Shown here: in pieces, positions 1-64,000 of the stretch
Position numbering within the stretch: the first letter of the stretch is position 1
Layout: the number at the start of each line of letters is the position of its first letter
Assembly: GCF_002242685.1 (NCBI RefSeq)
Contig: NZ_NBIM01000001.1
Location: 930,001-994,000 of the forward strand
Direction of reading: 5' to 3'
From: Oceanimonas doudoroffii
GTDB taxonomy: Bacteria > Pseudomonadota > Gammaproteobacteria > Enterobacterales > Aeromonadaceae
DNA: 64,000 nt
Translations under genes and position numbers: made by a program
The notes under the pieces: model-generated
What the model saw: only the letters and a program-made list of their open reading frames with translations
The model's database searches: none
What the model was told of the DNA's origin: nothing

Positions 1-103
1 CTCTTACGAATCTTTAATTCGCACACCAATACATCAGCCGAACTATACTTTGAGTGCTGTTATAGAAAGCAGGGTGTTTTGTGCCTGTTTTCGGGAGGTA
101 ATC

Positions 104-604
104 ATGGGTATGTCACTCAGACTTAAACAGTTTCTTGAACAACGCCGTGTTCCCTACAACATGGTGCACCACCCCTACGCCGAGGGCGCAGCCCAGAGCG
201 CCATTGCCAGCCATATTCCCCTGGCTCAGATGGCCAAGGCGGTCATGCTGGAAAGCGAAGACGGCCGTGCCATGATGGCGGTGCTGCCCGCCGCCGATAA
301 ACTTGACATGGAGCGGCTCAGTTATCTGATACACGCGCCCATGGCGCTGGCACCGGAACATCACCTCAGTCACTGGTTCAACGACTGCGATCCGGGCGCC
401 ATTCCGGCCATGGGGGAAGCCTATGCCGTGGATACCATGGTGGACGACGAGCTGCTGGGCATGGCCGATATATATCTGGAAAGCGGGGATCACCGCGATC
501 TGGTGCATATCAGCGGCGACGACTTTCGCCGACTGGCCAATGACTGGAAACACGGACAGTTCAGTCGCAAACCGGATCCCTGGAGCCGGGTGGAACGTAT
601 GTAA
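104..604 (+). CDS. YbaK/EbsC-family aminoacyl-tRNA deacylase-like protein
   Basis: A 166-residue YbaK/prolyl-tRNA editing domain protein. Family members hydrolyse mischarged aminoacyl-tRNAs in trans in the cytoplasm. The family-typical lysine is present at K45 (MAKAVML), as is the G98-x-x-P101-x-x-G104 motif (GAIPAMG). The frame is open further upstream, but the ATG at 104 follows GGGAGGT at good spacing and gives the usual family length. The C-terminal 15 or so residues are charged and extend past the domain. The amino-acid specificity cannot be read from sequence. Family assignment is firm; substrate is unknown. Confidence 0.85.
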   Translation: MGMSLRLKQFLEQRRVPYNMVHHPYAEGAAQSAIASHIPLAQMAKAVMLESEDGRAMMAVLPAADKLDMERLSYLIHAPMALAPEHHLSHWFNDCDPGAIPAMGEAYAVDTMVDDELLGMADIYLESGDHRDLVHISGDDFRRLANDWKHGQFSRKPDPWSRVERM

Positions 605-630
605 CAGGTCCCAGACCTTCACACACTAAA

Positions 631-657
631 ACGGGTGCCAATGGCACCCGTTGTTTT
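631..657. terminator. Hairpin terminator between converging genes
   Basis: Perfect stem CGGGTGCCA/TGGCACCCG at 632-650 followed by TTGTTTT. It lies 30 bases after the deacylase gene and just past the stop of the small secreted peptide gene on the other strand, so it may serve both. Confidence 0.75.
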
Positions 658-672
658 ATGTAGCCGGTCGCA

Positions 673-867
673 TTAATTAGGACCACAGTAACCGGGCAGT
701 TTCATGCCGCGTTTTTTCAAGATTTGACACTTCTTGCGGTCAATCCCGTCCCCCATCGACAGGGTTTTGCTGACAATGGGGCCTTCGGAAGCAAGCGGTG
801 CGGCCTGGGCAGGCACCACGGCCACGGAAAACAGTGCCGCCAGGGCCAGTGACATCAGGGTTTTCAT
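673..867 (-). CDS. Small secreted two-cysteine peptide, unknown function
   Basis: A 64-residue precursor with a clear Sec signal peptide: MKTLM start, hydrophobic core, and a cleavage-like AQA|A at about residue 22. The predicted mature peptide of about 42 residues is basic and has exactly two cysteines (in DRKKCQIL and PGYCGPN), which could form one disulfide in the periplasm. The start at 867 was chosen over an upstream in-frame codon because AGGAG sits 9 bases before it. It is a single-gene unit ending in a shared hairpin. I do not recognise the family. The ribosome-binding site and signal peptide make it a credible gene. Confidence 0.7.
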   Translation of the reverse strand: MKTLMSLALAALFSVAVVPAQAAPLASEGPIVSKTLSMGDGIDRKKCQILKKRGMKLPGYCGPN

Positions 868-1033
868 GGTATGTCTCCTTATTGGCATTATTTGACAACC
901 CGACTGCACGGCGCAAGCCAGTGCCTTGATACCCTGCAGTGGTTATTTATTTGTCGCAACCACCCCGGCAGTTCTTACACTGAATGCATAACCTTGTACC
1001 TGCCACCCTCTTTGTGACCCCAAGGAGACCGAC

Positions 1034-1714
1034 ATGAACATTCTGATGGTGCTGACTTCCCACGATCGGCTCGGCGACACCGGCGAGCCCACCGGCTTCT
1101 GGCTGGAGGAGCTGGCCGCCCCCTATTACCGGCTGAAAGACGCCGGCGCGCACATTACCCTGGCGTCACCCAGGGGCGGCCGGCCGCCCCTCGATCCCAA
1201 AAGCCGGGATCCCGACATGATGACCGACGACACTCGGCGGTTTGAGGCCGACGCCGAAGCCATGGCCGCCCTCGACAACACCCTGCCGCTCACTCGAATT
1301 CACGATCGGGACTTTGATGCGGTGTTTTACCCCGGCGGCCACGGCCCGTTGTGGGATCTGGCTGAAAACGCCACCTCGGTGGGGTTGATTGAACACATGC
1401 TGCGCCGGGGCCGCCCGGTGGCAGCGGTGTGCCATGGCCCTGCCGTGCTGTGCCACGCCAGAACGCCCGACGGTCAGCCGGTGGTTCGGGGCAAGCGAGT
1501 GACCGGTTTCAGCAACCGCGAAGAGGCCGCCGTGGGGCTCACCGAGGTGGTGCCCTTTTCCATTGAAGACATGCTCACCGGCCAGGGGGCGCATTACAGC
1601 AAGGGCGAAGACTGGAGCAGCCATGTGGTCGCCGACGGCGGGTTGATTACCGGACAGAATCCGGCCTCCAGCGCCGCCACCGCCGACGCCCTGCTGGCGG
1701 TGCTGAAGGCTTGA
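1034..1714 (+). CDS. DJ-1/PfpI-family (type 1 glutamine amidotransferase-like) protein
   Basis: A 226-residue member of the DJ-1/PfpI superfamily, closest in layout to the Hsp31/glyoxalase III-type branch. The nucleophile elbow is AVCHGPA with Cys133-His134, and a conserved Glu lies in GFWLEEL (residues 21-27). Relatives act as glyoxalases, deglycases or chaperones; which applies here cannot be told. AAGGAG precedes the ATG. The gene ends 46 bases before the copper-type histidine kinase on the same strand with no terminator between them, so the two may be cotranscribed. No signal peptide, so it is cytoplasmic. Confidence 0.85.
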   Translation: MNILMVLTSHDRLGDTGEPTGFWLEELAAPYYRLKDAGAHITLASPRGGRPPLDPKSRDPDMMTDDTRRFEADAEAMAALDNTLPLTRIHDRDFDAVFYPGGHGPLWDLAENATSVGLIEHMLRRGRPVAAVCHGPAVLCHARTPDGQPVVRGKRVTGFSNREEAAVGLTEVVPFSIEDMLTGQGAHYSKGEDWSSHVVADGGLITGQNPASSAATADALLAVLKA

Positions 1715-1760
1715 GGGTACATTGGGCGCTGTTGCAACCAACCGGAGCACAGCGCCAGCC

Positions 1761-3167
1761 ATGGGCCGTTTGCTTTCTCTTACCACGCGCCTCAGCCTGA
1801 TTTTTACCCTGACCATGCTGGCCATCTGGGGCCTGGTCAGCCTGGTGCTGATGCAGGCGCTGGATCAGCACTTTGCCCGCCAGGACGAGGCCGCCCTGCA
1901 GGGCAAGGCCGTGCTGGTCAACAACCTGCTCGCCAGCCAGCTGAACAGCGGCCGGCCCGACTGGCCGCGGCTGCAGACCCGCCTGCACCAGGCCCTGGCC
2001 GGTTATGGCGACCATGCCCTGCAGATCAGCACGCCCGAGGGCAGAGTGCTGGCAGACACGCGCGCGCCCGAAGCCCGGCACCACCCACTGCCCCCGTTGC
2101 AGGCCCTGCCGGTATTTGAAAGCTGGGTTGAAAACGGCACTCGCTACCGTGCCCTCACCTCGTCCTTCACGCCGCCCTCTGCCACAGCGGGGCTGCCCGA
2201 CACACTGATGATCCGCGTGGTGCTCGACACCCGCTACCACCAGCATTTTCTCGATGACATTAAGGCCGGCCTGCTCTGGTTGACCGCAGGCATGGCACTG
2301 GTGTCGGTATTACTGGGCTGGTTTGCCTCCCGCACCGGGCTCAGGCCATTGCGGGCCCTGGCCGGGCTCGCCACCCGTATTACCGCCAGCAAGCTGGATC
2401 ACCGGCTGCCCCTGCACGGCGCGCCGGCGGAACTGCATGCTCCCATTGCCGCCTTCAACAATATGCTGGACCGGCTGGAAGACTCCTTTCAGCGGCTGAC
2501 CGATTTTTCTTCCGACATCGCCCACGAGCTGCGCACGCCGATAAACAGCCTGATGCTGCAAACTCAGGTGGCCCTGAGCCAGCCACGTCATGCCGCGGAC
2601 TACCGCGAAGCCCTCTACGCCAACCTGGATAGCGCCGAGCGGCTTGGCAGAATGATCAATGAAATGCTGTTTCTGGCCAAATCAGATCGGGGGCAGCTGG
2701 CGCTGCACCCCAGTACACTGGATCTGGCCGAGGAGATGGATGAACTGATTGAATTTTTCGAGCCCGTGGCAAGCGAGCAAGAGGTACGGCTGCATCGCCA
2801 GGGACAGGCCGCTCTGCAAGGTGACCGGGCCATGTTACAGCGGGCCTTCAGCAATTTGCTGAGCAATGCCATTCGCTACACGCCGGCACGGCAAGCGGTG
2901 ACCATCATCATTGGTGAAAACGAGAACGGCGTCACCGTGGCCGTGGCCAATCCGGGGCCGCCTATTCCGCCGGCACAGTGGCCGCGGCTGTTTGATCGCT
3001 TCTATCGGGCAGACAGCGCCCGTCAGCCAACCACCGAAGGCACCGGCCTGGGTCTGGCCATTGCCAGAGCCATTATCGTCGGTCACGGCGGCACCCTGAC
3101 GGTGCATTCCGATAAGCGGGAGACCTGCTTTACCGCCCGGTTTCCCGCCCCTGCGTCAACGACATGA
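1761..3167 (+). CDS. Heavy-metal (CusS/CopS-type) sensor histidine kinase
   Basis: A 468-residue inner-membrane kinase. TM1 is at about residues 8-30, a periplasmic sensor loop at 31-168, TM2 at 169-189 and HAMP at about 190-245. The H-box is SSDIAHELRTP with phospho-acceptor His255, the N-box is NLLSNAIRYTP (Asn369) and the G2 box is GTGLGLAIARA (428-438). The ATG at 1761 is preferred over an upstream in-frame TTG because it places TM1 at the N-terminus. Its probable partner regulator lies 3.9 kb away at 7086-7763 on the same strand, with the opposing copper operon between them. The stop is 4 bases from the stop of the convergent cytochrome gene. Copper (or silver) sensing is inferred from family and context. 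Confidence 0.88.
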   Translation: MGRLLSLTTRLSLIFTLTMLAIWGLVSLVLMQALDQHFARQDEAALQGKAVLVNNLLASQLNSGRPDWPRLQTRLHQALAGYGDHALQISTPEGRVLADTRAPEARHHPLPPLQALPVFESWVENGTRYRALTSSFTPPSATAGLPDTLMIRVVLDTRYHQHFLDDIKAGLLWLTAGMALVSVLLGWFASRTGLRPLRALAGLATRITASKLDHRLPLHGAPAELHAPIAAFNNMLDRLEDSFQRLTDFSSDIAHELRTPINSLMLQTQVALSQPRHAADYREALYANLDSAERLGRMINEMLFLAKSDRGQLALHPSTLDLAEEMDELIEFFEPVASEQEVRLHRQGQAALQGDRAMLQRAFSNLLSNAIRYTPARQAVTIIIGENENGVTVAVANPGPPIPPAQWPRLFDRFYRADSARQPTTEGTGLGLAIARAIIVGHGGTLTVHSDKRETCFTARFPAPASTT

Positions 3168-3171
3168 CGCC

Positions 3172-3585
3172 TTAATGTATGCCGTGACGGCGCTGTTGCT
3201 CCCGCACATACGCAATAATGGCGCTGACTTCGTCGCGGCTTACCCCGGCCACCGGCGGCATATCGCCAAAGCGCCAGTGATGCGCATGCACACCCTTTGC
3301 TGCGGCCCGGTAAAAGGCCTCGTCGCCATGGTGTGACGGCTCGTATACCTTGTGCAAAAAGGGCGGCCCCTGGGGCGTGCCCCTGAGGTCGGCACCGTGA
3401 CAGCTGGCACAATATTCACCGTAAGCCACCCGCCCCTGGCGGGACAGCTCCCGGTCGTGAGGCATGCCGGCCCCCATAAAGCGGCCGCCCATCATCAAAT
3501 AGCCGGCGATCATGGAAAGCCCCACCACTACCATGGCGCCGGCAAGCCAGATCACCCAACGGTTTGCACCCAATGTTTTTTTCAC
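3172..3585 (-). CDS. Membrane-anchored c-type cytochrome, last gene of the copper operon
   Basis: A 137-residue protein with one N-terminal membrane segment (about residues 10-32) and a single cytochrome c domain. The heme-binding motif is CASCH (Cys59, Cys62, His63) and the likely axial Met is Met109 in FGDMPP. It should face the periplasm. The start is GTG at 3585, preceded by AAGGACGGCAAGAG. It is the fourth and last gene after copA, copB and a cupredoxin, 39 bases after the cupredoxin stop. A role in copper handling or electron transfer to the oxidase or cupredoxin is inferred only from context. Confidence 0.85.
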   Translation of the reverse strand: MKKTLGANRWVIWLAGAMVVVGLSMIAGYLMMGGRFMGAGMPHDRELSRQGRVAYGEYCASCHGADLRGTPQGPPFLHKVYEPSHHGDEAFYRAAAKGVHAHHWRFGDMPPVAGVSRDEVSAIIAYVREQQRRHGIH

Positions 3586-3624
3586 CTCTTGCCGTCCTTT
3601 TTGGTCACAGGATAGGTCAGCGCT

Positions 3625-4152
3625 TTATTGCGCCACGCTTACCTGTCCCTTCATGCCGGCCTCCATATGCCCGGGGATCAGGCAGGCGAAGTCCACGGTG
3701 CCGGCCTGGTCAAAGTGCCAGACCAGGCCCCCTTTCTGGCCGGGTTTCAGGCTGATCATATTCGGCTCGGCATGATCCATATGCGGCATCTCCCGCATCA
3801 TCTCGGCATGCTGCTGCAGCATGACCAGGTTGCCCAACACCAGCTCGTGCTCAAGCCGGCCCCGGTTGCTCACAAAAAAGCGCACCGTTTCGCCGGCCTT
3901 CACCTCAATACGCGCCGGCGTGAAACGCATGTCGTCGTTCATGTCCACGGCGATGGTGCGGCTGACCTCCGCCGCCTGCCCTGGCCGGCCCATACCACTC
4001 ATGGGCTGCGCCATATCGTGGCCGCCCATATGCTGCTCCATGTTGGCCGCGCCATGTTCGTGACCACTGCCATGGCCGCCGCCGTGTGTGCCCGCCGCCA
4101 CTGCCAGACCAGGCAGCAGTGCCAGCATCATGATGGAATACTTTGCTTTCAT
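3625..4152 (-). CDS. Periplasmic cupredoxin, CopI-like copper-tolerance protein
   Basis: A 175-residue secreted blue-copper-type protein. The signal peptide ends near residue 20 (LAVAA), followed by a His/Met/Gly-rich stretch (residues 21-56) likely to bind copper. A plastocyanin-like domain follows. Candidate type-1 copper ligands are His102 (EHELVLG), Cys157 (FACLIPGH), His162 and Met167. Proteins of this kind (CopI) protect the periplasm and cytochrome assembly from copper in other Proteobacteria. GGGGAG lies upstream of the ATG. It is the third gene of the copper operon, 38 bases after copB. Confidence 0.85.
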   Translation of the reverse strand: MKAKYSIMMLALLPGLAVAAGTHGGGHGSGHEHGAANMEQHMGGHDMAQPMSGMGRPGQAAEVSRTIAVDMNDDMRFTPARIEVKAGETVRFFVSNRGRLEHELVLGNLVMLQQHAEMMREMPHMDHAEPNMISLKPGQKGGLVWHFDQAGTVDFACLIPGHMEAGMKGQVSVAQ

Positions 4153-4190
4153 CGGTTTGTTTCTCCCCTAAAACAACGTAAGGCCCTGGC

Positions 4191-5033
4191 TTAAAACCAG
4201 AACCGGACCCCGGCCACCCAGCGGGTGTCCTGGGTTGATTCACCTTCATCCCGCGCCAGATCCGCGGTCTTGCCCAGGGCGGCGGACCATTCCCAGCCCA
4301 CATAGGGCGCGAACTGGCGGCTGAACTCGTAACGCAGGCGCGCGCCCGCTACCAGCTCCGACAGCCCCCGCCCCTGGCCACGCTCGGCGTCATCCTGACC
4401 AAAGGCGGTGAGCTCGATGGCCGGCTGCAACACCAGCCGCTGGGTCAGCAACAGCTCGTATTCCGCCTCCAGCGCCAGCGCCGTTTGACCGTCGTCACCC
4501 AGGTAGGCAGTGGCGTCCAGCTCCACCCAGTAGGGCGCGAGTCCGGAGACGCCGGCGGCCAGCCAGCCCTGATCCGGACCATGGCCGGTGTCGTAACGAA
4601 CGCCCAGTTCGCTGTTCCAGAACGCCGTCAGGGCGTGGCTCCACAGCAGCTCGGTGCTGGCTTCTGCCAGCCGGCCGTGTTCGATGTCGCCTTCCGCCTT
4701 CACCACGGTGCGGTCGTAATCCCGCCCGGCCCAGGCGCTCACCTCATAGGCCAGGGCCTGGTCATCGCCGTTGTCCACCCGCTCCAGCCGCTCGGCCAGC
4801 ACACCGTAAAACAGGTGCTCGTCGGCCAGTTTCAGCTGGCGGGGTCCGGGCAGGGCGTACGGCCCTTCATCCAGGGATACGCCACCGGAGTAGGCATGGG
4901 GATCCCGGGCGTCAGCCGGCGGCTTGCCGCCCTGCATTTGCATATCGCCATGATCCATTTGAGCCATGGCCGGCCAGGCGGTCAGCGCCAAAGCGCCCAA
5001 TACATGCCTCATCATTACTGTGTGCTTGCTCAT
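4191..5033 (-). CDS. copB: Copper resistance protein B (outer membrane)
   Basis: A 280-residue CopB-family protein. The signal peptide ends at about residue 24 (AMAQ), then a short Met/His-rich segment (MDHGDMQMQGG), then a beta-rich domain with alternating aromatic residues that ends in VRFWF, as outer-membrane barrels do. CopB proteins bind or export copper at the outer membrane together with CopA. The open frame extends upstream into copA, but the ATG at 5033 overlaps the copA stop as ATGA, the usual translational-coupling arrangement. Confidence 0.92.
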   Translation of the reverse strand: MSKHTVMMRHVLGALALTAWPAMAQMDHGDMQMQGGKPPADARDPHAYSGGVSLDEGPYALPGPRQLKLADEHLFYGVLAERLERVDNGDDQALAYEVSAWAGRDYDRTVVKAEGDIEHGRLAEASTELLWSHALTAFWNSELGVRYDTGHGPDQGWLAAGVSGLAPYWVELDATAYLGDDGQTALALEAEYELLLTQRLVLQPAIELTAFGQDDAERGQGRGLSELVAGARLRYEFSRQFAPYVGWEWSAALGKTADLARDEGESTQDTRWVAGVRFWF

Positions 5034-6904
5034 GACACCACCACCATGCGGAACATGCCCGCATCCATATGGAACATAAGATGACAATGCCAGGCCCAGC
5101 GACCGAGGGCGTCGGCGGTCACCAGAAAGCTGATGCGCTGGGCCGGCTGCACCGGTATGGTGTGCCGGCGGCACAGAAATTCACCGTCCGGGCTTTCCAG
5201 CTCGCTCCACATGCCATGCAGGTGCATGGGATGGGTCATCATGGTGTCGTTGTGAAGAATAATGCGTACCCGTTCGCCGTAGCTGAGGTGCACCGGGGTG
5301 GAGCTGCCGAATTCAACGCCGTCGAACGACCAGGTGTAGCGCTCCATGTTGCCGGTGAGATGCAATTCAATCTCCCGCTCTGGCGGCCGGGGATCCATGG
5401 GGCCGCCGGGGGTGCGCAGATCTGCCAGGGTGAGCACGCGCCTGCCGTTATTACGCAGACCCACACCGGGATCGTCCAGGTTGGTACGAGGGGTATCGAC
5501 CCGCATGTCGACACTGGGGCCATATTCGGTGCGCGCATGGCGCACCGCTGTGCTGGCCGCCGTCAGTCCCCCCGCCATGGCGCCGTGGCCCATGGCCGCA
5601 TGATCCATGCCCGCCATACTGCCGTGACCCATGGCACCGTGATCCATGCCCGTCATACTGCCGTGACCCATGGCCGCATGATCCATAGCCGCCATACTGC
5701 CGTGGCCCATGGCACCGTGATCCATGCCCGCCATACTGCCGTGGCCCATGGCACCGTGATCCATGGCGCCCATCATGTCGGCCATGGTCAGTTGCTGGGG
5801 TTCATCCACCGGCGGCACGGCGGCGCTCAGCCCCTCACGGGTGGCCAGGGTGCCCCGGGCATAACCGGTTCTGTCCATGGCCTGGGCGAACAGGGTATAG
5901 GCCTCGGCGGTGGGCTCCACCAGCACATCGTAGGTCTCACCAGGGCCAAAACGGAATTCATCCACCTCCACCGGCGCCACGTTGAGGCCATCGGCCTGCA
6001 CCACGGTCAGTGTCAGTCCCGGTATGCGCACATCGTAAAAGGTGTTGCCGGCACCGTTGATAAAGCGCAACCGCACCCGCTCGCCCGGTCTGAACAGCCC
6101 GGTCCAGTTACCGGCGGGAGTGGTACCGTTCATCAGGTAGGTCAGGGTTTCGGCGGACAAATCCGCCAGATCGCTGGGGCTCATGCGCATTTGGTTCCAC
6201 ATTTGCCGCTTTTCCAGCGCCGCGCCCAGGCCATCCTTGCTCATGTCCCGAAAAAAATCCGCCACCGTCGGCTGATTGAAGTTGTAGAAGTCGCCCTGAT
6301 TTTTCAGCTTGCCAAACACCCGCATGGGGGCTTCATCGGTCCAGTCCGACAACACCACCACATGCTCACGATCGGCCCTGATGGTGTCGGCTGCTGCCGG
6401 CTCGATGATCAGTGCCCCATACATGCCGGTCAGCTCCTGCATGCCCGAATGGGAGTGATACCAGTAAGTGCCGCTCTGCTCCAGGGTGTATCGGTAGGTG
6501 AAGGTCTCGCCGGGGGCGATGCCGGCAAAACTGATGCCGGGCACGCCGTCCATCTGAAACGGCAGAATAATGCCATGCCAGTGAATGGAGGTGGGCTCCT
6601 TGAGCCGGTTGGTCACGCGAATGGTGACGGTGTCGCCCTCGCGCATGCGCAGGGTGGGCCCGGGAATGGAGCCGTTAATGGTGGTGGCCATGCGCGGCCG
6701 GCCGGTGAAATTGACCGGGGTTTCGTCGATCACCAGATCGAACTCGGTGCCGGAGAGCACCGGCACATGGCCGGTCACGGTGCCGGGGGCCGGCTGCCTG
6801 GCCGTGGCCAGCATGGGAGCCAGCCCCAGCACGGCACCGCCGGCGGCCAGGCCCTGCACAAAGCGCCGCCGGGGCAGGTTGAGGTTCTTTTTTGGTTGTG
6901 TCAT
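5030..6904 (-). CDS. copA: CopA multicopper oxidase (copper resistance)
   Basis: A 624-residue periplasmic multicopper oxidase that oxidises Cu(I) and sequesters copper. A Tat signal with PRRRFVQ (residues 11-17) shows export in folded form. Copper-ligand motifs are HWHG (108-111), YWYHSH (147-152), HPMHLHG (from 558) and HCHLMFH with the axial-type AGM (606-617). Between the second and third cupredoxin domains lies a Met/His-rich insert with five 13-residue repeats (see repeat). The start is ATG at 6904, just inside an in-frame GTG, with AAGGAATG upstream. It is the first gene of a four-gene operon divergent from the response regulator. Confidence 0.95.
   Translation of the reverse strand: MTQPKKNLNLPRRRFVQGLAAGGAVLGLAPMLATARQPAPGTVTGHVPVLSGTEFDLVIDETPVNFTGRPRMATTINGSIPGPTLRMREGDTVTIRVTNRLKEPTSIHWHGIILPFQMDGVPGISFAGIAPGETFTYRYTLEQSGTYWYHSHSGMQELTGMYGALIIEPAAADTIRADREHVVVLSDWTDEAPMRVFGKLKNQGDFYNFNQPTVADFFRDMSKDGLGAALEKRQMWNQMRMSPSDLADLSAETLTYLMNGTTPAGNWTGLFRPGERVRLRFINGAGNTFYDVRIPGLTLTVVQADGLNVAPVEVDEFRFGPGETYDVLVEPTAEAYTLFAQAMDRTGYARGTLATREGLSAAVPPVDEPQQLTMADMMGAMDHGAMGHGSMAGMDHGAMGHGSMAAMDHAAMGHGSMTGMDHGAMGHGSMAGMDHAAMGHGAMAGGLTAASTAVRHARTEYGPSVDMRVDTPRTNLDDPGVGLRNNGRRVLTLADLRTPGGPMDPRPPEREIELHLTGNMERYTWSFDGVEFGSSTPVHLSYGERVRIILHNDTMMTHPMHLHGMWSELESPDGEFLCRRHTIPVQPAQRISFLVTADALGRWAWHCHLMFHMDAGMFRMVVVS
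5570..5764 (-). repeat. Five 39-bp tandem repeats encoding Met/His-rich copper-binding units in CopA
   Basis: Five back-to-back 39-base units encode variants of MDHGAMGHGSMAG, differing only at Gly/Ala, Ser/Ala and Thr/Ala positions. A sixth partial unit (MDHGAMGHG-like) leads into the array from upstream. Each unit gives three Met and two His. The high DNA identity between units suggests recent expansion by slippage or unequal crossover. Confidence 0.9.
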
Positions 6905-6989
6905 CACATTCCTTACCTATGCCGTTGTCCTACTTGGTGTGCATACATCAAGCATAGAAAGGCGCACCTGAAGCCAACATGACGGGAAA

Positions 6990-7005
6990 ATGACAAAGTT
7001 GTCAT
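6990..7005. promoter_or_regulatory. CusR/CopR-type operator (cop box)
   Basis: ATGACAAAGTTGTCAT is an inverted repeat with perfect 7-base arms (ATGACAA/TTGTCAT) and a 2-base spacer. It closely matches the known CusR/CopR/PcoR box (ATGACAANNTTGTCAT). It lies in the divergent gap between copA (85 bases upstream of its ATG) and the response regulator (80 bases upstream of its ATG), so one site could control both directions. Confidence 0.88.
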
Positions 7006-7085
7006 CTTGGCACCGCCGCCTGCGGGGCTTGAGCCCGCCGGCCCTTGTGCGTCATCATGCTGTCCTTGCCTCAACGGAGACTGTC

Positions 7086-7763
7086 ATGAAACTGCTGATC
7101 ATCGAAGATGAACACAGCACCGGCGACTATCTGCAAAAGGGCCTGCGCGAGGCGGGCTTTGTGGTGGATCTGGTACGCAACGGCCTCGATGGCCTGCACC
7201 AGGCGGTGAGCGAGCCTTACGACCTGGTGGTGGCAGATGTCATGCTGCCGGATCTGGACGGCTGGCGCATTGTGGCCGCCCTGCGGGAGCAGGACCGGCA
7301 AATGCCGGTCCTGTTTCTGACCGCCCGCGACAGCGTGGAAGACAGGGTGCGTGGCCTGGAGCTGGGCGCCGACGACTATCTGGTGAAACCCTTTGCCTTT
7401 GCCGAGCTGCTGGCCCGGGTGCGTAGCCTGCTGCGCCGGGGCGCGCCCCGTCAGGACGAGCACCGGCTGCAGGTAGCCGACCTGGTGCTGGATTTGCCCC
7501 GCCGCCAGGCCAGCCGTGGCGAGGTCGCCATTCATCTCACCAACAAGGAGTTTGCCCTGCTGGAGCTGCTGGTGCGTCGCCAGGGTGAAGTGTTGCCCCG
7601 CTCGCTGATTGCCTCGCTGGTGTGGGACATGAACTTCGACAGCGACACCAATGTGATCGACGTGTCCATTCGCCGGCTGCGCGGCAAGATAGACGACGGC
7701 TTTGAACCTCGGCTGATCCACACCGTAAGGGGCATGGGCTATACCCTCGATACCCACAGGTGA
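7086..7763 (+). CDS. OmpR/PhoB-family response regulator, CusR/CopR-type
   Basis: A 225-residue regulator. The receiver domain (1-120) has phospho-acceptor Asp51, with Thr79 and Lys101 of the conserved switch (LFLTA, LVKPF). A winged-helix DNA-binding domain follows (about 130-223). The frame is open upstream through the operator, but the ATG at 7086 gives the canonical MKLLIIEDE start and follows GGAGACTG. It should bind the palindrome at 6990-7005 and activate copABI-cyt c and possibly itself. Its kinase is probably the unlinked gene at 1761-3167, because no kinase follows directly as is usual for this family. Confidence 0.92.
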
Positions 7764-7817
7764 CCCTAGCCCCGAGTGCCTATACTGACACCACCTTCAT
7801 CACTCGGGAGAGCCCTT

Positions 7818-8384
7818 ATGTCTCGGCGTTATCACATGCAATGGCTGGCCTTGCTTGATCCGGAAAAGGCCGGTGACAAAGCCCGACCGCCCCTGGAGCA
7901 GGCCCGGCAGAAACTCGGCTTTGTGCCCAACATGTACCGCGCCATGGCCAATGGCCCGGCGCTGCTCAACACCTACCTGCACGGTTACCAGCAGTTTCGC
8001 GAACACGGCAGCCTGAACCCGGTGGAGCAGGAAGTGGTACTGCTGGTGATCAGCCGGGAGAACGGCTGCGACTATTGCCTCGCGGCCCACAGCACCCTGG
8101 CCGATACCGCCTCCGGTGTGCCCGAGGCGGTGACCAACGCCATTCGCGCCCGCCAGCCGGTGCCCGATGCCAGGCTGGCGGCACTGGCAGCCTTTACCGA
8201 GGTCATGTTCAGCAGCCGGGGCAACCCCACGCCGGACCAGGCAAGGGCCTTTCTTGACGCCGGCTTTGATGAAGCCGCCATGCTTGACGTGATCCTGGCG
8301 CTGGCGGTGAAAACCCTCAGCAATTACTGCAACCACCTGTTTGACACCCCGGTGGACGACGCCTTTGCCGGCCGCAAGGTGTGA
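7818..8384 (+). CDS. AhpD-like/carboxymuconolactone decarboxylase-family peroxidase-related protein
   Basis: A 188-residue AhpD-fold protein with the redox motif CDYCLAAHS, the CxxC plus His arrangement of AhpD-type alkylhydroperoxidases. It matches the peroxidase-related enzyme subfamily in length. The ATG at 7818 follows GGGAG; the upstream in-frame GTG has no such site. It starts 54 bases after the response regulator on the same strand and could be in its transcript, which would place it in a metal-stress context. Its physiological substrate is unknown. Confidence 0.83.
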   Translation: MSRRYHMQWLALLDPEKAGDKARPPLEQARQKLGFVPNMYRAMANGPALLNTYLHGYQQFREHGSLNPVEQEVVLLVISRENGCDYCLAAHSTLADTASGVPEAVTNAIRARQPVPDARLAALAAFTEVMFSSRGNPTPDQARAFLDAGFDEAAMLDVILALAVKTLSNYCNHLFDTPVDDAFAGRKV

Positions 8385-8396
8385 GCCCGGCAGGCC

Positions 8397-9365
8397 CTAG
8401 ATTCGGCTCAACACCCCAGCCCCGTTCAGCCGATACAGGGCCAGATCCTCGGCCATAAACAGCCGCCCGGCATAGTGGGCCCGGGCTTCCAGCTCCAGAT
8501 CCGCCACCGTCAGGCCGGGGCCGCCGTGCCGGTAACGGGGGCTGAAATGGGTGAGCACCAGATTGGGGACCCCCGCCTTTGCAGCAAAGGCGGCCACCGC
8601 GGCGGCACTGCTGTGTTGCGGCTCGGGGCCCACCCTGGCCGCCACCTCACGGGTATAAGTGGCCTCGTGCACCAGCACGCTGGCGCCCTTCACCGCCTCA
8701 TTGAGCAGGGCCGGGGTGTCGTTATCACCGCCAATCACCACCTTGCGCGGGGTGGGCGGCGCCAGCTGATAGTCCCGCCCCTTGATAATACGGCCATCGT
8801 CCAGCGTGATCACTTCGCCCCGGTGCAGCCGCCCCCACAGCGGCCCGGCGGGCACACCGTCGGCCCTTAACCTGGCGGTGTCGAGCCGGCTGGGCAGGCC
8901 GGTTTCGGTGAAGGCATAGCCAAAGCTGGGCAGCCGGTGCGACAGCGCGGTGGCGGAGACCTCAAACTGCTCCAGCGCCAGCGGTGCCGCCCCGGCGGCC
9001 AGCTCCTCCACCGACACAAACCGCAAGGCATAGTTCAGCTGCAGCTGGCTGACGGCGGCGGTATGCTCCACCCAGGCCTGCAGGCCCGCCGGGCCAATAA
9101 TGGTTAGCGGCGCCGTGCGCCCGTTCAGTCCGGCACTGGCCAGCAGCCCGGGCAGGCCGTAACAGTGATCCCCGTGCAGATGGGTAATGCACACCGCCTG
9201 CAGCCAGTGCAGCGACAGGGGCGCCCGCAGCAACCGGTGCTGGGTGCCCTCACCACAGTCCACCAGCAACCAGGTTTTGGCCTTGTGCCGGCGCAGCGCC
9301 ACCGCCGACAGGCTGCGCCCCCGAGTCGGTACGCCCGATGAAGTACCCAGAAAAACCAGCTCCAT
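8397..9365 (-). CDS. rnz: Ribonuclease Z (tRNA 3'-endonuclease, ElaC/RNase BN)
   Basis: A 322-residue metallo-beta-lactamase-fold nuclease. The zinc motif THLHGDH (His62, His64, Asp66, His67) and the N-terminal MELVFLGTSSGVPT are characteristic. The ATG at 9365 is used rather than the upstream in-frame GTG because it aligns with the family start. It processes tRNA 3' ends or acts as RNase BN in the cytoplasm. It converges with the AhpD-like gene, 12 bases apart. Confidence 0.92.
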   Translation of the reverse strand: MELVFLGTSSGVPTRGRSLSAVALRRHKAKTWLLVDCGEGTQHRLLRAPLSLHWLQAVCITHLHGDHCYGLPGLLASAGLNGRTAPLTIIGPAGLQAWVEHTAAVSQLQLNYALRFVSVEELAAGAAPLALEQFEVSATALSHRLPSFGYAFTETGLPSRLDTARLRADGVPAGPLWGRLHRGEVITLDDGRIIKGRDYQLAPPTPRKVVIGGDNDTPALLNEAVKGASVLVHEATYTREVAARVGPEPQHSSAAAVAAFAAKAGVPNLVLTHFSPRYRHGGPGLTVADLELEARAHYAGRLFMAEDLALYRLNGAGVLSRI

Positions 9366-9532
9366 ATCTTGTCCGTATTGATTCCTGACGGTGTTTTTCA
9401 CTGCATTTTATGCCGGTTTTTGCCAATTATCATTGCCGGGCGGGCTATGTTACCCTGCCCCTTCATACCCTGTTAACCGGGCGACATTGCTGATGTCGTA
9501 ACATTCACCGCACCAAACGCCAACCGGAGGCC

Positions 9533-11758
9533 ATGGTGACCCTACCCACAAGACGTTTGCTGCCGCTGCTGTGGCTGCTTTTTGCCCTTCCCCTTGGCCT
9601 GGCACAGGCTCAGAGCCAGACCACCGACACGCCACCCTATTCCGCCCTGGCCGACCTGCTGGAAAACGAGCAGTCCCGGGACGCACTCGTTAACGAGCTG
9701 CGTAACCTGGCGCAAGGCACGCCGGCAGAAGCCAATGCTGCCGCCTCGGCCGCCGCGGAGCCTTCCGCCTCTCGTGAACTGGCCCAGAGTACTCGCGCCA
9801 TTGCCGAAGGCTTGGGCGATCAGTTCACCGTGCTGGCCGACGTGCTCAATAATCTGGCCGAGGGCCGCCTGACCGGCGATAACGGCCAGTTCAGCATGAG
9901 CGGGTTGCTGGATGCCAGCCTGAACCTGGGCCTGGTGATCGCCGCCACCCTGGCGGCCTTTCTGCTGCTGCGCCGGCTGGCGGGACCATTATTTTCCCGG
10001 CTGGACCACTGGTCCCGCCACGGCGCCGGCAACACGCCGGTGCTGCGGTTGGTGCTGTGCGTGGCGCTGGCAGCGGCGCTGGATGTGCTGGCGGTGGGGC
10101 TGGCCTATGTGGGCGGTAACCTGGTGGCCACCTTTGCGGTGGGCGTCACCGGCGAGCAGAGCACCCAGGCTTCGCTGTTTCTTAACGCCTTTATGGTGAT
10201 CGAGTTGCTCAAGGCGGGCCTGCGCATGCTGTTTTCCAGCCGCTACAATGGCCTGCGACTGTTGCCCATTCACGCCACCGAAGCCGCCTACTGGAACCGC
10301 TGGCTGGCGCTGCTGATCAGCCTGCTGGGCTATGGCGTCATGGTGATGGAGCCGCTGGTGGCCATTCATGTGTCACCGGCCCTGAGCCAGGGCCTGAACA
10401 CCCTGCTGATGCTGGCGGCCTTTGGCTATGCGGTGGCGGTCATCCTCAAAAACCGTCGTCGCCTGAGCGCGGCACTGCGGGATCGGGCCAATCAAAGCAG
10501 CCTGACCGCCAGCAAGCTCAGCCTGCAATTGCTGGCCCGCACCTGGCACTGGCTGGCACTGGGCTATTTCACCGTGGTGCTGGTACTGGTGCTGCTGAGC
10601 CCGAGCAACGCCCTGCCCTTTGTGCTGTTCGCCACCCTCAAGACCCTGGGGGTAATAGGCGTGGGCGCCTTGCTCTCGGCCCTGCTCGGCCAGATCATAG
10701 GCCGGCGCATTCGCCTGTCGGACGATCTGCGCCGCAAGCTGCCACTGCTTGAGGCCCGGCTCAACAGCTATATCCCCAACGGTCTGCGTTTTGTGCGCCT
10801 GCTGCTGCTGACGGCAGTGATCCTGCTCAGCCTGAATGCCTGGCAAGTGCTGGATCTGGCCACCTGGTATGCGTCCGACGCCGGTGGGGTGTTGATGGGT
10901 CGTATTGTTTCAGTGGCGTTCATACTGGCCATGGCCGCCGCCATCTGGGTCGGCCTGGCGAGCCTGATCGAGCACAAGCTTAACCCCGAAACCGGCACCG
11001 GTATGCCCTCGGCCCGCACCCAGACCTTGCTGTCGCTGTTTCGCAGTGCCCTGGCGGTATTGCTGGTGACCATGACGGTGATGATTGCGCTGTCGGAGCT
11101 GGGCATTGATATCGGTCCGCTCATTGCCGGCGCCGGTGTGCTGGGCCTGGCCATTGGTTTTGGCGCCCAGAAGCTGGTGCAGGACGTGATTACCGGGGTG
11201 TTTATTCAGATTGAAAACGCCATGAACACCGGCGATGTGGTGACCCTGGGCGGCATTACCGGCACCGCCGAAAAACTCAGCATTCGCTCGGTGGGCATTC
11301 GTGACCTGAGCGGCACCTATCACATCATTCCGTTTTCCAGTGTGGATACGGTGTCGAACTACATGCGCGACTTTGCCTACCATGTGGGTGAATACCGAGT
11401 GGCCTACCGGGAGAACATTGACGAGGCCATTGCCCATCTGCAGCACGCCTTTGAAGAGCTGGTGGCCGATCCTGAGCAAAAGCCTTATGTGCTGGAGGCA
11501 CTGGAGGTGGCCGGTGTGATTGCCCTGGCCGACAGCTCGGTGAACATTCGCGTGCGCATCATGACCGCCCCCGGCATGCAGTGGGCCGTGGGCCGAGCCT
11601 ATAACCGGCTGGTGAAGATGCACTTTGAACAGGCCGGCATCGAGATCCCCTACCCGCAAAGCACGGTACATTTCGAGGGCAGTCGTCAGGGAGAAGCCCC
11701 GGCACTGAAGCTGGAGCGGGCAACCTCATCGGCGCGCCATACCGGCACTTGCGGCTAA
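9533..11758 (+). CDS. Large MscS-family mechanosensitive channel (YbiO-like)
   Basis: A 741-residue inner-membrane protein. It has a signal-like N-terminus (residues 1-27), a short periplasmic helical region, many membrane helices, and then the MscS core. The pore helix and beta-domain region include GLAIGFGAQKLVQDVITG and ENAMNTGDVVTLGG. The size and architecture match YbiO/MscM-type channels that protect against hypo-osmotic shock. CGGAGG precedes the ATG at 9533. It is a monocistronic unit ending in a strong terminator. Confidence 0.88.
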   Translation: MVTLPTRRLLPLLWLLFALPLGLAQAQSQTTDTPPYSALADLLENEQSRDALVNELRNLAQGTPAEANAAASAAAEPSASRELAQSTRAIAEGLGDQFTVLADVLNNLAEGRLTGDNGQFSMSGLLDASLNLGLVIAATLAAFLLLRRLAGPLFSRLDHWSRHGAGNTPVLRLVLCVALAAALDVLAVGLAYVGGNLVATFAVGVTGEQSTQASLFLNAFMVIELLKAGLRMLFSSRYNGLRLLPIHATEAAYWNRWLALLISLLGYGVMVMEPLVAIHVSPALSQGLNTLLMLAAFGYAVAVILKNRRRLSAALRDRANQSSLTASKLSLQLLARTWHWLALGYFTVVLVLVLLSPSNALPFVLFATLKTLGVIGVGALLSALLGQIIGRRIRLSDDLRRKLPLLEARLNSYIPNGLRFVRLLLLTAVILLSLNAWQVLDLATWYASDAGGVLMGRIVSVAFILAMAAAIWVGLASLIEHKLNPETGTGMPSARTQTLLSLFRSALAVLLVTMTVMIALSELGIDIGPLIAGAGVLGLAIGFGAQKLVQDVITGVFIQIENAMNTGDVVTLGGITGTAEKLSIRSVGIRDLSGTYHIIPFSSVDTVSNYMRDFAYHVGEYRVAYRENIDEAIAHLQHAFEELVADPEQKPYVLEALEVAGVIALADSSVNIRVRIMTAPGMQWAVGRAYNRLVKMHFEQAGIEIPYPQSTVHFEGSRQGEAPALKLERATSSARHTGTCG

Positions 11759-11763
11759 CACGT

Positions 11764-11791
11764 AAAAAAACCGGCCGAGGCCGGTTTTTTA
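11764..11791. terminator. Bidirectional Rho-independent terminator
   Basis: CCGGCC-GA-GGCCGG stem (11771-11784) with seven A on the left and T-rich sequence on the right. It serves the MscS channel gene and the convergent DCC gene, whose stop codon overlaps the T run. Confidence 0.85.
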
Positions 11792-12208
11792 TTGGTCCAG
11801 AAACCGCTCGCTAACATCCTCCGCCGGCACCCAGCAGTGCTCGGTGCGGCCAAACCAGCGGTAACGGCGGGCGCCAATCATGTCATAGACCCGGTCGCGC
11901 AGCGGCCGCGGCACCAGCAACAGCACCTTCAGCAGCGGCCAGGGGGCGGAAAGCCGGCCGGCAGTGCGCAACGCGGCGGTGGATCTGAGCCAGACGCCCT
12001 GCTCATCAATCAACACCACCGAGCTCAGATTCGCCGCCGCCTTGATGCCGTAACGGGCCAGCAGTTGCTGCGCCACCGGCGATTGCAGCGAGGCAAAGCG
12101 AAACTGCTTGCCGGGATCGTGCTCAATGACGAAACGCACCGAGCCGGTACACAGGTTGCACACGCCGTCAAACAGCAGAATGGGGCCCTGTTCAGCAGCT
12201 GAGATCAT
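11789..12208 (-). CDS. DCC-family thiol-disulfide oxidoreductase-like protein
   Basis: A 139-residue DUF393/DCC-family protein. The defining motif FDGVCNLC places Asp14, Cys17 and Cys20 at the N-terminus, a thioredoxin-like CxxC. The ATG at 12208 has GGAG about 11 bases upstream; an upstream TTG is less likely. Its 5' end overlaps the 3' end of the HTTM gene by 17 bases, indicating coupled expression. DCC and HTTM proteins are often neighbours or fused in bacteria, but their joint substrate is unknown. Confidence 0.82.
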   Translation of the reverse strand: MISAAEQGPILLFDGVCNLCTGSVRFVIEHDPGKQFRFASLQSPVAQQLLARYGIKAAANLSSVVLIDEQGVWLRSTAALRTAGRLSAPWPLLKVLLLVPRPLRDRVYDMIGARRYRWFGRTEHCWVPAEDVSERFLDQ

Positions 12209-13613
12209 AACGGCGGCTCCGTTGTGGCGGGCGTTCAAAGGGCACCCGCAGGGGCAATATCCAGTCGGCCTGACGCAGACTGCGCTTCACCTGGGTGAGA
12301 TCCCGCTGTGGATCTATCAGCAGCGCCGCCGGGCGGCCGTTCAGCGACACACAGCTGCGAACCCGCACCTCTACATCACTGACTCCCAGCTCCCGCTCCC
12401 AGACCCGCTCAATATGATGGGCCAGCTGCACGATCAGATCCGGGCGAGTGCCCACCTTGCGGGCCTGGTGCGGAAACAAAAAGTCATTCGGCTCCACCCG
12501 CCATTCCCGACGGGTGGGCGGGTCGAACACACGAAACTCAATATCGGCCTTCTTGTCGCGCAGCTTCATCATCCAGGCAAAGGTGTGACCTTCCTCGGTC
12601 CAGCTGGGATTGCCCTCATAGAGCAGGTGGCGCAGCGGCAACAGCACCTGCACCGCAAACCATACCACCATGCCTCCCAGCACCACCCGGCGCAGCGCCA
12701 GGCCGGGTGTTGGTCCCGGTAATGAAGGCCGATACGGTGCCGGCGTGAGCCCCATCCGCCGCCGCAGGCCATGCAGCACCTGTCTTGGCCAGTCGGGATC
12801 CAGGAACAGCAGCGTGGCCGCCATGGTCAGCCACGGGAAAATGCCGATGGTGAACATGAAGTGATTCGACAGGTGAAAGCCGCAGTAGGCCAGAATGATT
12901 GGCAGCCGAGTGCGCCGCCACAGCAGCAGCGGCGCCCCCACCAGGTGTACGGCAATGGCGCCGTAGGCGGCCACCGCCACCATCCAGTCCTGTTCCAGCC
13001 AGGGGCCGATGAGCGGGGCCTCGGCGCGGCGCGCCAGCCACATGCCCAGGGGCTCCAGCCTGAGCCAGTCGGGGTTGAGCTTGACCAGGCCGGCAAAGAT
13101 CAGCATGACCTCCATCTGGCCCCGCAACAGCCATACCGACCACAACCCCACCGTGGTGCCATCCCGGCCGCCCTTGCGCCAGGCATCCACCGACCAGATG
13201 CGATGGGCCGGCACCCATGACAGCAAAAACAGCATCAGGCTGACCAGGTAGAAGTGGTTGAGGTAGCGCGCCTGATCCAGCAGGAATACATAGGTAAAGC
13301 CCAGCCACAACAGCACGATGGCCAGCCGGTAAAACAGGCCGATGGTCACGCACAAGGACAACAGCGCCAGCGCGCCGAACAGCCAGTACATGCCATTGCC
13401 CGGCAGCGGCGTGATCCATTCAAAGCCGTAATAGCTGAACAGAAAATCGGGGCTAATGTAGTAGCGCTCAATCCAGTCATGGCGGTAGAAGCGACCGCAC
13501 TCGACCAGCATGATCACGCCAAAACAGATGCGAAAAAACGCCAGCGACGCGGCATCCACCTGCTCAAACAGGCGGCCGGTCACGAAAGAGGAACAGGGTC
13601 GACTATGCATCAT
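12192..13613 (-). CDS. HTTM-domain membrane protein (vitamin K-dependent carboxylase-like)
   Basis: A 473-residue polytopic protein. Residues from about 20 to 300 form the HTTM (horizontally transferred transmembrane) domain related to gamma-glutamyl carboxylase, with motifs such as FFRICFGVIMLVECGRF and LNHFYLVSLMLFLLSW. A soluble C-terminal part of about 150 residues follows. The frame runs 345 bases further upstream, but the MM at 13613/13610 is where family similarity begins; no strong ribosome-binding site is visible. It overlaps the DCC gene. The reaction catalysed by bacterial HTTM proteins is mostly unknown. Confidence 0.82.
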   Translation of the reverse strand: MMHSRPCSSFVTGRLFEQVDAASLAFFRICFGVIMLVECGRFYRHDWIERYYISPDFLFSYYGFEWITPLPGNGMYWLFGALALLSLCVTIGLFYRLAIVLLWLGFTYVFLLDQARYLNHFYLVSLMLFLLSWVPAHRIWSVDAWRKGGRDGTTVGLWSVWLLRGQMEVMLIFAGLVKLNPDWLRLEPLGMWLARRAEAPLIGPWLEQDWMVAVAAYGAIAVHLVGAPLLLWRRTRLPIILAYCGFHLSNHFMFTIGIFPWLTMAATLLFLDPDWPRQVLHGLRRRMGLTPAPYRPSLPGPTPGLALRRVVLGGMVVWFAVQVLLPLRHLLYEGNPSWTEEGHTFAWMMKLRDKKADIEFRVFDPPTRREWRVEPNDFLFPHQARKVGTRPDLIVQLAHHIERVWERELGVSDVEVRVRSCVSLNGRPAALLIDPQRDLTQVKRSLRQADWILPLRVPFERPPQRSRRYDLSC

Positions 13614-13881
13614 AACACCGGGTTGGTAAGTGAATAACGATGAGCGTGGCGCGCAATGGACCAGCATACCCGTGGGCGGCCTCGGAGCCCAGCGTTTAAC
13701 ACTGCCGGCGCGCCAGAATCCGCCCCTGGCGCGGGCCGGCCTTTCGTTTCGGCCTGTGAGGTTACGCACCGTTTTACTGCTTGGAAATGCCGGCAGCCAC
13801 ACACTAAAATGGACGGCTAACATACGAACACGGGCTGGCATGCGCTGAGCCGCGCCATAAACGACCAACGGGATAATAACA

Positions 13882-15156
13882 ATGGCCTCAAGCACACCGT
13901 CTTCTGCTCCTTCCCCTGCGCTGCTTAACCCCGTGCTACTCGGTGGCTGCATCATCATTCTGGTCAGTTTTTCCGTTCGGGCTTCCTTTGGACTGTTTCA
14001 GCTGCCCATTGCCGAGGAGTTTAACTGGCCGCGGGCCGACTTTTCCTTTGCCCTCGCCCTGCAGAACCTGTTCTGGGGCATAGGCCAGCCTTTATTCAGC
14101 GCCCTTGCCGAGAAATACGGCGACCGCAAGGCCATTGTGGCCGGGGTGGCCTGCTACGTGGTGGGCATGGTGCTCTCCGCCCTGGCCATCACTCCCGGTC
14201 AGCATCAGTTGCTGGAAATGCTGGTGGGCTTTGGTATTGCCGGTACCGGCTTTGGCGTGATCCTCGCCGTGGTGGGGCGGGCGGCTTCGGATCAGCACCG
14301 CTCCCTGGCCCTGGGCATTGTCACCGCCGCCGGCTCGGCCGGGCAGATAGTCGGGCCGCCACTGACTCAGCTGCTGCTGGACCACCTGCCCTGGCAGTCG
14401 GTGTTTGTCAGTCTGGCGGGCTTTATTCTGCTTTCGCTGCTGGCCCTGGGGCTGATGCGGGTTCCGCCTCCGGCGGCCAAGGGTCCTCAGGATGAAGGCA
14501 TGGGTGTGGTGCTGAAACGGGCGCTGAAGGATCCGTCCTTTCTGTTTATTTTTATCGGCTTTTTCTCCTGCGGCTATCAGCTGGCGTTTATTACCGCCCA
14601 CTTTCCGGCCTTTATTGCCGAAATGTGCAGCGCCATTGCGCCGGACAGCATCATTCAGGCCTTGGGGGTGAGCTCCACCTCCAGCCTCGGTGCCATGGCC
14701 ATTGCCCTTATCGGCCTGTTCAATATCGGCGGCACCCTGCTGGCCGGCTGGCTTGGCAACCGCTATTCACGCAAGTATCTGCTGGCGGTCATTTACGCCC
14801 TGCGTACCCTGGTGTCGGCGGTGTTTATTCTCAACCCCATTACTCCGGAAAGCGTGGTGCTGTTTTCCATGGCCATGGGTGCGCTCTGGCTGGCCACCGT
14901 TCCCCTCACCTCCGGCCTGGTGGCCCAGATATACGGGCTGCGCTATATGGGCACCCTGTATGGCCTAGTGTTCTTCTCCCATCAGCTGGGTGGTTTTATG
15001 GGGGTCTGGCTGGGCGGTACCCTTTATGACCTGCACTCCAATTACCTTATGGTCTGGTGGATTGGCGTGGGCTTTGGTGCCATCTCGGCCCTGGCGCACC
15101 TGCCCATAGAGGAAAAGCCCTGGGCCCAGCGGGGCACGCCGCTGGCCACGGCCTGA
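13882..15156 (+). CDS. Major facilitator superfamily transporter
   Basis: A 424-residue, 12-helix MFS protein. After a Ser/Pro-rich N-terminus the first helix begins near residue 19. The loop after TM2 reads LAEKYGDRKA, the MFS signature A region. The sequence style (NWPRADFSFALAL) resembles the monocarboxylate/oxalate-formate-like branch. The substrate cannot be assigned. GGGATAATAAC precedes the ATG. It is divergent from the HTTM gene across a 268-base gap in which I see no distinct site. Confidence 0.82.
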   Translation: MASSTPSSAPSPALLNPVLLGGCIIILVSFSVRASFGLFQLPIAEEFNWPRADFSFALALQNLFWGIGQPLFSALAEKYGDRKAIVAGVACYVVGMVLSALAITPGQHQLLEMLVGFGIAGTGFGVILAVVGRAASDQHRSLALGIVTAAGSAGQIVGPPLTQLLLDHLPWQSVFVSLAGFILLSLLALGLMRVPPPAAKGPQDEGMGVVLKRALKDPSFLFIFIGFFSCGYQLAFITAHFPAFIAEMCSAIAPDSIIQALGVSSTSSLGAMAIALIGLFNIGGTLLAGWLGNRYSRKYLLAVIYALRTLVSAVFILNPITPESVVLFSMAMGALWLATVPLTSGLVAQIYGLRYMGTLYGLVFFSHQLGGFMGVWLGGTLYDLHSNYLMVWWIGVGFGAISALAHLPIEEKPWAQRGTPLATA

Positions 15157-15187
15157 GCCCACGGGCGCCGGCCGCACGGGCCGGCAC

Positions 15188-15262
15188 CTAACTGCGGCGC
15201 CGCAGGCGCAGATCCCGCCACAAGGGGATCACTGCAAAGACCACCTCCAGCTCCGAGTTCAT
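15188..15262 (-). CDS. Possible 24-residue small protein
   Basis: An ATG at 15262 follows GGCAGGAGTGGCGGCG on the minus strand and opens a 24-codon frame reading MNSELEVVFAVIPLW then an Arg-rich tail (RDLRLRRRS). A hydrophobic patch followed by positive charges would suit a membrane-associated microprotein. It lies in the 243-base gap between the MFS gene and ggt. A GC palindrome (15192-15205) overlaps its end. It could equally be chance. Confidence 0.3.
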   Translation of the reverse strand: MNSELEVVFAVIPLWRDLRLRRRS

Positions 15263-15399
15263 CGCCGCCACTCCTGCCGGGGCGGTAAGGGAAATATTTT
15301 TTCTTATGGCAAAAAGGTACTCATAAGAGAACTACACTCAGCGGGCACCGGTGCGCTTGTGCGCGCCTCTCACCTCGAGCACGGATAAAGGAGCCCCCC

Positions 15400-17139
15400 A
15401 TGAACCGGGCATTACGACCAGTGATTACCCTCTCGCTGCTCACCCTGAGCATCACCCTGCAGGCGGCCCCCGCCGTCAGCACCGGCCAGGGCGGCGCCGT
15501 GGCAACCATTTCGGAGCAGGCCAGCCGGGCCGCCATTGCGATCCTCGACCAGGGCGGCAATGCCATCGACGCCGCCGTGGCGGCGGCCGCCACCCTGGGC
15601 GTGACCGATCCCTTCAGCTGTGGCATTGGCGGCGGGGGCTTTATGCTGATTTACTCCGCCGATGACGACAAGGTCATCAGCATCGACCACAGAGAAACCG
15701 CCCCGGCCTATTTTCACCCCGGCATTTTTCAGCAAAACGGCGAGGCCATGGCCTGGGAAGAGGTGGTGCCCACCGGCATTTCCGTGGGTGTGCCCGGCAC
15801 CGTGCTGGGCTGGCAGGAGGCCCTTGGCCGCTACGGCACCATGAGCCTTGAGCAGACCCTGGCCCCCGCCATTGAGGTGGCGGAGCAGGGCTTTACCGTG
15901 ACCGACAACTTTCACCGCATCGCTCAAAAAAACGAACACAAGTTCGCCCGCTTTGAGCCCAGCCGCGCCCTGTACCTGCAAAACGACAAGGCCCTGCCCG
16001 TGGGCAGCCATTTCAGCAACCCGGATCTGGCCGCCACCTACCGGGCCATTGCCAAAGGCGGCGCTCAGGCCTTTTATGAAGGCGACATCGCCCGCGACAT
16101 TGTGGCGGCGGTCAACCAGCCGCCGGTGGTGGACGGCGTCAGCGTGCTGAGCGCCACCATGACCCTGAACGATCTCAAAGATTACGAAGTGCGGCTGCGT
16201 CAGCCCATTCATTCCACCTACCGGGGCTATGACGTCTATGGCATGGCGCCGCCGTCAAGCGGCGGCATTGCCATTGCCCAGGCACTGAACCTGCTGGAAA
16301 CCCGGGATCTGTCGGCGGCTTCACGCACCGAGGCGGAACACCTGTATCTGGAAGCCTCGCGCCTGGCCTTTGCCGACCGGAACGCCTATGTGGCCGACAC
16401 CGAATTCACCGACGTGCCCATCGCCGGCCTGCTGTCCAAGGAATATGCCAAACACCGGGCCCCGCTGCTGGAAGCCCGGGCCGCCGGCCAGCGCGGGCCG
16501 GGAGATCCCTTTGCCTATCAGGACGATCCTTCCGTGCCCCTGCGCCCCGCCGCCGCCGGCCTGATGCAGGAGTCGGCCCACACCACCCATCTGGCGGTGT
16601 CGGACCGGCACGGCAACGTGGTGGCCTACACCTTTACCATTGAAGACTGGGGCGGCAGCGGCATTGTGGTGCCGGGCCGGGGCTTTTTGCTCAACAACGA
16701 GCTCACCGACTTTGACTTCAGTGCGCCGCACCCCAACGTGGCCGAAGCCTTCAAGCGGCCCCGCTCCAGCATGAGCCCCACCATAGTGCTGCGCGACGGC
16801 AAGCCCGCCTTTACCATAGGCTCACCCGGCGGCTCCACCATCATCACCACCGTGCTGCAGACCATGGTCAACCACATTGATCTGGGCATGTCGCTGGCCG
16901 ATGCCCTGGCGGCCCCGCGCATGAGTCAGCGCAACGGCGACACCACCCTGGTGGAAACCCTGCTCGGCTTTCCCGGCAGCGAGCAGGCCAGGGCGCTCGA
17001 AGCCCTGGGCCACCGCTTTGTGGAAACCGACCAGATCGGCGCCGCCAACGGCATTGCCTTTCATGCCGACGGCTCGGTCACCGCGGTCAGTGAACCCCGC
17101 CGCCACGGCGTGGGCACCGCCCTGGTGCAGCAGCAGTAA
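15400..17139 (+). CDS. ggt: Gamma-glutamyltransferase (glutathione hydrolase)
   Basis: A 579-residue periplasmic Ntn-hydrolase precursor. The signal peptide ends near residue 22 (LQAAP). Autocleavage should occur before Thr395 in SAHTTHLAVSD, giving a large and a small subunit. Substrate-site glycines and the GSPGGSTI motif are present near residue 475. It cleaves glutathione and gamma-glutamyl compounds, releasing cysteinyl-glycine and glutamate. AAGGAG precedes the ATG. It is monocistronic and ends in a hairpin. Confidence 0.93.
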   Translation: MNRALRPVITLSLLTLSITLQAAPAVSTGQGGAVATISEQASRAAIAILDQGGNAIDAAVAAAATLGVTDPFSCGIGGGGFMLIYSADDDKVISIDHRETAPAYFHPGIFQQNGEAMAWEEVVPTGISVGVPGTVLGWQEALGRYGTMSLEQTLAPAIEVAEQGFTVTDNFHRIAQKNEHKFARFEPSRALYLQNDKALPVGSHFSNPDLAATYRAIAKGGAQAFYEGDIARDIVAAVNQPPVVDGVSVLSATMTLNDLKDYEVRLRQPIHSTYRGYDVYGMAPPSSGGIAIAQALNLLETRDLSAASRTEAEHLYLEASRLAFADRNAYVADTEFTDVPIAGLLSKEYAKHRAPLLEARAAGQRGPGDPFAYQDDPSVPLRPAAAGLMQESAHTTHLAVSDRHGNVVAYTFTIEDWGGSGIVVPGRGFLLNNELTDFDFSAPHPNVAEAFKRPRSSMSPTIVLRDGKPAFTIGSPGGSTIITTVLQTMVNHIDLGMSLADALAAPRMSQRNGDTTLVETLLGFPGSEQARALEALGHRFVETDQIGAANGIAFHADGSVTAVSEPRRHGVGTALVQQQ

Positions 17140-17147
17140 GCCCCGTC

Positions 17148-17177
17148 AAAGGGCGGCTTGTCCGCCCTTTGAGTTAT
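17148..17177 (+). terminator. Hairpin terminator after ggt
   Basis: AAAGGGCGG/CCGCCCTTT stem (17148-17170) with a 5-base loop, 8 bases after the ggt stop. The following sequence is only weakly T-rich, so termination may be partial. Confidence 0.6.
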
Positions 17178-17298
17178 TCCCATGACGTCGGTTGCACCCC
17201 AGCAACCGGCACCTCTCCGTCGAGAAATATCTCCGGCCGTCTTCGTCACTAAATAACCGGATTCGGCCGGTTTTTATCGATTTCTATTACCGAATGCG

Positions 17299-17304
17299 TA
17301 TAAT
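17299..17304 (+). promoter_or_regulatory. Candidate -10 box for the riboswitch transcript
   Basis: A consensus TATAAT lies 27 bases upstream of the TPP riboswitch, which would start the leader at about 17311. No good -35 hexamer is visible at the expected distance. Confidence 0.5.
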
Positions 17305-17330
17305 TCCGCTCGCCTTATAACCAAGGCCAA

Positions 17331-17418
17331 ATCCTAAGGGGTGGCATTTCCGCCTGAGATGCGCAACGCGCGAACCCTTTGAACCTGATCCGGTTGATAC
17401 CGGCGTAGGAATAGGAAG
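17331..17418 (+). promoter_or_regulatory. TPP (THI-element) riboswitch
   Basis: The conserved THI-box core is present: AGGGGTGGC, CTGAGATG in the pyrimidine-sensing J2-3 region, AACCCTTTGAACCTGATC, and the closing GGTTGATACCGGCGTAGGAA. It lies 62 bases upstream of the GTG start of the TonB-dependent receptor. When thiamine pyrophosphate is plentiful it should switch that gene off, here probably by sequestering the start region, because no clear terminator follows it. Confidence 0.93.
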
Positions 17419-17480
17419 CTCACAACGCCCTGCCCTGCTCGTATTGTTACCGGGTCTTCGCACTGAAATGGAGATGTAAA

Positions 17481-19556
17481 GTGCCGAGACTGACCCCCTT
17501 TGTTCCTTCTGCCCTGACCCTGGCCATGGCGGCCGCCCTGCCGGCCCAGGCCGAGGAAAATACAGAATCCGTTTACACCCTGGCCCCCGTGCTGGTGACT
17601 TCCAGCTTTCGGGAAGACACCCTGCAGGACACCGCCGCCAGCGTGAGCGTGATCGATGAAGCCGAGCTCGACAAGCCAAACACCAACCACCTGGAAGACG
17701 TGTTGGCCAAGGCCCCCAACGTCAACCTGAGTGCCGGTGCATCCCGGGGCAAGTTTTACCAGATCCGTGGTGTGGGCGAGCGCAGCCAGTTTATTGGGGT
17801 GGTCAATCCTTCGGTGGGCGTGGTGGTAGACGGCATAGACATGAGCGCCATGACCACGGGCGCCACCCTGCTGGATGCCAGTCAGGTTGAAGTGCTGCGC
17901 GGCCCGCAGGGCAGCCTGTATGGCGCCAACGCCCTGGCCGGGCTGATTAACGTGCGTGCCAACGAGCCCACCGATACACCGGAAGGCAATGTGGAGCTGA
18001 CCCTGGGGGAATACAACACCCGCAACCTGAGTGCGGCCGTGGGTGGCCCCATCAATGACAAGGTAGGTTATCGCATTGCCGCCCAGCGCAACCTGAGCGA
18101 CGGCTTTATTACCAATGATTATTTAAACGCCGACAACACCAACAACATTGATGAAACCCTGCTGCGGACCAAGTTTCGCATTGCCGCCAGCGACGATCTG
18201 GATCTGGATCTGACCGCGTTTTACGCCAATATCGACAACGGCTACGATGCCTTCTCCCTCGACAACAGCCGCCATACTCTGTCGGACAACCCGGGTCACG
18301 ACCGCCAGGAAACCATTGCCCTGTCGGGCAAGGCCAGCTGGTATGGCGTTGAAGCCTTTATTCTGGAAACCGCCCTGGCGGTGAACAAGAGCAACCTGGA
18401 ATACGGCTATGATGTGGACTGGACCTATTCCGGTCTGCACCCGGATACCTACAGTGCCACCGACAACTACCAGCGGGACGAGCGCGGCGCCACCGCCGAT
18501 ATTCGTTTTATCTCCACCGAGCAGTCCGCCCTGTTCAATGGCCGCACCGACTGGACCGGCGGGGTCTACTTCTTTCACCGCAGCTCGGATCTGGATCGCC
18601 GCTACACCTACTTGGCTGCCCCTTTTACCAGCGAATATGAGGCCAACCGGATTGCGGCTTACGGCGAGCTGGAAACGGCCCTTACCGACAGGCTGACCCT
18701 GATCAACGGCCTGCGGGTTGAGCAGGACAGCACCCTGTACCGTGACAGCGACGGTATTCATGGTGAGCCCGATGATCTGCTGTGGGGCGGACGGGTGGCA
18801 CTGGAATACCAGGCCGATACAGACCGCATGTATTACGCCCTGATCTCCCGGGGTTACAAGGTGGGCGGCTATAACGTGAACAGCGAGCTGGCGGCCGAAC
18901 TGCGTACCTTTGAAGCCGAAACCCTGTGGAACTACGAGATTGGCGCCAAACACAGCCTGCTGGACAATCGCCTTAACACTCAGCTGGCCCTGTTCTTTCA
19001 GCAACGGGACAACGCCCAGATCCGCACCACCTACACCTATGTGCGGCCCGACAACTCGTCGGCCTACATCGACTATTCTCACAACGCCGAGCGGGCTTAC
19101 AGCTATGGCCTGGAAGCCCAGGCCCAGTGGCAGGCCAGTGCCGATCTGGACATCTACGGCAGCCTGGGCCTGCTGGACACTCGCCTGAAAGAGGCCGATG
19201 CCAGCTTTGATGGCCGCGAAGCCGCCCATGCACCGGAATATCAGTTTGCCCTGGGTGCCAATCTCGATCTCGGCAATGGCTGGTTCTCGGGGCTGGATGT
19301 GGAAGGCAAGGACGCGTTTTATTTCTCCGATGATCATAACGCCGAGTCCGACGCCTACGCCCTGCTGCATGCCCGCCTGGGCTACCAGCAGGATAACTGG
19401 AGCGTGACCCTGTGGGGCCGCAACCTCACCGACGAAGACTACGCCGTGCGTGGCTTTCAGTTCGGCAACGATCCGCGCAAGGGCTACATTACCGAGCAGT
19501 ATGTGCAGCTGGGCGCGCCACGCATGTTTGGCGTGACCACCCGTTTTATGTTTTAA
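17481..19556 (+). CDS. TonB-dependent receptor under TPP control, predicted thiamine/precursor uptake
   Basis: A 691-residue outer-membrane receptor. A signal peptide (ending near AQAEE, residue 27) precedes a TonB-box-like segment (about 30-40). The plug domain follows with VIDEAEL and RGPQGSLYGANALAGLINV, and the 22-strand barrel ends in TRFMF with the terminal Phe required for assembly. The start is GTG at 17481 with GGAGATG upstream. The TPP riboswitch in its leader predicts that it imports thiamine, a thiamine phosphate or a pyrimidine/thiazole precursor. It is not obviously one of the well-studied siderophore or B12 receptors. The inner-membrane partner is not in this window. Confidence 0.88.
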   Translation: MPRLTPFVPSALTLAMAAALPAQAEENTESVYTLAPVLVTSSFREDTLQDTAASVSVIDEAELDKPNTNHLEDVLAKAPNVNLSAGASRGKFYQIRGVGERSQFIGVVNPSVGVVVDGIDMSAMTTGATLLDASQVEVLRGPQGSLYGANALAGLINVRANEPTDTPEGNVELTLGEYNTRNLSAAVGGPINDKVGYRIAAQRNLSDGFITNDYLNADNTNNIDETLLRTKFRIAASDDLDLDLTAFYANIDNGYDAFSLDNSRHTLSDNPGHDRQETIALSGKASWYGVEAFILETALAVNKSNLEYGYDVDWTYSGLHPDTYSATDNYQRDERGATADIRFISTEQSALFNGRTDWTGGVYFFHRSSDLDRRYTYLAAPFTSEYEANRIAAYGELETALTDRLTLINGLRVEQDSTLYRDSDGIHGEPDDLLWGGRVALEYQADTDRMYYALISRGYKVGGYNVNSELAAELRTFEAETLWNYEIGAKHSLLDNRLNTQLALFFQQRDNAQIRTTYTYVRPDNSSAYIDYSHNAERAYSYGLEAQAQWQASADLDIYGSLGLLDTRLKEADASFDGREAAHAPEYQFALGANLDLGNGWFSGLDVEGKDAFYFSDDHNAESDAYALLHARLGYQQDNWSVTLWGRNLTDEDYAVRGFQFGNDPRKGYITEQYVQLGAPRMFGVTTRFMF

Positions 19557-19594
19557 CCCCCAGCCAGGGATACCGGGTGGCAACCGTCACCCGG

Positions 19595-20725
19595 TCAATA
19601 CCCGGTCATTTCCAGATAGCCTTCCCCGAGTGGCGCACCGCTGACGGCGTTGCTGACGCTGACCGCCCCTTCCCAGTAGGACACCGACGTGTTCATCCAA
19701 CGGTTGGCATGGTAGGCACTGACGTTCATGACGAGGTCTTGCACCGGCAGTGTTAGTCGCCAGCGCACCGGCAGCCGCCGGCCGGCAACCTCGGCACTGG
19801 CCAGCGGCGTAAGGGTTAATGTCTCGGCATTGAGCGGGGTTACCTCGCCGGTGGGTGTCATCCAGCTACCGGACACATAATTACCGTGGTGGTCGCCTCC
19901 GCCGCGCAGGCGAAAGGCCATCAGCTTGTGGCCGCTGTCCAGGTGCAGGGAAAACCAGTCCCAGCCGGTCTGACGCTCACTCAACAACTGGCTGCTCCAT
20001 TCCCGATCCAGCCAGGCCTGCCCGCTGACCGTCAGCCGCTCATCGTTCAACCATACCTCACCGCTCACCCGGTAAAAGGGCTGACTGTAATACATGGAGC
20101 CCTGACCATCGTCCGACTTTTGGCTGAAGCCGTGAATGCCATGGCTTACCAGCGGGCCGCTGGCCTGCAGCGCCAGCGTATAACCAAAGCGGCCCTGCTC
20201 ATCCTCGGCTTCGGCCGAGAGTCGCAGCCGGTCCAGCTCGTTCCCGGTGGTGCTCAGGCTGGTCAGCTGCCAGTTATCCAGCCAGGCACGAAAAGGAGCC
20301 GCAATGACCCCGGCCTGCCCGGCCCGGCTCACTTGGCCGCCTCGGGCAAGGCGCTCGGCCACTCTGTGCTGCCCGCCTCGGGACAGCGCCATATGCGCCA
20401 TCCAGATCTGCTCCACCGCCCAGGGGGCGGCGGACGGTGTTTCCGCGGTGTCGGGCCGTTGAGCCTGACGAAACAGGGTCCACTGCAGCCCCAGGGGCTC
20501 GCCTTGCCGGTCTTTCAGGTTGGCGGTGAGATACCACCACTCAATGCGAAAGTCGGCGTGCGGGCCGTGATCCTCGGGAAAGTTCAGGGTCATGCCGGCG
20601 TGAGCCTGGGTATAGCCTTCACCTGCGGCTCCCAGGCCGGCAAAGCCGCTGTGCTCATTGTTATGGCGGGTATCGCAGGCACTCGGCAAACACAAAAGGA
20701 GTAATACGCGAAGCAGGGTGATCAT
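19595..20725 (-). CDS. AttH-like secreted lipocalin/CrtC-domain protein
   Basis: A 376-residue exported protein of the AttH/CrtC (hydroxyneurosporene-dehydrogenase-like) double-lipocalin family. The N-terminus is a signal sequence ending LPSAC, possibly a lipoprotein anchor at Cys17 though the lipobox is imperfect. Family motifs include FRIEWWYLTANL and DREWSSQLL. It is the last gene of the att-type operon, and its ATG overlaps the permease stop as ATGA. AttH is the periplasmic component of the AttEFGH transport system; the cargo is unknown. Confidence 0.83.
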   Translation of the reverse strand: MITLLRVLLLLCLPSACDTRHNNEHSGFAGLGAAGEGYTQAHAGMTLNFPEDHGPHADFRIEWWYLTANLKDRQGEPLGLQWTLFRQAQRPDTAETPSAAPWAVEQIWMAHMALSRGGQHRVAERLARGGQVSRAGQAGVIAAPFRAWLDNWQLTSLSTTGNELDRLRLSAEAEDEQGRFGYTLALQASGPLVSHGIHGFSQKSDDGQGSMYYSQPFYRVSGEVWLNDERLTVSGQAWLDREWSSQLLSERQTGWDWFSLHLDSGHKLMAFRLRGGGDHHGNYVSGSWMTPTGEVTPLNAETLTLTPLASAEVAGRRLPVRWRLTLPVQDLVMNVSAYHANRWMNTSVSYWEGAVSVSNAVSGAPLGEGYLEMTGY

Positions 20726-23181
20726 GGGTATTCATCCTCCGCCAACAGCGCGCGGGGTGGCGTGCGAAAGAGTTTGAGCATGGGCAGGGCCGCCGCCAAC
20801 AGCGCCACCAGCACGGCAAGGGCCAGGGTCAGGCCCATTTCACCCGGAAACACATGCAGCGGCAGCCGCCAGCCAAAGGCCGCCACATTAATGCCCCACA
20901 CCAGGCAGGCGGTCACCGCCACGCCCAGGGGAACGGCCAACAGGCCGGTGGCCAGCGCCATGCCGGCGAGCTGTGCCAGCTGAATGGCCACTAACCGCCG
21001 CCGTGACACTCCCAACGCCCAGAGTACGGCCATGGCACGACGCCGTGCCCCGGCCTGGGCCAGCAGGGTGGCCAGCAGCGCCAGCGCCGCTACCGCCAGG
21101 GTCAGGGCATTCAACGCCCGCGTAATGGCAAAGGTTCGCTCAAAAATGACGGTGGCCCCGGCCTTCACCTCCCGCTGATCCTGCAGCTGTTGCTCCCCCA
21201 GATTAAAGCGCTGGCGCAGCGCCTGCCTGAGTGAACCGGCACTGATACCGGGCGACAGTACCACCCCCATGGCCGTTGGCGGCACCTCGAACAAAAGTTG
21301 CACCCGAGCCGTGGTCAGCACCAGTTCGCCCCTGGGGTTGCCATAATCCGGGTAGATGCCCGCCACGGTGATCACCTGGGCTCCGCCGGGAGTGACCAGG
21401 CTCAACCGGTCTCCCGGTGCAATACCTTCCCGCCGGGCCAGTTGCTCGTTGATAAAGGCCTCACCGCGGCGAAGTGCTTGCCATGCCGCGTCGCGCTCAC
21501 TCAAGGAGGCCAGCAGCGGCCAGCGCGCCACCAGCTCGGGGGCCGGCGTAATGCCGAACACGGCCACGGTCAGGCTCAAACGGCGCGCCGTGGCAGTTGA
21601 GGTGATCTCAAGCAGTTCGGCCTCGGCACTGACGGTGGTCAGCCGCGCCTGTACCTCAGGGCGCCGGCCCAGCCAGGCGTGTATTTCTTCGAACTGCGCC
21701 GGCGGCGGCCTAAGGTACAAGTCCGCCATCAACCGCCGCTCTAGCCAGTCGAGAAAGGTCAGCCGAAAACCGCCAACCATGCTGCTTACCCCCAGGTTGG
21801 CGGTCAGGGCGATCAGCAGCGCCATCATGGCCAGCGACAATCGGGGCAGTTGCAGTTGCATGTCCGCCAGGGCCCATTGCATGAGTGGCCGCGGTCGCGC
21901 CCAGGGTAATAGCAGCATCAACAGCCGGGCCAGCAACGGCGGCAAACAGAGTGCCGCAGCCAGCAGCAGGGCCGCCACCAGGCCAAACCCGGCGAGCAGT
22001 CCCTCGCCGGCGGGGGAGCCCCACAGCACAAGCCCGCATACCAGTGCCAGCAGGGCGGCCATCACACCCAGCCGCGCCTGCCAGCCCAGTTGTCGCTCAA
22101 ACCCACTGCGCCATACCTGCGCCTGACCCAACCCCAGTAGCGGAAGGCGGCTCGCCCGCCAGAGCACGCCGCCGGCGGCCACCACCAGGCCGCCCAGGGT
22201 CACGCCCATGCCCCCCAGCCAGTAATGCAAGGGCAGGTTAAGGCTGGCACTCACTTTTGCGCCATACAGACTTTGCAGGGTGGCGGCCACGTCGGGCAGC
22301 AGGGCTTTGGCCAGCCAGACTCCGCTGATCAGCCCCGCCGAGGCGCCAATCAGCCCAATCCCCAGCAACTCGAGCACCAGCAAGGCCAGCAGGGTAAGGG
22401 CCGGCACGCCCAGGGCACGCAGGGTGCGCAACAGTGCCAGGCGCTGCTCCAGCGCCAGTCCCAGCGCCGCCTGCACAATAAACAAACCGACGATCAGTGC
22501 CAGCAGCGCCATGGCGGTGAGGTTTAAGTGAAAGCTTTCGGTTAGCTCACCCGGGCCGGCCCGGGTCATTCTTATAAAGCCCGCGGGAGCTGCCTGCTCC
22601 TTATCAATAAGCAGTGCGGTGATACCATCATTGGCCTGCAGCAATTGGGCGGCGGCGGCAATATCCATCACCAGGGTTTGGGGAGGCAACGCGAAGGCTT
22701 CCACCAGGGGAGGCAGCAAAGTGCCGTCCTGCAGCCGAGGGGAATCGCCCAGTTGCGCGCGCGTGTCCGGCGCCAGCCGCACCTGCCAGGGCGGCTGAAT
22801 AAAATCCCGCAGGCTTCCGCTCGTGTCGGCCAGCACGCTATTGGCCGGCAAGGTAAGCGGATCCATGCCCACCAGGGTAAGCCGCAAGCCGCCCTTGGTG
22901 GTGATCTCTCCCTGCAGCAGAGGCGAAACCGGCACGCCGGCCCGGCGCAGCACCACAAAATCGCGGTAGGTAAGCGGCTGGCCATCCTCGCGCACCAGCC
23001 AAACGACACCACTGCCCAACCAGGCCTCGGCCCGGCCATAGCTCTCCCGTGCCGAGGCGTTAATGGCCTGCACTCCGCTCCACAACGCCCCTGCCACCCA
23101 AAGCCCGAGCAGCAGCATCGCCAACTGCCCCGGATGACGGCGGTAGTGGGATAACAGGGTTGCCAGGCCCACTCGCATCAT
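20722..23181 (-). CDS. Single large FtsX-type ABC permease (AttF/AttG-like)
   Basis: An 819-residue inner-membrane protein with two FtsX/MacB-type permease halves. There is a TM near the N-terminus (residues 15-35), a periplasmic domain, then TM bundles at about 225-330 and about 370-460. A second periplasmic domain and C-terminal helices follow (about 700-800). Many relatives have this system as two permease genes (AttF and AttG); here one polypeptide spans both. The start overlaps the ATPase stop (ATGA) and the stop overlaps attH. Likely an exporter or lipid-extraction system rather than an importer, as for other FtsX-type permeases. Confidence 0.83.
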   Translation of the reverse strand: MMRVGLATLLSHYRRHPGQLAMLLLGLWVAGALWSGVQAINASARESYGRAEAWLGSGVVWLVREDGQPLTYRDFVVLRRAGVPVSPLLQGEITTKGGLRLTLVGMDPLTLPANSVLADTSGSLRDFIQPPWQVRLAPDTRAQLGDSPRLQDGTLLPPLVEAFALPPQTLVMDIAAAAQLLQANDGITALLIDKEQAAPAGFIRMTRAGPGELTESFHLNLTAMALLALIVGLFIVQAALGLALEQRLALLRTLRALGVPALTLLALLVLELLGIGLIGASAGLISGVWLAKALLPDVAATLQSLYGAKVSASLNLPLHYWLGGMGVTLGGLVVAAGGVLWRASRLPLLGLGQAQVWRSGFERQLGWQARLGVMAALLALVCGLVLWGSPAGEGLLAGFGLVAALLLAAALCLPPLLARLLMLLLPWARPRPLMQWALADMQLQLPRLSLAMMALLIALTANLGVSSMVGGFRLTFLDWLERRLMADLYLRPPPAQFEEIHAWLGRRPEVQARLTTVSAEAELLEITSTATARRLSLTVAVFGITPAPELVARWPLLASLSERDAAWQALRRGEAFINEQLARREGIAPGDRLSLVTPGGAQVITVAGIYPDYGNPRGELVLTTARVQLLFEVPPTAMGVVLSPGISAGSLRQALRQRFNLGEQQLQDQREVKAGATVIFERTFAITRALNALTLAVAALALLATLLAQAGARRRAMAVLWALGVSRRRLVAIQLAQLAGMALATGLLAVPLGVAVTACLVWGINVAAFGWRLPLHVFPGEMGLTLALAVLVALLAAALPMLKLFRTPPRALLAEDEYP

Positions 23182-23849
23182 GGTGTAGGACGCTCGGGCA
23201 ACAGCCGGCCGTGATGCAGGATTAAGCAGGCGTCCAGCGGGGCGGCAACCCTGGGGCTGTGGGTCACCATCAGCAGGCTGCTGCCGCTTTCGGCCACCAG
23301 CTCCAGCAGCAGGCCAAGCACGGTATCGGCGGTGGTTTCATCCAGGTTGCCGGTAGGCTCATCGGCCAGCAACAAGGCCGGCCGCGGTGCCAGTGCGCGG
23401 CCAATGGCCAGCCGCTGCTGCAGACCACCGGAGAGCTGCTCGGGGTAATAATGTTGATGCTTCACCAGCCCCAGCCGCTCCAGCAACCGGGCGGTCCAGC
23501 GTGAATCTTCCCGCCCCGCCAGCCGGGCCTGCAGCAGCAGGTTGTCGGCCACATTCAGGCTTGGAATCAGGTGAAACTGCTGAAATACCAGACCAAGGGT
23601 ATGGCGCCTTAACGTTGCCCTGCCCGTTTCGCTCAGCCCGGCCAACGACGTGCCGCCGATCAACACCTCCCCGCGCTCGGGCAAGTCCAGCCCTGCCGCC
23701 AGGTGCAGCAGGGTAGACTTGCCGCTGCCCGACTCCCCCATCAGCGCCAGGCTTTCACCGGCAGCCAGCCGCAGATCCACCCCCGACAGCACATACTGCG
23801 GTCCCTGAGGAGTGGAATAGCTTTTGTGAACCTGACGAAACTCGAGCAT
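23178..23849 (-). CDS. ABC transporter ATPase (AttE/LolD-like)
   Basis: A 223-residue ATPase of the MacB/LolD type. Walker A is GESGSGKST (38-46), the signature is LSGGLQQRLAIGRAL and Walker B is LLLADEPTGNLD. The ATG at 23849 follows AGGAGG and is preferred over an upstream in-frame start. It is the first gene of the three-gene operon with the FtsX-type permease and AttH-like protein, all joined by 4-base overlaps. Confidence 0.9.
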   Translation of the reverse strand: MLEFRQVHKSYSTPQGPQYVLSGVDLRLAAGESLALMGESGSGKSTLLHLAAGLDLPERGEVLIGGTSLAGLSETGRATLRRHTLGLVFQQFHLIPSLNVADNLLLQARLAGREDSRWTARLLERLGLVKHQHYYPEQLSGGLQQRLAIGRALAPRPALLLADEPTGNLDETTADTVLGLLLELVAESGSSLLMVTHSPRVAAPLDACLILHHGRLLPERPTP

Positions 23850-23912
23850 GACGGCCTCCTGGAGGTTCCCGGCCTGGGCTAACACTAGGATAGCGCCATG
23901 AGGTGGTAGAGG

Positions 23913-24821
23913 TCAGGTTGCCGCCCCTTCACGTTCACGGCCGGGAGTCGTTGTGCGCTTACCGGTCTGGATCAGCACCACTCCGCCCAGGATCAGCCCC
24001 AGTGCCAGCAGCAGGCCGGCAGTGATGCTTTCTCCCACCGCGGCCCCAATGATCACCGCCACCACAGGAGCAATGTAGGTGGCCACGGATGCCCGCACCG
24101 AGCCAAGCCTCTCGATGATCAGGTAATAGATAAAAAAGGCGCCACCGGTGCCCAGCATGCCCAGGCCAATCACGGTGCCCAGCAGTGCATGCATGTCGGT
24201 TGCGATGGCAGCCATGCCGTCAACGTCTGTCAGTACGACCAGGGTCAACAGCGCCAGCCCCGTTTGCCAGGTCGCCAGTGCCAGCGAGGGCAATTTCAAC
24301 GGCAACAAAAACCGCTGGGCATACACGAAGGACATCCCCAGGCTCAGAGTGCCCGCCAGCATCCAGAGCACGCCGAGCACATCTGCCCCGGCAGCGCCTT
24401 GCCACGGCCTTGCACTTAGCACTATGCCCACAAAGCCGAGCACCATGCCCACCGTCATGCGAGGAGTTGGGCGATCCTCACGCAGAAACAGGAATGCACA
24501 GATAAAGGTAAACATGGGAATTGAGCCGCTCAGCAGCCCGGCGATGCTGGACGGCAACCGGGCCGTGCCGGCCACAAAACCGTAATAGTAAAACGTCGTG
24601 GCCAGCACCGACATCACGGCAAAATGCGGCAAGTGGCGTAGCTGACGCCGTGTCAGGACCCCGGTTCGCCACGCCACCAGGGCCAGCGGCAGAAAACCGA
24701 AAAGCACCCGCAATAATACCGTTTGTGTGGGCGAAACCAGCTCCGTGGCCCACTTCATGAAAATGAAGTTCGAACCCCAGATAATCCCGAGTGCAATGAG
24801 TGCCGCATAGATGCGCAACAT
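23913..24821 (-). CDS. EamA/DMT-family transporter
   Basis: A 302-residue, 10-helix drug/metabolite transporter with two EamA repeats. The first begins IIWGSNFIFMKWA and the second starts at about residue 150. AAGGAG precedes the ATG. It is divergent from a LysR gene at 24993, an arrangement in which the LysR protein usually controls the carrier. The exported metabolite is unknown. Confidence 0.85.
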   Translation of the reverse strand: MLRIYAALIALGIIWGSNFIFMKWATELVSPTQTVLLRVLFGFLPLALVAWRTGVLTRRQLRHLPHFAVMSVLATTFYYYGFVAGTARLPSSIAGLLSGSIPMFTFICAFLFLREDRPTPRMTVGMVLGFVGIVLSARPWQGAAGADVLGVLWMLAGTLSLGMSFVYAQRFLLPLKLPSLALATWQTGLALLTLVVLTDVDGMAAIATDMHALLGTVIGLGMLGTGGAFFIYYLIIERLGSVRASVATYIAPVVAVIIGAAVGESITAGLLLALGLILGGVVLIQTGKRTTTPGREREGAAT

Positions 24822-24966
24822 GTCTGATCTCCTTCAATGGCAATGACGCCCACCGGTGACCATGCATCCCCGTTTTACTGGTGCTGCGCATTCGCCGACC
24901 GGTCAGGACTTACGCCATTATGACCGAGGCCAACGCTGGTTTCGCGCGATATAAAAACGTGCCAGA

Positions 24967-24983
24967 CTGTAGAAAATCTACAG
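24967..24983. promoter_or_regulatory. Perfect palindrome, candidate LysR operator
   Basis: CTGTAGAAAATCTACAG has 7-base arms around AAA. It ends 9 bases before the LysR ATG and 145 bases upstream of the DMT start, as expected for an autoregulatory LysR-type site. Confidence 0.6.
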
Positions 24984-24992
24984 GTAAATGCC

Positions 24993-25862
24993 ATGACGCC
25001 ATCTCGCCGCGGCTTGCCACCGCTAAATGCCATGCGCGCCTTTGAGGTAGCAGGCCGCAGACTGACCTTTCGTGCCGCCGCCGACGAACTCGGGGTCACC
25101 CAGGGCGCCGTTGCCCAACAGGTACGCGCCCTGGAAGAGCACCTGGGCCTGACACTCTTTCGGCGGCTGCCCAGAGGCCTGGCCCTGACTCCGCAGGGAA
25201 CCGCCTACCTGGCGGAGCTGACCCGCGCCTTTGATCTGCTTGCTGAGGCCACGGGGCGGCTTTATGACGCGCCGGCGGCGGTCACGATCAGCGTCACCCC
25301 CACCTTCGCGGCCAAACTGTTGATCCCTCGTCTAGCCGCACTGAACGCCGCCCTGCCCGAGGTGGAGCTGCGCACGATCGCCACCGAGACCCTCTCCGAT
25401 TTTGACCGCGATCAGGTGGACATGGCGGTGCGCCTGACCCGCCCGCCCTTTCCCGCCGCGCAGGAAGCAAAACTGCTGTTCCGCCAAGAGCTGGTGGCGG
25501 TCGCCAACCCGCTGCTGGTAAAGGAACTGTCACTGCCACTCACGGCGAAACAACTGGCCGGGCTACCACTGTTGCATGACGCCCACAACCACTGGCCTGC
25601 GTGGCTGCAAACCGGCAAAACGCTGCCCGGCGCCGTGTTCAGCCAGACCACGCTGGCCCTTGATGCGGCCATGGCCGGCCAGGGCGTTGCCCTGGTCTGC
25701 CGGGCCTTTGTGGCGGCTGATCTGGCGGCCGGTCGGTTGGCACAGGTGACGGAAGAAAGCCGTGAAACGGACTCAGACTACTTTCTGGTACGCAAGCGTT
25801 CCCCTTCCCACGGCAAGGCAGCGGAAGCGGTATGGGACTGGTGCCTGAACCGCTTTGGCTGA
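24993..25862 (+). CDS. LysR-family regulator (GcvA-like branch)
   Basis: A 289-residue LysR-type transcription factor. The winged helix-turn-helix is at residues 8-65 (RAAADELGVTQGAVAQQVRALEE), followed by a periplasmic-binding-protein-like effector domain. The PPLNAMRAFEVAGR opening is typical of the GcvA/AmpR branch. It is divergent from the DMT transporter, its likely target. The palindrome just upstream is its probable binding site. The effector is unknown. Confidence 0.87.
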   Translation: MTPSRRGLPPLNAMRAFEVAGRRLTFRAAADELGVTQGAVAQQVRALEEHLGLTLFRRLPRGLALTPQGTAYLAELTRAFDLLAEATGRLYDAPAAVTISVTPTFAAKLLIPRLAALNAALPEVELRTIATETLSDFDRDQVDMAVRLTRPPFPAAQEAKLLFRQELVAVANPLLVKELSLPLTAKQLAGLPLLHDAHNHWPAWLQTGKTLPGAVFSQTTLALDAAMAGQGVALVCRAFVAADLAAGRLAQVTEESRETDSDYFLVRKRSPSHGKAAEAVWDWCLNRFG

Positions 25863-26101
25863 GACTGCGGTAGCGCGATTAACAGGCAATTACTGCGTCG
25901 TGGTAAAAACACGAGCGAGCCGCCTGTGCTCCCGGCCATGCCCGAGCCGGTTAATCTCAACCACAACAGCATACAGACGACAACGATCTGCCCGGCCACA
26001 CGAAAGCCGTGCGCAGGTTTTAACAGATGTCGGAAGTTCAGCTTCTTGAATGAGAAACGTAAAGAGAAGAAAAATTAGAAAGATTCTTAATGAGGATTGG
26101 A

Positions 26102-26213
26102 GGTGGCGCCCGCCAGCCACATCCCGGCACTCGAAGCTCCTCGCCGTGGCTGCTCCCTTCCGGGCCTGACCAGGTAGACAAGGTTTCGATGCGAGAGGAC
26201 CAACGGGGCCACC
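26102..26213 (-). ncRNA. ffs: 4.5S RNA (signal recognition particle RNA)
   Basis: Read on the minus strand this is a 112-base hairpin RNA closed by GGTGGC and GCCACC. The SRP tip is intact: ACCTGGTCAGGCCCGGAAGG, then GAGCAGCC, with the GGAA tetraloop and the two internal loops bound by Ffh. The Alu-domain-free length matches the bacterial 4.5S RNA of gammaproteobacteria. It guides inner-membrane proteins to SecYEG. Ends are assigned from the terminal pairing and may be off by a few bases. T-rich sequence follows downstream. Confidence 0.93.
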
Positions 26214-26227
26214 ATCGAAGCGCCGCC

Positions 26228-26255
26228 AGTCTAGCAAAATGCCGTTTCAATGCAA
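26228..26255 (-). promoter_or_regulatory. Candidate promoter of ffs
   Basis: On the minus strand, TTGCAT (26255-26250), a 16-base spacer and TAGACT (26233-26228), with a GC-rich discriminator before the RNA start, as is common for stable RNA genes. Confidence 0.45.
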
Positions 26256-26364
26256 CCATCGCTGAACCGACTGCGGATTTATTGGCCGTTTATGACCATT
26301 AATGCGCAGTCACGGTACCTCGTTGTGGCTACTTCACTTCCTGGCCTGACGCTTGTGTATTGGC

Positions 26365-28092
26365 TCAGAACGGAAAGAACAGCGGCACCAGAACCAGCAC
26401 CCCGGCGCTGTAGAGCAGGCTGATCGGCAGGCCGGTCTTGATGTAGTCCATCACCCGGTAGCGGCCCGGCGAATACACCATCAAATGGGTCTGATAGCCA
26501 AAGGGCACCATAAAGCAGGCACTGGCACCAAACGCCACCGCCATGATAAAGGGCATGGGATCGGCGCCAAAGCCTTGCGCGGTAGACAGCCCAATGGGAA
26601 AGGCCAAGGCCGCGGCGGCGTTGTTGGTCACGGTTTCGGTCAGCAGCAGGGTGATGAGATACACCCCCACAAAGGCCCCCACTACGCCATAGCCGTTGAA
26701 AAAGCCGCGCATGGCGTCGGCCACCAGTTGGGCGGCCCCGGAGCTTTCCAGGGCCCTGGCCACGGTCAGCGCCGAGCCGATCACCATCATCAGTTCAAAG
26801 GGAAAGCGCCGACGCAGCTCCGACACCGTTAGGATGCGGGTCAGCAGCAGCGCCGCCAGCAGCAACAGCAGACCGTTCAGCAGCGGCACCAGCCCCAGTG
26901 CCGCCAGGCCGATCACCACACCAAAGCCGCCAAAGGCAAACAGGCTCTGTCGCACGCTCAGCTTTGGCCGTTGCAGGCTATTGCTGAGCAGGTGAAAATT
27001 GCGGTCCAGGTTGCGGTGCTGCTTGAAGTCCGGGCCTACCGCCAGCAGCAGGCTGTCGCCAACCCGGAGCGGAATTTTTCCCAGGGTGCCGTAAAGCCGT
27101 CGGCCGCCCCGGCGAATGCCCACCACACCGGCGTTGAACATGGTGCGAAAGTCCACTTCCTGCAGGGTGCGGTTGGCCAGCTCCGACTCATTGGACACCA
27201 CCACTTCCACCAGGTTGGACGCCAGCAGCCGGTCTACCCCGTTGCCAAACAGCTGCAGGCCGGCAAACTGCTGCAACGCCTGCACCTTTTCCACCTCGCC
27301 GGTAAACACCAGCACGTCGTCGGCCTCCAGCACTTCGTCCGGTGACACCGGGCTGATCAACCGATCGTTGCGGGCAATTTCCAGCAGAAACAGACCATTG
27401 AGCCGGCGCAGGCCGTTATCTTCAATGCTGTGGCCAATGAGCGGTGAGCCGTCTTCCAGTCGCGCCTCCAGGAAATAGGGCTGGGTGCTTTCTTCGCCCT
27501 GCATCTGGTGCGCGGGCAGAAAGCGCCGGCTGAACAACAGGCCCAACAGGCACAGCAAGGCCACCGGCAGCCCCACCAGGGTAAACTGGAACATGCCCAG
27601 TGCCGGCAGGCCGGCGTTCACCACAAAGGAATTCACCACCAGATTGGTGGAGGTGCCCACCAGGGTGGTAATGCCCCCAAGAATGGAGGCGAACGACAGC
27701 GGGATCAGCAGACGCGAAGCGGGAATATGACGCTGGCGGGAGATCACACCAAGCAGCGATCCCACCACGGCGGTGTTGTTGAGAAAGGCCGAGAGCCCGG
27801 CGGTCAGTCCCATCAGCCTCAGGCTGGCGCGCCATTCCCGGCCCCGCAGCAGGGCGTCGGACAAGCGTTCCAGCAAGGGGGAACGCTCCAATGCCAGCGA
27901 CACCAGCATCAGCACCAGCAAGGTGATCAGTGCCGGGTTGGAAAAGCTCGACAGCATGGCCTGCTCGTCCACCACGCCGACAATCACGTAGCCTACGGCC
28001 CAACCGCTGAACAATACCGCCGGTGATATTCGGCCATGAACCAGCAGCACCAGCAGGGCGCCAATCGATGCTAATACCAAATATGCTGACAT
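26365..28092 (-). CDS. SLC13-family anion permease with TrkA-C domains, likely sulfate uptake
   Basis: A 575-residue inner-membrane protein. Two groups of membrane helices flank a pair of cytosolic RCK/TrkA-C domains (about residues 190-370). Family motifs include NNTAVVGSLLG and TLVGTSTNLVVN in the first half and ETVTNNAAAALAFPI in the second. It is divergent from cysD-cysNC across a short gap, which favours sulfate (or thiosulfate) as substrate. The start is uncertain: ATG at 28092 has a weak GAGTGG upstream, while in-frame ATGs at 28125 and 28134 have none. Confidence 0.82.
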   Translation of the reverse strand: MSAYLVLASIGALLVLLVHGRISPAVLFSGWAVGYVIVGVVDEQAMLSSFSNPALITLLVLMLVSLALERSPLLERLSDALLRGREWRASLRLMGLTAGLSAFLNNTAVVGSLLGVISRQRHIPASRLLIPLSFASILGGITTLVGTSTNLVVNSFVVNAGLPALGMFQFTLVGLPVALLCLLGLLFSRRFLPAHQMQGEESTQPYFLEARLEDGSPLIGHSIEDNGLRRLNGLFLLEIARNDRLISPVSPDEVLEADDVLVFTGEVEKVQALQQFAGLQLFGNGVDRLLASNLVEVVVSNESELANRTLQEVDFRTMFNAGVVGIRRGGRRLYGTLGKIPLRVGDSLLLAVGPDFKQHRNLDRNFHLLSNSLQRPKLSVRQSLFAFGGFGVVIGLAALGLVPLLNGLLLLLAALLLTRILTVSELRRRFPFELMMVIGSALTVARALESSGAAQLVADAMRGFFNGYGVVGAFVGVYLITLLLTETVTNNAAAALAFPIGLSTAQGFGADPMPFIMAVAFGASACFMVPFGYQTHLMVYSPGRYRVMDYIKTGLPISLLYSAGVLVLVPLFFPF

Positions 28093-28165
28093 ATATAACC
28101 ACTCGCTCTTTAGCAGGGCTACCATTGTACGCATATATCAAATAGACTGGATACATGAAGTATCT

Positions 28166-28189
28166 ATAACATTTTGTTATTAGTATAAT
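28166..28189 (+). promoter_or_regulatory. cysD promoter with palindromic operator
   Basis: A consensus TATAAT at 28184-28189 precedes cysD. Directly upstream, ATAACATTTTGTTAT (28166-28180) is a perfect inverted repeat where the -35 would lie. A LysR-type activator such as CysB could bind here; no CysB gene is in the window, so this is inference. Confidence 0.5.
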
Positions 28190-28212
28190 CCAAAGGCGAG
28201 AACAGTATCACT

Positions 28213-29112
28213 ATGAATCTGACGCACCTGCAACGGCTGGAAGCCGAAAGTATCCACATCATGCGGGAAGTGGTGGCCGAGGCCGACAACCCCGTCATGC
28301 TCTACTCCATCGGCAAGGACAGCGCCGTGATGCTGCACCTGGCCATGAAGGCCTTCTATCCTTCGGTTCCGCCCTTTCCCCTGCTGCACGTGGACACCCG
28401 CTGGAAGTTCCGCGAAATGTACGAGTTCCGCGATCACATGGCCAAGAAGCTGGGCATGGAGCTGCTGGTGCACATCAACCCGGAAGCCATTGAGAAGGAC
28501 ATCAACCCCTTCACCCACGGCTCCGCCATTCATACCGATATCACCAAGACCGAGGGCCTGAAGCAGGCGCTCGACAAGTACGGTTTTGACGCCGCTTTTG
28601 GCGGCGCCCGCCGCGACGAGGAAAAGTCCCGCGCCAAGGAGCGTATCTTCTCCTTCCGTACCGCCCAGCACCGCTGGGACCCCAAAAACCAGCGTCCCGA
28701 GCTGTGGAAGCAGTACAACACCCGCAAGCTCAAGGGCGAGTCCATTCGCGTGTTCCCGCTGTCCAACTGGACCGAGCTCGACATCTGGCAATACATTCAC
28801 CTGGAAAACATTCCCATCGTGCCGCTGTATTACGCCGCCAAGCGCCCGGTGGTGGAGCGTGACGGCACCCTGATCATGGTGGACGACGAGCGCATGCCGC
28901 TGAAGGAAGGCGAAGTGCCGATGATGAAAAACGTGCGCTTCCGTACCCTCGGCTGCTACCCGCTCACCGGCGCGGTGGAGTCCGAGGCCGACACCCTGCC
29001 CGCCATCATTCAGGAAATGCTGCTGACCAAAACCTCGGAGCGCCAGGGCCGCATGATCGACCACGACTCCGCCGCATCCATGGAAAAGAAAAAACAAGAG
29101 GGCTACTTCTGA
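28213..29112 (+). CDS. cysD: Sulfate adenylyltransferase subunit 2
   Basis: A 299-residue ATP-sulfurylase catalytic subunit that makes APS from sulfate and ATP in assimilatory sulfate reduction. It has the PP-loop [13 protein letters not shown] (residues 32-44) and the conserved [18 protein letters not shown]. Length and sequence match the family closely. The stop overlaps the cysNC start (TGATG). Confidence 0.97.
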
Positions 29113-31034
29113 TGGCGCACCAATCCGATCTTATCGCTTCCGATATCGAGCAATATCTGCAACAGCACGAGCAGAAGAGCCTGCTGCGCTTCATTACCTG
29201 CGGCAGCGTGGACGACGGCAAGAGTACCCTGATCGGCCGCCTGCTGTTTGAGTCCAAAATGCTGTTTGAAGATCAGCTCGCCGCCATGGAGGCCGACTCC
29301 AAAAAATACGGTACTCAAGGGGAAGACATCGACTTTGCGCTGCTGGTGGACGGCCTGGCCGCCGAACGCGAGCAGGGCATCACCATCGACGTGGCCTACC
29401 GTTTCTTCTCCACCGACAAGCGCAAGTTTATCGTGGCCGACACCCCCGGACACGAGCAGTACACCCGAAACATGGTGACCGGCGCCTCTACCGCCGATGC
29501 CGCCATTCTGATGGTGGATGCGCGCAAGGGCATTCTCACCCAGACCCGCCGTCACAGCTACCTGATGTCGCTGCTGGGCATTCGCCAGGTGGTGGTGGCC
29601 ATCAACAAGATGGATCTGGTGGATTACTCGGAGGCCACCTTTAACCAGATCAAGGAAGACTACGCCCGGTTTGCCGCCCAACTTAACCTGGACAACATCA
29701 CCTACATTCCCATGTCGGCGTTCAAGGGCGACAACATCGTCGAGCCCAGTCAGAACATGACCTGGTACCACGGCACCACCCTGATGGGCTACCTGGAAAC
29801 CGTGGAAGTGGATGACACCCGCATGCAGCGCGCGCCCTTCCGCCTGCCGGTGCAGTGGGTCAACCGCCCCAACCTGGACTTCCGTGGTTTCGCCGGCACC
29901 GTGGCCAGTGGCGTGGTCAAACCCGGTGATCGCATTCGGGTGCTGCCGTCCGGCAAGGAAAGCACCGTGGATCGCATCGTGGTGCACGGTGGCGATCTGG
30001 CGCAGGCCGTCGCCGGCCAGTCGGTGACCCTGACCCTGAAGGACGAAATCGATATCTCCCGGGGGGACGTGATCTCCACCGCCGAGGCACCGGTGGAAAC
30101 CGCCGATCAGTTTGAATCCACCCTGGTGTGGATGCACGAAGACGCCCTGCTGCCGGGCCGCCCCTACCTGCTGAAGATCGGCACCAAAACCGTGACCGCC
30201 TCGGTGACCGACATCAAGTATCAGGTGAACGTCAACACCCTGGAGCACGTGGCCGCCAAGAAGCTGGATCTGAACGGCATTGCGGTGTGCAACCTCAGCC
30301 TGGATCGCGCCATCGCCTTTGACGACTACCAGAGCAACAAGGACACCGGCGGCTTTATCCTGATTGACCGACTCAGCAACAACACCGTCGCCGCCGGCAT
30401 GCTGCACTTCTCGCTGCGTCGCAGCCAGAACATTCACATGCAACACGTGGACGTGAACAAGGAAGCGCGGGCGCTCGCCAAAAACCAGAAGCCGTCGGTG
30501 CTGTGGTTTACCGGCCTGTCCGGCGCCGGCAAGTCCACCATCGCCAACCTGGTGGAGAAAAAGCTGCACGCGCAAGGCAACCACACCTACCTGCTGGACG
30601 GCGACAACGTGCGCCACGGCCTGAATAAAGACCTGGGCTTTACCGACGCCGACCGGGTGGAGAACATTCGCCGGGTGGCGGAAGTGTCGAAGCTGATGGT
30701 GGATGCCGGCCTGATTGTGCTCACCGCCTTTATCTCGCCGTTCCGTGCTGAGCGCCGCCTGGCCCGGGAGCTGCTGGAAGACGGTGAATTCATCGAAGTG
30801 CACGTGGACACCCCGCTCAACGTGGCGGAAGAGCGTGATGTGAAGGGGCTGTACAAGAAGGCCCGCCGCGGCGAGCTGAAGAACTTCACCGGCATCGACT
30901 CCGCCTACGAGCAGCCGGAGAACCCGGAAATTCGCCTCGACACCACGGCGCTGAGTGCCGACGAAGCGGCGGATGCGGTCATCGAACTGCTGAAGGAAAA
31001 AGGCATTATCGAGGGCGGTGACTGGTCTATCTGA
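29112..31034 (+). CDS. cysNC: Bifunctional CysN/CysC: sulfate adenylyltransferase GTPase subunit fused to APS kinase
   Basis: A 640-residue fusion. Residues 1 to about 450 are the CysN elongation-factor-like GTPase, with G1 GSVDDGKST (31-39), DTPGH and NKMD. From about 457 follows CysC, APS kinase, with P-loop GLSGAGKS (468-475) and the ISPFRAER region. CysN uses GTP hydrolysis to drive APS formation by CysD; CysC phosphorylates APS to PAPS. In E. coli these are separate genes, and the fusion is known elsewhere. Ends in a strong terminator. Confidence 0.96.
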
Positions 31035-31054
31035 CCCCAGCCCTGCTGAACGCA

Positions 31055-31084
31055 AAAGGCCGGCTCATTGAGCCGGCCTTTTTA
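31055..31084 (+). terminator. Rho-independent terminator after cysNC
   Basis: AAAGGCCGGCTC-ATT-GAGCCGGCCTTT stem followed by more T. Confidence 0.88.
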
Positions 31085-31177
31085 TTTGCTGAGGAGCTTC
31101 GTTTCTTTGGCGTCCCGACCTTCGCTCGGGTAAGCCAATCAGTTTTGCCAATGGCCCACTACATAGTGTCCTGCCAG

Positions 31178-31462
31178 TTACGCGTCGGCTTCCGCCTTGG
31201 CCAGCAACTGGTTCCAGTAATTGAACACCAGCTTTTGATCGTCGTCGTTGAGTTCGCCGCTCAGAATGGCCTGGTTCAGGCTGGTTTTTACCCGTGCCTT
31301 GACGTCGCGCACATGGTTGCGCCCGGCCAGTTCGCTTTGGGCTACCGCCAGGGTGATGTGGCCGCGCAGGTAACCGCCGGCGAAGAGCTGATCGTTGGTG
31401 GCGACCGCCACCTTGCCGTCGATCTCGTTCAGCAGCCGTTGTTCAAATTCAAAAATATTCAT
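31178..31462 (-). CDS. yfcL: YfcL-family protein
   Basis: A 94-residue protein that matches E. coli YfcL along its length, including DGKVAVATNDQLFAGGYLRG and the HITLAVAQSE segment. Function is unknown. Its ATG overlaps the stop of the NAD-kinase-like gene (ATGA), so it ends the epmC/NAD-kinase/yfcL unit, a conserved neighbourhood of aroC. Confidence 0.85.
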   Translation of the reverse strand: MNIFEFEQRLLNEIDGKVAVATNDQLFAGGYLRGHITLAVAQSELAGRNHVRDVKARVKTSLNQAILSGELNDDDQKLVFNYWNQLLAKAEADA

Positions 31463-32592
31463 TCATTTGCCTCGTATTCCGGGTTTGCCACCCGTACCAG
31501 CACTTCATCATGGTAGCCAGTGATCACCCGCATCAGGCCGCCCAGTTCGCGGTCCAGTTCGGGATCATTGGTGTCGACTCGCAGCGGGCGCCCGTTCAGA
31601 GAGCTGAGCTTGGACTTGGTCGCCAGCAGCCAGATATTGTCGCGCCCCACGGCGTTAATCACCGCCGGGCTGAGCTGCTGATTGCCCCGGCCAAACACAT
31701 GGCCCTGGCCCCCGATCAGGGTGATCACCAGCTTGCAGTTTCTGTCCCTGATGTGTTCATACAGGCCCTGGGCATCCAGATCCGAGGCAATTAACCGTTT
31801 TTGATAAACCAGATCCACCCCCAGCAGGGTGTTGGGCAGGCCCAGCCGCTCCATCACCGCCGCTACCGTGCTGCCCGAGCCCATGATGAAGTAGCAATCG
31901 TCCTCTTCCTCCATGCGCTCAATCACCTCGTCGGCAATGTCGGTAAGCACCAGCTCCGCCGACTCCTTGCCGGCCACCTTGACCGCCTGCACATAGCTGA
32001 GCTCGCCAGGAATGAGCATTTCACCGTAACGACGGGCGCGCACCTTACCTTCACGAAAGGCGGTTTCGTCGATGTCCATCACGTCCGCTTCCATCAGGCT
32101 CACCGGCTCGCCGCGCACCAGCTTGGCCAACAGCCGGCCGGTGCCGGCGGGGGTGACGCCATAAACCCCGGAATGAATCTTGACCCCAGCGGGAATGCCC
32201 AGCACGCACAGACCCTCCGGCGCCACGGCGCAAATATCCCGGGCGGTGCCGTCGCCACCGGCAAACAGCAGCAAATCCACGCCCTGCTCCACCAGGCTGG
32301 CCACGGCGGCCCGCGTGTCGTCGGCGGTGGTGGGGTGGCCCGGCTGGTGGCTGACCTCAAAGGGCAGCGCCAACTCCCGGCACAACTGCTCGCCCATGTC
32401 GCCCGCCACGGTGTAGATGCAAAAGCGATCTTTCAGTTCACGCAGCTCGGCCAGGGCCAGGCCACTGCGCAGCTGGGCGCGGGGCTCGGCGCCCCGTGCC
32501 AGGGCTTCGGCGGCCATACCGTCACTGCCCTTGAGGGCAACGCTGCCCCCGAGGCCTGCCAGGGGGTTGATGATTAGTCCGATTCTGAACAT
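31459..32592 (-). CDS. ATP-NAD/AcoX kinase family protein
   Basis: A 377-residue protein of the ATP-NAD/AcoX kinase family, distinct from NadK. The nucleotide-binding GGDGT motif is at 112-116 (LLFAGGDGTARDI), followed by GIPAGVKIHSGVY. The N-terminus IGLIINPLAGLGG is the family hallmark. The ATG at 32592 follows GAGGAG. The acceptor substrate is not established for this family. It lies between epmC and yfcL in one transcription unit. Confidence 0.85.
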   Translation of the reverse strand: MFRIGLIINPLAGLGGSVALKGSDGMAAEALARGAEPRAQLRSGLALAELRELKDRFCIYTVAGDMGEQLCRELALPFEVSHQPGHPTTADDTRAAVASLVEQGVDLLLFAGGDGTARDICAVAPEGLCVLGIPAGVKIHSGVYGVTPAGTGRLLAKLVRGEPVSLMEADVMDIDETAFREGKVRARRYGEMLIPGELSYVQAVKVAGKESAELVLTDIADEVIERMEEEDDCYFIMGSGSTVAAVMERLGLPNTLLGVDLVYQKRLIASDLDAQGLYEHIRDRNCKLVITLIGGQGHVFGRGNQQLSPAVINAVGRDNIWLLATKSKLSSLNGRPLRVDTNDPELDRELGGLMRVITGYHDEVLVRVANPEYEANE

Positions 32593-32601
32593 CACGGCTC
32601 C

Positions 32602-33126
32602 TCAAACAAAGTCGGCGGCGGTCAGGGGGGAGCGCCGGTAATGACGCTGCAGCTCGGCCATAAAGCGCTGCGCCCGGGCCGGAAATCCGGCTTCAAGGTA
32701 ATGCAGCGCCTGCTTTCGTACCTTGCTTCGAAAGGCATGGCGATCCGGCTCCACCGTGCCCTCGAGGTTGTCACAACTCACGTTAAAGGTGAACCCGCAA
32801 CTAAGCGACAGCGCCCATTCAATGGCCTGAGGCTTGACTTCCACCGCCTCAAACGCAGCCTGGGCCTCGGCATCGCGGCCGTCGGGATGATACCAGTAGC
32901 CATAATCTATCTGTTGCCGCCGGGCCTCGCCCGCCAGCAGCCAATGAGCCACTTCATGCAGGGCACTGGCAAAGAAGCCGTGGGCAAACACAATGCGGTG
33001 ATGCGCCACCACGTCGTCGGCGGGCAGATAGATGGGCTCATCCTTCCCCAGCTCAAGCCGCGTGTTATGAGTGTCGAAGAAGGTGTGATCAAACAGGGAG
33101 ATCAGCTCCCGGTAGCAAAACGACAT
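32602..33126 (-). CDS. epmC: Elongation factor P hydroxylase
   Basis: A 174-residue EpmC (YfcM) protein, which hydroxylates the beta-lysylated lysine of EF-P. The metal-binding HEVAHW (His57, Glu58, His61) lies after the conserved RIVFAHGFFASA. Also conserved are GYWYHPDGRDA and FNVSCDNLEG. No good ribosome-binding site is visible before the ATG, but the start matches the family. It sits directly after a hairpin in the aroC downstream region. Confidence 0.93.
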   Translation of the reverse strand: MSFCYRELISLFDHTFFDTHNTRLELGKDEPIYLPADDVVAHHRIVFAHGFFASALHEVAHWLLAGEARRQQIDYGYWYHPDGRDAEAQAAFEAVEVKPQAIEWALSLSCGFTFNVSCDNLEGTVEPDRHAFRSKVRKQALHYLEAGFPARAQRFMAELQRHYRRSPLTAADFV

Positions 33127-33132
33127 AAACAG

Positions 33133-33159
33133 ATAAAGAAACGGCCCTTCACAGGGCCG
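33133..33159 (-). terminator. Hairpin with T-rich tail between aroC and epmC
   Basis: On the minus strand CGGCCCT-GTGA-AGGGCCG is followed by TTTCTTTAT. It lies 54 bases after the aroC stop and immediately before epmC, so it may terminate or attenuate readthrough from aroC. Confidence 0.6.
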
Positions 33160-33212
33160 CTATTCTACCCGCTGGCTGCGGGCACACAAGGGGCATGGCT
33201 GTGACGCCGGTT

Positions 33213-34298
33213 TTATTTCAGCTGCGGCGTACCGGTGTGCACGCCGGCATTCTGGGCCCGGTGCATCAGCAGGTGATCGAGCAGCACAATGGCCATCATG
33301 GCCTCGGCAATGGGCACGGCGCGAATGCCCACGCAAGGGTCGTGGCGGCCCCGGGTAACCATTTCGGTGGGGTTGCCGTCCTTGTCGATGGTCTTGCCCG
33401 GCACCATGATGCTGGAGGTAGGCTTGAGCGCGATGCTGGCGACAATGTCCTGGCCACTGGAAATGCCACCCAGAATGCCACCGGCATGGTTGCTGGCAAA
33501 GCCCTGCGGAGTCATTTCGTCCCGGTGCTCGGAGCCCTTCTGCTCAACCACGTCAAAGCCGTCACCGATTTCCACGCCCTTGACCGCGTTGATGCCCATC
33601 AGCGCATGGGCAATATCGGCGTCGAGCCGGTCAAAGACCGGCTCGCCCAGGCCCACGGGCACGCCGGTGGCGACCACCTGAATTTTGGCGCCGATGGAGT
33701 TGCCTTCCTTTTTCAGGTCACGCATGTATTCGTCCAGCGCGTCCAGCTTGCCGGCGTCGGCAAAAAAGAAGGGGTTGGTTTCGATAATGTCCTGGTCAAA
33801 GGCCTCGGCCTTGATCGGGCCAAGCTGGGTCAGGTGGGCATAGATGGACACACCGAACTGGGCCAGCACCTTTTTGGCGATAGCGCCGGCGGCCACCCGC
33901 ATGGCGGTTTCCCGCGCAGAAGAGCGACCACCGCCGCGGTAGTCGCGAATGCCGTATTTCTGGTGATAGGTGTAATCGGCGTGGCCCGGACGGAACAGAT
34001 CCTTGATGGCGGAATAGTCCTTGGAGCGCTGATCGGTGTTCTCGATGATAAGACCGATGGAGGTGCCTGTGGTCTGGCCTTCAAACACGCCGCTAAGAAT
34101 TTTGACCTCGTCCGCTTCCCGCCGCTGGGTGGTAAAGCGGGAGGTGCCGGGCTTGCGCCGATCGAGGTCCTGCTGCAGATCCGCTTCGGACAATGCCACA
34201 CCCGGGGGCACACCGTCGACCACGGCGCCCAGGGCCAGGCCGTGGCTCTCGCCGAAGGTAGAGACGCGAAAGAGGGTACCTATACTGTTCCCTGCCAT
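33213..34298 (-). CDS. aroC: Chorismate synthase
   Basis: A 361-residue FMN-dependent enzyme that converts EPSP to chorismate, the last common step to aromatic amino acids. The signatures [35 protein letters not shown] and the C-terminal [12 protein letters not shown] are intact. AAGGAAACATTC precedes the ATG. It follows prmB by 24 bases, as in enterobacteria. Confidence 0.97.
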
Positions 34299-34322
34299 GA
34301 ATGTTTCCTTGACTGTAAATGG

Positions 34323-35243
34323 TTAAAACTGGTCTTTGTGCGGCAGCAGATCCCGCCGGCTGATCACGAACACGCCATGGCCGCCGTGCTCGAACTCCAC
34401 CCAAGACAGGGGCAGCTCGGGAAAGGCGTTTTCCATGTGAATTTGGCTGTTGCCCACTTCCACCACCAGCACGCCGTCGTCGGTGAGGTAATCACAGGCC
34501 TGAGCCAGCATGCGGCGAGTAAAGTCGAGGCCATCAAAGCCCGAGGCCAGCGCCAGCTCCGGCTCGTGCAGAAACTCCTCGGGCAGATCGCTCATGTCCT
34601 CTTCGTCCACGTAGGGCGGGTTGGCCACGATCAGATCGTACTTGTCGCCGGCCGGCAGCGCCGAAAACAGATCCGACTCGATGGGGATGACCTGCTGCTC
34701 CAGACCGTGGTTCTGAATGTTGATCTCGGCCACGTCGAGGGCGTCGCGAGAGATGTCGAGGGCATCCACTTCCGCCTCGGGAAAGGCGTGGGCCAGGGCA
34801 ATGGCGATGCAACCGGAGCCGGTGCACATGTCCATGATGCGGGCCGGTTCATGGGCCAGCCAGGGCGAAAAGCGAGTGTCGATAAGCTCCGCAATGGGCG
34901 AACGTGGAATCAGCACCCGCTCGTCCACATAAAACTCGTAACCGGCAAACCAGGCGGTGTTGGTGAGATAAGGCGTGGGCAAACGCTCTTCCACCCGGCG
35001 GCGAATGGCCTCGAGCAACACACGGCGCTCGGCAGGCACCAGGCGGGCATCCCGCGCCTGGGGAGGACAGTCGAGAGGCAGATGCAGCAGCGGCAGCACC
35101 AGTTGCACGGCATCGTCCCAGGCGTTGTCGGTGCCGTGACCATAAAACAGGCCGGCCTGCTGAAAGCGGCTGGCGGCAAAGCGCAGCCAGTCACCCATGG
35201 TGTGCAGCTCGTTGAGTGCCTCGTCGTTAAAAAGCGTGTCCAA
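34323..35243 (-). CDS. prmB: Ribosomal protein L3 N5-glutamine methyltransferase
   Basis: A 306-residue SAM-dependent enzyme that methylates a glutamine of L3. The SAM site is DMCTGSGCI (138-146) and the catalytic NPPY is at 208-211. The start is TTG at 35243 behind GGAGGGGAT; its translation [15 protein letters not shown] aligns with the known PrmB N-terminus, so TTG is the real start. It is divergent from smrB across 50 bases. Confidence 0.95.
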
Positions 35244-35293
35244 ATCCCCTCCGCCTCGCTAAAATGGCTGTTTTTCAAGTGACAAAAGCGAAC

Positions 35294-35818
35294 ATGACCG
35301 CCTCATCCCCTCCCGAAGACGACGATAAAACGCTGTTTATGGAAGCGGTGCGCGGTGTCCGTAAATTGAAGCAGGATACCATAAGTCCGCTCCGGGCGCC
35401 GGTCAAGGTGAAAGCGACCCGGGCGATGGCCCGCAAAGACAGGGCCGAAGCCCATCCGTTTTCCGACCTGTATGAACCCTGGCTGGATCAGGACGGCCCC
35501 ACCCGCTTTCGCGCCGACGACACCTCGGCCTTTGAGCTGAAGCGGCTGCGCCGAGGCGATTATGCGCCCGAGCTGTTTCTCGACCTGCATGGCCTGACTC
35601 AGGAAGAAGCCAAACAGGAGCTCTCTGCACTGCTGCTGGCGGCCCGGCGCAACCACATCGACTGTGTGTCGATCATGCACGGCCACGGCAAGCACATTCT
35701 CAAGCAGCGCCTGCCCATGTGGCTGGCCCAGCACCCTCAGGTGCTGGCGTTTCATCAGGCGACCAAGGAATGGGGTGGCGATGCCGCCCTGCTGGTGCTG
35801 CTTAAAACCGAGCAATAA
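35294..35818 (+). CDS. smrB: Ribosome-rescue Smr endonuclease SmrB
   Basis: A 174-residue Smr-domain protein. SmrB is recruited to collided ribosomes and cuts the mRNA. Family motifs are LRRGDYAPELFLDLHG (DLH at 97-99) and the HGHGKH loop (129-134). The ATG at 35294 is chosen over an in-frame ATG at 35264 because it puts the conserved KQDT at the same distance from the start as in E. coli. The ribosome-binding site is weak. Confidence 0.93.
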   Translation: MTASSPPEDDDKTLFMEAVRGVRKLKQDTISPLRAPVKVKATRAMARKDRAEAHPFSDLYEPWLDQDGPTRFRADDTSAFELKRLRRGDYAPELFLDLHGLTQEEAKQELSALLLAARRNHIDCVSIMHGHGKHILKQRLPMWLAQHPQVLAFHQATKEWGGDAALLVLLKTEQ

Positions 35819-35823
35819 AACGC

Positions 35824-35853
35824 AACAAGGCCGGGCGAGAGCCCGGCCTTGTT
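35824..35853. terminator. Terminator between smrB and ytfK
   Basis: AACAAGGCCGGGC-GAGA-GCCCGGCCTTGTT perfect 13-base stem between convergent genes. The T tract is part of the stem arm. Confidence 0.75.
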
Positions 35854-35875
35854 AAAGGGTTATATCACGCCGCGA

Positions 35876-36088
35876 TCAGGCCGCGGGCTGGGGTGCATTC
35901 AGCTGGCCGATAAGACGGTTGATTTCACTTACCGTCTTGCGGTGACGGTCATCGGCCTGCTCGGGCATGATCAACATGCCCTTGGCGTAACTGTAGGCGC
36001 CGCGGCCGTGAATGTAGAGCCTTCCCTTGAAAAAGGTTTTTACATACTTGGCAATCAACAAAGGCTGATATTTGTTAAATATGCGCAT
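35876..36088 (-). CDS. ytfK: YtfK (DUF1107), predicted SpoT-activating small protein
   Basis: A 70-residue protein matching DUF1107/YtfK: MRIFNKYQPLLIAKYVKTFF followed by GRLYIHGRGAYSYAKG. In E. coli YtfK binds SpoT and tips it towards (p)ppGpp synthesis during phosphate or fatty-acid starvation. GAGGTGG precedes the ATG at 36088; the longer open frame upstream is not supported. It lies 49 bases after sixA on the same strand. Confidence 0.87.
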   Translation of the reverse strand: MRIFNKYQPLLIAKYVKTFFKGRLYIHGRGAYSYAKGMLIMPEQADDRHRKTVSEINRLIGQLNAPQPAA

Positions 36089-36137
36089 TTTCCACCTCAG
36101 TTTTATCTTCTGTGCTCGTATTGTTATTGATTGAGAT

Positions 36138-36650
36138 TCAGCCCATAAAACCGCATAGCGGCGTGGGCCGCGAATAGTGAGGCCGCACGTTGTGAGGTCC
36201 TTCAAGCCAGTTAAACAAACCACCCTGCCCCTTGTGCAGGGTTACCTTGGCCATGCCCGCCGTAACAAAAATCGGCGCCATGGTGCCCGGACACAGGCTT
36301 TCCACCAGGTAGCCAACCAAGGGCATGTGACTGACCACCAGCAGGTTACTGTCTTTCTCCAGCTCACCGTAGGCCAGCAGCAGGCTGGCGGTGATGTCGG
36401 CATCGGCATTGGGCAGCAGCTCGTCGCAATATTCCACCCGGCTGCCGGTAATAAAACGGGACAACTGTTGCCAGGTTTGCTTGCTACGCAGATAAGGACT
36501 CACCAGCACCCGGTCAAAAGCCGGCACCTGGGGTGCCAGCCACTGCGCCATCAGACAGACTTCCTCACATCCCTGCTCGGTTAGTGGCCGCAGTGCATCT
36601 GTCGACGCCTGTGGCGCAGCCTGCCCATGACGCATGATAAAGACGTTCAT
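36138..36650 (-). CDS. sixA: Phosphohistidine phosphatase SixA
   Basis: A 170-residue histidine-phosphatase-superfamily enzyme with MRHGQA (Arg7-His8-Gly9) and a second His in VVSHMPL. SixA dephosphorylates phosphohistidine proteins such as ArcB and the nitrogen PTS. GAAGGTGAGGTGG lies before the ATG at 36650, chosen over an upstream in-frame ATG because it gives the family start. Confidence 0.93.
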   Translation of the reverse strand: MNVFIMRHGQAAPQASTDALRPLTEQGCEEVCLMAQWLAPQVPAFDRVLVSPYLRSKQTWQQLSRFITGSRVEYCDELLPNADADITASLLLAYGELEKDSNLLVVSHMPLVGYLVESLCPGTMAPIFVTAGMAKVTLHKGQGGLFNWLEGPHNVRPHYSRPTPLCGFMG

Positions 36651-36904
36651 CTCCACCTCACCTTCAGGCGAACCCGCCCTGTAAAAACGGCGGGCATCAT
36701 ACCCCTGCGACGTATTGTGCTCAAGGATCCAGCTCACCATTTGAACAGTCGCCTGAGTCCTTGCACTGGTCGCTGCCTTTATAACATATATAGAACATTT
36801 CGCTCACATAAATCATTCATGTTTAAGGCTGGGGCCCGCCGGTTTAACCAGCGGCCTTATAATGCCGACGGCAGGTGACGCTTTCATGACGGCGCTTCAA
36901 GGGC

Positions 36905-36928
36905 AAAAAAAACTGGCCAGCAGGCCAG
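36905..36928 (-). terminator. Rho-independent terminator of the small membrane-protein unit
   Basis: On the minus strand CTGGCC-TGCT-GGCCAG is followed by eight T. It lies 103 bases after the stop of the 49-residue gene. Confidence 0.85.
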
Positions 36929-36957
36929 TATGAAAGAGTGAACAGAAACCAGAATCC

Positions 36958-37003
36958 CAGATCACCCCGGTGATCTGCAACGTGTTGGCATGACGCCAAC
37001 ACG
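36958..37003 (-). other. Two perfect 9-bp hairpins in a structured 3' UTR (candidate 3'-UTR sRNA)
   Basis: CGTGTTGGC-N5-GCCAACACG (36981-37003) and CAGATCACC-CC-GGTGATCTG (36958-36977) lie between the stop codon at 37032 and the T8 terminator at 36905. Neither hairpin has its own T tract. Together with the terminator they make about 125 bases of three-stem RNA, the usual layout of an sRNA processed from an mRNA 3' end. No homology to a known sRNA was recognised. Confidence 0.45.
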
Positions 37004-37031
37004 AAGAATCATAGCCGACTGACACCTCTTC

Positions 37032-37181
37032 TTATTGATCCCGGTCAATAGACTTGCGTTTATCCAACCAGCTCAGCACCAGACAGGCGGCCACCGACAC
37101 GGCGATAAAACCGCCCAGAAACAGCAGGGGCATGGTCACATAGCCAAGCACGTTCCACAGCAATTGTTCCATGACACTCAT
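37032..37181 (-). CDS. Small membrane protein, TIGR02808-like
   Basis: A 49-residue protein with one membrane helix (about residues 13-40) and a charged end, KRKSIDRDQ. The pattern LGYVTMPLLFLGGF resembles the TIGR02808 family of very short marine gammaproteobacterial proteins. AGGAGTCACCC before the ATG at 37181 supports translation. It lies 49 bases downstream of the 66-residue gene on the same strand. Confidence 0.75.
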   Translation of the reverse strand: MSVMEQLLWNVLGYVTMPLLFLGGFIAVSVAACLVLSWLDKRKSIDRDQ

Positions 37182-37230
37182 GGGTGACTCCTGAACTCTT
37201 TAAAGAATGACGATGCGGCCACACACGCGC

Positions 37231-37431
37231 TCATGCCCTCAGCAGGGCATATTTCATGCCCCTGGCACACACCAGAGACCAGCGCCGCCGCGCCATAAAC
37301 AAGGGCAGCACGGCGGGGCCAAACAGGCAGCCCAGCATGGCCCAGCGCCGGGGCGGCAGCGCACTTTTCAGCGCAAAAACGTAAAACAGCAGCCCGCTCA
37401 GCGGCGCCAGCAGAATAATGGCAACAAGCAT
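37231..37431 (-). CDS. Small two-helix membrane protein, unknown function
   Basis: A 66-residue protein with two hydrophobic segments (about residues 2-20 and 28-46) and an Arg-rich link (PPRR, MARRRW). AGGAGG sits 6-7 bases before the ATG at 37431, so the start is secure even though the frame extends upstream. It heads a unit of two tiny membrane-protein genes. I do not recognise the family. Confidence 0.65.
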   Translation of the reverse strand: MLVAIILLAPLSGLLFYVFALKSALPPRRWAMLGCLFGPAVLPLFMARRRWSLVCARGMKYALLRA

Positions 37432-37512
37432 GTGAATCCTCCTGAGTGGCGAAATAGTAACACATTGCCCTTTGTCGAAGTAAGGACATGCCTTGCCCTG
37501 ATAAACATCATA

Positions 37513-37546
37513 AAAATTGATATAACACCTCATTAATCTCAATTTT
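37513..37546. promoter_or_regulatory. Inverted repeat in AT-rich yeiH upstream region
   Basis: AAAATTGA (37513-37520) and TCAATTTT (37539-37546) are perfect 8-base arms 18 bases apart. They lie in a 60-base AT-rich stretch between the small-protein unit and yeiH. A regulator-binding site is plausible; the protein is unknown. Confidence 0.4.
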
Positions 37547-37602
37547 AATTATTAAATTCCTGCACCTAGACTGGCCGCCTGTTGTCAATGGAGCACTCCA
37601 TC

Positions 37603-38583
37603 ATGAAGCTGATTCACGGCCTGGCGCTAGCCGGACTGCTGGCGGTACTCAGTGTGTCCCTGGCCGAGCGTATGGGCGGACTGGTTAGCCCGCTGATCTT
37701 CGCCATTTTATTCGGGCTAGCGGTGGGCAACCTGTTGCCGGTCATCACTCAGGGCAAATGGCATGCCGGCCTGGAATTCTGCAAAAAACGGCTGCTGCGC
37801 ATTGGCGTGGCCTTCTACGGCATTAACATTACCCTGCAACAGATTGCCGACGTAGGTGCCGGCGCCCTGCTGGTGGATGTGCTGATGCTGAGCTCTACCC
37901 TGTTGCTGGCCTGGTGGCTGGGACGCCGCTGGCTGGGTCTGGATGGCCCCACCGCCCTGCTGGTGGGTGCCGGCTCCGCCATATGCGGGGCTGCCGCGGT
38001 ACTGGCCACCGAGCCGGTGGTGCGGGCCCGGCCCCAGCAAACGGCCATGGCAGTGGGCACGGTGGTGGTGTTCGGTACCCTGGCCATGGTGATCTATCCT
38101 TTACTGTATCCCCTGCTCGGGCTGTCGCCCCAGGCCATGGGTATTTACACCGGGGCCACCGTTCACGAGGTGGCGCAGGTGGTGGCCGCCGGCAGCGCCA
38201 TGGGTGACGATGTGGCCCAGGTGGCGGTGATCAGCAAGCTGACCCGCGTGCTGATGTTGGCACCGGTGCTGGTGCTGCTGGGCTGGTGGCTGAGCCGCCG
38301 GGAGCCGGATCGGACGGCAAGCCGGGCTCCCCTGCCCTGGTTTGCCTTTGGCTTCGTGGCCGTGGTGATCGCCAACTCGCTGCTGCCACTACCTGCCGGG
38401 CTGGTGGAGCAGGTCCGCCATATTGATACCTGGGCGCTGACCATGGCCATGGCGGCACTGGGCACCAGCACCCAGCTGGGTGCCCTGCGGGCAGTGGGGA
38501 TCAACCCCCTGTTACTGGCGGGCATGCTGTTTGTGCATTTGTGCCTTGGTGGGCTGCTGGTAACACACATGGTGTCGGCCTGA
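37603..38583 (+). CDS. YeiH/UPF0324-family putative anion exporter
   Basis: A 326-residue membrane protein of the YeiH (PF03601) family with about ten helices. Conserved segments are GSAICGAAAVLATEPVV and GATVHEVAQVVAAGSAMGD. Some members export sulfite or sulfoacetate. GGAG lies 9 bases before the ATG at 37603, preferred over upstream in-frame TTG and ATG codons. It is the first gene of a short run with the UspA-family gene. Confidence 0.85.
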   Translation: MKLIHGLALAGLLAVLSVSLAERMGGLVSPLIFAILFGLAVGNLLPVITQGKWHAGLEFCKKRLLRIGVAFYGINITLQQIADVGAGALLVDVLMLSSTLLLAWWLGRRWLGLDGPTALLVGAGSAICGAAAVLATEPVVRARPQQTAMAVGTVVVFGTLAMVIYPLLYPLLGLSPQAMGIYTGATVHEVAQVVAAGSAMGDDVAQVAVISKLTRVLMLAPVLVLLGWWLSRREPDRTASRAPLPWFAFGFVAVVIANSLLPLPAGLVEQVRHIDTWALTMAMAALGTSTQLGALRAVGINPLLLAGMLFVHLCLGGLLVTHMVSA

Positions 38584-38628
38584 GGCTTATCGGTGCCGGC
38601 TTGACAGGGTTCAGCCAGGGAGGTGGCC

Positions 38629-39102
38629 ATGCCCTATCGCAATATTCTGGTGGCGCTGGAGCTCAACCACAGGGAAAAACCGCTGCTTAAACGGGCGGCG
38701 GATCTGGCCGAAAGTTATCAGGCGGCACTGCATCTGGTACACGTTGAGCCTGATCTGAGCGGCGTTTATGTGGGCAGCCTGAGCATGGATCTGCGCCAGC
38801 TTAAAATGAAACTGCGGCTGGAAAGCGGCCACGAATTGATGCGCCTGCTGAGAACGCAGCAGCATCATGTGGCCAGCGTGTCGTTGCCCAGCGGCGATGT
38901 ACGCCAGGCGGTGCGCCTGGCGGTCAGGGAAACCGGGGCAGACCTGTTGATCTGTGGCCACCGTCCCGATCACCGCTTCTGGGGTCACCTGTTTTCCAAC
39001 AGTGTCAGTTTTCTCGACATCAGCGACTGCGATCTGCTGGTGGTAAAACTGGATCCGGTTACTTCAGACAAAAACCCTGCTCACGCAAAAAATCCAGCAT
39101 AA
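38629..39102 (+). CDS. UspA-family universal stress protein
   Basis: A 157-residue universal stress protein: YRNILVALELN at the start, then a conserved C-terminal segment LLICGHRPDHRFWGHLFSNS that parallels the GHRPDHxFxG pattern of UspA-type domains. GGGAGG precedes the ATG at 38629. Its last 44 bases overlap the end of the convergent nitroreductase gene. Confidence 0.87.
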   Translation: MPYRNILVALELNHREKPLLKRAADLAESYQAALHLVHVEPDLSGVYVGSLSMDLRQLKMKLRLESGHELMRLLRTQQHHVASVSLPSGDVRQAVRLAVRETGADLLICGHRPDHRFWGHLFSNSVSFLDISDCDLLVVKLDPVTSDKNPAHAKNPA

Positions 39103-39784
39103 AGGGCCGGGCCTCCTTGGCCAGGGTGGCGGCTATCTGCCCGGTCCAACTGGTGTCCTTGTTGCCGCCGGTTCGGGTCTGGTAATAGTGCCGCACCCGC
39201 TCGTCATAATTCGCCATCGCGGCCACATCAGGTTCGCTCTGGTAACGGTTTTCCATGAATACCAGCGGGGCCGGCAACCGCGGCTTGGGCTCGGGATCCT
39301 GGGCCGGATGCCCCAGACAGAGGCCAAACAACGGAATCACGCCCTGCGGCAGCCCCAGCAGGGCGCTCAATTCATGGGGTTGATTGCGCACCGCACCGAT
39401 AAAGACCCCACCCAGCCCCAGAGATTCCGCGGCGGTGATGGCATTTTGCCCCATCAGGGCGGTATCGATGGCGCCGATCAGCAGCTGTTCGGCATAGCCG
39501 GTTTTGGCCTCGGGCACCCAGTGCAGATGGCGGTAAAAGTCGGCGCAAAACACCCAAAACTCGGCGGCTTCAGCCACGTAGGCCTGATTGCCACACAAGG
39601 GCATCACCGCCTCGCGCAGGGCCCTGTCGGTCACCCGAACCACACTGGACGCCTGCAAAAAGCTGGAGCTGGACGCCGACTGGGCCGCGGCCATGATGGC
39701 CTGCAGTTGTTCAGCCGCAATGGTCTCATCGGTAAACTTGCGAATGGATCTGTGCTGGCGCATCACCTCAATGGTGCCTGTCAT
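39059..39784 (-). CDS. nfsA: NfsA-like NADPH-dependent flavin nitroreductase
   Basis: A 241-residue FMN-binding nitro/flavin reductase. HRSIRKFTDE is the N-terminal FMN-phosphate site and SLGLGGVFIGAVRN the central glycine-rich segment. It reduces nitro compounds and quinones and may act in oxidative defence. The ATG at 39784 has AGAGGTAG upstream; the open frame continues upstream without support. Confidence 0.88.
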   Translation of the reverse strand: MTGTIEVMRQHRSIRKFTDETIAAEQLQAIMAAAQSASSSSFLQASSVVRVTDRALREAVMPLCGNQAYVAEAAEFWVFCADFYRHLHWVPEAKTGYAEQLLIGAIDTALMGQNAITAAESLGLGGVFIGAVRNQPHELSALLGLPQGVIPLFGLCLGHPAQDPEPKPRLPAPLVFMENRYQSEPDVAAMANYDERVRHYYQTRTGGNKDTSWTGQIAATLAKEARPFMLDFLREQGFCLK

Positions 39785-39853
39785 CTCTACCTCTTGCTGT
39801 CGGTCTGTGTGTATCATCACCTTAAAGCAAGCCGCCAAGCATTGGGAGCCCGA

Positions 39854-40534
39854 GTGAAGGAAACACAGCACATAGAGCCCATGTCGCGCCGCCATGGTCC
39901 GACCCTGATCCTGGCCGGTAGCGCCGGCCTGCTGGTGTTGCTGCCGCTGCTCTACTGGCTCGGCAACCGCGGTCAGCTGGTGCTGGTGTTCTTGCTGCTG
40001 GCCTGCCTGGTAACCCTGGTGCTGGGCCTGCTCAAGCTGCGCGAGCCGGTATACAGCTTTTCACTGAGTGAAGACAATCTGCACTTTCATCACCGCATCG
40101 GTGGCTGGAGCCTGCACTGGAGCAACATTATTCGCGTGGATCAGCCAAGGGTAAACAGCGGCCTGGAGCTGGTGTCCCTGCCCTATGTGGGCATCAAAAT
40201 TCGGAACTACGACGAATTTCTGCCGCTGATGACGCCCAGGCTGATTGTGCACCTGCTCACCGAGCAGCGCCCGCTGCTGGCCATGGGCGTGCGCCACGGC
40301 GCCATTGATCGCGCCCGGCTGCAGGACTGGCTGATCGAAGATAATCACTACCGCTCCGCCGCCGGTCGGCATTACCATGGCCTGGCCGCCATGCTGGGCC
40401 ATCGCATGAGCCATTTGCGCGAGCTTTACGGTTACGATCTGCTGGTGCACGAGTCCAATCTGGATCGGGACAGCGCCGACTTTGTGCAATTATTACGCCA
40501 TTACCTGGCCACTGGCCCCGGCGCCCTTTCCTGA
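39854..40534 (+). CDS. DUF2982 membrane protein
   Basis: A 226-residue protein with two N-terminal helices (about residues 17-35 and 38-58) and a cytosolic domain containing SLSEDNLHFHHRIGGWSLHW. This matches DUF2982, found in Vibrio, Shewanella and Aeromonas relatives; its function is unknown. The start is GTG at 39854 with GGGAG 5 bases before; an ATG at 39881 is the alternative. The open frame upstream to 39188 is antisense to nfsA and is not part of the gene. Confidence 0.78.
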   Translation: MKETQHIEPMSRRHGPTLILAGSAGLLVLLPLLYWLGNRGQLVLVFLLLACLVTLVLGLLKLREPVYSFSLSEDNLHFHHRIGGWSLHWSNIIRVDQPRVNSGLELVSLPYVGIKIRNYDEFLPLMTPRLIVHLLTEQRPLLAMGVRHGAIDRARLQDWLIEDNHYRSAAGRHYHGLAAMLGHRMSHLRELYGYDLLVHESNLDRDSADFVQLLRHYLATGPGALS

Positions 40535-40594
40535 GCAGGCCAAGCCGGGCACAATGCGCCGACCTGCCATTCCTCAGCCCGGAGTCCCATCACC

Positions 40595-41518
40595 ATGAAA
40601 CATCTGGACGCCTTCTACCTGTTCGTCAAGGTGGTGCAGCAGGGCGGCTTTTCCCACGCCGCGGCACAACTCGGCATGCCCACCGCCACCCTCAGCCGGC
40701 GCATCTCCACCCTGGAGCAGGTGCTGGGCTGCAAGCTGCTCAGCCGCACCACCCGCAAGCTGCAGCTGACCGAGGAAGGCCGGCGTTATTTTGAACGGCT
40801 GCACCCGCTGCTGAGCGAAATGGAGCAGGTTACCGGCGACATTCAGGGCCAGAGCCAGCGCATGAGCGGGCTCATCAAGGTGGCCGCGCCCATCGCCATT
40901 TCCAACACTTTTCTGATGGATGGCATTATCGAGTTTTGCCTGCAATACCCGGACATTCGCATCGACTTGCTGCAAAGCAACGACTATACCAGCCTGCTGG
41001 ATACCGATCTGGATGTGGTGTTCTTCAGCGGTGAACTGCCCGATTCCAGCCTGCATGCCCGTCAGCTGGGTGAGGTGCAATATGGCCTGTTCGCCTCCCC
41101 CGGCTACCTGGCGCAAAAGGGCGAGCTCGGCAGCCCCGAAGAGCTGGATCAACACCACATCATTCAGTGCTGGCCGCACCGCAACTGGCAGCTGACCGAC
41201 AATCAGGGCCGGCGTTTTCATTTAAAGCCGGTGGCCAGGCTGTCGGTCAACCAGATGCAGGCGGCGGTCAAGGCCGCGCTCAAGGGGCTGGGCATCGTCA
41301 ACGTGCCCCGCCACTACGTGGCCCATTATACCGAGGCGGGATTGCTGCGCCCGGTGCTGCCTGGCTGGCTGGGCGGCAAACGTCCCTTTCACATGGTCTA
41401 TCACGGTCGGGAACTGGCACCGGTGCGGCTGAACGCCTTTATCGAGTTTATTGATCGGCACATGCGGGAGCGGCTGGCATCGACCTGGGTGATGGCGGAA
41501 GAGGGAAAGCAGGAATGA
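40595..41518 (+). CDS. LysR-family regulator
   Basis: A 307-residue LysR-type regulator. The DNA-binding domain (1-60) reads GGFSHAAAQLGMPTATLSRR and the effector domain contains the SGLIKVAAPIAIS start typical of the CrgA/DmlR-type branch. Its target is not evident: the genes on both sides are unrelated in role and there is no divergent partner. Confidence 0.86.
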   Translation: MKHLDAFYLFVKVVQQGGFSHAAAQLGMPTATLSRRISTLEQVLGCKLLSRTTRKLQLTEEGRRYFERLHPLLSEMEQVTGDIQGQSQRMSGLIKVAAPIAISNTFLMDGIIEFCLQYPDIRIDLLQSNDYTSLLDTDLDVVFFSGELPDSSLHARQLGEVQYGLFASPGYLAQKGELGSPEELDQHHIIQCWPHRNWQLTDNQGRRFHLKPVARLSVNQMQAAVKAALKGLGIVNVPRHYVAHYTEAGLLRPVLPGWLGGKRPFHMVYHGRELAPVRLNAFIEFIDRHMRERLASTWVMAEEGKQE

Positions 41519-41523
41519 TGGAC

Positions 41524-41550
41524 AAAAAAAAGGGCAGTGTTTCTCTGCCC
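41524..41550 (-). terminator. Terminator for the acyl-CoA ligase gene
   Basis: On the minus strand GGGCAG-7-CTGCCC is followed by eight T, about 115 bases after the ligase stop. Confidence 0.75.
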
Positions 41551-41665
41551 GACTCCACTAACAAAAGATACTCAGTAAGCTGAATTCAAGGTAACACAGC
41601 GAGGCCGTGTTAATTAGCGGTTATTTTGCAAAACGAAATATGTCATTATTCCATTTTTGGAACAA

Positions 41666-43333
41666 TCATGACGGCGCGAGATCCTGCTCCCATAACACGG
41701 TGTTGCCCTTGACCCAGCGCTGATCCAGATCCTGGTATTGCTGCTCCAGCAGATGCCGCTTGATCTTGAGGGTGGGCGTCATAATGTGGTTTTCCACCGT
41801 CCAGGCGTCCTTCATGACCAGCATGCCCCCCAGGCGCTGGTGGCTTTCCAGGGTGTGATTGACCTGCTCGATACTGGCGCCCAGGGCAGTGGCGAGTTCG
41901 TCCCTATCACGGGCGGCGGCACTGTCGGCCAGCTGCACCAGTGCCACGGGCTGGGCCAGGCCGCTGCCCACCACGCACACCTGCTCGATCAGCGGGTTAT
42001 CGATCAACTGGGATTCGATAGGAACGGGCAGCACGTATTTGCCCTTGGCGGTCTTGAAGGCGTCCTTGAGCCGGCCGGTGAGGGTCAGATAGCCGTCGTC
42101 GTCGAGCCGGCCCTGATCGCCGGTATGCAGCCAGCCATCCTGCAGCGCCGCCCGAGTGGCCTCTTCATCCTTGTAGTATCCCTGCATCATGCCGTCACAA
42201 CGACACAATACCTCACCCTGCTCGGAAATACGGATTTCCACCCCGGCACCGGGTCTGCCCACGGTGCCGACCTTGTCGGAACGAAACGGGTAGTTGAGGG
42301 TGGAATAGGCCAGGTTTTCGGTCATGCCCCAGGCCTCGGTGATCGGCATGCCCAACCGCTCGTACCAGCGCAGCAGCGCCGGGGCGATGGGCGCCGAGCC
42401 GCAGCCCAGAATACGGGCCTGGTCCAGTCCAAGGCCGGTCTGAATCTTTTTCTTCACCAGACCCGATAACAGCGGAATGCGCAGCAGCAGGTTCAATTTG
42501 GAGGCCGGCACCTTGTCGAGAATGCCGCTGCGGAAGTTGGTCCAGAGCCTGGGCACAGAGATGAATACCGTGGGTGAGATGGTTTTGACGTTGTCGATAA
42601 AACTGTCGAGGCTCTGGGCAAAGCCCACCTGGGCGCCGGCGTAGAGGCTGGAGCCGAGAATGTAAACCCGCTCGGTAATGTGCGCCAGCGGCAGGTAGGA
42701 AAACGCCCTGTCATCCGCATTGAGCCCCGTGGTCTCCAGCACCCCCTGACAGGCGGCGGCATAAGCGCCATGGGTTATCATCACCCCCTTGGGTTTGCCG
42801 GTGCTGCCCGAGGTATACACCAGGGTCATCAGCCGCTCCGGCTCGGGCACCGGCCGCTCGCTGATGGGTTCGTGCACCAACAGGCTGTCCCAGTCATGGT
42901 CGGTACGAATGCTGCTGTCATAGGGCATGGCCAGACGCAACAGCCCGTCGGGAATGCCCGGAGCCTGCTGTTCGGCATCATCGAGTTTGCCGACAAACAC
43001 CGCCCGGCTTTCACTGTGCTCCAGCACGTAATTGACGGTATCGGCCCCGGCGGTAGGATAAATGGGCACGCTGACATAGCCGCCCATCTGCAGGGCAAAG
43101 TCGCAGATAAACCACTCGGCACAGTTCTTGGAGAGAATGGCCACCTTGTCGCCCGGGGTCAGTCCGAGCCGGCTCAGTCCCGTCACCAGCCGGGCGGCCA
43201 TCTCCAGCACGCTGCTCCAGCTGTGTTCGTGCCAGCGCCCGTCCCTGGGCTGGTGCAGATAGGTTTGATGCGGGCTGGCGTCGGCCCAGTGATACAACAT
43301 CTGCAGCGGCAGTGTGTGTGAAGAGGTACTCAT
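41666..43333 (-). CDS. Long-chain acyl-CoA ligase-type AMP-forming enzyme
   Basis: A 555-residue adenylate-forming enzyme. The AMP-binding motif is YTSGSTGKPKGVMITH, with AWGMTEN as the A5-type motif and DGWLHTGDQGRLDDDGYLTL plus GRLKDAFKTAKGKYV at the C-terminus. It activates fatty acids as acyl-AMP and then acyl-CoA. The lack of a signal and the sequence style fit the FadD15-like branch of cytosolic ligases. Chain length is not predictable. Confidence 0.88.
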   Translation of the reverse strand: MSTSSHTLPLQMLYHWADASPHQTYLHQPRDGRWHEHSWSSVLEMAARLVTGLSRLGLTPGDKVAILSKNCAEWFICDFALQMGGYVSVPIYPTAGADTVNYVLEHSESRAVFVGKLDDAEQQAPGIPDGLLRLAMPYDSSIRTDHDWDSLLVHEPISERPVPEPERLMTLVYTSGSTGKPKGVMITHGAYAAACQGVLETTGLNADDRAFSYLPLAHITERVYILGSSLYAGAQVGFAQSLDSFIDNVKTISPTVFISVPRLWTNFRSGILDKVPASKLNLLLRIPLLSGLVKKKIQTGLGLDQARILGCGSAPIAPALLRWYERLGMPITEAWGMTENLAYSTLNYPFRSDKVGTVGRPGAGVEIRISEQGEVLCRCDGMMQGYYKDEEATRAALQDGWLHTGDQGRLDDDGYLTLTGRLKDAFKTAKGKYVLPVPIESQLIDNPLIEQVCVVGSGLAQPVALVQLADSAAARDRDELATALGASIEQVNHTLESHQRLGGMLVMKDAWTVENHIMTPTLKIKRHLLEQQYQDLDQRWVKGNTVLWEQDLAPS

Positions 43334-43437
43334 AGCTATCCTTATTGCCTGGCGTGAGACTCAACCCTCAGTATTGCAAACATTTTCCAAGTCAGCAGCC
43401 CGAATGGCACCACCTGGTTTCAAATAAAACGTGCACA

Positions 43438-46400
43438 CTATGTGTGTGCCCTGACAAAGGCGGAAAAATCCTCGCCCAGCAACGGCCGGCTGTACCAGTA
43501 GCCCTGAATGGCGTCACAGCCCTTGCGCCGCAAGGTTTCAAACTGCTCCTCTGTCTCCACGCCCTCGGCAATGGTGCGCATCCCCAGGCTGCGTGCCATG
43601 TGAATGATGGCGTTGACGATGGTTTTGTCTTCGTGCTTGTGGGTGACCTCGTCCACAAACGACTTGTCGATCTTGATCTTGTCGATGGCAAAGCGTTTCA
43701 GGTAACTCATGGAGGAATAGCCGGTGCCAAAGTCGTCAATGGAAATTCGAAAACCGGCGGCACTCAGGGCGGCCATCTTTTCACCGGTGTCTTCCGGGTT
43801 CACCATGGCCACCGATTCCGTCAGCTCGATGTCAATGGCCTGCGCAGGCACGCCGCTGGCGTGCACCCTGGCCTGCAGCTCGGTCACAAAGTCGGGCTGC
43901 ACCAGTTGGGCGGCAGACACATTCACGGCAATGGAAATATTATCCCGGCCGGCGGCGCGCAGGGCCACCAGCTGTTCCAGTACCCGATCAATGACCCACC
44001 AGCCAATGCTGACGATAAGGCCGTTCTGCTCGGCCAGGGGAATGAACTCGGCGGGCGAAACAAAGCCCCGTTCAGGGTGGCGCCAACGCAACAGGGCTTC
44101 GGCACCGATCATGCGCCGGTGAGAAATATCCATCTGGGGCTGGAATGCCAATGCCAGCTCCTGGCTGGCAATGGCATTTTTCAGCGCCGTGGCCAGGGAC
44201 AGCGCCCGTTCACTGTGCTTTTGCATCTCGGGAGCATAAAAGCGCAGGCCATTGCGCCCATCCCGCTTGGCTCGGTACATGGCCAGCTCCGCCGCCTTGA
44301 ACAGGGCCACGGCGTTATCGCCATCATGGGGACAGGTGGCAATGCCAAGGGACGCGCTCACCGACAGAAGCTGATGGTTGAGGGTGACCGGTGCCTGAAT
44401 GCCCTGCAGCAACTGCTCGGCCAGCAGGGCGATCGTTTCCTGTTCGTTGCCTTCCACCGCCATTACAAAGCCATCCCCCAGCGGCCTGCCTATCAGGCTA
44501 CCCGGAGCCAGCTGAGCACGGAGCCGATTGGAGATCTCCACCAGCAACTCGTCGCCGGCAACATAACCCAGGCTGTCGTTGACCGACTTGAAGTTGTCCA
44601 TGTCCAGCCACAGTAACGATAGGCCACCACCACGCATGCGGCTACGGCGCAGCTGCTGGATAAGTTGTTGTTCAAAGGCCCGCTTGTTGAGCACGCCGGT
44701 AAGTTGATCACACTGGGACAGCTGACGCAGGCGCTCCTCGTTGTTACGGTGCTGAGTGATGTCCTCCTTGTGGGCCACATAGTTGATCACCCGACCGGCG
44801 TCATCGGTGATGGGGTAGATGGACGCGCTCTCGATATAGCAGCTGCCGTCGCGTCGGCGGTTGATCAGTTCGCCTTTCCAGGGCTGGCCCCGGTGAAGGT
44901 GTGCCCACATGTCGACATAGGTTTTGTTGTCGGTCTTGCCCGACTGAAGCATGCTCGGATTACGCCCTTCTACCTCATCAACGGCATAGCCGCTGACCCG
45001 GGTAAAAGCACGGTTAACATACTGAATACGCACCTGCGCGTCGGTAATGATGACCGGATAGGGATTTTGCTCCAGGGCCTTGGAAAGCCGGTGGATCGCC
45101 CTGTCCTGACGGCGCTGCCGAATACGGCTCCACAGCGCCGAAGCCACCATGCCGAGGGTAGTTCGCTCCTGCTCGCCGTAGCCTTCTTTCCTGCCGAACA
45201 CACTGACAACCAGTGCCACCCCCTGATGATCGCGCACGGGCAGGCTGATGCCCTCGCCGGCGGAGACTCCCTCCCAGGCAACCACCTGGTCACTGCGGGC
45301 GGCCTGCTGCCAGGGAGAAGCCGATTGCCCGTCAGTCAGCCAGGGCGCCGGGCTAGCGCCAAAGGTGCGAGGCTGTTCGGGCAGTTGGTCGGGGGTATTT
45401 TCCGGACACAGGTGGATCAGGCTGCCGGCACTGGCGGTCAGACCAGCCAGCTGCTCGGCACAACAGTCCAGCAAGGCGTTTTCGTTATCGTCCCGAGCAA
45501 GGCGCTTTATCTGCAGCAACAGGTTGTTGAGCCGGGTTTCATGCAGAATACGATGCTCATTTTCCACCTGGGCGCTGATATCCCGGCATAGCACCAGATA
45601 GCACCATCCCTCATGGCGGGATACCGACAGACCAAGGTGGCAGCCCCGCTCAGACACAATGCGCAGATCGTGCACCACCCCATCACGCTCGGCGCGACTG
45701 AGGGCATCCAAAAACACCTTCGTGGCCGGCGCCGGCAGCCAGTCACGCACATACGTGCCCGGTTGCCAATGCGCAAACTCACCGTTCTCTTTTCGGGCAT
45801 TCACCGACAGCACCCGCCCTGCCCCACTCACCTCCAGCAGGGTATCGGGAAGGGCCTTGAGGGTGGCCTGCAGCCGATTACGGGCATCATCCAGCTCCTG
45901 ATAGGGCTCGTATACCATTTCCCGAAACAGTGCTCGGTACAGAAAGCAATAAGTAATTATTTTGTAGAGATGCCCGAAAATATTGTAGGCGTCGGTAAAG
46001 TCCACATTAATGCTGAAGAAATACTCGCCCATGGCCATGATGACGGCCGAGGCCGCCAGATAGAGGTAGCCGAGGTAGCCTTCCTGCAGGTAGCGCCTGG
46101 CCAGGCCAAGGCCCGCCAGCAGATGCGCCATGATAATGACGTATTCACTGTGGATCTTGAAGTCGGTCAGTCCCTGCCCGACGATAAAGGTATCCGGCAC
46201 CAGCTCGGGCCAGTAGAAAAACCAGAGGTGGGCCACTGCCACCCCTGCCAGCATCAGCACCAATAGCCCCAGACGCAGCCCTTGGCCAGGCCTTTTGTTG
46301 ACCAGCGACGGCACAAAGGCCACATACAACAGCAGCACCGCGGTCAGACTGCGTGCAAGCAGCCAGAAATTGATGCTTTTTTCCGGCGTGTTGGCGGTCA

Positions 46401-46731
46401 CAAAGTCGGGCAGGACTCGATAAGACAGCACATGGGAGAGATCGAGCAGGCCGATGCCCAGAAAACCGACGCCGATCACCAGGGTCTGCAAGGATGGCCG
46501 GTAACGCTGGGTCACCCAGGCCATGCCAAAGATCATCATGGCAATGGCAAAGGCCGCTACCTCAAAAATAATGTTCAGCGGTACATAGTTGATCAGAAAC
46601 TCCACGCTTCTGAAAATGGAGAACCACTGTGACAGCCCCAAGATCAGCAACAGCGTAATAATACAGCAACAGGCCTTTTGTACCTGTGGAACATGCCATG
46701 ACGACTGCCGACTTGTGGTAACTTCACTCAT
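43438..46731 (-). CDS. MASE3-PAS-GGDEF-EAL cyclic-di-GMP protein with degenerate GGDEF
   Basis: A 1097-residue membrane signalling protein. Residues 25-270 form a MASE3-type membrane sensor. An N-terminal PAS-like region (about 280-400), a GAF-like region (about 405-560) and a clear PAS (about 570-690, NPYPVIITDAQVRIQYVNRAF) follow. The GGDEF domain has LGDGF at 751-755 where GGDEF should be, so it probably cannot make c-di-GMP. The EAL domain (about 865-1095) keeps E878-A-L-L-R and DDFGTGYSS, so phosphodiesterase activity is likely. It is a single-gene unit. Confidence 0.9.
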   Translation of the reverse strand: MSEVTTSRQSSWHVPQVQKACCCIITLLLILGLSQWFSIFRSVEFLINYVPLNIIFEVAAFAIAMMIFGMAWVTQRYRPSLQTLVIGVGFLGIGLLDLSHVLSYRVLPDFVTANTPEKSINFWLLARSLTAVLLLYVAFVPSLVNKRPGQGLRLGLLVLMLAGVAVAHLWFFYWPELVPDTFIVGQGLTDFKIHSEYVIIMAHLLAGLGLARRYLQEGYLGYLYLAASAVIMAMGEYFFSINVDFTDAYNIFGHLYKIITYCFLYRALFREMVYEPYQELDDARNRLQATLKALPDTLLEVSGAGRVLSVNARKENGEFAHWQPGTYVRDWLPAPATKVFLDALSRAERDGVVHDLRIVSERGCHLGLSVSRHEGWCYLVLCRDISAQVENEHRILHETRLNNLLLQIKRLARDDNENALLDCCAEQLAGLTASAGSLIHLCPENTPDQLPEQPRTFGASPAPWLTDGQSASPWQQAARSDQVVAWEGVSAGEGISLPVRDHQGVALVVSVFGRKEGYGEQERTTLGMVASALWSRIRQRRQDRAIHRLSKALEQNPYPVIITDAQVRIQYVNRAFTRVSGYAVDEVEGRNPSMLQSGKTDNKTYVDMWAHLHRGQPWKGELINRRRDGSCYIESASIYPITDDAGRVINYVAHKEDITQHRNNEERLRQLSQCDQLTGVLNKRAFEQQLIQQLRRSRMRGGGLSLLWLDMDNFKSVNDSLGYVAGDELLVEISNRLRAQLAPGSLIGRPLGDGFVMAVEGNEQETIALLAEQLLQGIQAPVTLNHQLLSVSASLGIATCPHDGDNAVALFKAAELAMYRAKRDGRNGLRFYAPEMQKHSERALSLATALKNAIASQELALAFQPQMDISHRRMIGAEALLRWRHPERGFVSPAEFIPLAEQNGLIVSIGWWVIDRVLEQLVALRAAGRDNISIAVNVSAAQLVQPDFVTELQARVHASGVPAQAIDIELTESVAMVNPEDTGEKMAALSAAGFRISIDDFGTGYSSMSYLKRFAIDKIKIDKSFVDEVTHKHEDKTIVNAIIHMARSLGMRTIAEGVETEEQFETLRRKGCDAIQGYWYSRPLLGEDFSAFVRAHT

Positions 46732-47246
46732 AATTTACACCCATGGTGACAGGCAAAAACCCGAGGAAGCTAACGGAATTACCCACGCTATTCCAGGCTT
46801 AACATTGGATTTAATTGAGTCGCCCACGCGTCAGATCAAACAATGACCTTTTTTCCACCAACGCAGGCGAGTTATTGTTCAAATAACTCTCTGCCACAGG
46901 AGGGCCGGCCATAACGTCACCAAACCGACCGATGTCGTTAATCAGGCCGCATCTATAGCCCTAATTTTTTACGAGGTGGGGTGGTCATATTGCTCAATCT
47001 GCCGGACAAGGGCTGACGGCACTCTCTGGTGTCGTCAGTCCCCTCATCCGAGCCCTGATATAACCGGCGTCGAAGCGACACATTCATCAACTGAAGGTGA
47101 AGTTAATAACCCTTTCACCAGCGAAAGGCCGCAGAAAGCCTTTGGCATGAGGGCGGTTACTTATGTTTTGCCGCGCTTTGCACGCCCGCTGTCACCTGAG
47201 CCCGTTCGTCAGAAAAGCAGTCGTGGCTGAAAAATGTTTCTCTGCT
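46732..47246. other. Gene-poor 515 bases at the left edge of the AT-rich island
   Basis: No supported gene. Short frames here lack ribosome-binding sites or family signals. An imperfect hairpin, CTGACGGCA...TGTCGTCAG, lies near 47011-47037, and the left copy of a 16-base direct repeat is at 47197-47212. It may be decayed mobile DNA but no family could be recognised. Confidence 0.5.
47197..47212 (+). repeat. Left copy of 16-bp direct repeat
   Basis: TGAGCCCGTTCGTCAG, identical to 49718-49733. The pair brackets mesD, mesX and the mesX promoter (2.5 kb). Confidence 0.6.
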
Positions 47247-48290
47247 TTAGGCAGCAACGCCCTTCGCCAGGAGTTCTCTGCGAAGGATTTCTGCGCCCGC
47301 ACTCAAGGCCTCCAGCTTGCCTCTTGCTACCCGGCGAGACAAGGGAGCCATGCCACAGTTGGTGCTGGGATAGAGCTTGTCGGCATCCACAAATTCAAGT
47401 GCTTTTCGCAACGTATTGGCGACTTCTTCCGGCGTTTCAATGCTGTTGGTTGCCACATCAATGGCCCCTACCATTACTTTTTTACCTCGAATGAGCTCAA
47501 TCAGCTCCATCGGAACACGAGAGTTTTGACATTCCAGCGAAATGATATCGATATTAGACTGTTGCAGTTTGGGAAAGACCTCTTCATATTGTCTCCACTC
47601 GGAGCCCAAGGTTTTCTTCCAGTCCGTGTTGGCCTTGATACCATAGCCATAACAAATGTGTACGGCAGTTTCACATTTCAGGCCTTCAATGGCTCTTTCC
47701 AGGGCGGCAATCCCCCAGTCATTGACCTCATCAAAGAACACATTAAATGCCGGCTCATCAAACTGGATAATATCAACACCCGCCGCTTCCAGTTCCCTGG
47801 CCTCTTGATTGAGTATTTTGGCGAATTCCCAGGCCAGTTTTTCACGACTTTTATAATGATCATCATAGAGCGTATCTATCATGGTCATGGGGCCAGGCAG
47901 TGCCCATTTAATGGGCTGTTTGGTCTGCTGTCGTAAAAATTTTGCATCTTCAACAAACACCGGCTTTTGGCGACTGACGGCACCCACAACCGACGGCACA
48001 CTCGCATCATAGCGGTCACGAATTTTAACGGTCTTGCGCTTTTCAAAATCGACACCGTCGAGGTGTTCAATAAAGGTAGTGACAAAATGCTGACGCGTTT
48101 GCTCGCCATCACTGACAATATCAATACCTGCTTGTAGCTGCTCATGCAGCGACACACGCAGCGCATCCTGTTTGCCTTCGATAAGTTCCTCTTCTTGCAA
48201 TTTCCAGGGTGACCACAGTGTCTCGGGTTGTGCGAGCCAGGATGGTTTGGGTAAGCTTCCGGCAGTGGAAGTAGGTAATAATTTTTTCAT
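47247..48290 (-). CDS. mesD: Core MetE-like methionine synthase (MesD type)
   Basis: A 347-residue protein equivalent only to the C-terminal catalytic barrel of MetE; the N-terminal half is absent. Zinc ligands are all present: His211 and Cys213 (HICYGYG), Glu253 (SLEC) and Cys312 (NCGMAPLSRR). Substrate-side DEP is at 178-180. Such short MetE proteins paired with DUF1852 are the MesD class of folate-independent methionine synthases, which methylate homocysteine with an unknown donor and need oxygen and the partner. It lies 27 bases after the DUF1852 gene. Codon use is more AT-rich than in genes outside the island. Confidence 0.86.
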   Translation of the reverse strand: MKKLLPTSTAGSLPKPSWLAQPETLWSPWKLQEEELIEGKQDALRVSLHEQLQAGIDIVSDGEQTRQHFVTTFIEHLDGVDFEKRKTVKIRDRYDASVPSVVGAVSRQKPVFVEDAKFLRQQTKQPIKWALPGPMTMIDTLYDDHYKSREKLAWEFAKILNQEARELEAAGVDIIQFDEPAFNVFFDEVNDWGIAALERAIEGLKCETAVHICYGYGIKANTDWKKTLGSEWRQYEEVFPKLQQSNIDIISLECQNSRVPMELIELIRGKKVMVGAIDVATNSIETPEEVANTLRKALEFVDADKLYPSTNCGMAPLSRRVARGKLEALSAGAEILRRELLAKGVAA

Positions 48291-48317
48291 GATAGGTACC
48301 GTTTAAGTTATCGTTAA

Positions 48318-49301
48318 TTACAATGCGTAACTGGCAGACCATTGTTCCAGAACAGACTGGTATGGTTTAATGAAATTTTCCTCAGCAAGCTTTCCCTGTT
48401 TGATCGCTAACTGGCTACGTTCTTCTCGATCATAAACAATTTGCGTCAACGAATGATCCGAGTTTTTCAGGTTAGGCTTGTAACATTTCCCTGCCACGGC
48501 ATTAGCATTATAAATCTCAGGCCGATAGATCTTCTGAAATGTCTCCATCGTACTGATGGTGCTGATGAGCTCGAGATTGCTGTAATCGTTCAGCAAATCG
48601 CCAAAGAAGAAGAAAGCCAGAGGCGCGACGCTATGTGGCGGCATAAAATAGCGCACCTTCAGCCCCATCTTCTTGAAATATTGCTCCGTCAGCGATGACT
48701 CATTGGGCAGGTATTCAACACCCAATACGGGATGCTGATTTTCGGTCTGATGATAGGTCTTGTTGTCTGAAACACTGAGGCATATCACAGGTAGCTTAGT
48801 AAAGTGTTGTTTGTAGGCAGGAGAATTCACAAAGCACTTAAAGAGCTTTCCATGCAGATCACCAAAACCATCTGGAATGCTAAAGCTGGCTTTACCCTTA
48901 TTATGATTCAACAGCAATACACTAAAGTCATAATCGCGAACATAAGAGGAGAAGTTATTACCTACAATACCTTCAATACGTTTCTTTGTTTTATTGTCAA
49001 CAATATTTGTTTTCAAAACTTCAATCGTGGGAAAACTTTGGCCGTTGCCTTCACTATCAACATCCATATCAACAGAAATAATTTCAAGCTCGACTGAATA
49101 ACGATCCCCTTTGGGGTTATCCCAATTCGCCAGGGCATTAAACCGATTATCAATCATCGTTAAGGCGTTGCGCAAGTTCTCCTGACGGCTCTCGCCTCTG
49201 GCAAGGTTAGCGAAGTTGGTAGTAATACGCGTACTGTCTGACGGCTGATAATGTTCGTCGAAGGCAATGCTGTTGATAGTAAATGTAAATTCGTTACTCA
49301 T
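48318..49301 (-). CDS. mesX: DUF1852 protein, MesX-type partner of MesD
   Basis: A 327-residue DUF1852 protein with no signal peptide or membrane helix. The ATG at 49301 (MSNEFTFTINSIAFDEHY) gives the family length; an upstream in-frame ATG is unsupported. DUF1852 proteins occur almost only next to core-MetE genes, and genetic work on the MesD family showed the partner (MesX) is required for methionine synthesis. Its reaction is unknown; it may supply or activate the methyl group in an oxygen-dependent step. A MetR box lies 161 bases upstream. Confidence 0.86.
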   Translation of the reverse strand: MSNEFTFTINSIAFDEHYQPSDSTRITTNFANLARGESRQENLRNALTMIDNRFNALANWDNPKGDRYSVELEIISVDMDVDSEGNGQSFPTIEVLKTNIVDNKTKKRIEGIVGNNFSSYVRDYDFSVLLLNHNKGKASFSIPDGFGDLHGKLFKCFVNSPAYKQHFTKLPVICLSVSDNKTYHQTENQHPVLGVEYLPNESSLTEQYFKKMGLKVRYFMPPHSVAPLAFFFFGDLLNDYSNLELISTISTMETFQKIYRPEIYNANAVAGKCYKPNLKNSDHSLTQIVYDREERSQLAIKQGKLAEENFIKPYQSVLEQWSASYAL

Positions 49302-49461
49302 AGTCTGGCATCCAATTTCCGAGATAAAACCTGAATTTGTTTCTTGCTCTTTCTGGGCCTGACGATTCTTTTCTATCCAGAAGTCCAGATGTCTAGAGCT
49401 AAGCATGAGTATGTTATACAGGGACGGTTACATGAAAAATAATGATTTGATTTCATAAATA

Positions 49462-49478
49462 CATGAACAAATTTCATG
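49462..49478. promoter_or_regulatory. MetR box upstream of mesX
   Basis: CATGAACAAATTTCATG has perfect 6-base arms and contains TGAA-N5-TTCA, the MetR consensus of E. coli and relatives. It lies upstream of a candidate mesX promoter, the position expected for activation. Confidence 0.78.
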
Positions 49479-49717
49479 ATTTGTGGTAAGCCAAGGCTCT
49501 CGGTCGAACGATGTGCCACGTTCTTGGTATGGGACGCTGACAGAGCAGGCTGCAGCCCGGCAGTACAGGCCGGTTCTGTCGGTTGAAAAGTGGCGGCACC
49601 ACTAGCGGGTAGCCTCTTCATCCATCTGGCAGGTCAGTAAACGTCGATGGACCAGGATTCGGTTGCACTGCCAGCAGTTGCTGAGGTAATGCCGTACTTT
49701 ATCATGGGCTCACTTCG

Positions 49718-49733
49718 TGAGCCCGTTCGTCAG
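49718..49733 (+). repeat. Right copy of 16-bp direct repeat
   Basis: TGAGCCCGTTCGTCAG, identical to 47197-47212. This copy begins inside the right arm of a perfect hairpin. Confidence 0.6.
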
Positions 49734-49848
49734 TGGGCCAGTTCAGGAGAAGGAGAGACAGGGTTACCTGTATAGAAGGCAGCGCCACCTTACAGTGCCC
49801 ACAGCAGTATCAGCTTGGAAATATGCGAGATCGAGCAAGGCTGAGTCA

Positions 49849-50733
49849 TTACCTGACATTCTGAGCCAGAGCAATGAAGTCACTCAGGTAGTGAATCTGT
49901 TCTTCGCCTTTTCGCACCCCCAAAAAGATTTGCTTTTTTATGCCATGCTTGCCGAATCGCAGGCTCTTAATGGCCATATGTTTGGCAAATTCATCCACTA
50001 GCCAACCAGGGAGAGCACATACGCCTCTGCCTGCCGCCACCATCTGCAACATGATTTCCGTCGTTTCGATGGTTTTGTGCTTTTTGACCGAACATTTGGC
50101 GGGGTTTAAGAACTGACTGTAAATATCCAGTCGCTCGGGCTCTACCGGATAGCTGAACAACACCTCTTCATTCAGCTCATCAGGCATAACCGAGTCTTGC
50201 GTCGCAAGGGAATGGGATGATGCAACGACGAGTCTGTGTTCATAATCAAATACCGGTATAAACGTCAGATTGGGTTTATATAAGGGATCGGGAGTAACAA
50301 GGATATCTATCTCGTAGCTATAGAGAGCACCCAGGCCACCGAACTGAAATTCCTGCTTTACGTCAATATCAACGTTTGGCCATTTTTCAAGATAAGGTTC
50401 AATGACCTTTAACAACCATTGATAGCAAGGATGACATTCCATGCCGATGCGCAGTGAACCCATTTCGCCTGTCGCTATCTGGCGCAATAAATGCTCAGTA
50501 TGTTTAAATTGTGGCAATACCCGGTTCGCAAGAGTCAATACTTGTTCACCCGCATTGGTAAGCCGCAAGTTTCTGCCTTCTTTTTGCCAAACAGGTGTTT
50601 TGAGCTGACCTTCCAGCTTTTTAATGCTGTGACTCAAGGCAGACTGAGATAAATTTAATGACTCAGCAGCCTGAGTTAACGTTCCTTGCTCTTTGATTGC
50701 TGCCAGTACTTCAAGATGAAACCTCTCCAACAT
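49849..50733 (-). CDS. metR: MetR-like LysR-family regulator
   Basis: A 294-residue LysR-type regulator. The helix-turn-helix region (1-62) reads GTLTQAAESLNLSQSALSHS, and the effector domain begins MGSLRIGMECHPCYQWL, matching the ECHxCxQWL segment of MetR; MFDYE-like and QMVAAGRGVCALP segments also correspond. MetR senses homocysteine and activates methionine genes. GGAGTTAAGGC precedes the ATG. MetR boxes upstream of both this gene and mesX support the assignment. It may be an island-specific paralogue of a chromosomal MetR elsewhere. Confidence 0.85.
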   Translation of the reverse strand: MLERFHLEVLAAIKEQGTLTQAAESLNLSQSALSHSIKKLEGQLKTPVWQKEGRNLRLTNAGEQVLTLANRVLPQFKHTEHLLRQIATGEMGSLRIGMECHPCYQWLLKVIEPYLEKWPNVDIDVKQEFQFGGLGALYSYEIDILVTPDPLYKPNLTFIPVFDYEHRLVVASSHSLATQDSVMPDELNEEVLFSYPVEPERLDIYSQFLNPAKCSVKKHKTIETTEIMLQMVAAGRGVCALPGWLVDEFAKHMAIKSLRFGKHGIKKQIFLGVRKGEEQIHYLSDFIALAQNVR

Positions 50734-50764
50734 GCCTTAACTCCGGTCTATAGCACCCAGATCA

Positions 50765-50779
50765 ATGAATATAATTCAT
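50765..50779. promoter_or_regulatory. MetR box upstream of metR
   Basis: ATGAATATAATTCAT is a perfect 5-base-arm palindrome with TGAA-N5-TTCA, centred 39 bases before the metR ATG. It overlaps a possible -10, the position expected for negative autoregulation. Confidence 0.75.
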
Positions 50780-50936
50780 GACTCAGTAAAAATACATCAT
50801 TATTTTCATCATTAATATTTCACTCATGCGCCCATGAATGTCCGGTCAATTCGAAACTCGATAATGCCCGCTGATTGATATTACTGCTCAAAAAAGAGCC
50901 GGAATGTTTACAGCCTCACTCGAGCAAGACAGCTCA

Positions 50937-51560
50937 TCACGACATGCCTTGAAACACTCCAAGTTGGGCGTTGACGATATTGCAGCCAACATAAACCAGC
51001 AGTAGCGCCATTAATGCATTAAGCATGCGAAAAAAAGCCGGTGTCCGAATGAGCTTGCCAAGTCGTGCGCCCAGCAGCAGGTAGCTACCCGGGGCTCCAA
51101 GCGCCATCCCCCCCAGCAGTACCGACCATAAGGCAATACCTGCTCCGCTGATACCGACAGCCGGAAACTGAACGGTGACAATCGGCAGGATTGCGACCGG
51201 CGCCTTGGGGTTACATAACTGCATCAGCAGGCCTGAACGGAACGACAGGGCGGCTTGCCCCACTTTGGCGTCGTCCGCCTTGGCCGGCGTAGTGGATTGA
51301 ATGGCCGTCTTCCCGATTTTAAGTGCCAGCCATAAGATATAGAGGCCGCCGAACAACCCAATGACGGCCTGAAACGCTACAGGCAGCAAGGCACCGCTGT
51401 AACCGAACACAAAAAACAGCAGAAACATGGCCACGCCCACACCAACACAAAAAGGAACCGTCCTCTTTCCCTGACCGTTCAGCCCGGCATTCAGGCTCAG
51501 CAGGTTTACCGGGCCTGGGGTATACATAATGCCAAACGCATACATGAGTATCTCGACCAT
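50937..51560 (-). CDS. LysE-family amino-acid exporter
   Basis: A 207-residue, six-helix LysE/RhtB-type translocator. The family start GIMYTPGPVNLLSLNAGLNG is present, then NPKAPVAILPIVTV in the middle. AGGAG precedes the ATG. It lies 43 bases after the AraC gene on the same strand and upstream of metR. Export of methionine, homocysteine or another amino acid would suit the neighbourhood, but the substrate is inferred only from context. Confidence 0.85.
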   Translation of the reverse strand: MVEILMYAFGIMYTPGPVNLLSLNAGLNGQGKRTVPFCVGVGVAMFLLFFVFGYSGALLPVAFQAVIGLFGGLYILWLALKIGKTAIQSTTPAKADDAKVGQAALSFRSGLLMQLCNPKAPVAILPIVTVQFPAVGISGAGIALWSVLLGGMALGAPGSYLLLGARLGKLIRTPAFFRMLNALMALLLVYVGCNIVNAQLGVFQGMS

Positions 51561-51603
51561 GGTCGAACTCCTAATGAATCAAGTTAGAGTGGATAAGTGG
51601 AAA

Positions 51604-52458
51604 TCAGTGATTCAAAACGATTTGCTGATATTGACGAGGGGTCATGCCAAAAACGGGTTTGAAGCGGCGGTTCAGATGACTCAGGTCGGCAAAACCAAAA
51701 GAGTGAACCACATCATCCAGCTGTACACCTGCGGCCAGGGCTTCACGGGCACGATTGAGGCGGCAGTTCAACACGTACTGATACGGTGTCATGCCAAACT
51801 GCCGCCGGAACAAGCGCAAAAAGTGATACTTTGATAACGCCGCCTGCTGGCTGATCTGCTCCAGTGAAAGAGCGTCAAACACATGGGCATGAATGTAATC
51901 GCGCGCCCTTAGCAACAGACTGTCAACCCTCTGCTGGGTCTGGTTCGGTGAGTAATCGCTGTGCAGTTGGGCAATACGCGCCGCTAACGAGTAAAGCAGG
52001 CTCTCCTGAACCAGTGGCTCGGCCTCATCGCATTCAATCAGGGTGCACAAACGCAGCAGTTCGGCGCGCAGCACACCATCTTTTAGCAGCGTGTCTTCGA
52101 TTCTGAAATCATGCGGTCGCCTTACCCCTGCCGCCGCCAGGGCCGGAGCCAACTGCTCGGGGTGAATGTAGAGCATTTTATATTGCAGCACATCATCGGT
52201 GCCGGAATGCCCATCGTGGGCCACGTCCGGGTTAAAAACGATGACGTTGCCGGGCGTGCTGTAATGAAACATGCCGTTGGAGAAAAAGTCCTGGCGACCG
52301 GCGAGCGTGATACCCAGCGAGTATTCTTCGTGCGCATGTTTGCCATAAGCGAAATCATGCATGAGCGCACTCAGGAGCATCACCTGGTCCAGATGCTTGC
52401 TTTTGCGGTATTGGAATTGGTTGTCCTGCTGCATAGCCTGTCGCCTTGCCGAGTTCAT
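51604..52458 (-). CDS. AraC-family regulator
   Basis: A regulator of about 284 residues. An AraC-type cupin (about 30-110, FAYGKHAHEEYSLGI) is followed by a double helix-turn-helix (about 180-280, SLEQISQQAALSKYHFLRLF and VVHSFGFADLSHLNRRFK). It belongs to the group often paired with LysE exporters and lies just upstream of one. The start is uncertain between 52458 and 52434; a TATAAT-like -10 at 52485-52490 (minus strand) lies just before either. Confidence 0.85.
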   Translation of the reverse strand: MNSARRQAMQQDNQFQYRKSKHLDQVMLLSALMHDFAYGKHAHEEYSLGITLAGRQDFFSNGMFHYSTPGNVIVFNPDVAHDGHSGTDDVLQYKMLYIHPEQLAPALAAAGVRRPHDFRIEDTLLKDGVLRAELLRLCTLIECDEAEPLVQESLLYSLAARIAQLHSDYSPNQTQQRVDSLLLRARDYIHAHVFDALSLEQISQQAALSKYHFLRLFRRQFGMTPYQYVLNCRLNRAREALAAGVQLDDVVHSFGFADLSHLNRRFKPVFGMTPRQYQQIVLNH

Positions 52459-52485
52459 TATTACGCTCAAGAGAAACAATAGAAA

Positions 52486-52692
52486 TTATAGGGAGGCGGT
52501 TGCATTGAGACTTGAACAAAATTGCTGATAATAAGGCGACCCAGCGGCAAGACGAAAGCCGGCAACAGACAGGTCTTTGGTCTTGAGTGATACCTTCCAC
52601 TCACAGCGACCAACGACGGTTAGAATATCGGCGGGCACTTGACGACGAAAGTAAAAGTACCCCGACTCAGAATGCTTCCACGGTGTAGCCAT
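52486..52692 (-). pseudogene. Truncated tyrosine integrase (N-terminal fragment)
   Basis: Starting about 105 bases from the tRNA-Ser 3' end and reading away from it, codons 1-57 resemble the N-terminal SAM-like/DUF6538 part of phage-type integrases: MATPWKHSESGYFYFRRQVP, then EWKVSLKTKDLS. After about 57 codons the similarity and then the frame end; the catalytic domain (R...HxxR...Y) is absent. This is the expected position and orientation of an integrase in a tRNA-associated island. Confidence 0.75.
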
Positions 52693-52754
52693 GACACGCA
52701 TTCTGTACCACCCTTCTGTACCAATCGGTGAAAGGCGGCTTGGGTTCTGAAACG

Positions 52755-52786
52755 AAAAAACCCTTGAATCCGTTAAGAATCAAGGG
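52755..52786 (-). terminator. Terminator of tRNA-Ser
   Basis: On the minus strand CCCTTGA-12-TCAAGGG followed by six T, starting 12 bases after the tRNA CCA end. Confidence 0.8.
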
Positions 52787-52797
52787 CTTATCTTGTT

Positions 52798-52885
52798 TGG
52801 CGGTGAGGGAGGGATTCGAACCCTCGATACGTTTCCGTATACACACTTTCCAGGCGTGCTCCTTCGGCCACTCGGACACCTCACC
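52798..52885 (-). tRNA. tRNA-Ser (anticodon GGA)
   Basis: An 88-base class II tRNA on the minus strand. The acceptor stem is GGTGAGG/CCTCACC, the anticodon arm is CACGC-CTGGAAA-GTGTG giving GGA, a long variable arm is present, the T arm contains GGTTCGAATCC and CCA is encoded. Its 3' end faces the AT-rich island and integrase fragment. Confidence 0.97.
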
Positions 52886-52927
52886 AAATTGTTGCTGGTC
52901 GGAAGCTCGTCCTCGTCAGCGGGGCGT

Positions 52928-52956
52928 ATAGTAGGCAAGGCCGGCGCCGGGTGCAA
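52928..52956 (-). promoter_or_regulatory. Candidate tRNA-Ser promoter
   Basis: On the minus strand TTGCAC (52956-52951), a 17-base spacer, TACTAT (52933-52928), then a GC-rich discriminator typical of stringently controlled stable RNA promoters. Confidence 0.55.
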
Positions 52957-53085
52957 CCCTTTTTCTGGCTTTGCGTTTCGTTTGCGCAGAATTGCGCCAC
53001 TCGCCCGTCTGGCTGCCGGGACGGGCGACGATAACCCCGGACTCTGGCATAATGGACGACCGTTTTTTGCAGCAACAGGACCATC

Positions 53086-53760
53086 ATGACGGCAACAACT
53101 TCAGCCAACCAGCTTCACGAGCGTTTTCGGGGTTACTACCCTGTGGTGATCGACGTGGAAACCGGCGGCTTTAACGCCCGTACCGACGCCCTGCTGGAAA
53201 TTGCCGCCATCACCCTGAAAATGGACAAAAATGGCTGGCTGAGCCCGGATCAGACCTTTCATTTTCATGTCACCCCCTTTGAAGGCGCCAACCTGGAGCC
53301 GGCGGCGCTGGAATTTACCGGCATTGATCCCTGGAGTGCCCTGCGCGGGGCCGTGACCGAGCGGGACGCCCTGGAGCAGATATTCAAGGGGGTGCGCAAG
53401 GGCATCAAGGCCAATCACTGCCAGCGCGCGGTGATCGTGGCCCACAACGCCTCCTTTGATCATGGCTTTGTCATGGCGGCGGCGGAACGTGCCGAGCTCA
53501 AGCGCAACCCCTTCCATCCTTTTGCCACCTTTGACACCGCCAGCCTCGCCGGCTTGGCCCTGGGCCAGACCGTGCTGGCCAAGGCCTGCCGCGCCGCCGG
53601 CATGAGCTTTGACAACAAGGAAGCCCACAGCGCCCTGTACGATACCCGCAAGACCGCCGAGCTGTTCTGCACCATCGTTAATCGCTGGAAGCTGCTGGGC
53701 GGCTGGCCCCCCGCCCCTGCCGACATGCCGGATTTCACCGACCCCGAGCAGCAGGCATAA
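53086..53760 (+). CDS. rnt: Ribonuclease T
   Basis: A 224-residue DEDDh 3'-5' exonuclease that trims tRNA and other stable RNA 3' ends. ExoI is [11 protein letters not shown] (Asp23, Glu25), Exo[12 protein letters not shown] and Exo[14 protein letters not shown]. Length matches the family. It lies beside a tRNA gene by chance. Ends in a strong hairpin. Confidence 0.96.
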
Positions 53761-53762
53761 TA

Positions 53763-53794
53763 CAAAGCCCGCCAATGGCGGGCTTTGTGGTTTT
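53763..53794 (+). terminator. Terminator after rnt
   Basis: CAAAGCCCGCC-AAT-GGCGGGCTTTG stem followed by TGGTTTT. Confidence 0.8.
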
Positions 53795-53804
53795 ACCGGG
53801 GGAT

Positions 53805-54479
53805 TCAGACGGCGCGGCTCACCGGGCTGGAGGCCACCAGGTGGCCGGTGCGCACCCATAGCCGAGTATGCCCGGTCACTTCAAGTGCCGGCACCGCCAT
53901 GGGCGGCAGACGCAACCAGCTGAGCGGGCCTAAAACACTGGCGCCGTCATGCAGCTGCCCTTCCAGTACCAGTATTTCCAGACCGGCGCGGTAGCAGCAG
54001 GCGGGAAAGCGCCCACCCTCGGCAAACTCCAGCAGACTGGTATTGATCCCCTGATAACGATGCAGCGACAGCCGGCGAAAGCCGTGATCGCCGGTCAGCC
54101 AGAGTCCCTGACGTTCATCCAGCGCTTTAAAACCATTATCGTCGGCGACAAACTGGTTGAGCTTGACGAAAATCAGGCAACCTTGCCGGCTGAAGGCCCG
54201 GTGTCGGCTGCCCGGCGGATGACGCACATAGGTACCGGCACCGTAATCACCGTTGTCATCGGAAAAGGTGCCTTCCAACACCCAGAATTCCTCACCCAGT
54301 GGGTGCTCATGCTCGGGAAACGCCGCCCCCGGTTCAAAGCGCACCAGGCTGGTCACGTGTCCGCTTTCAGCGGATTCGCGCTCCAGCGGATAGCGCCACA
54401 CGCCGTCTGCCGGTGAGCGCTGCCAGCGCTCGGCCTGGTAAGGAAGGGTCAAGGATTGAGAGAAGTCCATATTCAGCAT
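53805..54479 (-). CDS. ChrR-like cupin protein
   Basis: A 224-residue protein with two cupin repeats. The first contains FPEHEHPLGEEFWVLEGTFSD, the metal-binding H-x-H...E pattern of ChrR-type cupins. The N-terminal zinc anti-sigma domain of true ChrR is absent, so it is a stand-alone cupin, perhaps an enzyme or sensor. No convincing ribosome-binding site is seen at either of two candidate ATGs (54479, 54470). Confidence 0.75.
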   Translation of the reverse strand: MLNMDFSQSLTLPYQAERWQRSPADGVWRYPLERESAESGHVTSLVRFEPGAAFPEHEHPLGEEFWVLEGTFSDDNGDYGAGTYVRHPPGSRHRAFSRQGCLIFVKLNQFVADDNGFKALDERQGLWLTGDHGFRRLSLHRYQGINTSLLEFAEGGRFPACCYRAGLEILVLEGQLHDGASVLGPLSWLRLPPMAVPALEVTGHTRLWVRTGHLVASSPVSRAV

Positions 54480-54538
54480 CGGTCAAGGATCCCGACGAAC
54501 AAGTGGGATCCCCATCCTGACCCCGTCCCGGTTTCGGG

Positions 54539-56017
54539 TCAAGCTTTCTCAAGTGCCTCGGTGGGATAACGGTAACCGCCTTCCTCATTGGCTACAAAGC
54601 TGAGCCGATGGCTGATGCACGCCGGTGCGTCGGATTGATGGTGTGATACAAACAGCAACTGGGTGCCGCCCTCGGCCACCAGCAAATCGATCCAGCGCTT
54701 GACCCAGTGCCGGTTAAAGGTATCCAGCCCCTGCAGTGGCTCGTCCAGGATCAGGATGGGGGGATGCTTGACCATGGCTCGCGCGATCAGCAACAGCCGC
54801 TGCTGACCATAAGACAGGTTGCGAAATGGCTCGTTGCCCAGGCCTTCCATGCCCAGCAGTGCCAACCACTGTTCGGCCAGCTTGAGCTGAGCATCCCCCG
54901 GCTGCTGATAGACACCGATGGAATCGAAAAAGCCCGAGAGGATCACCGCCCTAGGAGTGGCGGTGACCCGATAGTCCTGCTGCATGGTGGTGCTCACATA
55001 ACCGATGTGCTGCTTGATGTCCCAGATGGTCTCGCCACTGCCGCGGCGACGGCCAAAGAGGGTGAGGTCGTTGCTGTAGCCCTGTGGATGATCGCCGGTA
55101 ACCAGGCTCAGCAGGGTAGACTTGCCGGCACCGTTGGGCCCCATGATCTGCCAGTGCTCCCCTGAATTTACCTGCCAGTTCAGGCCGTCGAGGATGACCT
55201 TATCGCCAAAGCTGACGCGTATATCACGCATGACAATGCGCGGCGTGCCGGCGTCCAGCTCCCGGCGTACAGCATCGGGATCCGCCGGTGGCAGCGCCTG
55301 GGTGCTGGCCTCAAGTCGCACCAGGTGATTGAGCTGCTGCAGCTCCACCGAGGCACTCACGTCGTCCCGCGGGCCGGCCTGGGTCAGTTCGCATTCGACC
55401 AGAATACCCAGATGGCTGGCAAAATCCGGCAGCTCTTCAAAGCGGTTGACGATCAGCACCAGGGTCTGCCCGGCGGCCACCAGCTCGGCCAGCAGGCTCA
55501 TCAGGCCCTCGTGGGCGTTGGCATCCAGGCCATCAAAGGGCTCGTCCAGCACCAACAGCTCGGGCTGGCTCAGCAGCGCCCGGCACAGCAGCACCTTGCG
55601 GGTTTCACCGGTGGACAAATACTTGAAACCGCGATCCAGCAGGGAGGTAATACCAAAGCGCGCCGCCAGCTGCTCCAGGCGCTCGTGATCCCGAGCACCT
55701 TCCTGAATGATCTGGCGGGCGCTGTGGCCGTCGTCCTGGGCATCGAGCAGATCGCTTTCGTCTTCTTCCCGCTCCCGGTCCGCCAGTTGCTGTAACTGCT
55801 CAAAGGACACCCACTCCACATGGGCAAACTCATGGTCGGCTTCGCCTTGCACGCATTTCAGCTCTCCCGCCAGGGCGCGGGCCAGGGCGGTTTTGCCGCT
55901 GCCGTTGGCGCCTACAAACGCCCAGCACTGGCCCTCGGCCAGGCTCAGCTCGGGAATATGCAGCTGGTGGCGTTCACTGATGGAGAAGCGGGCGTCCTTG
56001 ATACGAATGGCGCTCAT
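54539..56017 (-). CDS. modF: ModF/PhrA-like tandem ABC ATPase
   Basis: A 492-residue cytosolic protein with two ABC ATPase domains and no membrane part. The first Walker A is GANGSGKT (36-43), signature LSTGETRKVLLCRAL and Walker B LLVLDEPFDGLD. The second has GPNGAGKST, LSYGQQRLLLIARAM and LILDEPLQGLD. This matches ModF (photorepair protein PhrA); its cellular role is unclear despite the historic link to molybdate genes, and no mod genes are nearby. Confidence 0.87.
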   Translation of the reverse strand: MSAIRIKDARFSISERHQLHIPELSLAEGQCWAFVGANGSGKTALARALAGELKCVQGEADHEFAHVEWVSFEQLQQLADREREEDESDLLDAQDDGHSARQIIQEGARDHERLEQLAARFGITSLLDRGFKYLSTGETRKVLLCRALLSQPELLVLDEPFDGLDANAHEGLMSLLAELVAAGQTLVLIVNRFEELPDFASHLGILVECELTQAGPRDDVSASVELQQLNHLVRLEASTQALPPADPDAVRRELDAGTPRIVMRDIRVSFGDKVILDGLNWQVNSGEHWQIMGPNGAGKSTLLSLVTGDHPQGYSNDLTLFGRRRGSGETIWDIKQHIGYVSTTMQQDYRVTATPRAVILSGFFDSIGVYQQPGDAQLKLAEQWLALLGMEGLGNEPFRNLSYGQQRLLLIARAMVKHPPILILDEPLQGLDTFNRHWVKRWIDLLVAEGGTQLLFVSHHQSDAPACISHRLSFVANEEGGYRYPTEALEKA

Positions 56018-56108
56018 GCGGGATTATCCTTTATTGGCGTGACAAAACTCACATAATCCGCAACAGTGCCCATGGATGCAAGCCTGAAAAAGACCCATCC
56101 GGTACGCT

Positions 56109-56142
56109 AATTGTGAGGTGTGCCTCACTCAAAAGCACAATT
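56109..56142. promoter_or_regulatory. Nested palindromes upstream of the TIGR02647 gene
   Basis: GTGAGG-TGTG-CCTCAC (56113-56128) lies inside outer arms AATTGTG (56109-56115) and CACAATT (56136-56142). It sits 45 bases before the gene and about 90 before the divergent modF start. It may be an operator; the binding protein is unknown. Confidence 0.45.
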
Positions 56143-56186
56143 ACCGGCTAACGTCATAAGAGGTGGCCAACGTACAAGGAGTACTC

Positions 56187-56432
56187 ATGCATTATCACCA
56201 GGCACTGATGGACGAACTCAACTTATTGCTGCATTTTGATCTCGATACCACCCGGCAAGGCATCAAGGTGCATCACGATGCCAGTCCCGGCATGGTCCAG
56301 GCCGCCAGCCGCCTGCACGACAAGGGACTGATCACTCAGGTCGATGGCGGCTACCTGACCGAGCTGGGCCGGGAAACCGCCGAACATGCCCAAATGCTGC
56401 TGGGTCTGCTGAAAGAAAAAGTGCCCTCCTGA
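56187..56432 (+). CDS. TIGR02647-family small protein
   Basis: An 81-residue protein matching TIGR02647, a small gammaproteobacterial family: FDLDTTRQGIKVHHDASP and LHDKGLITQVDGGYLTELG. The second half looks like a winged-helix-type fold, so DNA binding is possible. AGGAG precedes the ATG at 56187, chosen over an upstream in-frame ATG. Confidence 0.8.
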   Translation: MHYHQALMDELNLLLHFDLDTTRQGIKVHHDASPGMVQAASRLHDKGLITQVDGGYLTELGRETAEHAQMLLGLLKEKVPS

Positions 56433-56594
56433 ATCCGGTTGGCGGGCTTCAGTACCACGCCCGCCGGCCTTGCAGCCCCTCAAACACACCATCTCCTTTC
56501 CGTATCGATACCATTCGCTTTTTTGCGCATTTTCATTTTGCAATTGCAGCTATAGTGATTTCGAAAAACAAAAATAACAGTACGGAGTCGGGAT

Positions 56595-56843
56595 ATGTCA
56601 ATCATTCGTTGCCACCAGTGCAACAGGCACTTTTACGATCATCATGATCGCTGTAGCCATTGTCACTCACTGCGGGAGGGCTTGGAGGACGGCACTGCAC
56701 TGCGCAAACCCGTTCCCTGGTTGCTGAGTGGCATGGCTGCCGTGGTGTTGATGGTGTTGCTGGGTCTGGTCAACCCGGGACAGTTGCAGGCGGCGGGCAA
56801 GGCCAACCCTCAGCTGGTTACGGTTACCCCAGAGGGAGAATAA
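56595..56843 (+). CDS. Small zinc-ribbon membrane protein, unknown function
   Basis: An 82-residue protein with two CxxC knuckles (RCHQCNR and CSHCHS, residues 6-24) forming a likely zinc ribbon, then one membrane helix (about 42-60) and a short tail. CGGAGTCGGGAT precedes the ATG. Zinc ribbon plus one helix occurs in several small regulatory or assembly proteins, but no family was recognised. Ends in a perfect terminator. Confidence 0.75.
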   Translation: MSIIRCHQCNRHFYDHHDRCSHCHSLREGLEDGTALRKPVPWLLSGMAAVVLMVLLGLVNPGQLQAAGKANPQLVTVTPEGE

Positions 56844-56850
56844 CGCAAAC

Positions 56851-56881
56851 AAAAAAATGCCGGCAAATGCCGGCATTTTTT
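56851..56881. terminator. Bidirectional terminator
   Basis: AATGCCGGCA-AA-TGCCGGCATT with A7 on the left and T6 on the right, between the zinc-ribbon gene and the convergent peroxiredoxin gene. Confidence 0.88.
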
Positions 56882-56899
56882 ATGGAATAACGTCGAACC

Positions 56900-57505
56900 T
56901 TACAGGCCTTCGGCGTTCTCGGACAGGTACTTGGCCACGCCGTCCGGAGAGGCCTGCATGCCAGCCTTGCCTTTTTCCCACTGGGCCGGACACACTTCGC
57001 CGTGCTCTTCGTGGAACTGCAGGGCGTCAACCATACGCAGCATCTCGTCGATGTTACGACCCAGGGGCAGATCGTTCACTACCTGGTGGCGAACCAGGCC
57101 GTTGGCGTCGATCAGGAAAGAGCCGCGGAAGGCCACACCGGCTTCCGGGTGCTCAACGTCATAAGCCTTGCAGATTTCGTGCTTCACGTCGGCAACCAGC
57201 GGGTATTTCACCTGGCCGATACCACCGTTCTCAACGGCGGTGTTGCGCCAGGCATTGTGGCTGAACTGGGAGTCGATGGACACACCGATCACTTCCACGC
57301 CGCGCTGCTGGAACTCGTCAAAGCGGTGATCAAAGGCAATCAGCTCGGACGGACACACGAAGGTGAAGTCCAGCGGATAGAAAAACACCACGGCAGCCTT
57401 GCCCTTGGTGAACTCCTTGAGGTTGAAGTTCTCAACGATTTCGCCGTTACCCAGAACGGCAGCAGCGGTAAAGTCGGGAGCCTGACGGCCTACCAGTACG
57501 CTCAT
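56900..57505 (-). CDS. Typical 2-Cys peroxiredoxin (AhpC/Tsa family)
   Basis: A 201-residue thiol peroxidase. The peroxidatic Cys51 is in FYPLDFTFVCPSE and the resolving Cys172 in GEVCPAQW, the typical 2-Cys layout. It reduces hydrogen peroxide and alkyl hydroperoxides, probably using thioredoxin because no ahpF is adjacent. GGAG lies shortly before the ATG. Single-gene unit. Confidence 0.94.
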   Translation of the reverse strand: MSVLVGRQAPDFTAAAVLGNGEIVENFNLKEFTKGKAAVVFFYPLDFTFVCPSELIAFDHRFDEFQQRGVEVIGVSIDSQFSHNAWRNTAVENGGIGQVKYPLVADVKHEICKAYDVEHPEAGVAFRGSFLIDANGLVRHQVVNDLPLGRNIDEMLRMVDALQFHEEHGEVCPAQWEKGKAGMQASPDGVAKYLSENAEGL

Positions 57506-57737
57506 GTCTATCTCCTTGGTGTATTGTACGGGGATGGTTCATCAAACCATCGCACTCGAACAGACAGTATATGGGCGACACATGACAAACCCAAGACCCG
57601 ACCCACCGATAACGTTGCGCTTGCACAAAGTTCACACAATGCGGTTTTTCCCCGCTTTTGGCAAATAATGCTCGACATTCCCGGCTCGATTTGCAAACTA
57701 CCCGCTTCATTTTTCGTAAAAACCTGAAGGATATTTC

Positions 57738-59060
57738 ATGAATCCCGTTGTCGTCGCCGTGTGTCTGATGCTGGTGCTGAGCCTGCTGCGCATCAACGTG
57801 GTGATTTCGCTGGCGCTGAGCGCCCTGGTGGGGGGCCTGGTAGGCGGCCTGTCGCTGACCGACACCGCGAAGATATTTGCCGATGGCCTGGGTGGCGGTG
57901 CCACCATCGCCCTCAGCTATGCCATGCTGGGTGCCTTCGCGGTGGCCATTTCCCGCTCCGGCATTACCGATCTGCTGGCGGTGCGCATTATTCGCGCCCT
58001 GGGACAGGATGCCAGCCAGGGTCGTGTTGTGTGGATCAAGGCTGTGCTGCTGTGTGCCCTGTTGCTGTCGGCGGTCGCCTCCCAAAACCTGATCCCCATT
58101 CATATCGCCTTTATTCCCATTCTGGTGCCTCCCCTGCTGCACGTGATGGCGCGACTTCAGCTGGACCGCCGTGCAGTGACCTGTGTGCTGACCTTTGGCC
58201 TGACCGCCACCTACATGATGCTGCCGGTGGGCTTTGGCGGCATTTTTCTGAACAACATTTTGCTGGCCAACCTGATTGAAAACGGCGTTGAAGCCACCAA
58301 GGGCATGCTGCCCCTGGCCATGGGCATTCCGGTGGGCGGCATGTTTCTCGGCCTGCTGGTCGCCCTCTTTGTGAGCTACCGCAAGCCACGCCGTTACGAT
58401 GAGAGCAAGATCATTGCGGTGGAGCCGGAGCACATTCAGATAAACCCGCTGCACATTGGCATTGCGGTGGTGGCCATTGTCAGCGCCCTGAGCCTGCAGC
58501 TTTACAGCGACTCCATTATTCTGGGCGCCATGGTGGGCTTTGTGATCTTCACCATGGGCGGGGTGATCAAGTTCAAGGAAAGCCAGGACGCCTTTACCCA
58601 AGGGGTGAAGATGATGTCGCTGATCGGCTTTATCATGATCTCCGCCGCCGGTTTTGCGGCCGTGATCAAGGCCACCGACGGCATTGTCAGCCTGGTGCAG
58701 GCGGTGGCCACCGTGCTGGGCGACAACAAGGCGCTGGCGGCTCTGGCCATGCTGGTGGTGGGCCTGCTGATCACCATGGGCATTGGTTCCTCGTTCTCCA
58801 CCATTCCGATCATCGCCCCCATCTATGTGCCCCTGTGCATGTCTCTGGGCTTTTCGCCCCTGGCCACCCTGGCCATTATCGGCACCGCCGGAGCCCTGGG
58901 TGACGCCGGCTCGCCGGCATCGGACTCGACGCTGGGCCCCACCTCGGGGCTGAATGCCGACGGCCAGCACGATCATATCTGGGACTCGGTGGTGCCGACC
59001 TTCCTGCACTACAACATTCCGCTGGTCGGCTTTGGCTGGCTTGCCGCCATGGTGCTGTAA
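57738..59060 (+). CDS. Na+/H+ antiporter-family transporter
   Basis: A 440-residue membrane protein with about 12 helices, of the NhaC/YuiF-like antiporter family within the ion-transporter superfamily. Conserved pieces are [19 protein letters not shown] and [31 protein letters not shown] lies before the ATG. Some members carry amino acids rather than sodium, so the substrate is open. It lies next to a LysR/aguBA locus but on a separate unit ended by a terminator. Confidence 0.85.
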
Positions 59061-59091
59061 ACGGAATTTCAGCAGTAAGTCATCAGTTTGT

Positions 59092-59121
59092 GTGCCGGGC
59101 CCTGCCCGGCACACTGGTTTT
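59092..59121 (+). terminator. Terminator after the antiporter gene
   Basis: GTGCCGGGC-CCT-GCCCGGCAC stem, then ACTGGTTTTCATTT. Confidence 0.7.
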
Positions 59122-59161
59122 CATTTCCTCACTCCTTTCCCCCTCGCACCCAGCAGCTAAC

Positions 59162-60064
59162 TCAAATCAGCGAGCGCAGCACCTCCCGCAGCCACTGCAG
59201 GGCCGGCTGGCGGTCGTGCAGCGGGTGCCAGACGCAGTTGAGGTGATAGGCGGGCAGATCCGCCGGCAGCGTTACCTTTTTTAGCGGCCAGGCACCGGCC
59301 AGCAGGCCCGCCACCTTGTTGGGCAGCACCAGCAGGTGATCGCTTTGCGCGACGATGGCCGCCGCCGACATGTAGCTCTGGCTGTTCACCGAAATTTGCC
59401 GTTTCAGCCCCTGGCTGGCCAGCCAGGTATCGATGCTGGCCTCGCGGGTGCCCAGGGGCGAGTGAAACACATGGGGCAGCGCGGTCAGTTGCTCAAGCGA
59501 CAAGGCTTCGCCCACCTCGGGGTGATCGTCGGCGACGATGCCGGCCAGGGGCTCGGTGAGCCAGGTTTCGGTGCAGAGTGACGCCGGCACCTTCATGTAT
59601 TCGTCAAACCCCAGCACCAGATCCACCTCGCCGTTGGCCAGCTTCGCTTCGGGCAACTGATCCCGCAAAATATCGATTTCAATGTGCACCCCCGGTGCCA
59701 AGGTCTTCAGTCGGCGGATCAGCGGTGGGATCAGCACGCATTCCACATAATCGGTGGTGCTGATCACAAAACGTCGGCGGGAGTTGGCCGGCTCAAAGTG
59801 CTCTTCCCGACCCAACTCCTGCTCAAGCAGGGTCAGTGCCCGGCGCACCGCCTGGTGCAGGCCCAGGGCCCGCTGGGTAGGCTGCATGCCGGTGGCGCTG
59901 CGCACCAGCAGCGGATCTTCAAAAAACTGGCGCAACCGGTTAAGGGCATGGCTCATGGCCGGCTGGCTGATAAAACACTGCTGCGCGGCCCGGGTTACGT
60001 TACGCTGGCTCATCAGCGCATCAAAGGCCAGCAACAGGTTGAGATCGAGCTGGTGAAGTTTCAT
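59162..60064 (-). CDS. LysR-family regulator divergent from aguBA
   Basis: A 300-residue LysR-type regulator of the NodD/NahR-like branch: LDLNLLLAFDALMSQRNVTR and QPAMSHALNRLRQFFEDPLLVR. It is divergent from the agmatine genes across a 135-base gap containing an AT-rich palindrome, so it probably controls aguBA and itself. Agmatine or N-carbamoylputrescine as the effector is inference. Confidence 0.85.
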   Translation of the reverse strand: MKLHQLDLNLLLAFDALMSQRNVTRAAQQCFISQPAMSHALNRLRQFFEDPLLVRSATGMQPTQRALGLHQAVRRALTLLEQELGREEHFEPANSRRRFVISTTDYVECVLIPPLIRRLKTLAPGVHIEIDILRDQLPEAKLANGEVDLVLGFDEYMKVPASLCTETWLTEPLAGIVADDHPEVGEALSLEQLTALPHVFHSPLGTREASIDTWLASQGLKRQISVNSQSYMSAAAIVAQSDHLLVLPNKVAGLLAGAWPLKKVTLPADLPAYHLNCVWHPLHDRQPALQWLREVLRSLI

Positions 60065-60078
60065 GCAAAATTCACATC

Positions 60079-60105
60079 ATGGATAATAAAATAAATATTA
60101 TTCAT
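60079..60105. promoter_or_regulatory. AT-rich near-palindrome between LysR gene and aguB
   Basis: ATGGATAATA and TATTATTCAT (10-base arms, one mismatch, 7-base spacer) start 15 bases upstream of the LysR ATG and end about 95 upstream of aguB. Candidate LysR operator. Confidence 0.5.
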
Positions 60106-60199
60106 TTGATGGATGGACTGGCAAGCCGCAGACTCATCCCATGACTACCGGCGGCAGCAAATGACGCCGGCCTTTTGACCTCATACAAGGAGCTTTCCC

Positions 60200-61090
60200 A
60201 TGACCATGGTAACCGTGGCCGCCACCCAGATGGCCTGCAGCTGGAACCGAGACGAAAACATCGCCCGCGCCGAGAAGCTGGTGCGCCAGGCCGCCGGTCA
60301 GGGGGCCCAGATCATTTTGATTCAGGAGCTGTTTGAAGCACCCTATTTCTGCATCGATCAGAGCCCGGAGCACTTTGCCCTGGCCCAGGAAGTGGATAAC
60401 AGCCCGCTGATTCGGCACTTTCAGGCCCTGGCCAAGGAGCTGGAAGTGGTGCTGCCGCTCAGCTTCTTTGAACGCGCCGGCAACGCCTATTACAACTCCT
60501 TGGTGGTGATTGACGCCGACGGCGCCGTACTGGACCTGTATCGCAAGACCCACATTCCCAATGGCCCCGGCTATCAGGAAAAGCAGTTCTTTACCCCCGG
60601 TGACACCGGCTTCAAGGTGTGGCAGACCCGCTACGCCAAAATTGGTGTGGGCATCTGCTGGGATCAGTGGTTCCCGGAAACCGCCCGCAGCCTGGCGCTG
60701 ATGGGAGCAGAACTGATTTTCTTCCCCACCGCCATCGGCAGCGAGCCGCAGGATCCGACCATCAACAGCCAGCCCCACTGGACCCGTACCCAGCAGGGTC
60801 ATGCCGCCGCCAACCTGGTGCCGGTGATCGCCTCCAACCGTATCGGCACCGAACAAAGCAAATACGAAGACGGGCTGGAGACCACCTTTTACGGATCTTC
60901 CTTTATTGCCGATCAGTTCGGCGAGCTGGTACAGCAGGCCGACAAGACCTCCGAAGGCGTGCTGGTGCACAGCTTTGATCTGGCAGAAATTGCCAAGACC
61001 CGCACCAGCTGGGGCCTGTTCCGGGATCGCCGCCCGGCCATGTATCAGACCCTGATGACCTCCGACGGCAAACAAAACGGAGGCCGCTGA
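60200..61090 (+). CDS. aguB: N-carbamoylputrescine amidase
   Basis: A 296-residue nitrilase-superfamily enzyme that hydrolyses N-carbamoylputrescine to putrescine, CO2 and ammonia. The catalytic triad is Glu43 (QELFEAPYF), Lys116 (YRKTHIP) and Cys153 ([10 protein letters not shown]). CAAGGAG precedes the ATG. Its stop overlaps the aguA start by one base (TGATG), so the two enzymes of the pathway are made together. Confidence 0.95.
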
Positions 61091-62160
61091 TGGACGCGCT
61101 CAAGGGCTTTTACATGCCCGCCGAGTGGGCGCCCCAGCAGGCGGTGTGGATGATCTGGCCCCATCGGCCCGACAACTGGCGCAACGGCGCCGCCCCGGCC
61201 CAGGCCACCTTTGCCAAACTGGCCGAAGCCATCTCGGCGGCCACGCCGGTGTTGATGGCGGTGCCGGCGGCGGAAATGGACAAGGCCAGGGCCACCATGC
61301 CGGCGGCGGTGACCCTGGTCGACATTGAGAGCGACGATGCCTGGGCCCGGGACACCGGCCCCACCGTGGTCGTTGACGGCCAGGGTGGCATCAAGGGCAT
61401 CGACTGGCGCTTCAATGCCTGGGGAGGCGACCATGGCGGCCTTTATGCCCCCTGGGATCAGGATCAGGCCATGGCCCAGGCCATGCTGGCACGGCACGAC
61501 ATTGCCGCGGTGGAAAGCCCCCTGGTGCTGGAAGGCGGCTCCATTCATGTGGACGGCGAAGGCACCCTGCTCACCACCAGGGAATGCCTGCTGAACGCCA
61601 ACCGCAACCCGCACCTGAGCCAGGCCGACATCGAACAACACCTGCGCGACACCCTGGGGGTCAGCACCTTTATCTGGCTGGATGAAGGGGTATATATGGA
61701 CGAAACCGATGGCCATATCGACAACATGGCCTGTTTCGCCCGCCCGGGTGAGGTCATTCTGCACGGCTGTGACGATCCCCAGGATCCGCAGTACCTGCGC
61801 AGCCAGGCGGCATTTGAGGTGCTGAGTCAGGCGGTAGACGCCAAGGGCCGCAAACTCAAGGTGTGGCTGCTACCCCAGCCGGGCCCGCTTTACATCAGCG
61901 AGCAGGAAGCCGCGGGCATTGCCACCGGCAGCGGTGTGCCACGTCCGGCGGGTGAGCGGCTGGCGGCCTCTTACGTGAACTTTCTGATCACCAATGGCCG
62001 GCTGCTGTTTCCGTTGCTGGACTCACGTACCGACGGCGAAGCCAAGGCCAGACTGGAACAAATCTTTCCGGAGCTGGAAGTGGTGGGCATACCGGCGCGG
62101 GAAATCCTGCTCGGTGGCGGCAATATTCACTGCATCACCCAGCAGATCCCGGCGGTATAA
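61090..62160 (+). CDS. aguA: Agmatine deiminase
   Basis: A 356-residue guanidino-group enzyme that converts agmatine to N-carbamoylputrescine. Family motifs are [36 protein letters not shown] and the catalytic Cys348 in [12 protein letters not shown]. With AguB it forms the arginine-decarboxylase-linked route to putrescine. Ends in a strong terminator. Confidence 0.96.
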
Positions 62161-62180
62161 ACGCCGGCATCAGGGCCTGC

Positions 62181-62209
62181 AACCGGGGTCGGTCGACCCC
62201 GGTTTTTTT
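62181..62209 (+). terminator. Terminator after aguA
   Basis: AACCGGGGTC-GGTC-GACCCCGGTT stem followed by T7; the convergent solA stop codon overlaps the T run. Confidence 0.9.
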
Positions 62210-63341
62210 ACCGGCCAAACCGGCTCAGGGCAAAGGAGCCCAGATCAAACCCCGGCTCGCCGTCCAGCATCCAGCGCGCAAAGGTTTCCCCCAGGACGGC
62301 GGCAAACTTGAAACCGTGACCGGAGCAGGCACTGGCGAAAAATACCCCTTCGTGCTCCGGATGGCGATCCAGAATAAAGTGCTCGTCGGGCGTGCGAATG
62401 TAATGACACACCTTACCCTCGATAAACTCTCCCACGCCCGGCAGGTAGTCATGTACAAAGGCGTCCAGCTCCGCCCTGTCCTGGGAAAAAGAACCAAATG
62501 ATGCCAGTGGCTCACCGGGTTCCAAGGGCTGACCGGCATCATGACGGCCAATTTTGAATCCCTCTCCATTCAGGGTGGGAAACCCATAGTAGACGGCATT
62601 GGCAAGATCGGCGGAAAAGCCGGGAAACGCCGCCGGCCCGTAACGCATCACATCTGCCCGGTACCAGGCAAAAGTCTTGCGTACTCGCTGCAACGGCAGG
62701 TGCAATCCCAGCTGGGCCATCAGCGGGGCCACCCGCTGACCGGCACACACCAGTACTTGAGCGGCGGTGAACCGCTCACCATCGGCCAGCTCGACCCCCA
62801 TCCCGCCGGGAATGGCCTTCAGCCCGGTGACGGTGCGGCCACCCAGTAACCGCGCCCCTTGCGCGCTGCCGAGCCGGTGCCAGGCACTCAGTGCGCGTTC
62901 GCAATAGAGCACACCGGCCTCGGGTTCATACCCGCCCGAAAAGCCGGCGGGCAGTCCCCAGCCCGGCCAGCGGGCCTCGATGCCGGCGGCACTTTCCTGC
63001 TCCAGCGCCAGCCCGTATTCGGCGGCGCTGCGCCTGACCTGGGCCAGGAAAGGGCTGTCGGCCACGCCCAGATTGAGCACACCACAGGGCTCGAACAGGC
63101 GCTCGCCGCTCAGTTGTTCGAGCTCGGTCCACAGCGCCCGCGCCCTCAATAACAGCGGAATATAGGCCTCTCCCTCACCATAGGCGGTGCGGGTCAGCCG
63201 AGTGCTGCCATGGTGGGAGCCCAGTGTATGGGGCGGATGGCCCTCGTCGAGCAGCAGCACTCGGGCGCCCTGACAGGCCGCGTAATATCCCGCTGCCATG
63301 CCGACCGAGCCGGCACCGATAATAAGAATGTCTGCATCCAT
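62208..63341 (-). CDS. solA: N-methyl-L-tryptophan oxidase / sarcosine-oxidase-like flavoenzyme
   Basis: A 377-residue FAD-dependent amine oxidase of the MSOX/MTOX family. The ADP-binding GxGxxG is ILIIGAGSVGMAAG near the N-terminus, followed by HGSTRLTRTAYGE. Covalent flavin attachment is expected at Cys312 in VCHYIRTPDEHF, and ACSGHGFKF follows. It oxidatively demethylates N-methyl amino acids, producing formaldehyde and hydrogen peroxide; N-methyltryptophan versus sarcosine cannot be decided. Confidence 0.87.
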   Translation of the reverse strand: MDADILIIGAGSVGMAAGYYAACQGARVLLLDEGHPPHTLGSHHGSTRLTRTAYGEGEAYIPLLLRARALWTELEQLSGERLFEPCGVLNLGVADSPFLAQVRRSAAEYGLALEQESAAGIEARWPGWGLPAGFSGGYEPEAGVLYCERALSAWHRLGSAQGARLLGGRTVTGLKAIPGGMGVELADGERFTAAQVLVCAGQRVAPLMAQLGLHLPLQRVRKTFAWYRADVMRYGPAAFPGFSADLANAVYYGFPTLNGEGFKIGRHDAGQPLEPGEPLASFGSFSQDRAELDAFVHDYLPGVGEFIEGKVCHYIRTPDEHFILDRHPEHEGVFFASACSGHGFKFAAVLGETFARWMLDGEPGFDLGSFALSRFGR

Positions 63342-63418
63342 GGAAAGTGTCCGTTGTACCTGGCGGGTGAACAGGTCGAAGCGTCATCGGCGTGGCCGCA
63401 ACACTTGATCAGAAAGGC

Positions 63419-63449
63419 AAAAAAAACCGGCAGCCTGAGGCTGCCGGTT
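63419..63449 (-). terminator. Terminator after grxD
   Basis: On the minus strand AACCGGCAGCC-TCA-GGCTGCCGGTT followed by T6 or more. Confidence 0.85.
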
Positions 63450-63454
63450 CAACA

Positions 63455-63793
63455 TCAAGCCTGTTCGGGCTTGGGATGCTTGGCGGCGGTGTCCTTGATC
63501 AGGGTCTGCAGTTCCCCCTGCTGGAACATCTCGATAATGATGTCACAGCCACCGATCAGCTCGCCTTCCACCCACAGCTGGGGAAAGGTCGGCCAGTTGG
63601 CGTATTTGGGCAACTCGGCGCGAATTTCCGGGTTCTGCAAAATGTCGACGTAGGCAAAGGGCTCGCCGCAGTTCATCAGGGCCTGGGACGCCTGGGCGGA
63701 AAAGCCGCAGCTCGGAAACTTGGGAGACCCCTTCATATACAGCAGAATGGGGTTTTCACTGATTTGGGTTTTGATCTTTTCAATGGTGTCCAT
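63455..63793 (-). CDS. grxD: Monothiol glutaredoxin Grx4
   Basis: A 112-residue monothiol glutaredoxin with active site CGFS (29-32) in KGSPKFPSCGFS, plus WPTFPQLWVEGELIGGCDI for glutathione binding. It carries and delivers [2Fe-2S] clusters, often with BolA. The ATG at 63793 has GGAG upstream; an upstream TTG is less likely. Single-gene unit. Confidence 0.95.
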   Translation of the reverse strand: MDTIEKIKTQISENPILLYMKGSPKFPSCGFSAQASQALMNCGEPFAYVDILQNPEIRAELPKYANWPTFPQLWVEGELIGGCDIIIEMFQQGELQTLIKDTAAKHPKPEQA

Positions 63794-63903
63794 GACCACT
63801 CCGGACAAGGGTTGTTAAAGATTCCATTCTACTTTATCCCTTCCCGGTCTCAAGGGCCGCGACCGATTAATTGCCGCCGGTGGTATCCGTACAAAAGCTG
63901 TTG

Positions 63904-63933
63904 TTGTTTAGCCGGCGCGCTAACTGTTACACT
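63904..63933 (+). promoter_or_regulatory. Candidate promoter for the gene at the window end
   Basis: TTGTTT (63904-63909), an 18-base spacer and TACACT (63928-63933) with an extended TG, 28 bases before the last ATG. Confidence 0.4.
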
Positions 63934-63961
63934 CCCGTCAGCAATTTAGCGAAGGGCGACT

Positions 63962-64000
63962 ATGCTGATAGCGGTCGTCATCGTCACCAATAATAAGCAA
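63962..64000 (+). CDS. Start of a gene cut by the window end
   Basis: ATG at 63962 follows GAAGGGCG and opens MLIAVVIVTNNKQ, which runs off the window. The hydrophobic start suggests a membrane or secreted product. Too short to identify. Confidence 0.4.
   Translation, partial: MLIAVVIVTNNKQ

Follow-up and report, generated by a model that had tools for sequence, protein, structure and literature searches.

A metR-mesX-mesD methionine-synthesis cassette that has probably moved repeatedly between chromosomal sites in the genus of Oceanimonas doudoroffii

Amino-acid biosynthesis genes normally stay in a fixed place. The MesD/MesX system of methionine synthesis and its control by MetR are already known. 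In E. coli, the genes of Sphingomonas koreensis supported methionine synthesis that required oxygen and needed neither 5-methyl-THF nor cobalamin, and structure 3rpd_A was termed a MesD in the same work (Price et al. 2021, PMC7857596). MetR is activated by homocysteine, and PF08908-metE2 was described as a well-conserved target of the MetR regulon (Leyn et al. 2014, PMC4239095). No report of MesD/MesX mobility or of metE-metR replacement was found in a literature search that lacked most subscription papers.

The window analysed here is a 64-kb stretch of the genome of Oceanimonas doudoroffii (denoted G000; other genomes are numbered likewise). It carries metR, mesX and mesD in a block bounded by a GGDEF/EAL gene and tRNA-Ser(GGA), with the following features (positions in the window):

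47085..47230, minus strand: IS5-family element remnant R2, behind mesD (similarity to a remnant in G009)
47197..47212, no strand assigned: 16-bp direct repeat, exact, copy behind mesD, inside R2
47247..48290, minus strand: mesD, core cobalamin- and folate-independent methionine synthase, 347 aa (PRK09121, 712 bits, cutoff 392)
48318..49301, minus strand: mesX (DUF1852, PF08908, E 1.5e-187), partner of MesD, 327 aa from the ATG at 49301
49442..49456, no strand assigned: weaker second MetR-like box, closer to the mesX promoter (relaxed pattern ATGAN7TCAT)
49463..49477, no strand assigned: 15-bp MetR box ahead of mesX (motif search of the window)
49591..49745, minus strand: IS5-family element remnant R1, between metR and mesX (similarity to a remnant in G005)
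49718..49733, no strand assigned: 16-bp direct repeat, exact, copy between metR and mesX, inside R1
49849..50733, minus strand: metR-like LysR regulator (LysR domains)
50765..50779, no strand assigned: 15-bp MetR box ATGAAN5TTCAT ahead of metR (motif search of the window)
50937..51560, minus strand: LysE-type exporter, island passenger (PF01810)
51604..52479, minus strand: AraC-type regulator, passenger, start codon uncertain (PF02311, PF12833)
52489..52692, minus strand: N-terminal remnant of a tyrosine integrase, 68 aa, starting at the island's right edge (DUF6538, E 2.8e-12)
52798..52885, minus strand: tRNA-Ser(GGA) at the insertion site (tRNA search)

The mesD product matches PF01717 over residues 5-329 and is without the N-terminal folate domain of MetE, PF08267 reaching only 20.5 bits against a cutoff of 27. 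It matches structure 3rpd_A with E 7e-205, and alignment to 3rpd and 1xpg located the zinc ligands H211, C213, E253 and C312 as well as the substrate (homocysteine) residues S12, E63 and D178. The mesX product spans profile positions 1-323 of 323 of PF08908, and MesX adjoins MesD in 23/23 genomes of the genus. The initial annotation had proposed a pair of core MetE and DUF1852 protein, and with all seven zinc- and substrate-binding residues kept and MesX adjacent, this identification holds. Going by the published work on relatives, MesX would use O2 to make or pass on a methyl group, which MesD would transfer to homocysteine without folate or B12. CbiC, found in 5 of 75 genomes of the family, is absent from the great majority of them and not from this genus alone. 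Neither MesX nor MetR has a match in PADLOC, that is, to a defence function.

The metR product scores 205 bits with the MetR equivalog model NF011950, the best of the 53 NCBIfam models that it matches, and below that model's cutoff of 382. The cassette's MetR is the single MetR homologue (E<=1e-30, at most 32 candidates scored per genome) in each of the 23 genomes of the genus. Just two copies of the 15-bp MetR box occur in the 64-kb window, one ahead of metR and one ahead of mesX, so that the MetR-type control predicted by the initial annotation is borne out at the level of sequence. Of the 22 testable genomes, 17 have the shorter pattern TGAAN5TTCA ahead of metR (expected 0.15). The pattern lies between metR and mesX in 6/23 genomes of the genus (expected 0.17), and 22 of 80 other loci have it in front of mesX (expected 0.74). 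The weaker box at 49442..49456 is conserved in the portion of the alignment inspected. By analogy with the relatives in which it has been studied, MetR with homocysteine would activate mesX and control its own gene. The leader sequence of mesX is conserved in many of the loci examined, and a structured RNA was considered there. RNAalifold gave no structure from 13 hand-picked leaders, and the leader had no fitting Rfam match. Helices drawn by hand had 81.8% paired cells, a value as high in 29 of 500 shuffles, with slid versions at 48.9% or less; the pair-change counts were unremarkable, the observed values being reached by 131, 100, 133 and 70 of 500 shuffles. RNA structure in the leader is a lead only, unproven.

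MesX, one per genome, was detected in 23/23 genomes of the genus versus 0/52 in the other four, sister, genera of the family. The N-terminal domain of MetE exceeds its cutoff in 3/23 genomes of the genus (in G005 in two pieces) versus 47/52 in the sister genera (in G027 and G071 in pieces), and 20/23 genomes of the genus are without MetE. MetR of the sister genera is 34-57% identical and is encoded divergently beside metE in 46 of their 47 MetE genomes. Since the genus is mostly MetE-less and its sisters carry metE-metR, the cassette stands in for that pair. It was probably acquired by the ancestor of the genus, replacing the metE-metR divergon of the sister genera.

At the insertion site, tRNA-Ser(GGA) adjoins rnt in 22/22 relatives, and no mes or metR gene was found near it in any of the 22 (3.9 kb inspected around the tRNA for G018, 10.6-14.7 kb for the others), in agreement with the expected absence from this tRNA in sister strains. 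The distance from the GGDEF gene to the tRNA is 6067 bp here versus 280 bp, 664 bp and 286 bp at the short empty sites of G017, G012 and G022. G012 is 97% identical to window positions 52693-52897, which places the right edge of the island at ~52693, 105 bp short of the tRNA; the left edge falls within the interval 46732-47085. The integrase remnant that starts at the right edge shares 75% identity over 52 aa with the N-terminal part of a 583-aa integrase that G014 carries next to this tRNA, and this similarity and the DUF6538 match confirm it as a remnant; an intact integrase is not present at the island. The ~6-kb AT-rich block described at tRNA-Ser(GGA), holding the integrase remnant, the AraC and LysE genes, the MetR-like gene, MesX and core MetE, is thus real. 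Its description as a tRNA-Ser-anchored island stands in part: the block is an acquired one and the site is empty in sisters, but a search of 46000-53500 found no copy of the tRNA 3' end at the island's far side, and the edge is 105 bp from the tRNA. The genes were found in all relatives examined, at other sites, rather than at this same site with normal composition.

Remnants of IS5-family elements accompany the cassette. R1 is 74% identical over 156 bp (E 1.3e-22) to a remnant behind mesD of G005 that matches PF13737 at 4.9e-14, and R2 is 71% identical over 159 bp (E 7e-16) to one behind mesD of G009 that matches PF13737 at 1.8e-6; by themselves the two window pieces have no transposase match in Pfam. 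The 16-bp direct repeat within them occurs in just two copies genome-wide. IS5-family pieces lie at cassette edges in 8/23 genomes, while 538 kb of sequence from elsewhere in the same genomes yielded none; Pfam recognises the transposase in three, and the matches in G001 and downstream of mesD in G006, 51-75 bp long, are confined to the element's non-coding lead. Decayed remnants bracket mesXD in G000 and G009, and the whole cassette in G006. Since G000 and G009 share decayed pieces at different sites, these pieces did not drive the latest move. We suggest that flanking IS5-family elements may have first mobilised the cassette and that later moves, after IS5 decay, could have relied on different vehicles, for example plasmids or islands. 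At the G000 cassette, none of an intact transposase, a target-site duplication and a tRNA repeat could be shown.

Elsewhere, MesX is encoded on 209 of 72,556 plasmid records, 34 of them typed conjugative and some of megaplasmid or chromosome size. On plasmids of Acetobacter and Aliivibrio, mesX, mesD and a LysR gene occur together among IS or Tn3 genes. MesX also appears in two Acinetobacter "phage" records, suspected to be host DNA. Integrase-borne movement in the relatives was considered and set aside: among the integrase matches listed, none lies within 20 kb of a cassette, on contigs that are short. The cassettes of G004, G005 (two copies), G022 and G009 contain, or lie close to, a hairpin repeat of 161-206 bp with matching ends, and G015 and G014 have weaker pieces of it. 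The repeat was not found in the window, and a MITE was rejected as the mover here.

The composition of the block bears on how much of it travelled together. GC (and GC3) is 42.5% (47.6%) for mesX, 45.4% (48.1%) for metR, 48.9% (50%) for mesD, 55.4% (63%) for the LysE gene and 53.8% (64%) for the AraC gene, all below the 59-62% (GC3 69-78%) of the genes flanking the block. The island is two-toned, its methionine genes being AT-richer than LysE and AraC. The initial annotation had read synthesis, homocysteine-responsive control and amino-acid export as a single functional package of five genes that arrived jointly at tRNA-Ser. All five do share a strand and fall within the limits of the empty site, but LysE and AraC stand at 54-55% GC versus 43-49% for the methionine genes, a LysE homologue (E<=1e-20) is present in only 1/23 genomes of the genus, and the stretches of 9-19.5 kb examined at the other 22 cassettes revealed neither LysE nor AraC nor the integrase piece. 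This reading is already contradicted, and we regard it as very improbable. The order metR-mesX-mesD on one strand is the same in 23/23 genomes, a contig end cutting metR in G018 and mesD in G010: these three genes form the stable unit, and the LysE and AraC genes are unrelated passengers of this island, as is the integrase piece. All three cassette genes have a GC of 37-49.5% versus 58-68% in the 5-kb flanks in 10/23 genomes, and in G012 and G016 the GC of the cassette is near that of its flanks. Low GC might reflect functional constraint on an old resident operon rather than acquisition, and mesX is indeed the AT-richest of the three genes in 23/23 genomes, AT-rich hosts included. Low GC is not required, however, because metR and mesD reach 53-58% in G008, G012, G016 and G017, and the insertion site is empty in sisters; constraint is the least credible of the explanations considered.

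A stronger competitor is a single ancestral gain followed by vertical inheritance, with rearrangement or local translocation within genomes and no transfer between species. In a comparison with 80 named loci, the MesX and MesD of the genus come close to a single clade and the AU test does not reject a single origin (p 0.485), identity between cassettes rises with core identity (Spearman 0.62), and the cassette data reject neither the grouping of G000 with its six nearest relatives, a seven-genome core clade (AU p 0.306), nor a six-genome AT-rich core clade (p 0.079). Against it stand several conflicts between cassette and core clades, in both directions: cassette data reject the core clades {G001,G007,G015,G019} (p 0.0018) and {G016,G017} (p 0.0053) and just reject an eight-genome core clade holding G000 (p 0.048), and three cassette clades are in turn rejected by the core data (p 4.6e-4, 2.5e-6 and 6e-60). 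The core tree is built on three genes, one of which, modF, is incomplete in five genomes and absent from two. G015 and G020 share cassettes that are 93.6% identical versus 87.3% for their core proteins, and the ten AT-rich cassettes in GC-richer flanks likewise speak against it. For G000 itself, whose cassette has its highest identities with those of G004-G006, the tree conflict is weak. The genes neighbouring the cassettes fall into 12 groups within 3 kb, or 10 within 8 kb, across the 23 genomes, a count that is approximate because several cassettes lie close to a contig end; the neighbour gene that defines the largest site group is ~18 kb away from the cassette in G020. Around that gene in G000, 57 kb yielded no cassette remnants, only weak LysR matches. 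Inheritance without interspecies transfer appears unlikely to us. We consider it probable that metR-mesX-mesD was acquired ancestrally, replaced metE-metR and was then moved repeatedly between sites and, in some lineages, between species. On this reading the three genes, ~3.5-3.8 kb with the regulator included, form a self-contained unit for methionine synthesis that has since changed chromosomal sites repeatedly and, at least in some lineages, species; the present G000 copy sits in an island between the GGDEF/EAL gene and tRNA-Ser(GGA) with LysE, AraC and the integrase piece as passengers. More tentatively, and with somewhat less than even confidence, we view it as a nomadic operon, flanked by IS5 at birth, equipped with its own boxes and regulator, which displaced metE-metR once and has stayed single-copy and unfixed while passing between species and sites.

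Every species of the genus examined has this three-gene set with its own switch, at changing addresses, and most are missing the standard enzyme. If true, this would be a clear case of spread and takeover by a methionine pathway that depends on oxygen, and 23 natural versions of the unit are available for comparison. The genus would make methionine without B12 only in air; the plain prediction is dependence on methionine or B12 without oxygen.

Several described systems resemble parts of this locus. The tRNA-Ser(GGA) neighbour, the integrase remnant and the empty site in sisters recall a tRNA-borne island with a DUF6538-type tyrosine integrase; unlike in such islands, the integrase is cut to its first ~55-68 residues, a flanking tRNA-end repeat was not found and a 105-bp gap separates edge and tRNA. 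Remnants that flank mesXD (G000, G009) or the cassette (G006) on either side recall an IS5-family (ISEc35-like) composite transposon, but the pieces here are decayed and show neither complete ends nor a target duplication. The 15-bp motif ATGAA-N5-TTCAT, here at metR and mesX, is that of the MetR regulon (Leyn et al. 2014, PMC4239095); in the core of that regulon metR accompanies metE, often divergently, whereas in this genus metR precedes mesX in the same orientation and most genomes lack metE. The closest match is the MesD/MesX system itself (Price et al. 2021, PMC7857596), which shares both proteins, their adjacency, the conserved zinc and homocysteine residues and the co-occurrence with MetH. 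In the accessible text of that paper mesDX is linked to a flavin reductase and the words MetR, "horizontal" and "transferred" do not occur; here, unlike in that account, a MetR-like gene adjoins mesX and mesD in 23/23 genomes of a mostly MetE-less genus.

The initial annotation had proposed that five genes, for a core MetE, a DUF1852 protein, a MetR-like regulator, a LysE exporter and an AraC regulator, arrived together beside tRNA-Ser(GGA). All five are minus-strand genes, bounded by a GGDEF/EAL gene and that tRNA. Below, the core MetE, a folate- and cobalamin-independent methionine synthase, is called MesD, the DUF1852 gene mesX, and the unit metR-mesX-mesD the cassette. The features of the block are as follows.

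43438-46731, GGDEF/EAL gene, left neighbour of the block
47085-47230, IS5-family remnant (DNA similarity, E 7e-16)
47247-48290, minus strand, MesD (PRK09121, 712 bits; solved MesD structure 3RPD, E 7e-205)
48318-49301, minus strand, MesX (PF08908, E 1.5e-187)
49463-49477, predicted MetR box ahead of mesX, ATGAA-N5-TTCAT
49591-49745, IS5-family remnant (DNA similarity, E 1.3e-22)
50765-50779, predicted MetR box ahead of metR, ATGAA-N5-TTCAT
52489-52692, integrase remnant of 68 amino acids (DUF6538, E 2.8e-12)
52798-52885, tRNA-Ser(GGA), right neighbour of the block

The block is AT-rich, but unevenly so. GC content is 43-49% in metR, mesX and mesD, 54-55% in the LysE and AraC genes and 59-62% in the flanking genes; at third codon positions the corresponding values are 48-50%, 63-64% and 69-78%. 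The tRNA adjoins rnt in all 22 relatives from the genus, none of which showed a mes or metR gene near it (stretches of 10.6-14.7 kb; 3.9 kb in G018). The initial annotation was right about the acquired block and about the names of its genes. In three relatives the gap between the GGDEF gene and the tRNA measures 280, 664 and 286 bp, and genome G012 is 97% identical to window positions 52693-52897, hence the right edge of the island lies at about 52693. The far side of the island showed no copy of the tRNA end. The integrase remnant is 75% identical over 52 amino acids to the start of a 583-amino-acid integrase of G014 beside the same tRNA (L167:5146-6894); that integrase carries DUF6538 and matches Phage_integrase weakly. 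In G020 and G016 about 6 kb of other genes lie between the GGDEF gene and the tRNA. Because of these genes and the G014 integrase, the site looks like an insertion hot spot.

The five-gene unit did not survive comparison across the genus: the travelling unit consists of three genes. MesX is single-copy in 23/23 genomes of the genus and, across four further genera of the same family, was found in none of 52 genomes, and the order metR, mesX, mesD on one strand holds in all 23 (a contig end cuts two). A LysE homologue occurs in only one of the 23 genomes, and the surroundings of the other 22 cassettes showed no LysE gene, AraC gene or integrase piece. Neighbouring genes within 3 kb define 12 settings among the 23 genomes, and those within 8 kb define 10. 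These numbers are approximate, since several contigs break off close to the cassette and, in G020, the gene that neighbours the cassette in the largest group lies about 18 kb away from it. At 3 kb, six genomes have one setting in common and four another, while the window's genome, G000, stands alone; here roughly 160 kb separate the cassette from the largest group's neighbour gene, and the 57 kb beside that gene hold no cassette. Two genomes look as though the cassette had inserted into a gene for a 546-amino-acid protein: G004 carries this gene whole on one side, with a diverged C-terminal piece across the cassette (L105:7662-7967, 11874-13514), and G022 has its first 23 codons on one side and the C-terminal part on the other (L115:7526-7594, 11460-11895). 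The MesX match of G022 (G022:C19:52669-53637) includes, as reported, a single in-frame TAA.

An exact 16-bp direct repeat, found nowhere else in the genome, brackets mesXD in G000. It belongs to longer decayed repeats, best seen in G009 (92 bp, ~80%) and G001 (37 bp); tests of the remaining 19, G010 being left out, gave no repeat scoring above their own shuffles. These edge repeats derive from an IS5-family element. PF13737 transposase matches lie behind mesD in G005 (4.9e-14) and G009 (1.8e-6) and upstream of metR in G006 (2.6e-7), and plasmid relatives of the element (~49% identical) are annotated as ISEc35-type IS5. Pfam recognises neither window copy; both are known through DNA similarity to the relatives' pieces. 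Such pieces occur at the cassettes of 8/23 genomes, ahead of metR (G004, G006), between metR and mesX (G000, G009, G013, G021) or behind mesD (G000, G001, G005, G006, G009), the match in G001 and behind mesD of G006 covering 51-75 bp of the element's non-coding lead only. A search of 538 kb at other loci of the same genomes, and of 982 kb from 80 named loci, yielded no such piece. The cassettes of G000 and G009 occupy different sites, with homology running from about -82 to +162 and including the decayed pieces; the elements were therefore already dead when that copy last moved. A MITE-like repeat of 161-206 bp, with matching terminal repeats and a strong hairpin, was also seen in or near the cassettes of G004, G005, G022 and G009 (L107:7808-7968, L107:8969-9130, L105:10516-10677, L115:8681-8886, L104:13000-13160), G005 having two copies around metR; it was unseen in the 538 kb of other loci.

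A core tree of metH, rnt and modF conflicts with the cassette tree. The cassette data reject the core clades {G001,G007,G015,G019} (p 0.0018) and {G016,G017} (p 0.0053) and only just reject the eight-genome core clade of the window (p 0.048); they do not reject a six-genome AT-rich clade (0.079) or the seven-genome window clade (0.306). On core data, cassette clades were rejected in 3/3 tests. These results support transfer within the genus for some species but fall short of proof for G000; by identity, the closest cassettes to that of G000 are those of G004-G006. Composition varies: in 10/23 genomes all three genes are at or below 49.5% GC vs 58-68% in the 5-kb flank, in six AT-rich hosts the cassette equals the flank or falls slightly under it, and seven genomes are intermediate, G012 and G016 being close to flank. 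Against the 80 named loci, the best of 589 relatives from one scan, MesX+MesD of the genus form nearly one clade in a quick tree, and the test does not reject a single origin (p 0.485). Two Pseudomonadaceae loci, from Denitrificimonas caeni and another bacterium of the family (L094, L102), nest inside it in the same tree (SH-aLRT 96 and 99), possibly through between-family transfer.

The MetE N-terminal domain scores over cutoff in 47/52 genomes of the other genera, and in 46 of those 47 MetE has beside it, in the opposite direction and 114-884 bp away, a MetR homologue that shares 34-57% identity with that of the cassette. Within the genus, MetE is present in 3/23 genomes (once in two pieces), with a weak 41-residue match below cutoff in one more, and the single MetR homologue per genome at E<=1e-30, among at most 32 candidates scored in each, is that of the cassette. 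MetH is present in 23/23, and the corrin-ring gene CbiC in 0/23, yet in only 5/52 of the others. We infer that MesXD would be the only B12-independent methionine synthase in 20/23 species, MetH relying on imported B12. In G021 (L201) the metH matches fall in several frames; MesXD may be the sole methionine synthase there, or the assembly may be at fault. The larger story is a cassette roaming within one genus that lacks the metE-metR divergon, of which we found no earlier report in the literature searched.

MesX is found on 209 of 72,556 plasmid records, some of them megaplasmids or chromosome-sized; 34 are typed conjugative and 40 mobilisable. Acetobacter plasmids, in one of which mesX is unannotated, and Aliivibrio pRVS1-224 carry the mesX/mesD pair followed by a same-strand LysR gene whose alignment falls in the query's metR portion; IS or Tn3 genes are close by, and pRVS1-224 has an exporter gene between pair and LysR gene. 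This order differs from the cassette's, so the link to metR arose or was rearranged more than once. Among the named loci, 12/80 have a MetR homologue (>100 bits) within the fetched flanks. MesX also occurs in two contigs labelled Acinetobacter phage (CAKLQH020000007.1, CAKLQF020000011.1), which are possibly bacterial DNA.

The 15-bp motif ATGAA-N5-TTCAT, given for MetR by Leyn et al. (2014, PMC4239095), who already place PF08908-metE2 in the MetR regulon, occurs twice in the 64-kb window. The inner 13-mer pattern of this motif precedes metR in 17/22 testable genomes, where single-base shuffles predict 0.15; it falls between metR and mesX in 6/23 (0.17 expected) and precedes mesX in 22/80 named loci (0.74 expected), and inside the three cassette genes 2 were seen vs 1.26 expected. 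A weaker second MetR-like box, nearer the mesX promoter, is conserved in the alignment part shown. The regulator scores under the NCBI cutoff for MetR proper and is therefore called MetR-like; it should work like MetR. The mesX leader (49302-49440) is conserved across gammaproteobacterial loci (e.g. L057, L062, L042), with in-frame stops in some and a common stretch directly before the start codon; tests there gave no support for a conserved RNA structure.

For MesX, no solved relative was found by sequence and no fold match for the predicted model. DUF1852 gene expression fell by ~8 log2 units with B12, according to results given in a 2026 Acinetobacter baumannii study (PMC12892962). In the account of Price et al. 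(2021, PMC7857596), MesD requires MesX and oxygen but neither 5-methyl-THF nor cobalamin, and its methyl donor is described as unknown. In the alignment, the window's MesD has 4/4 zinc ligands and the three substrate residues that those authors discuss. We presume the window's pair to share the chemistry of theirs.
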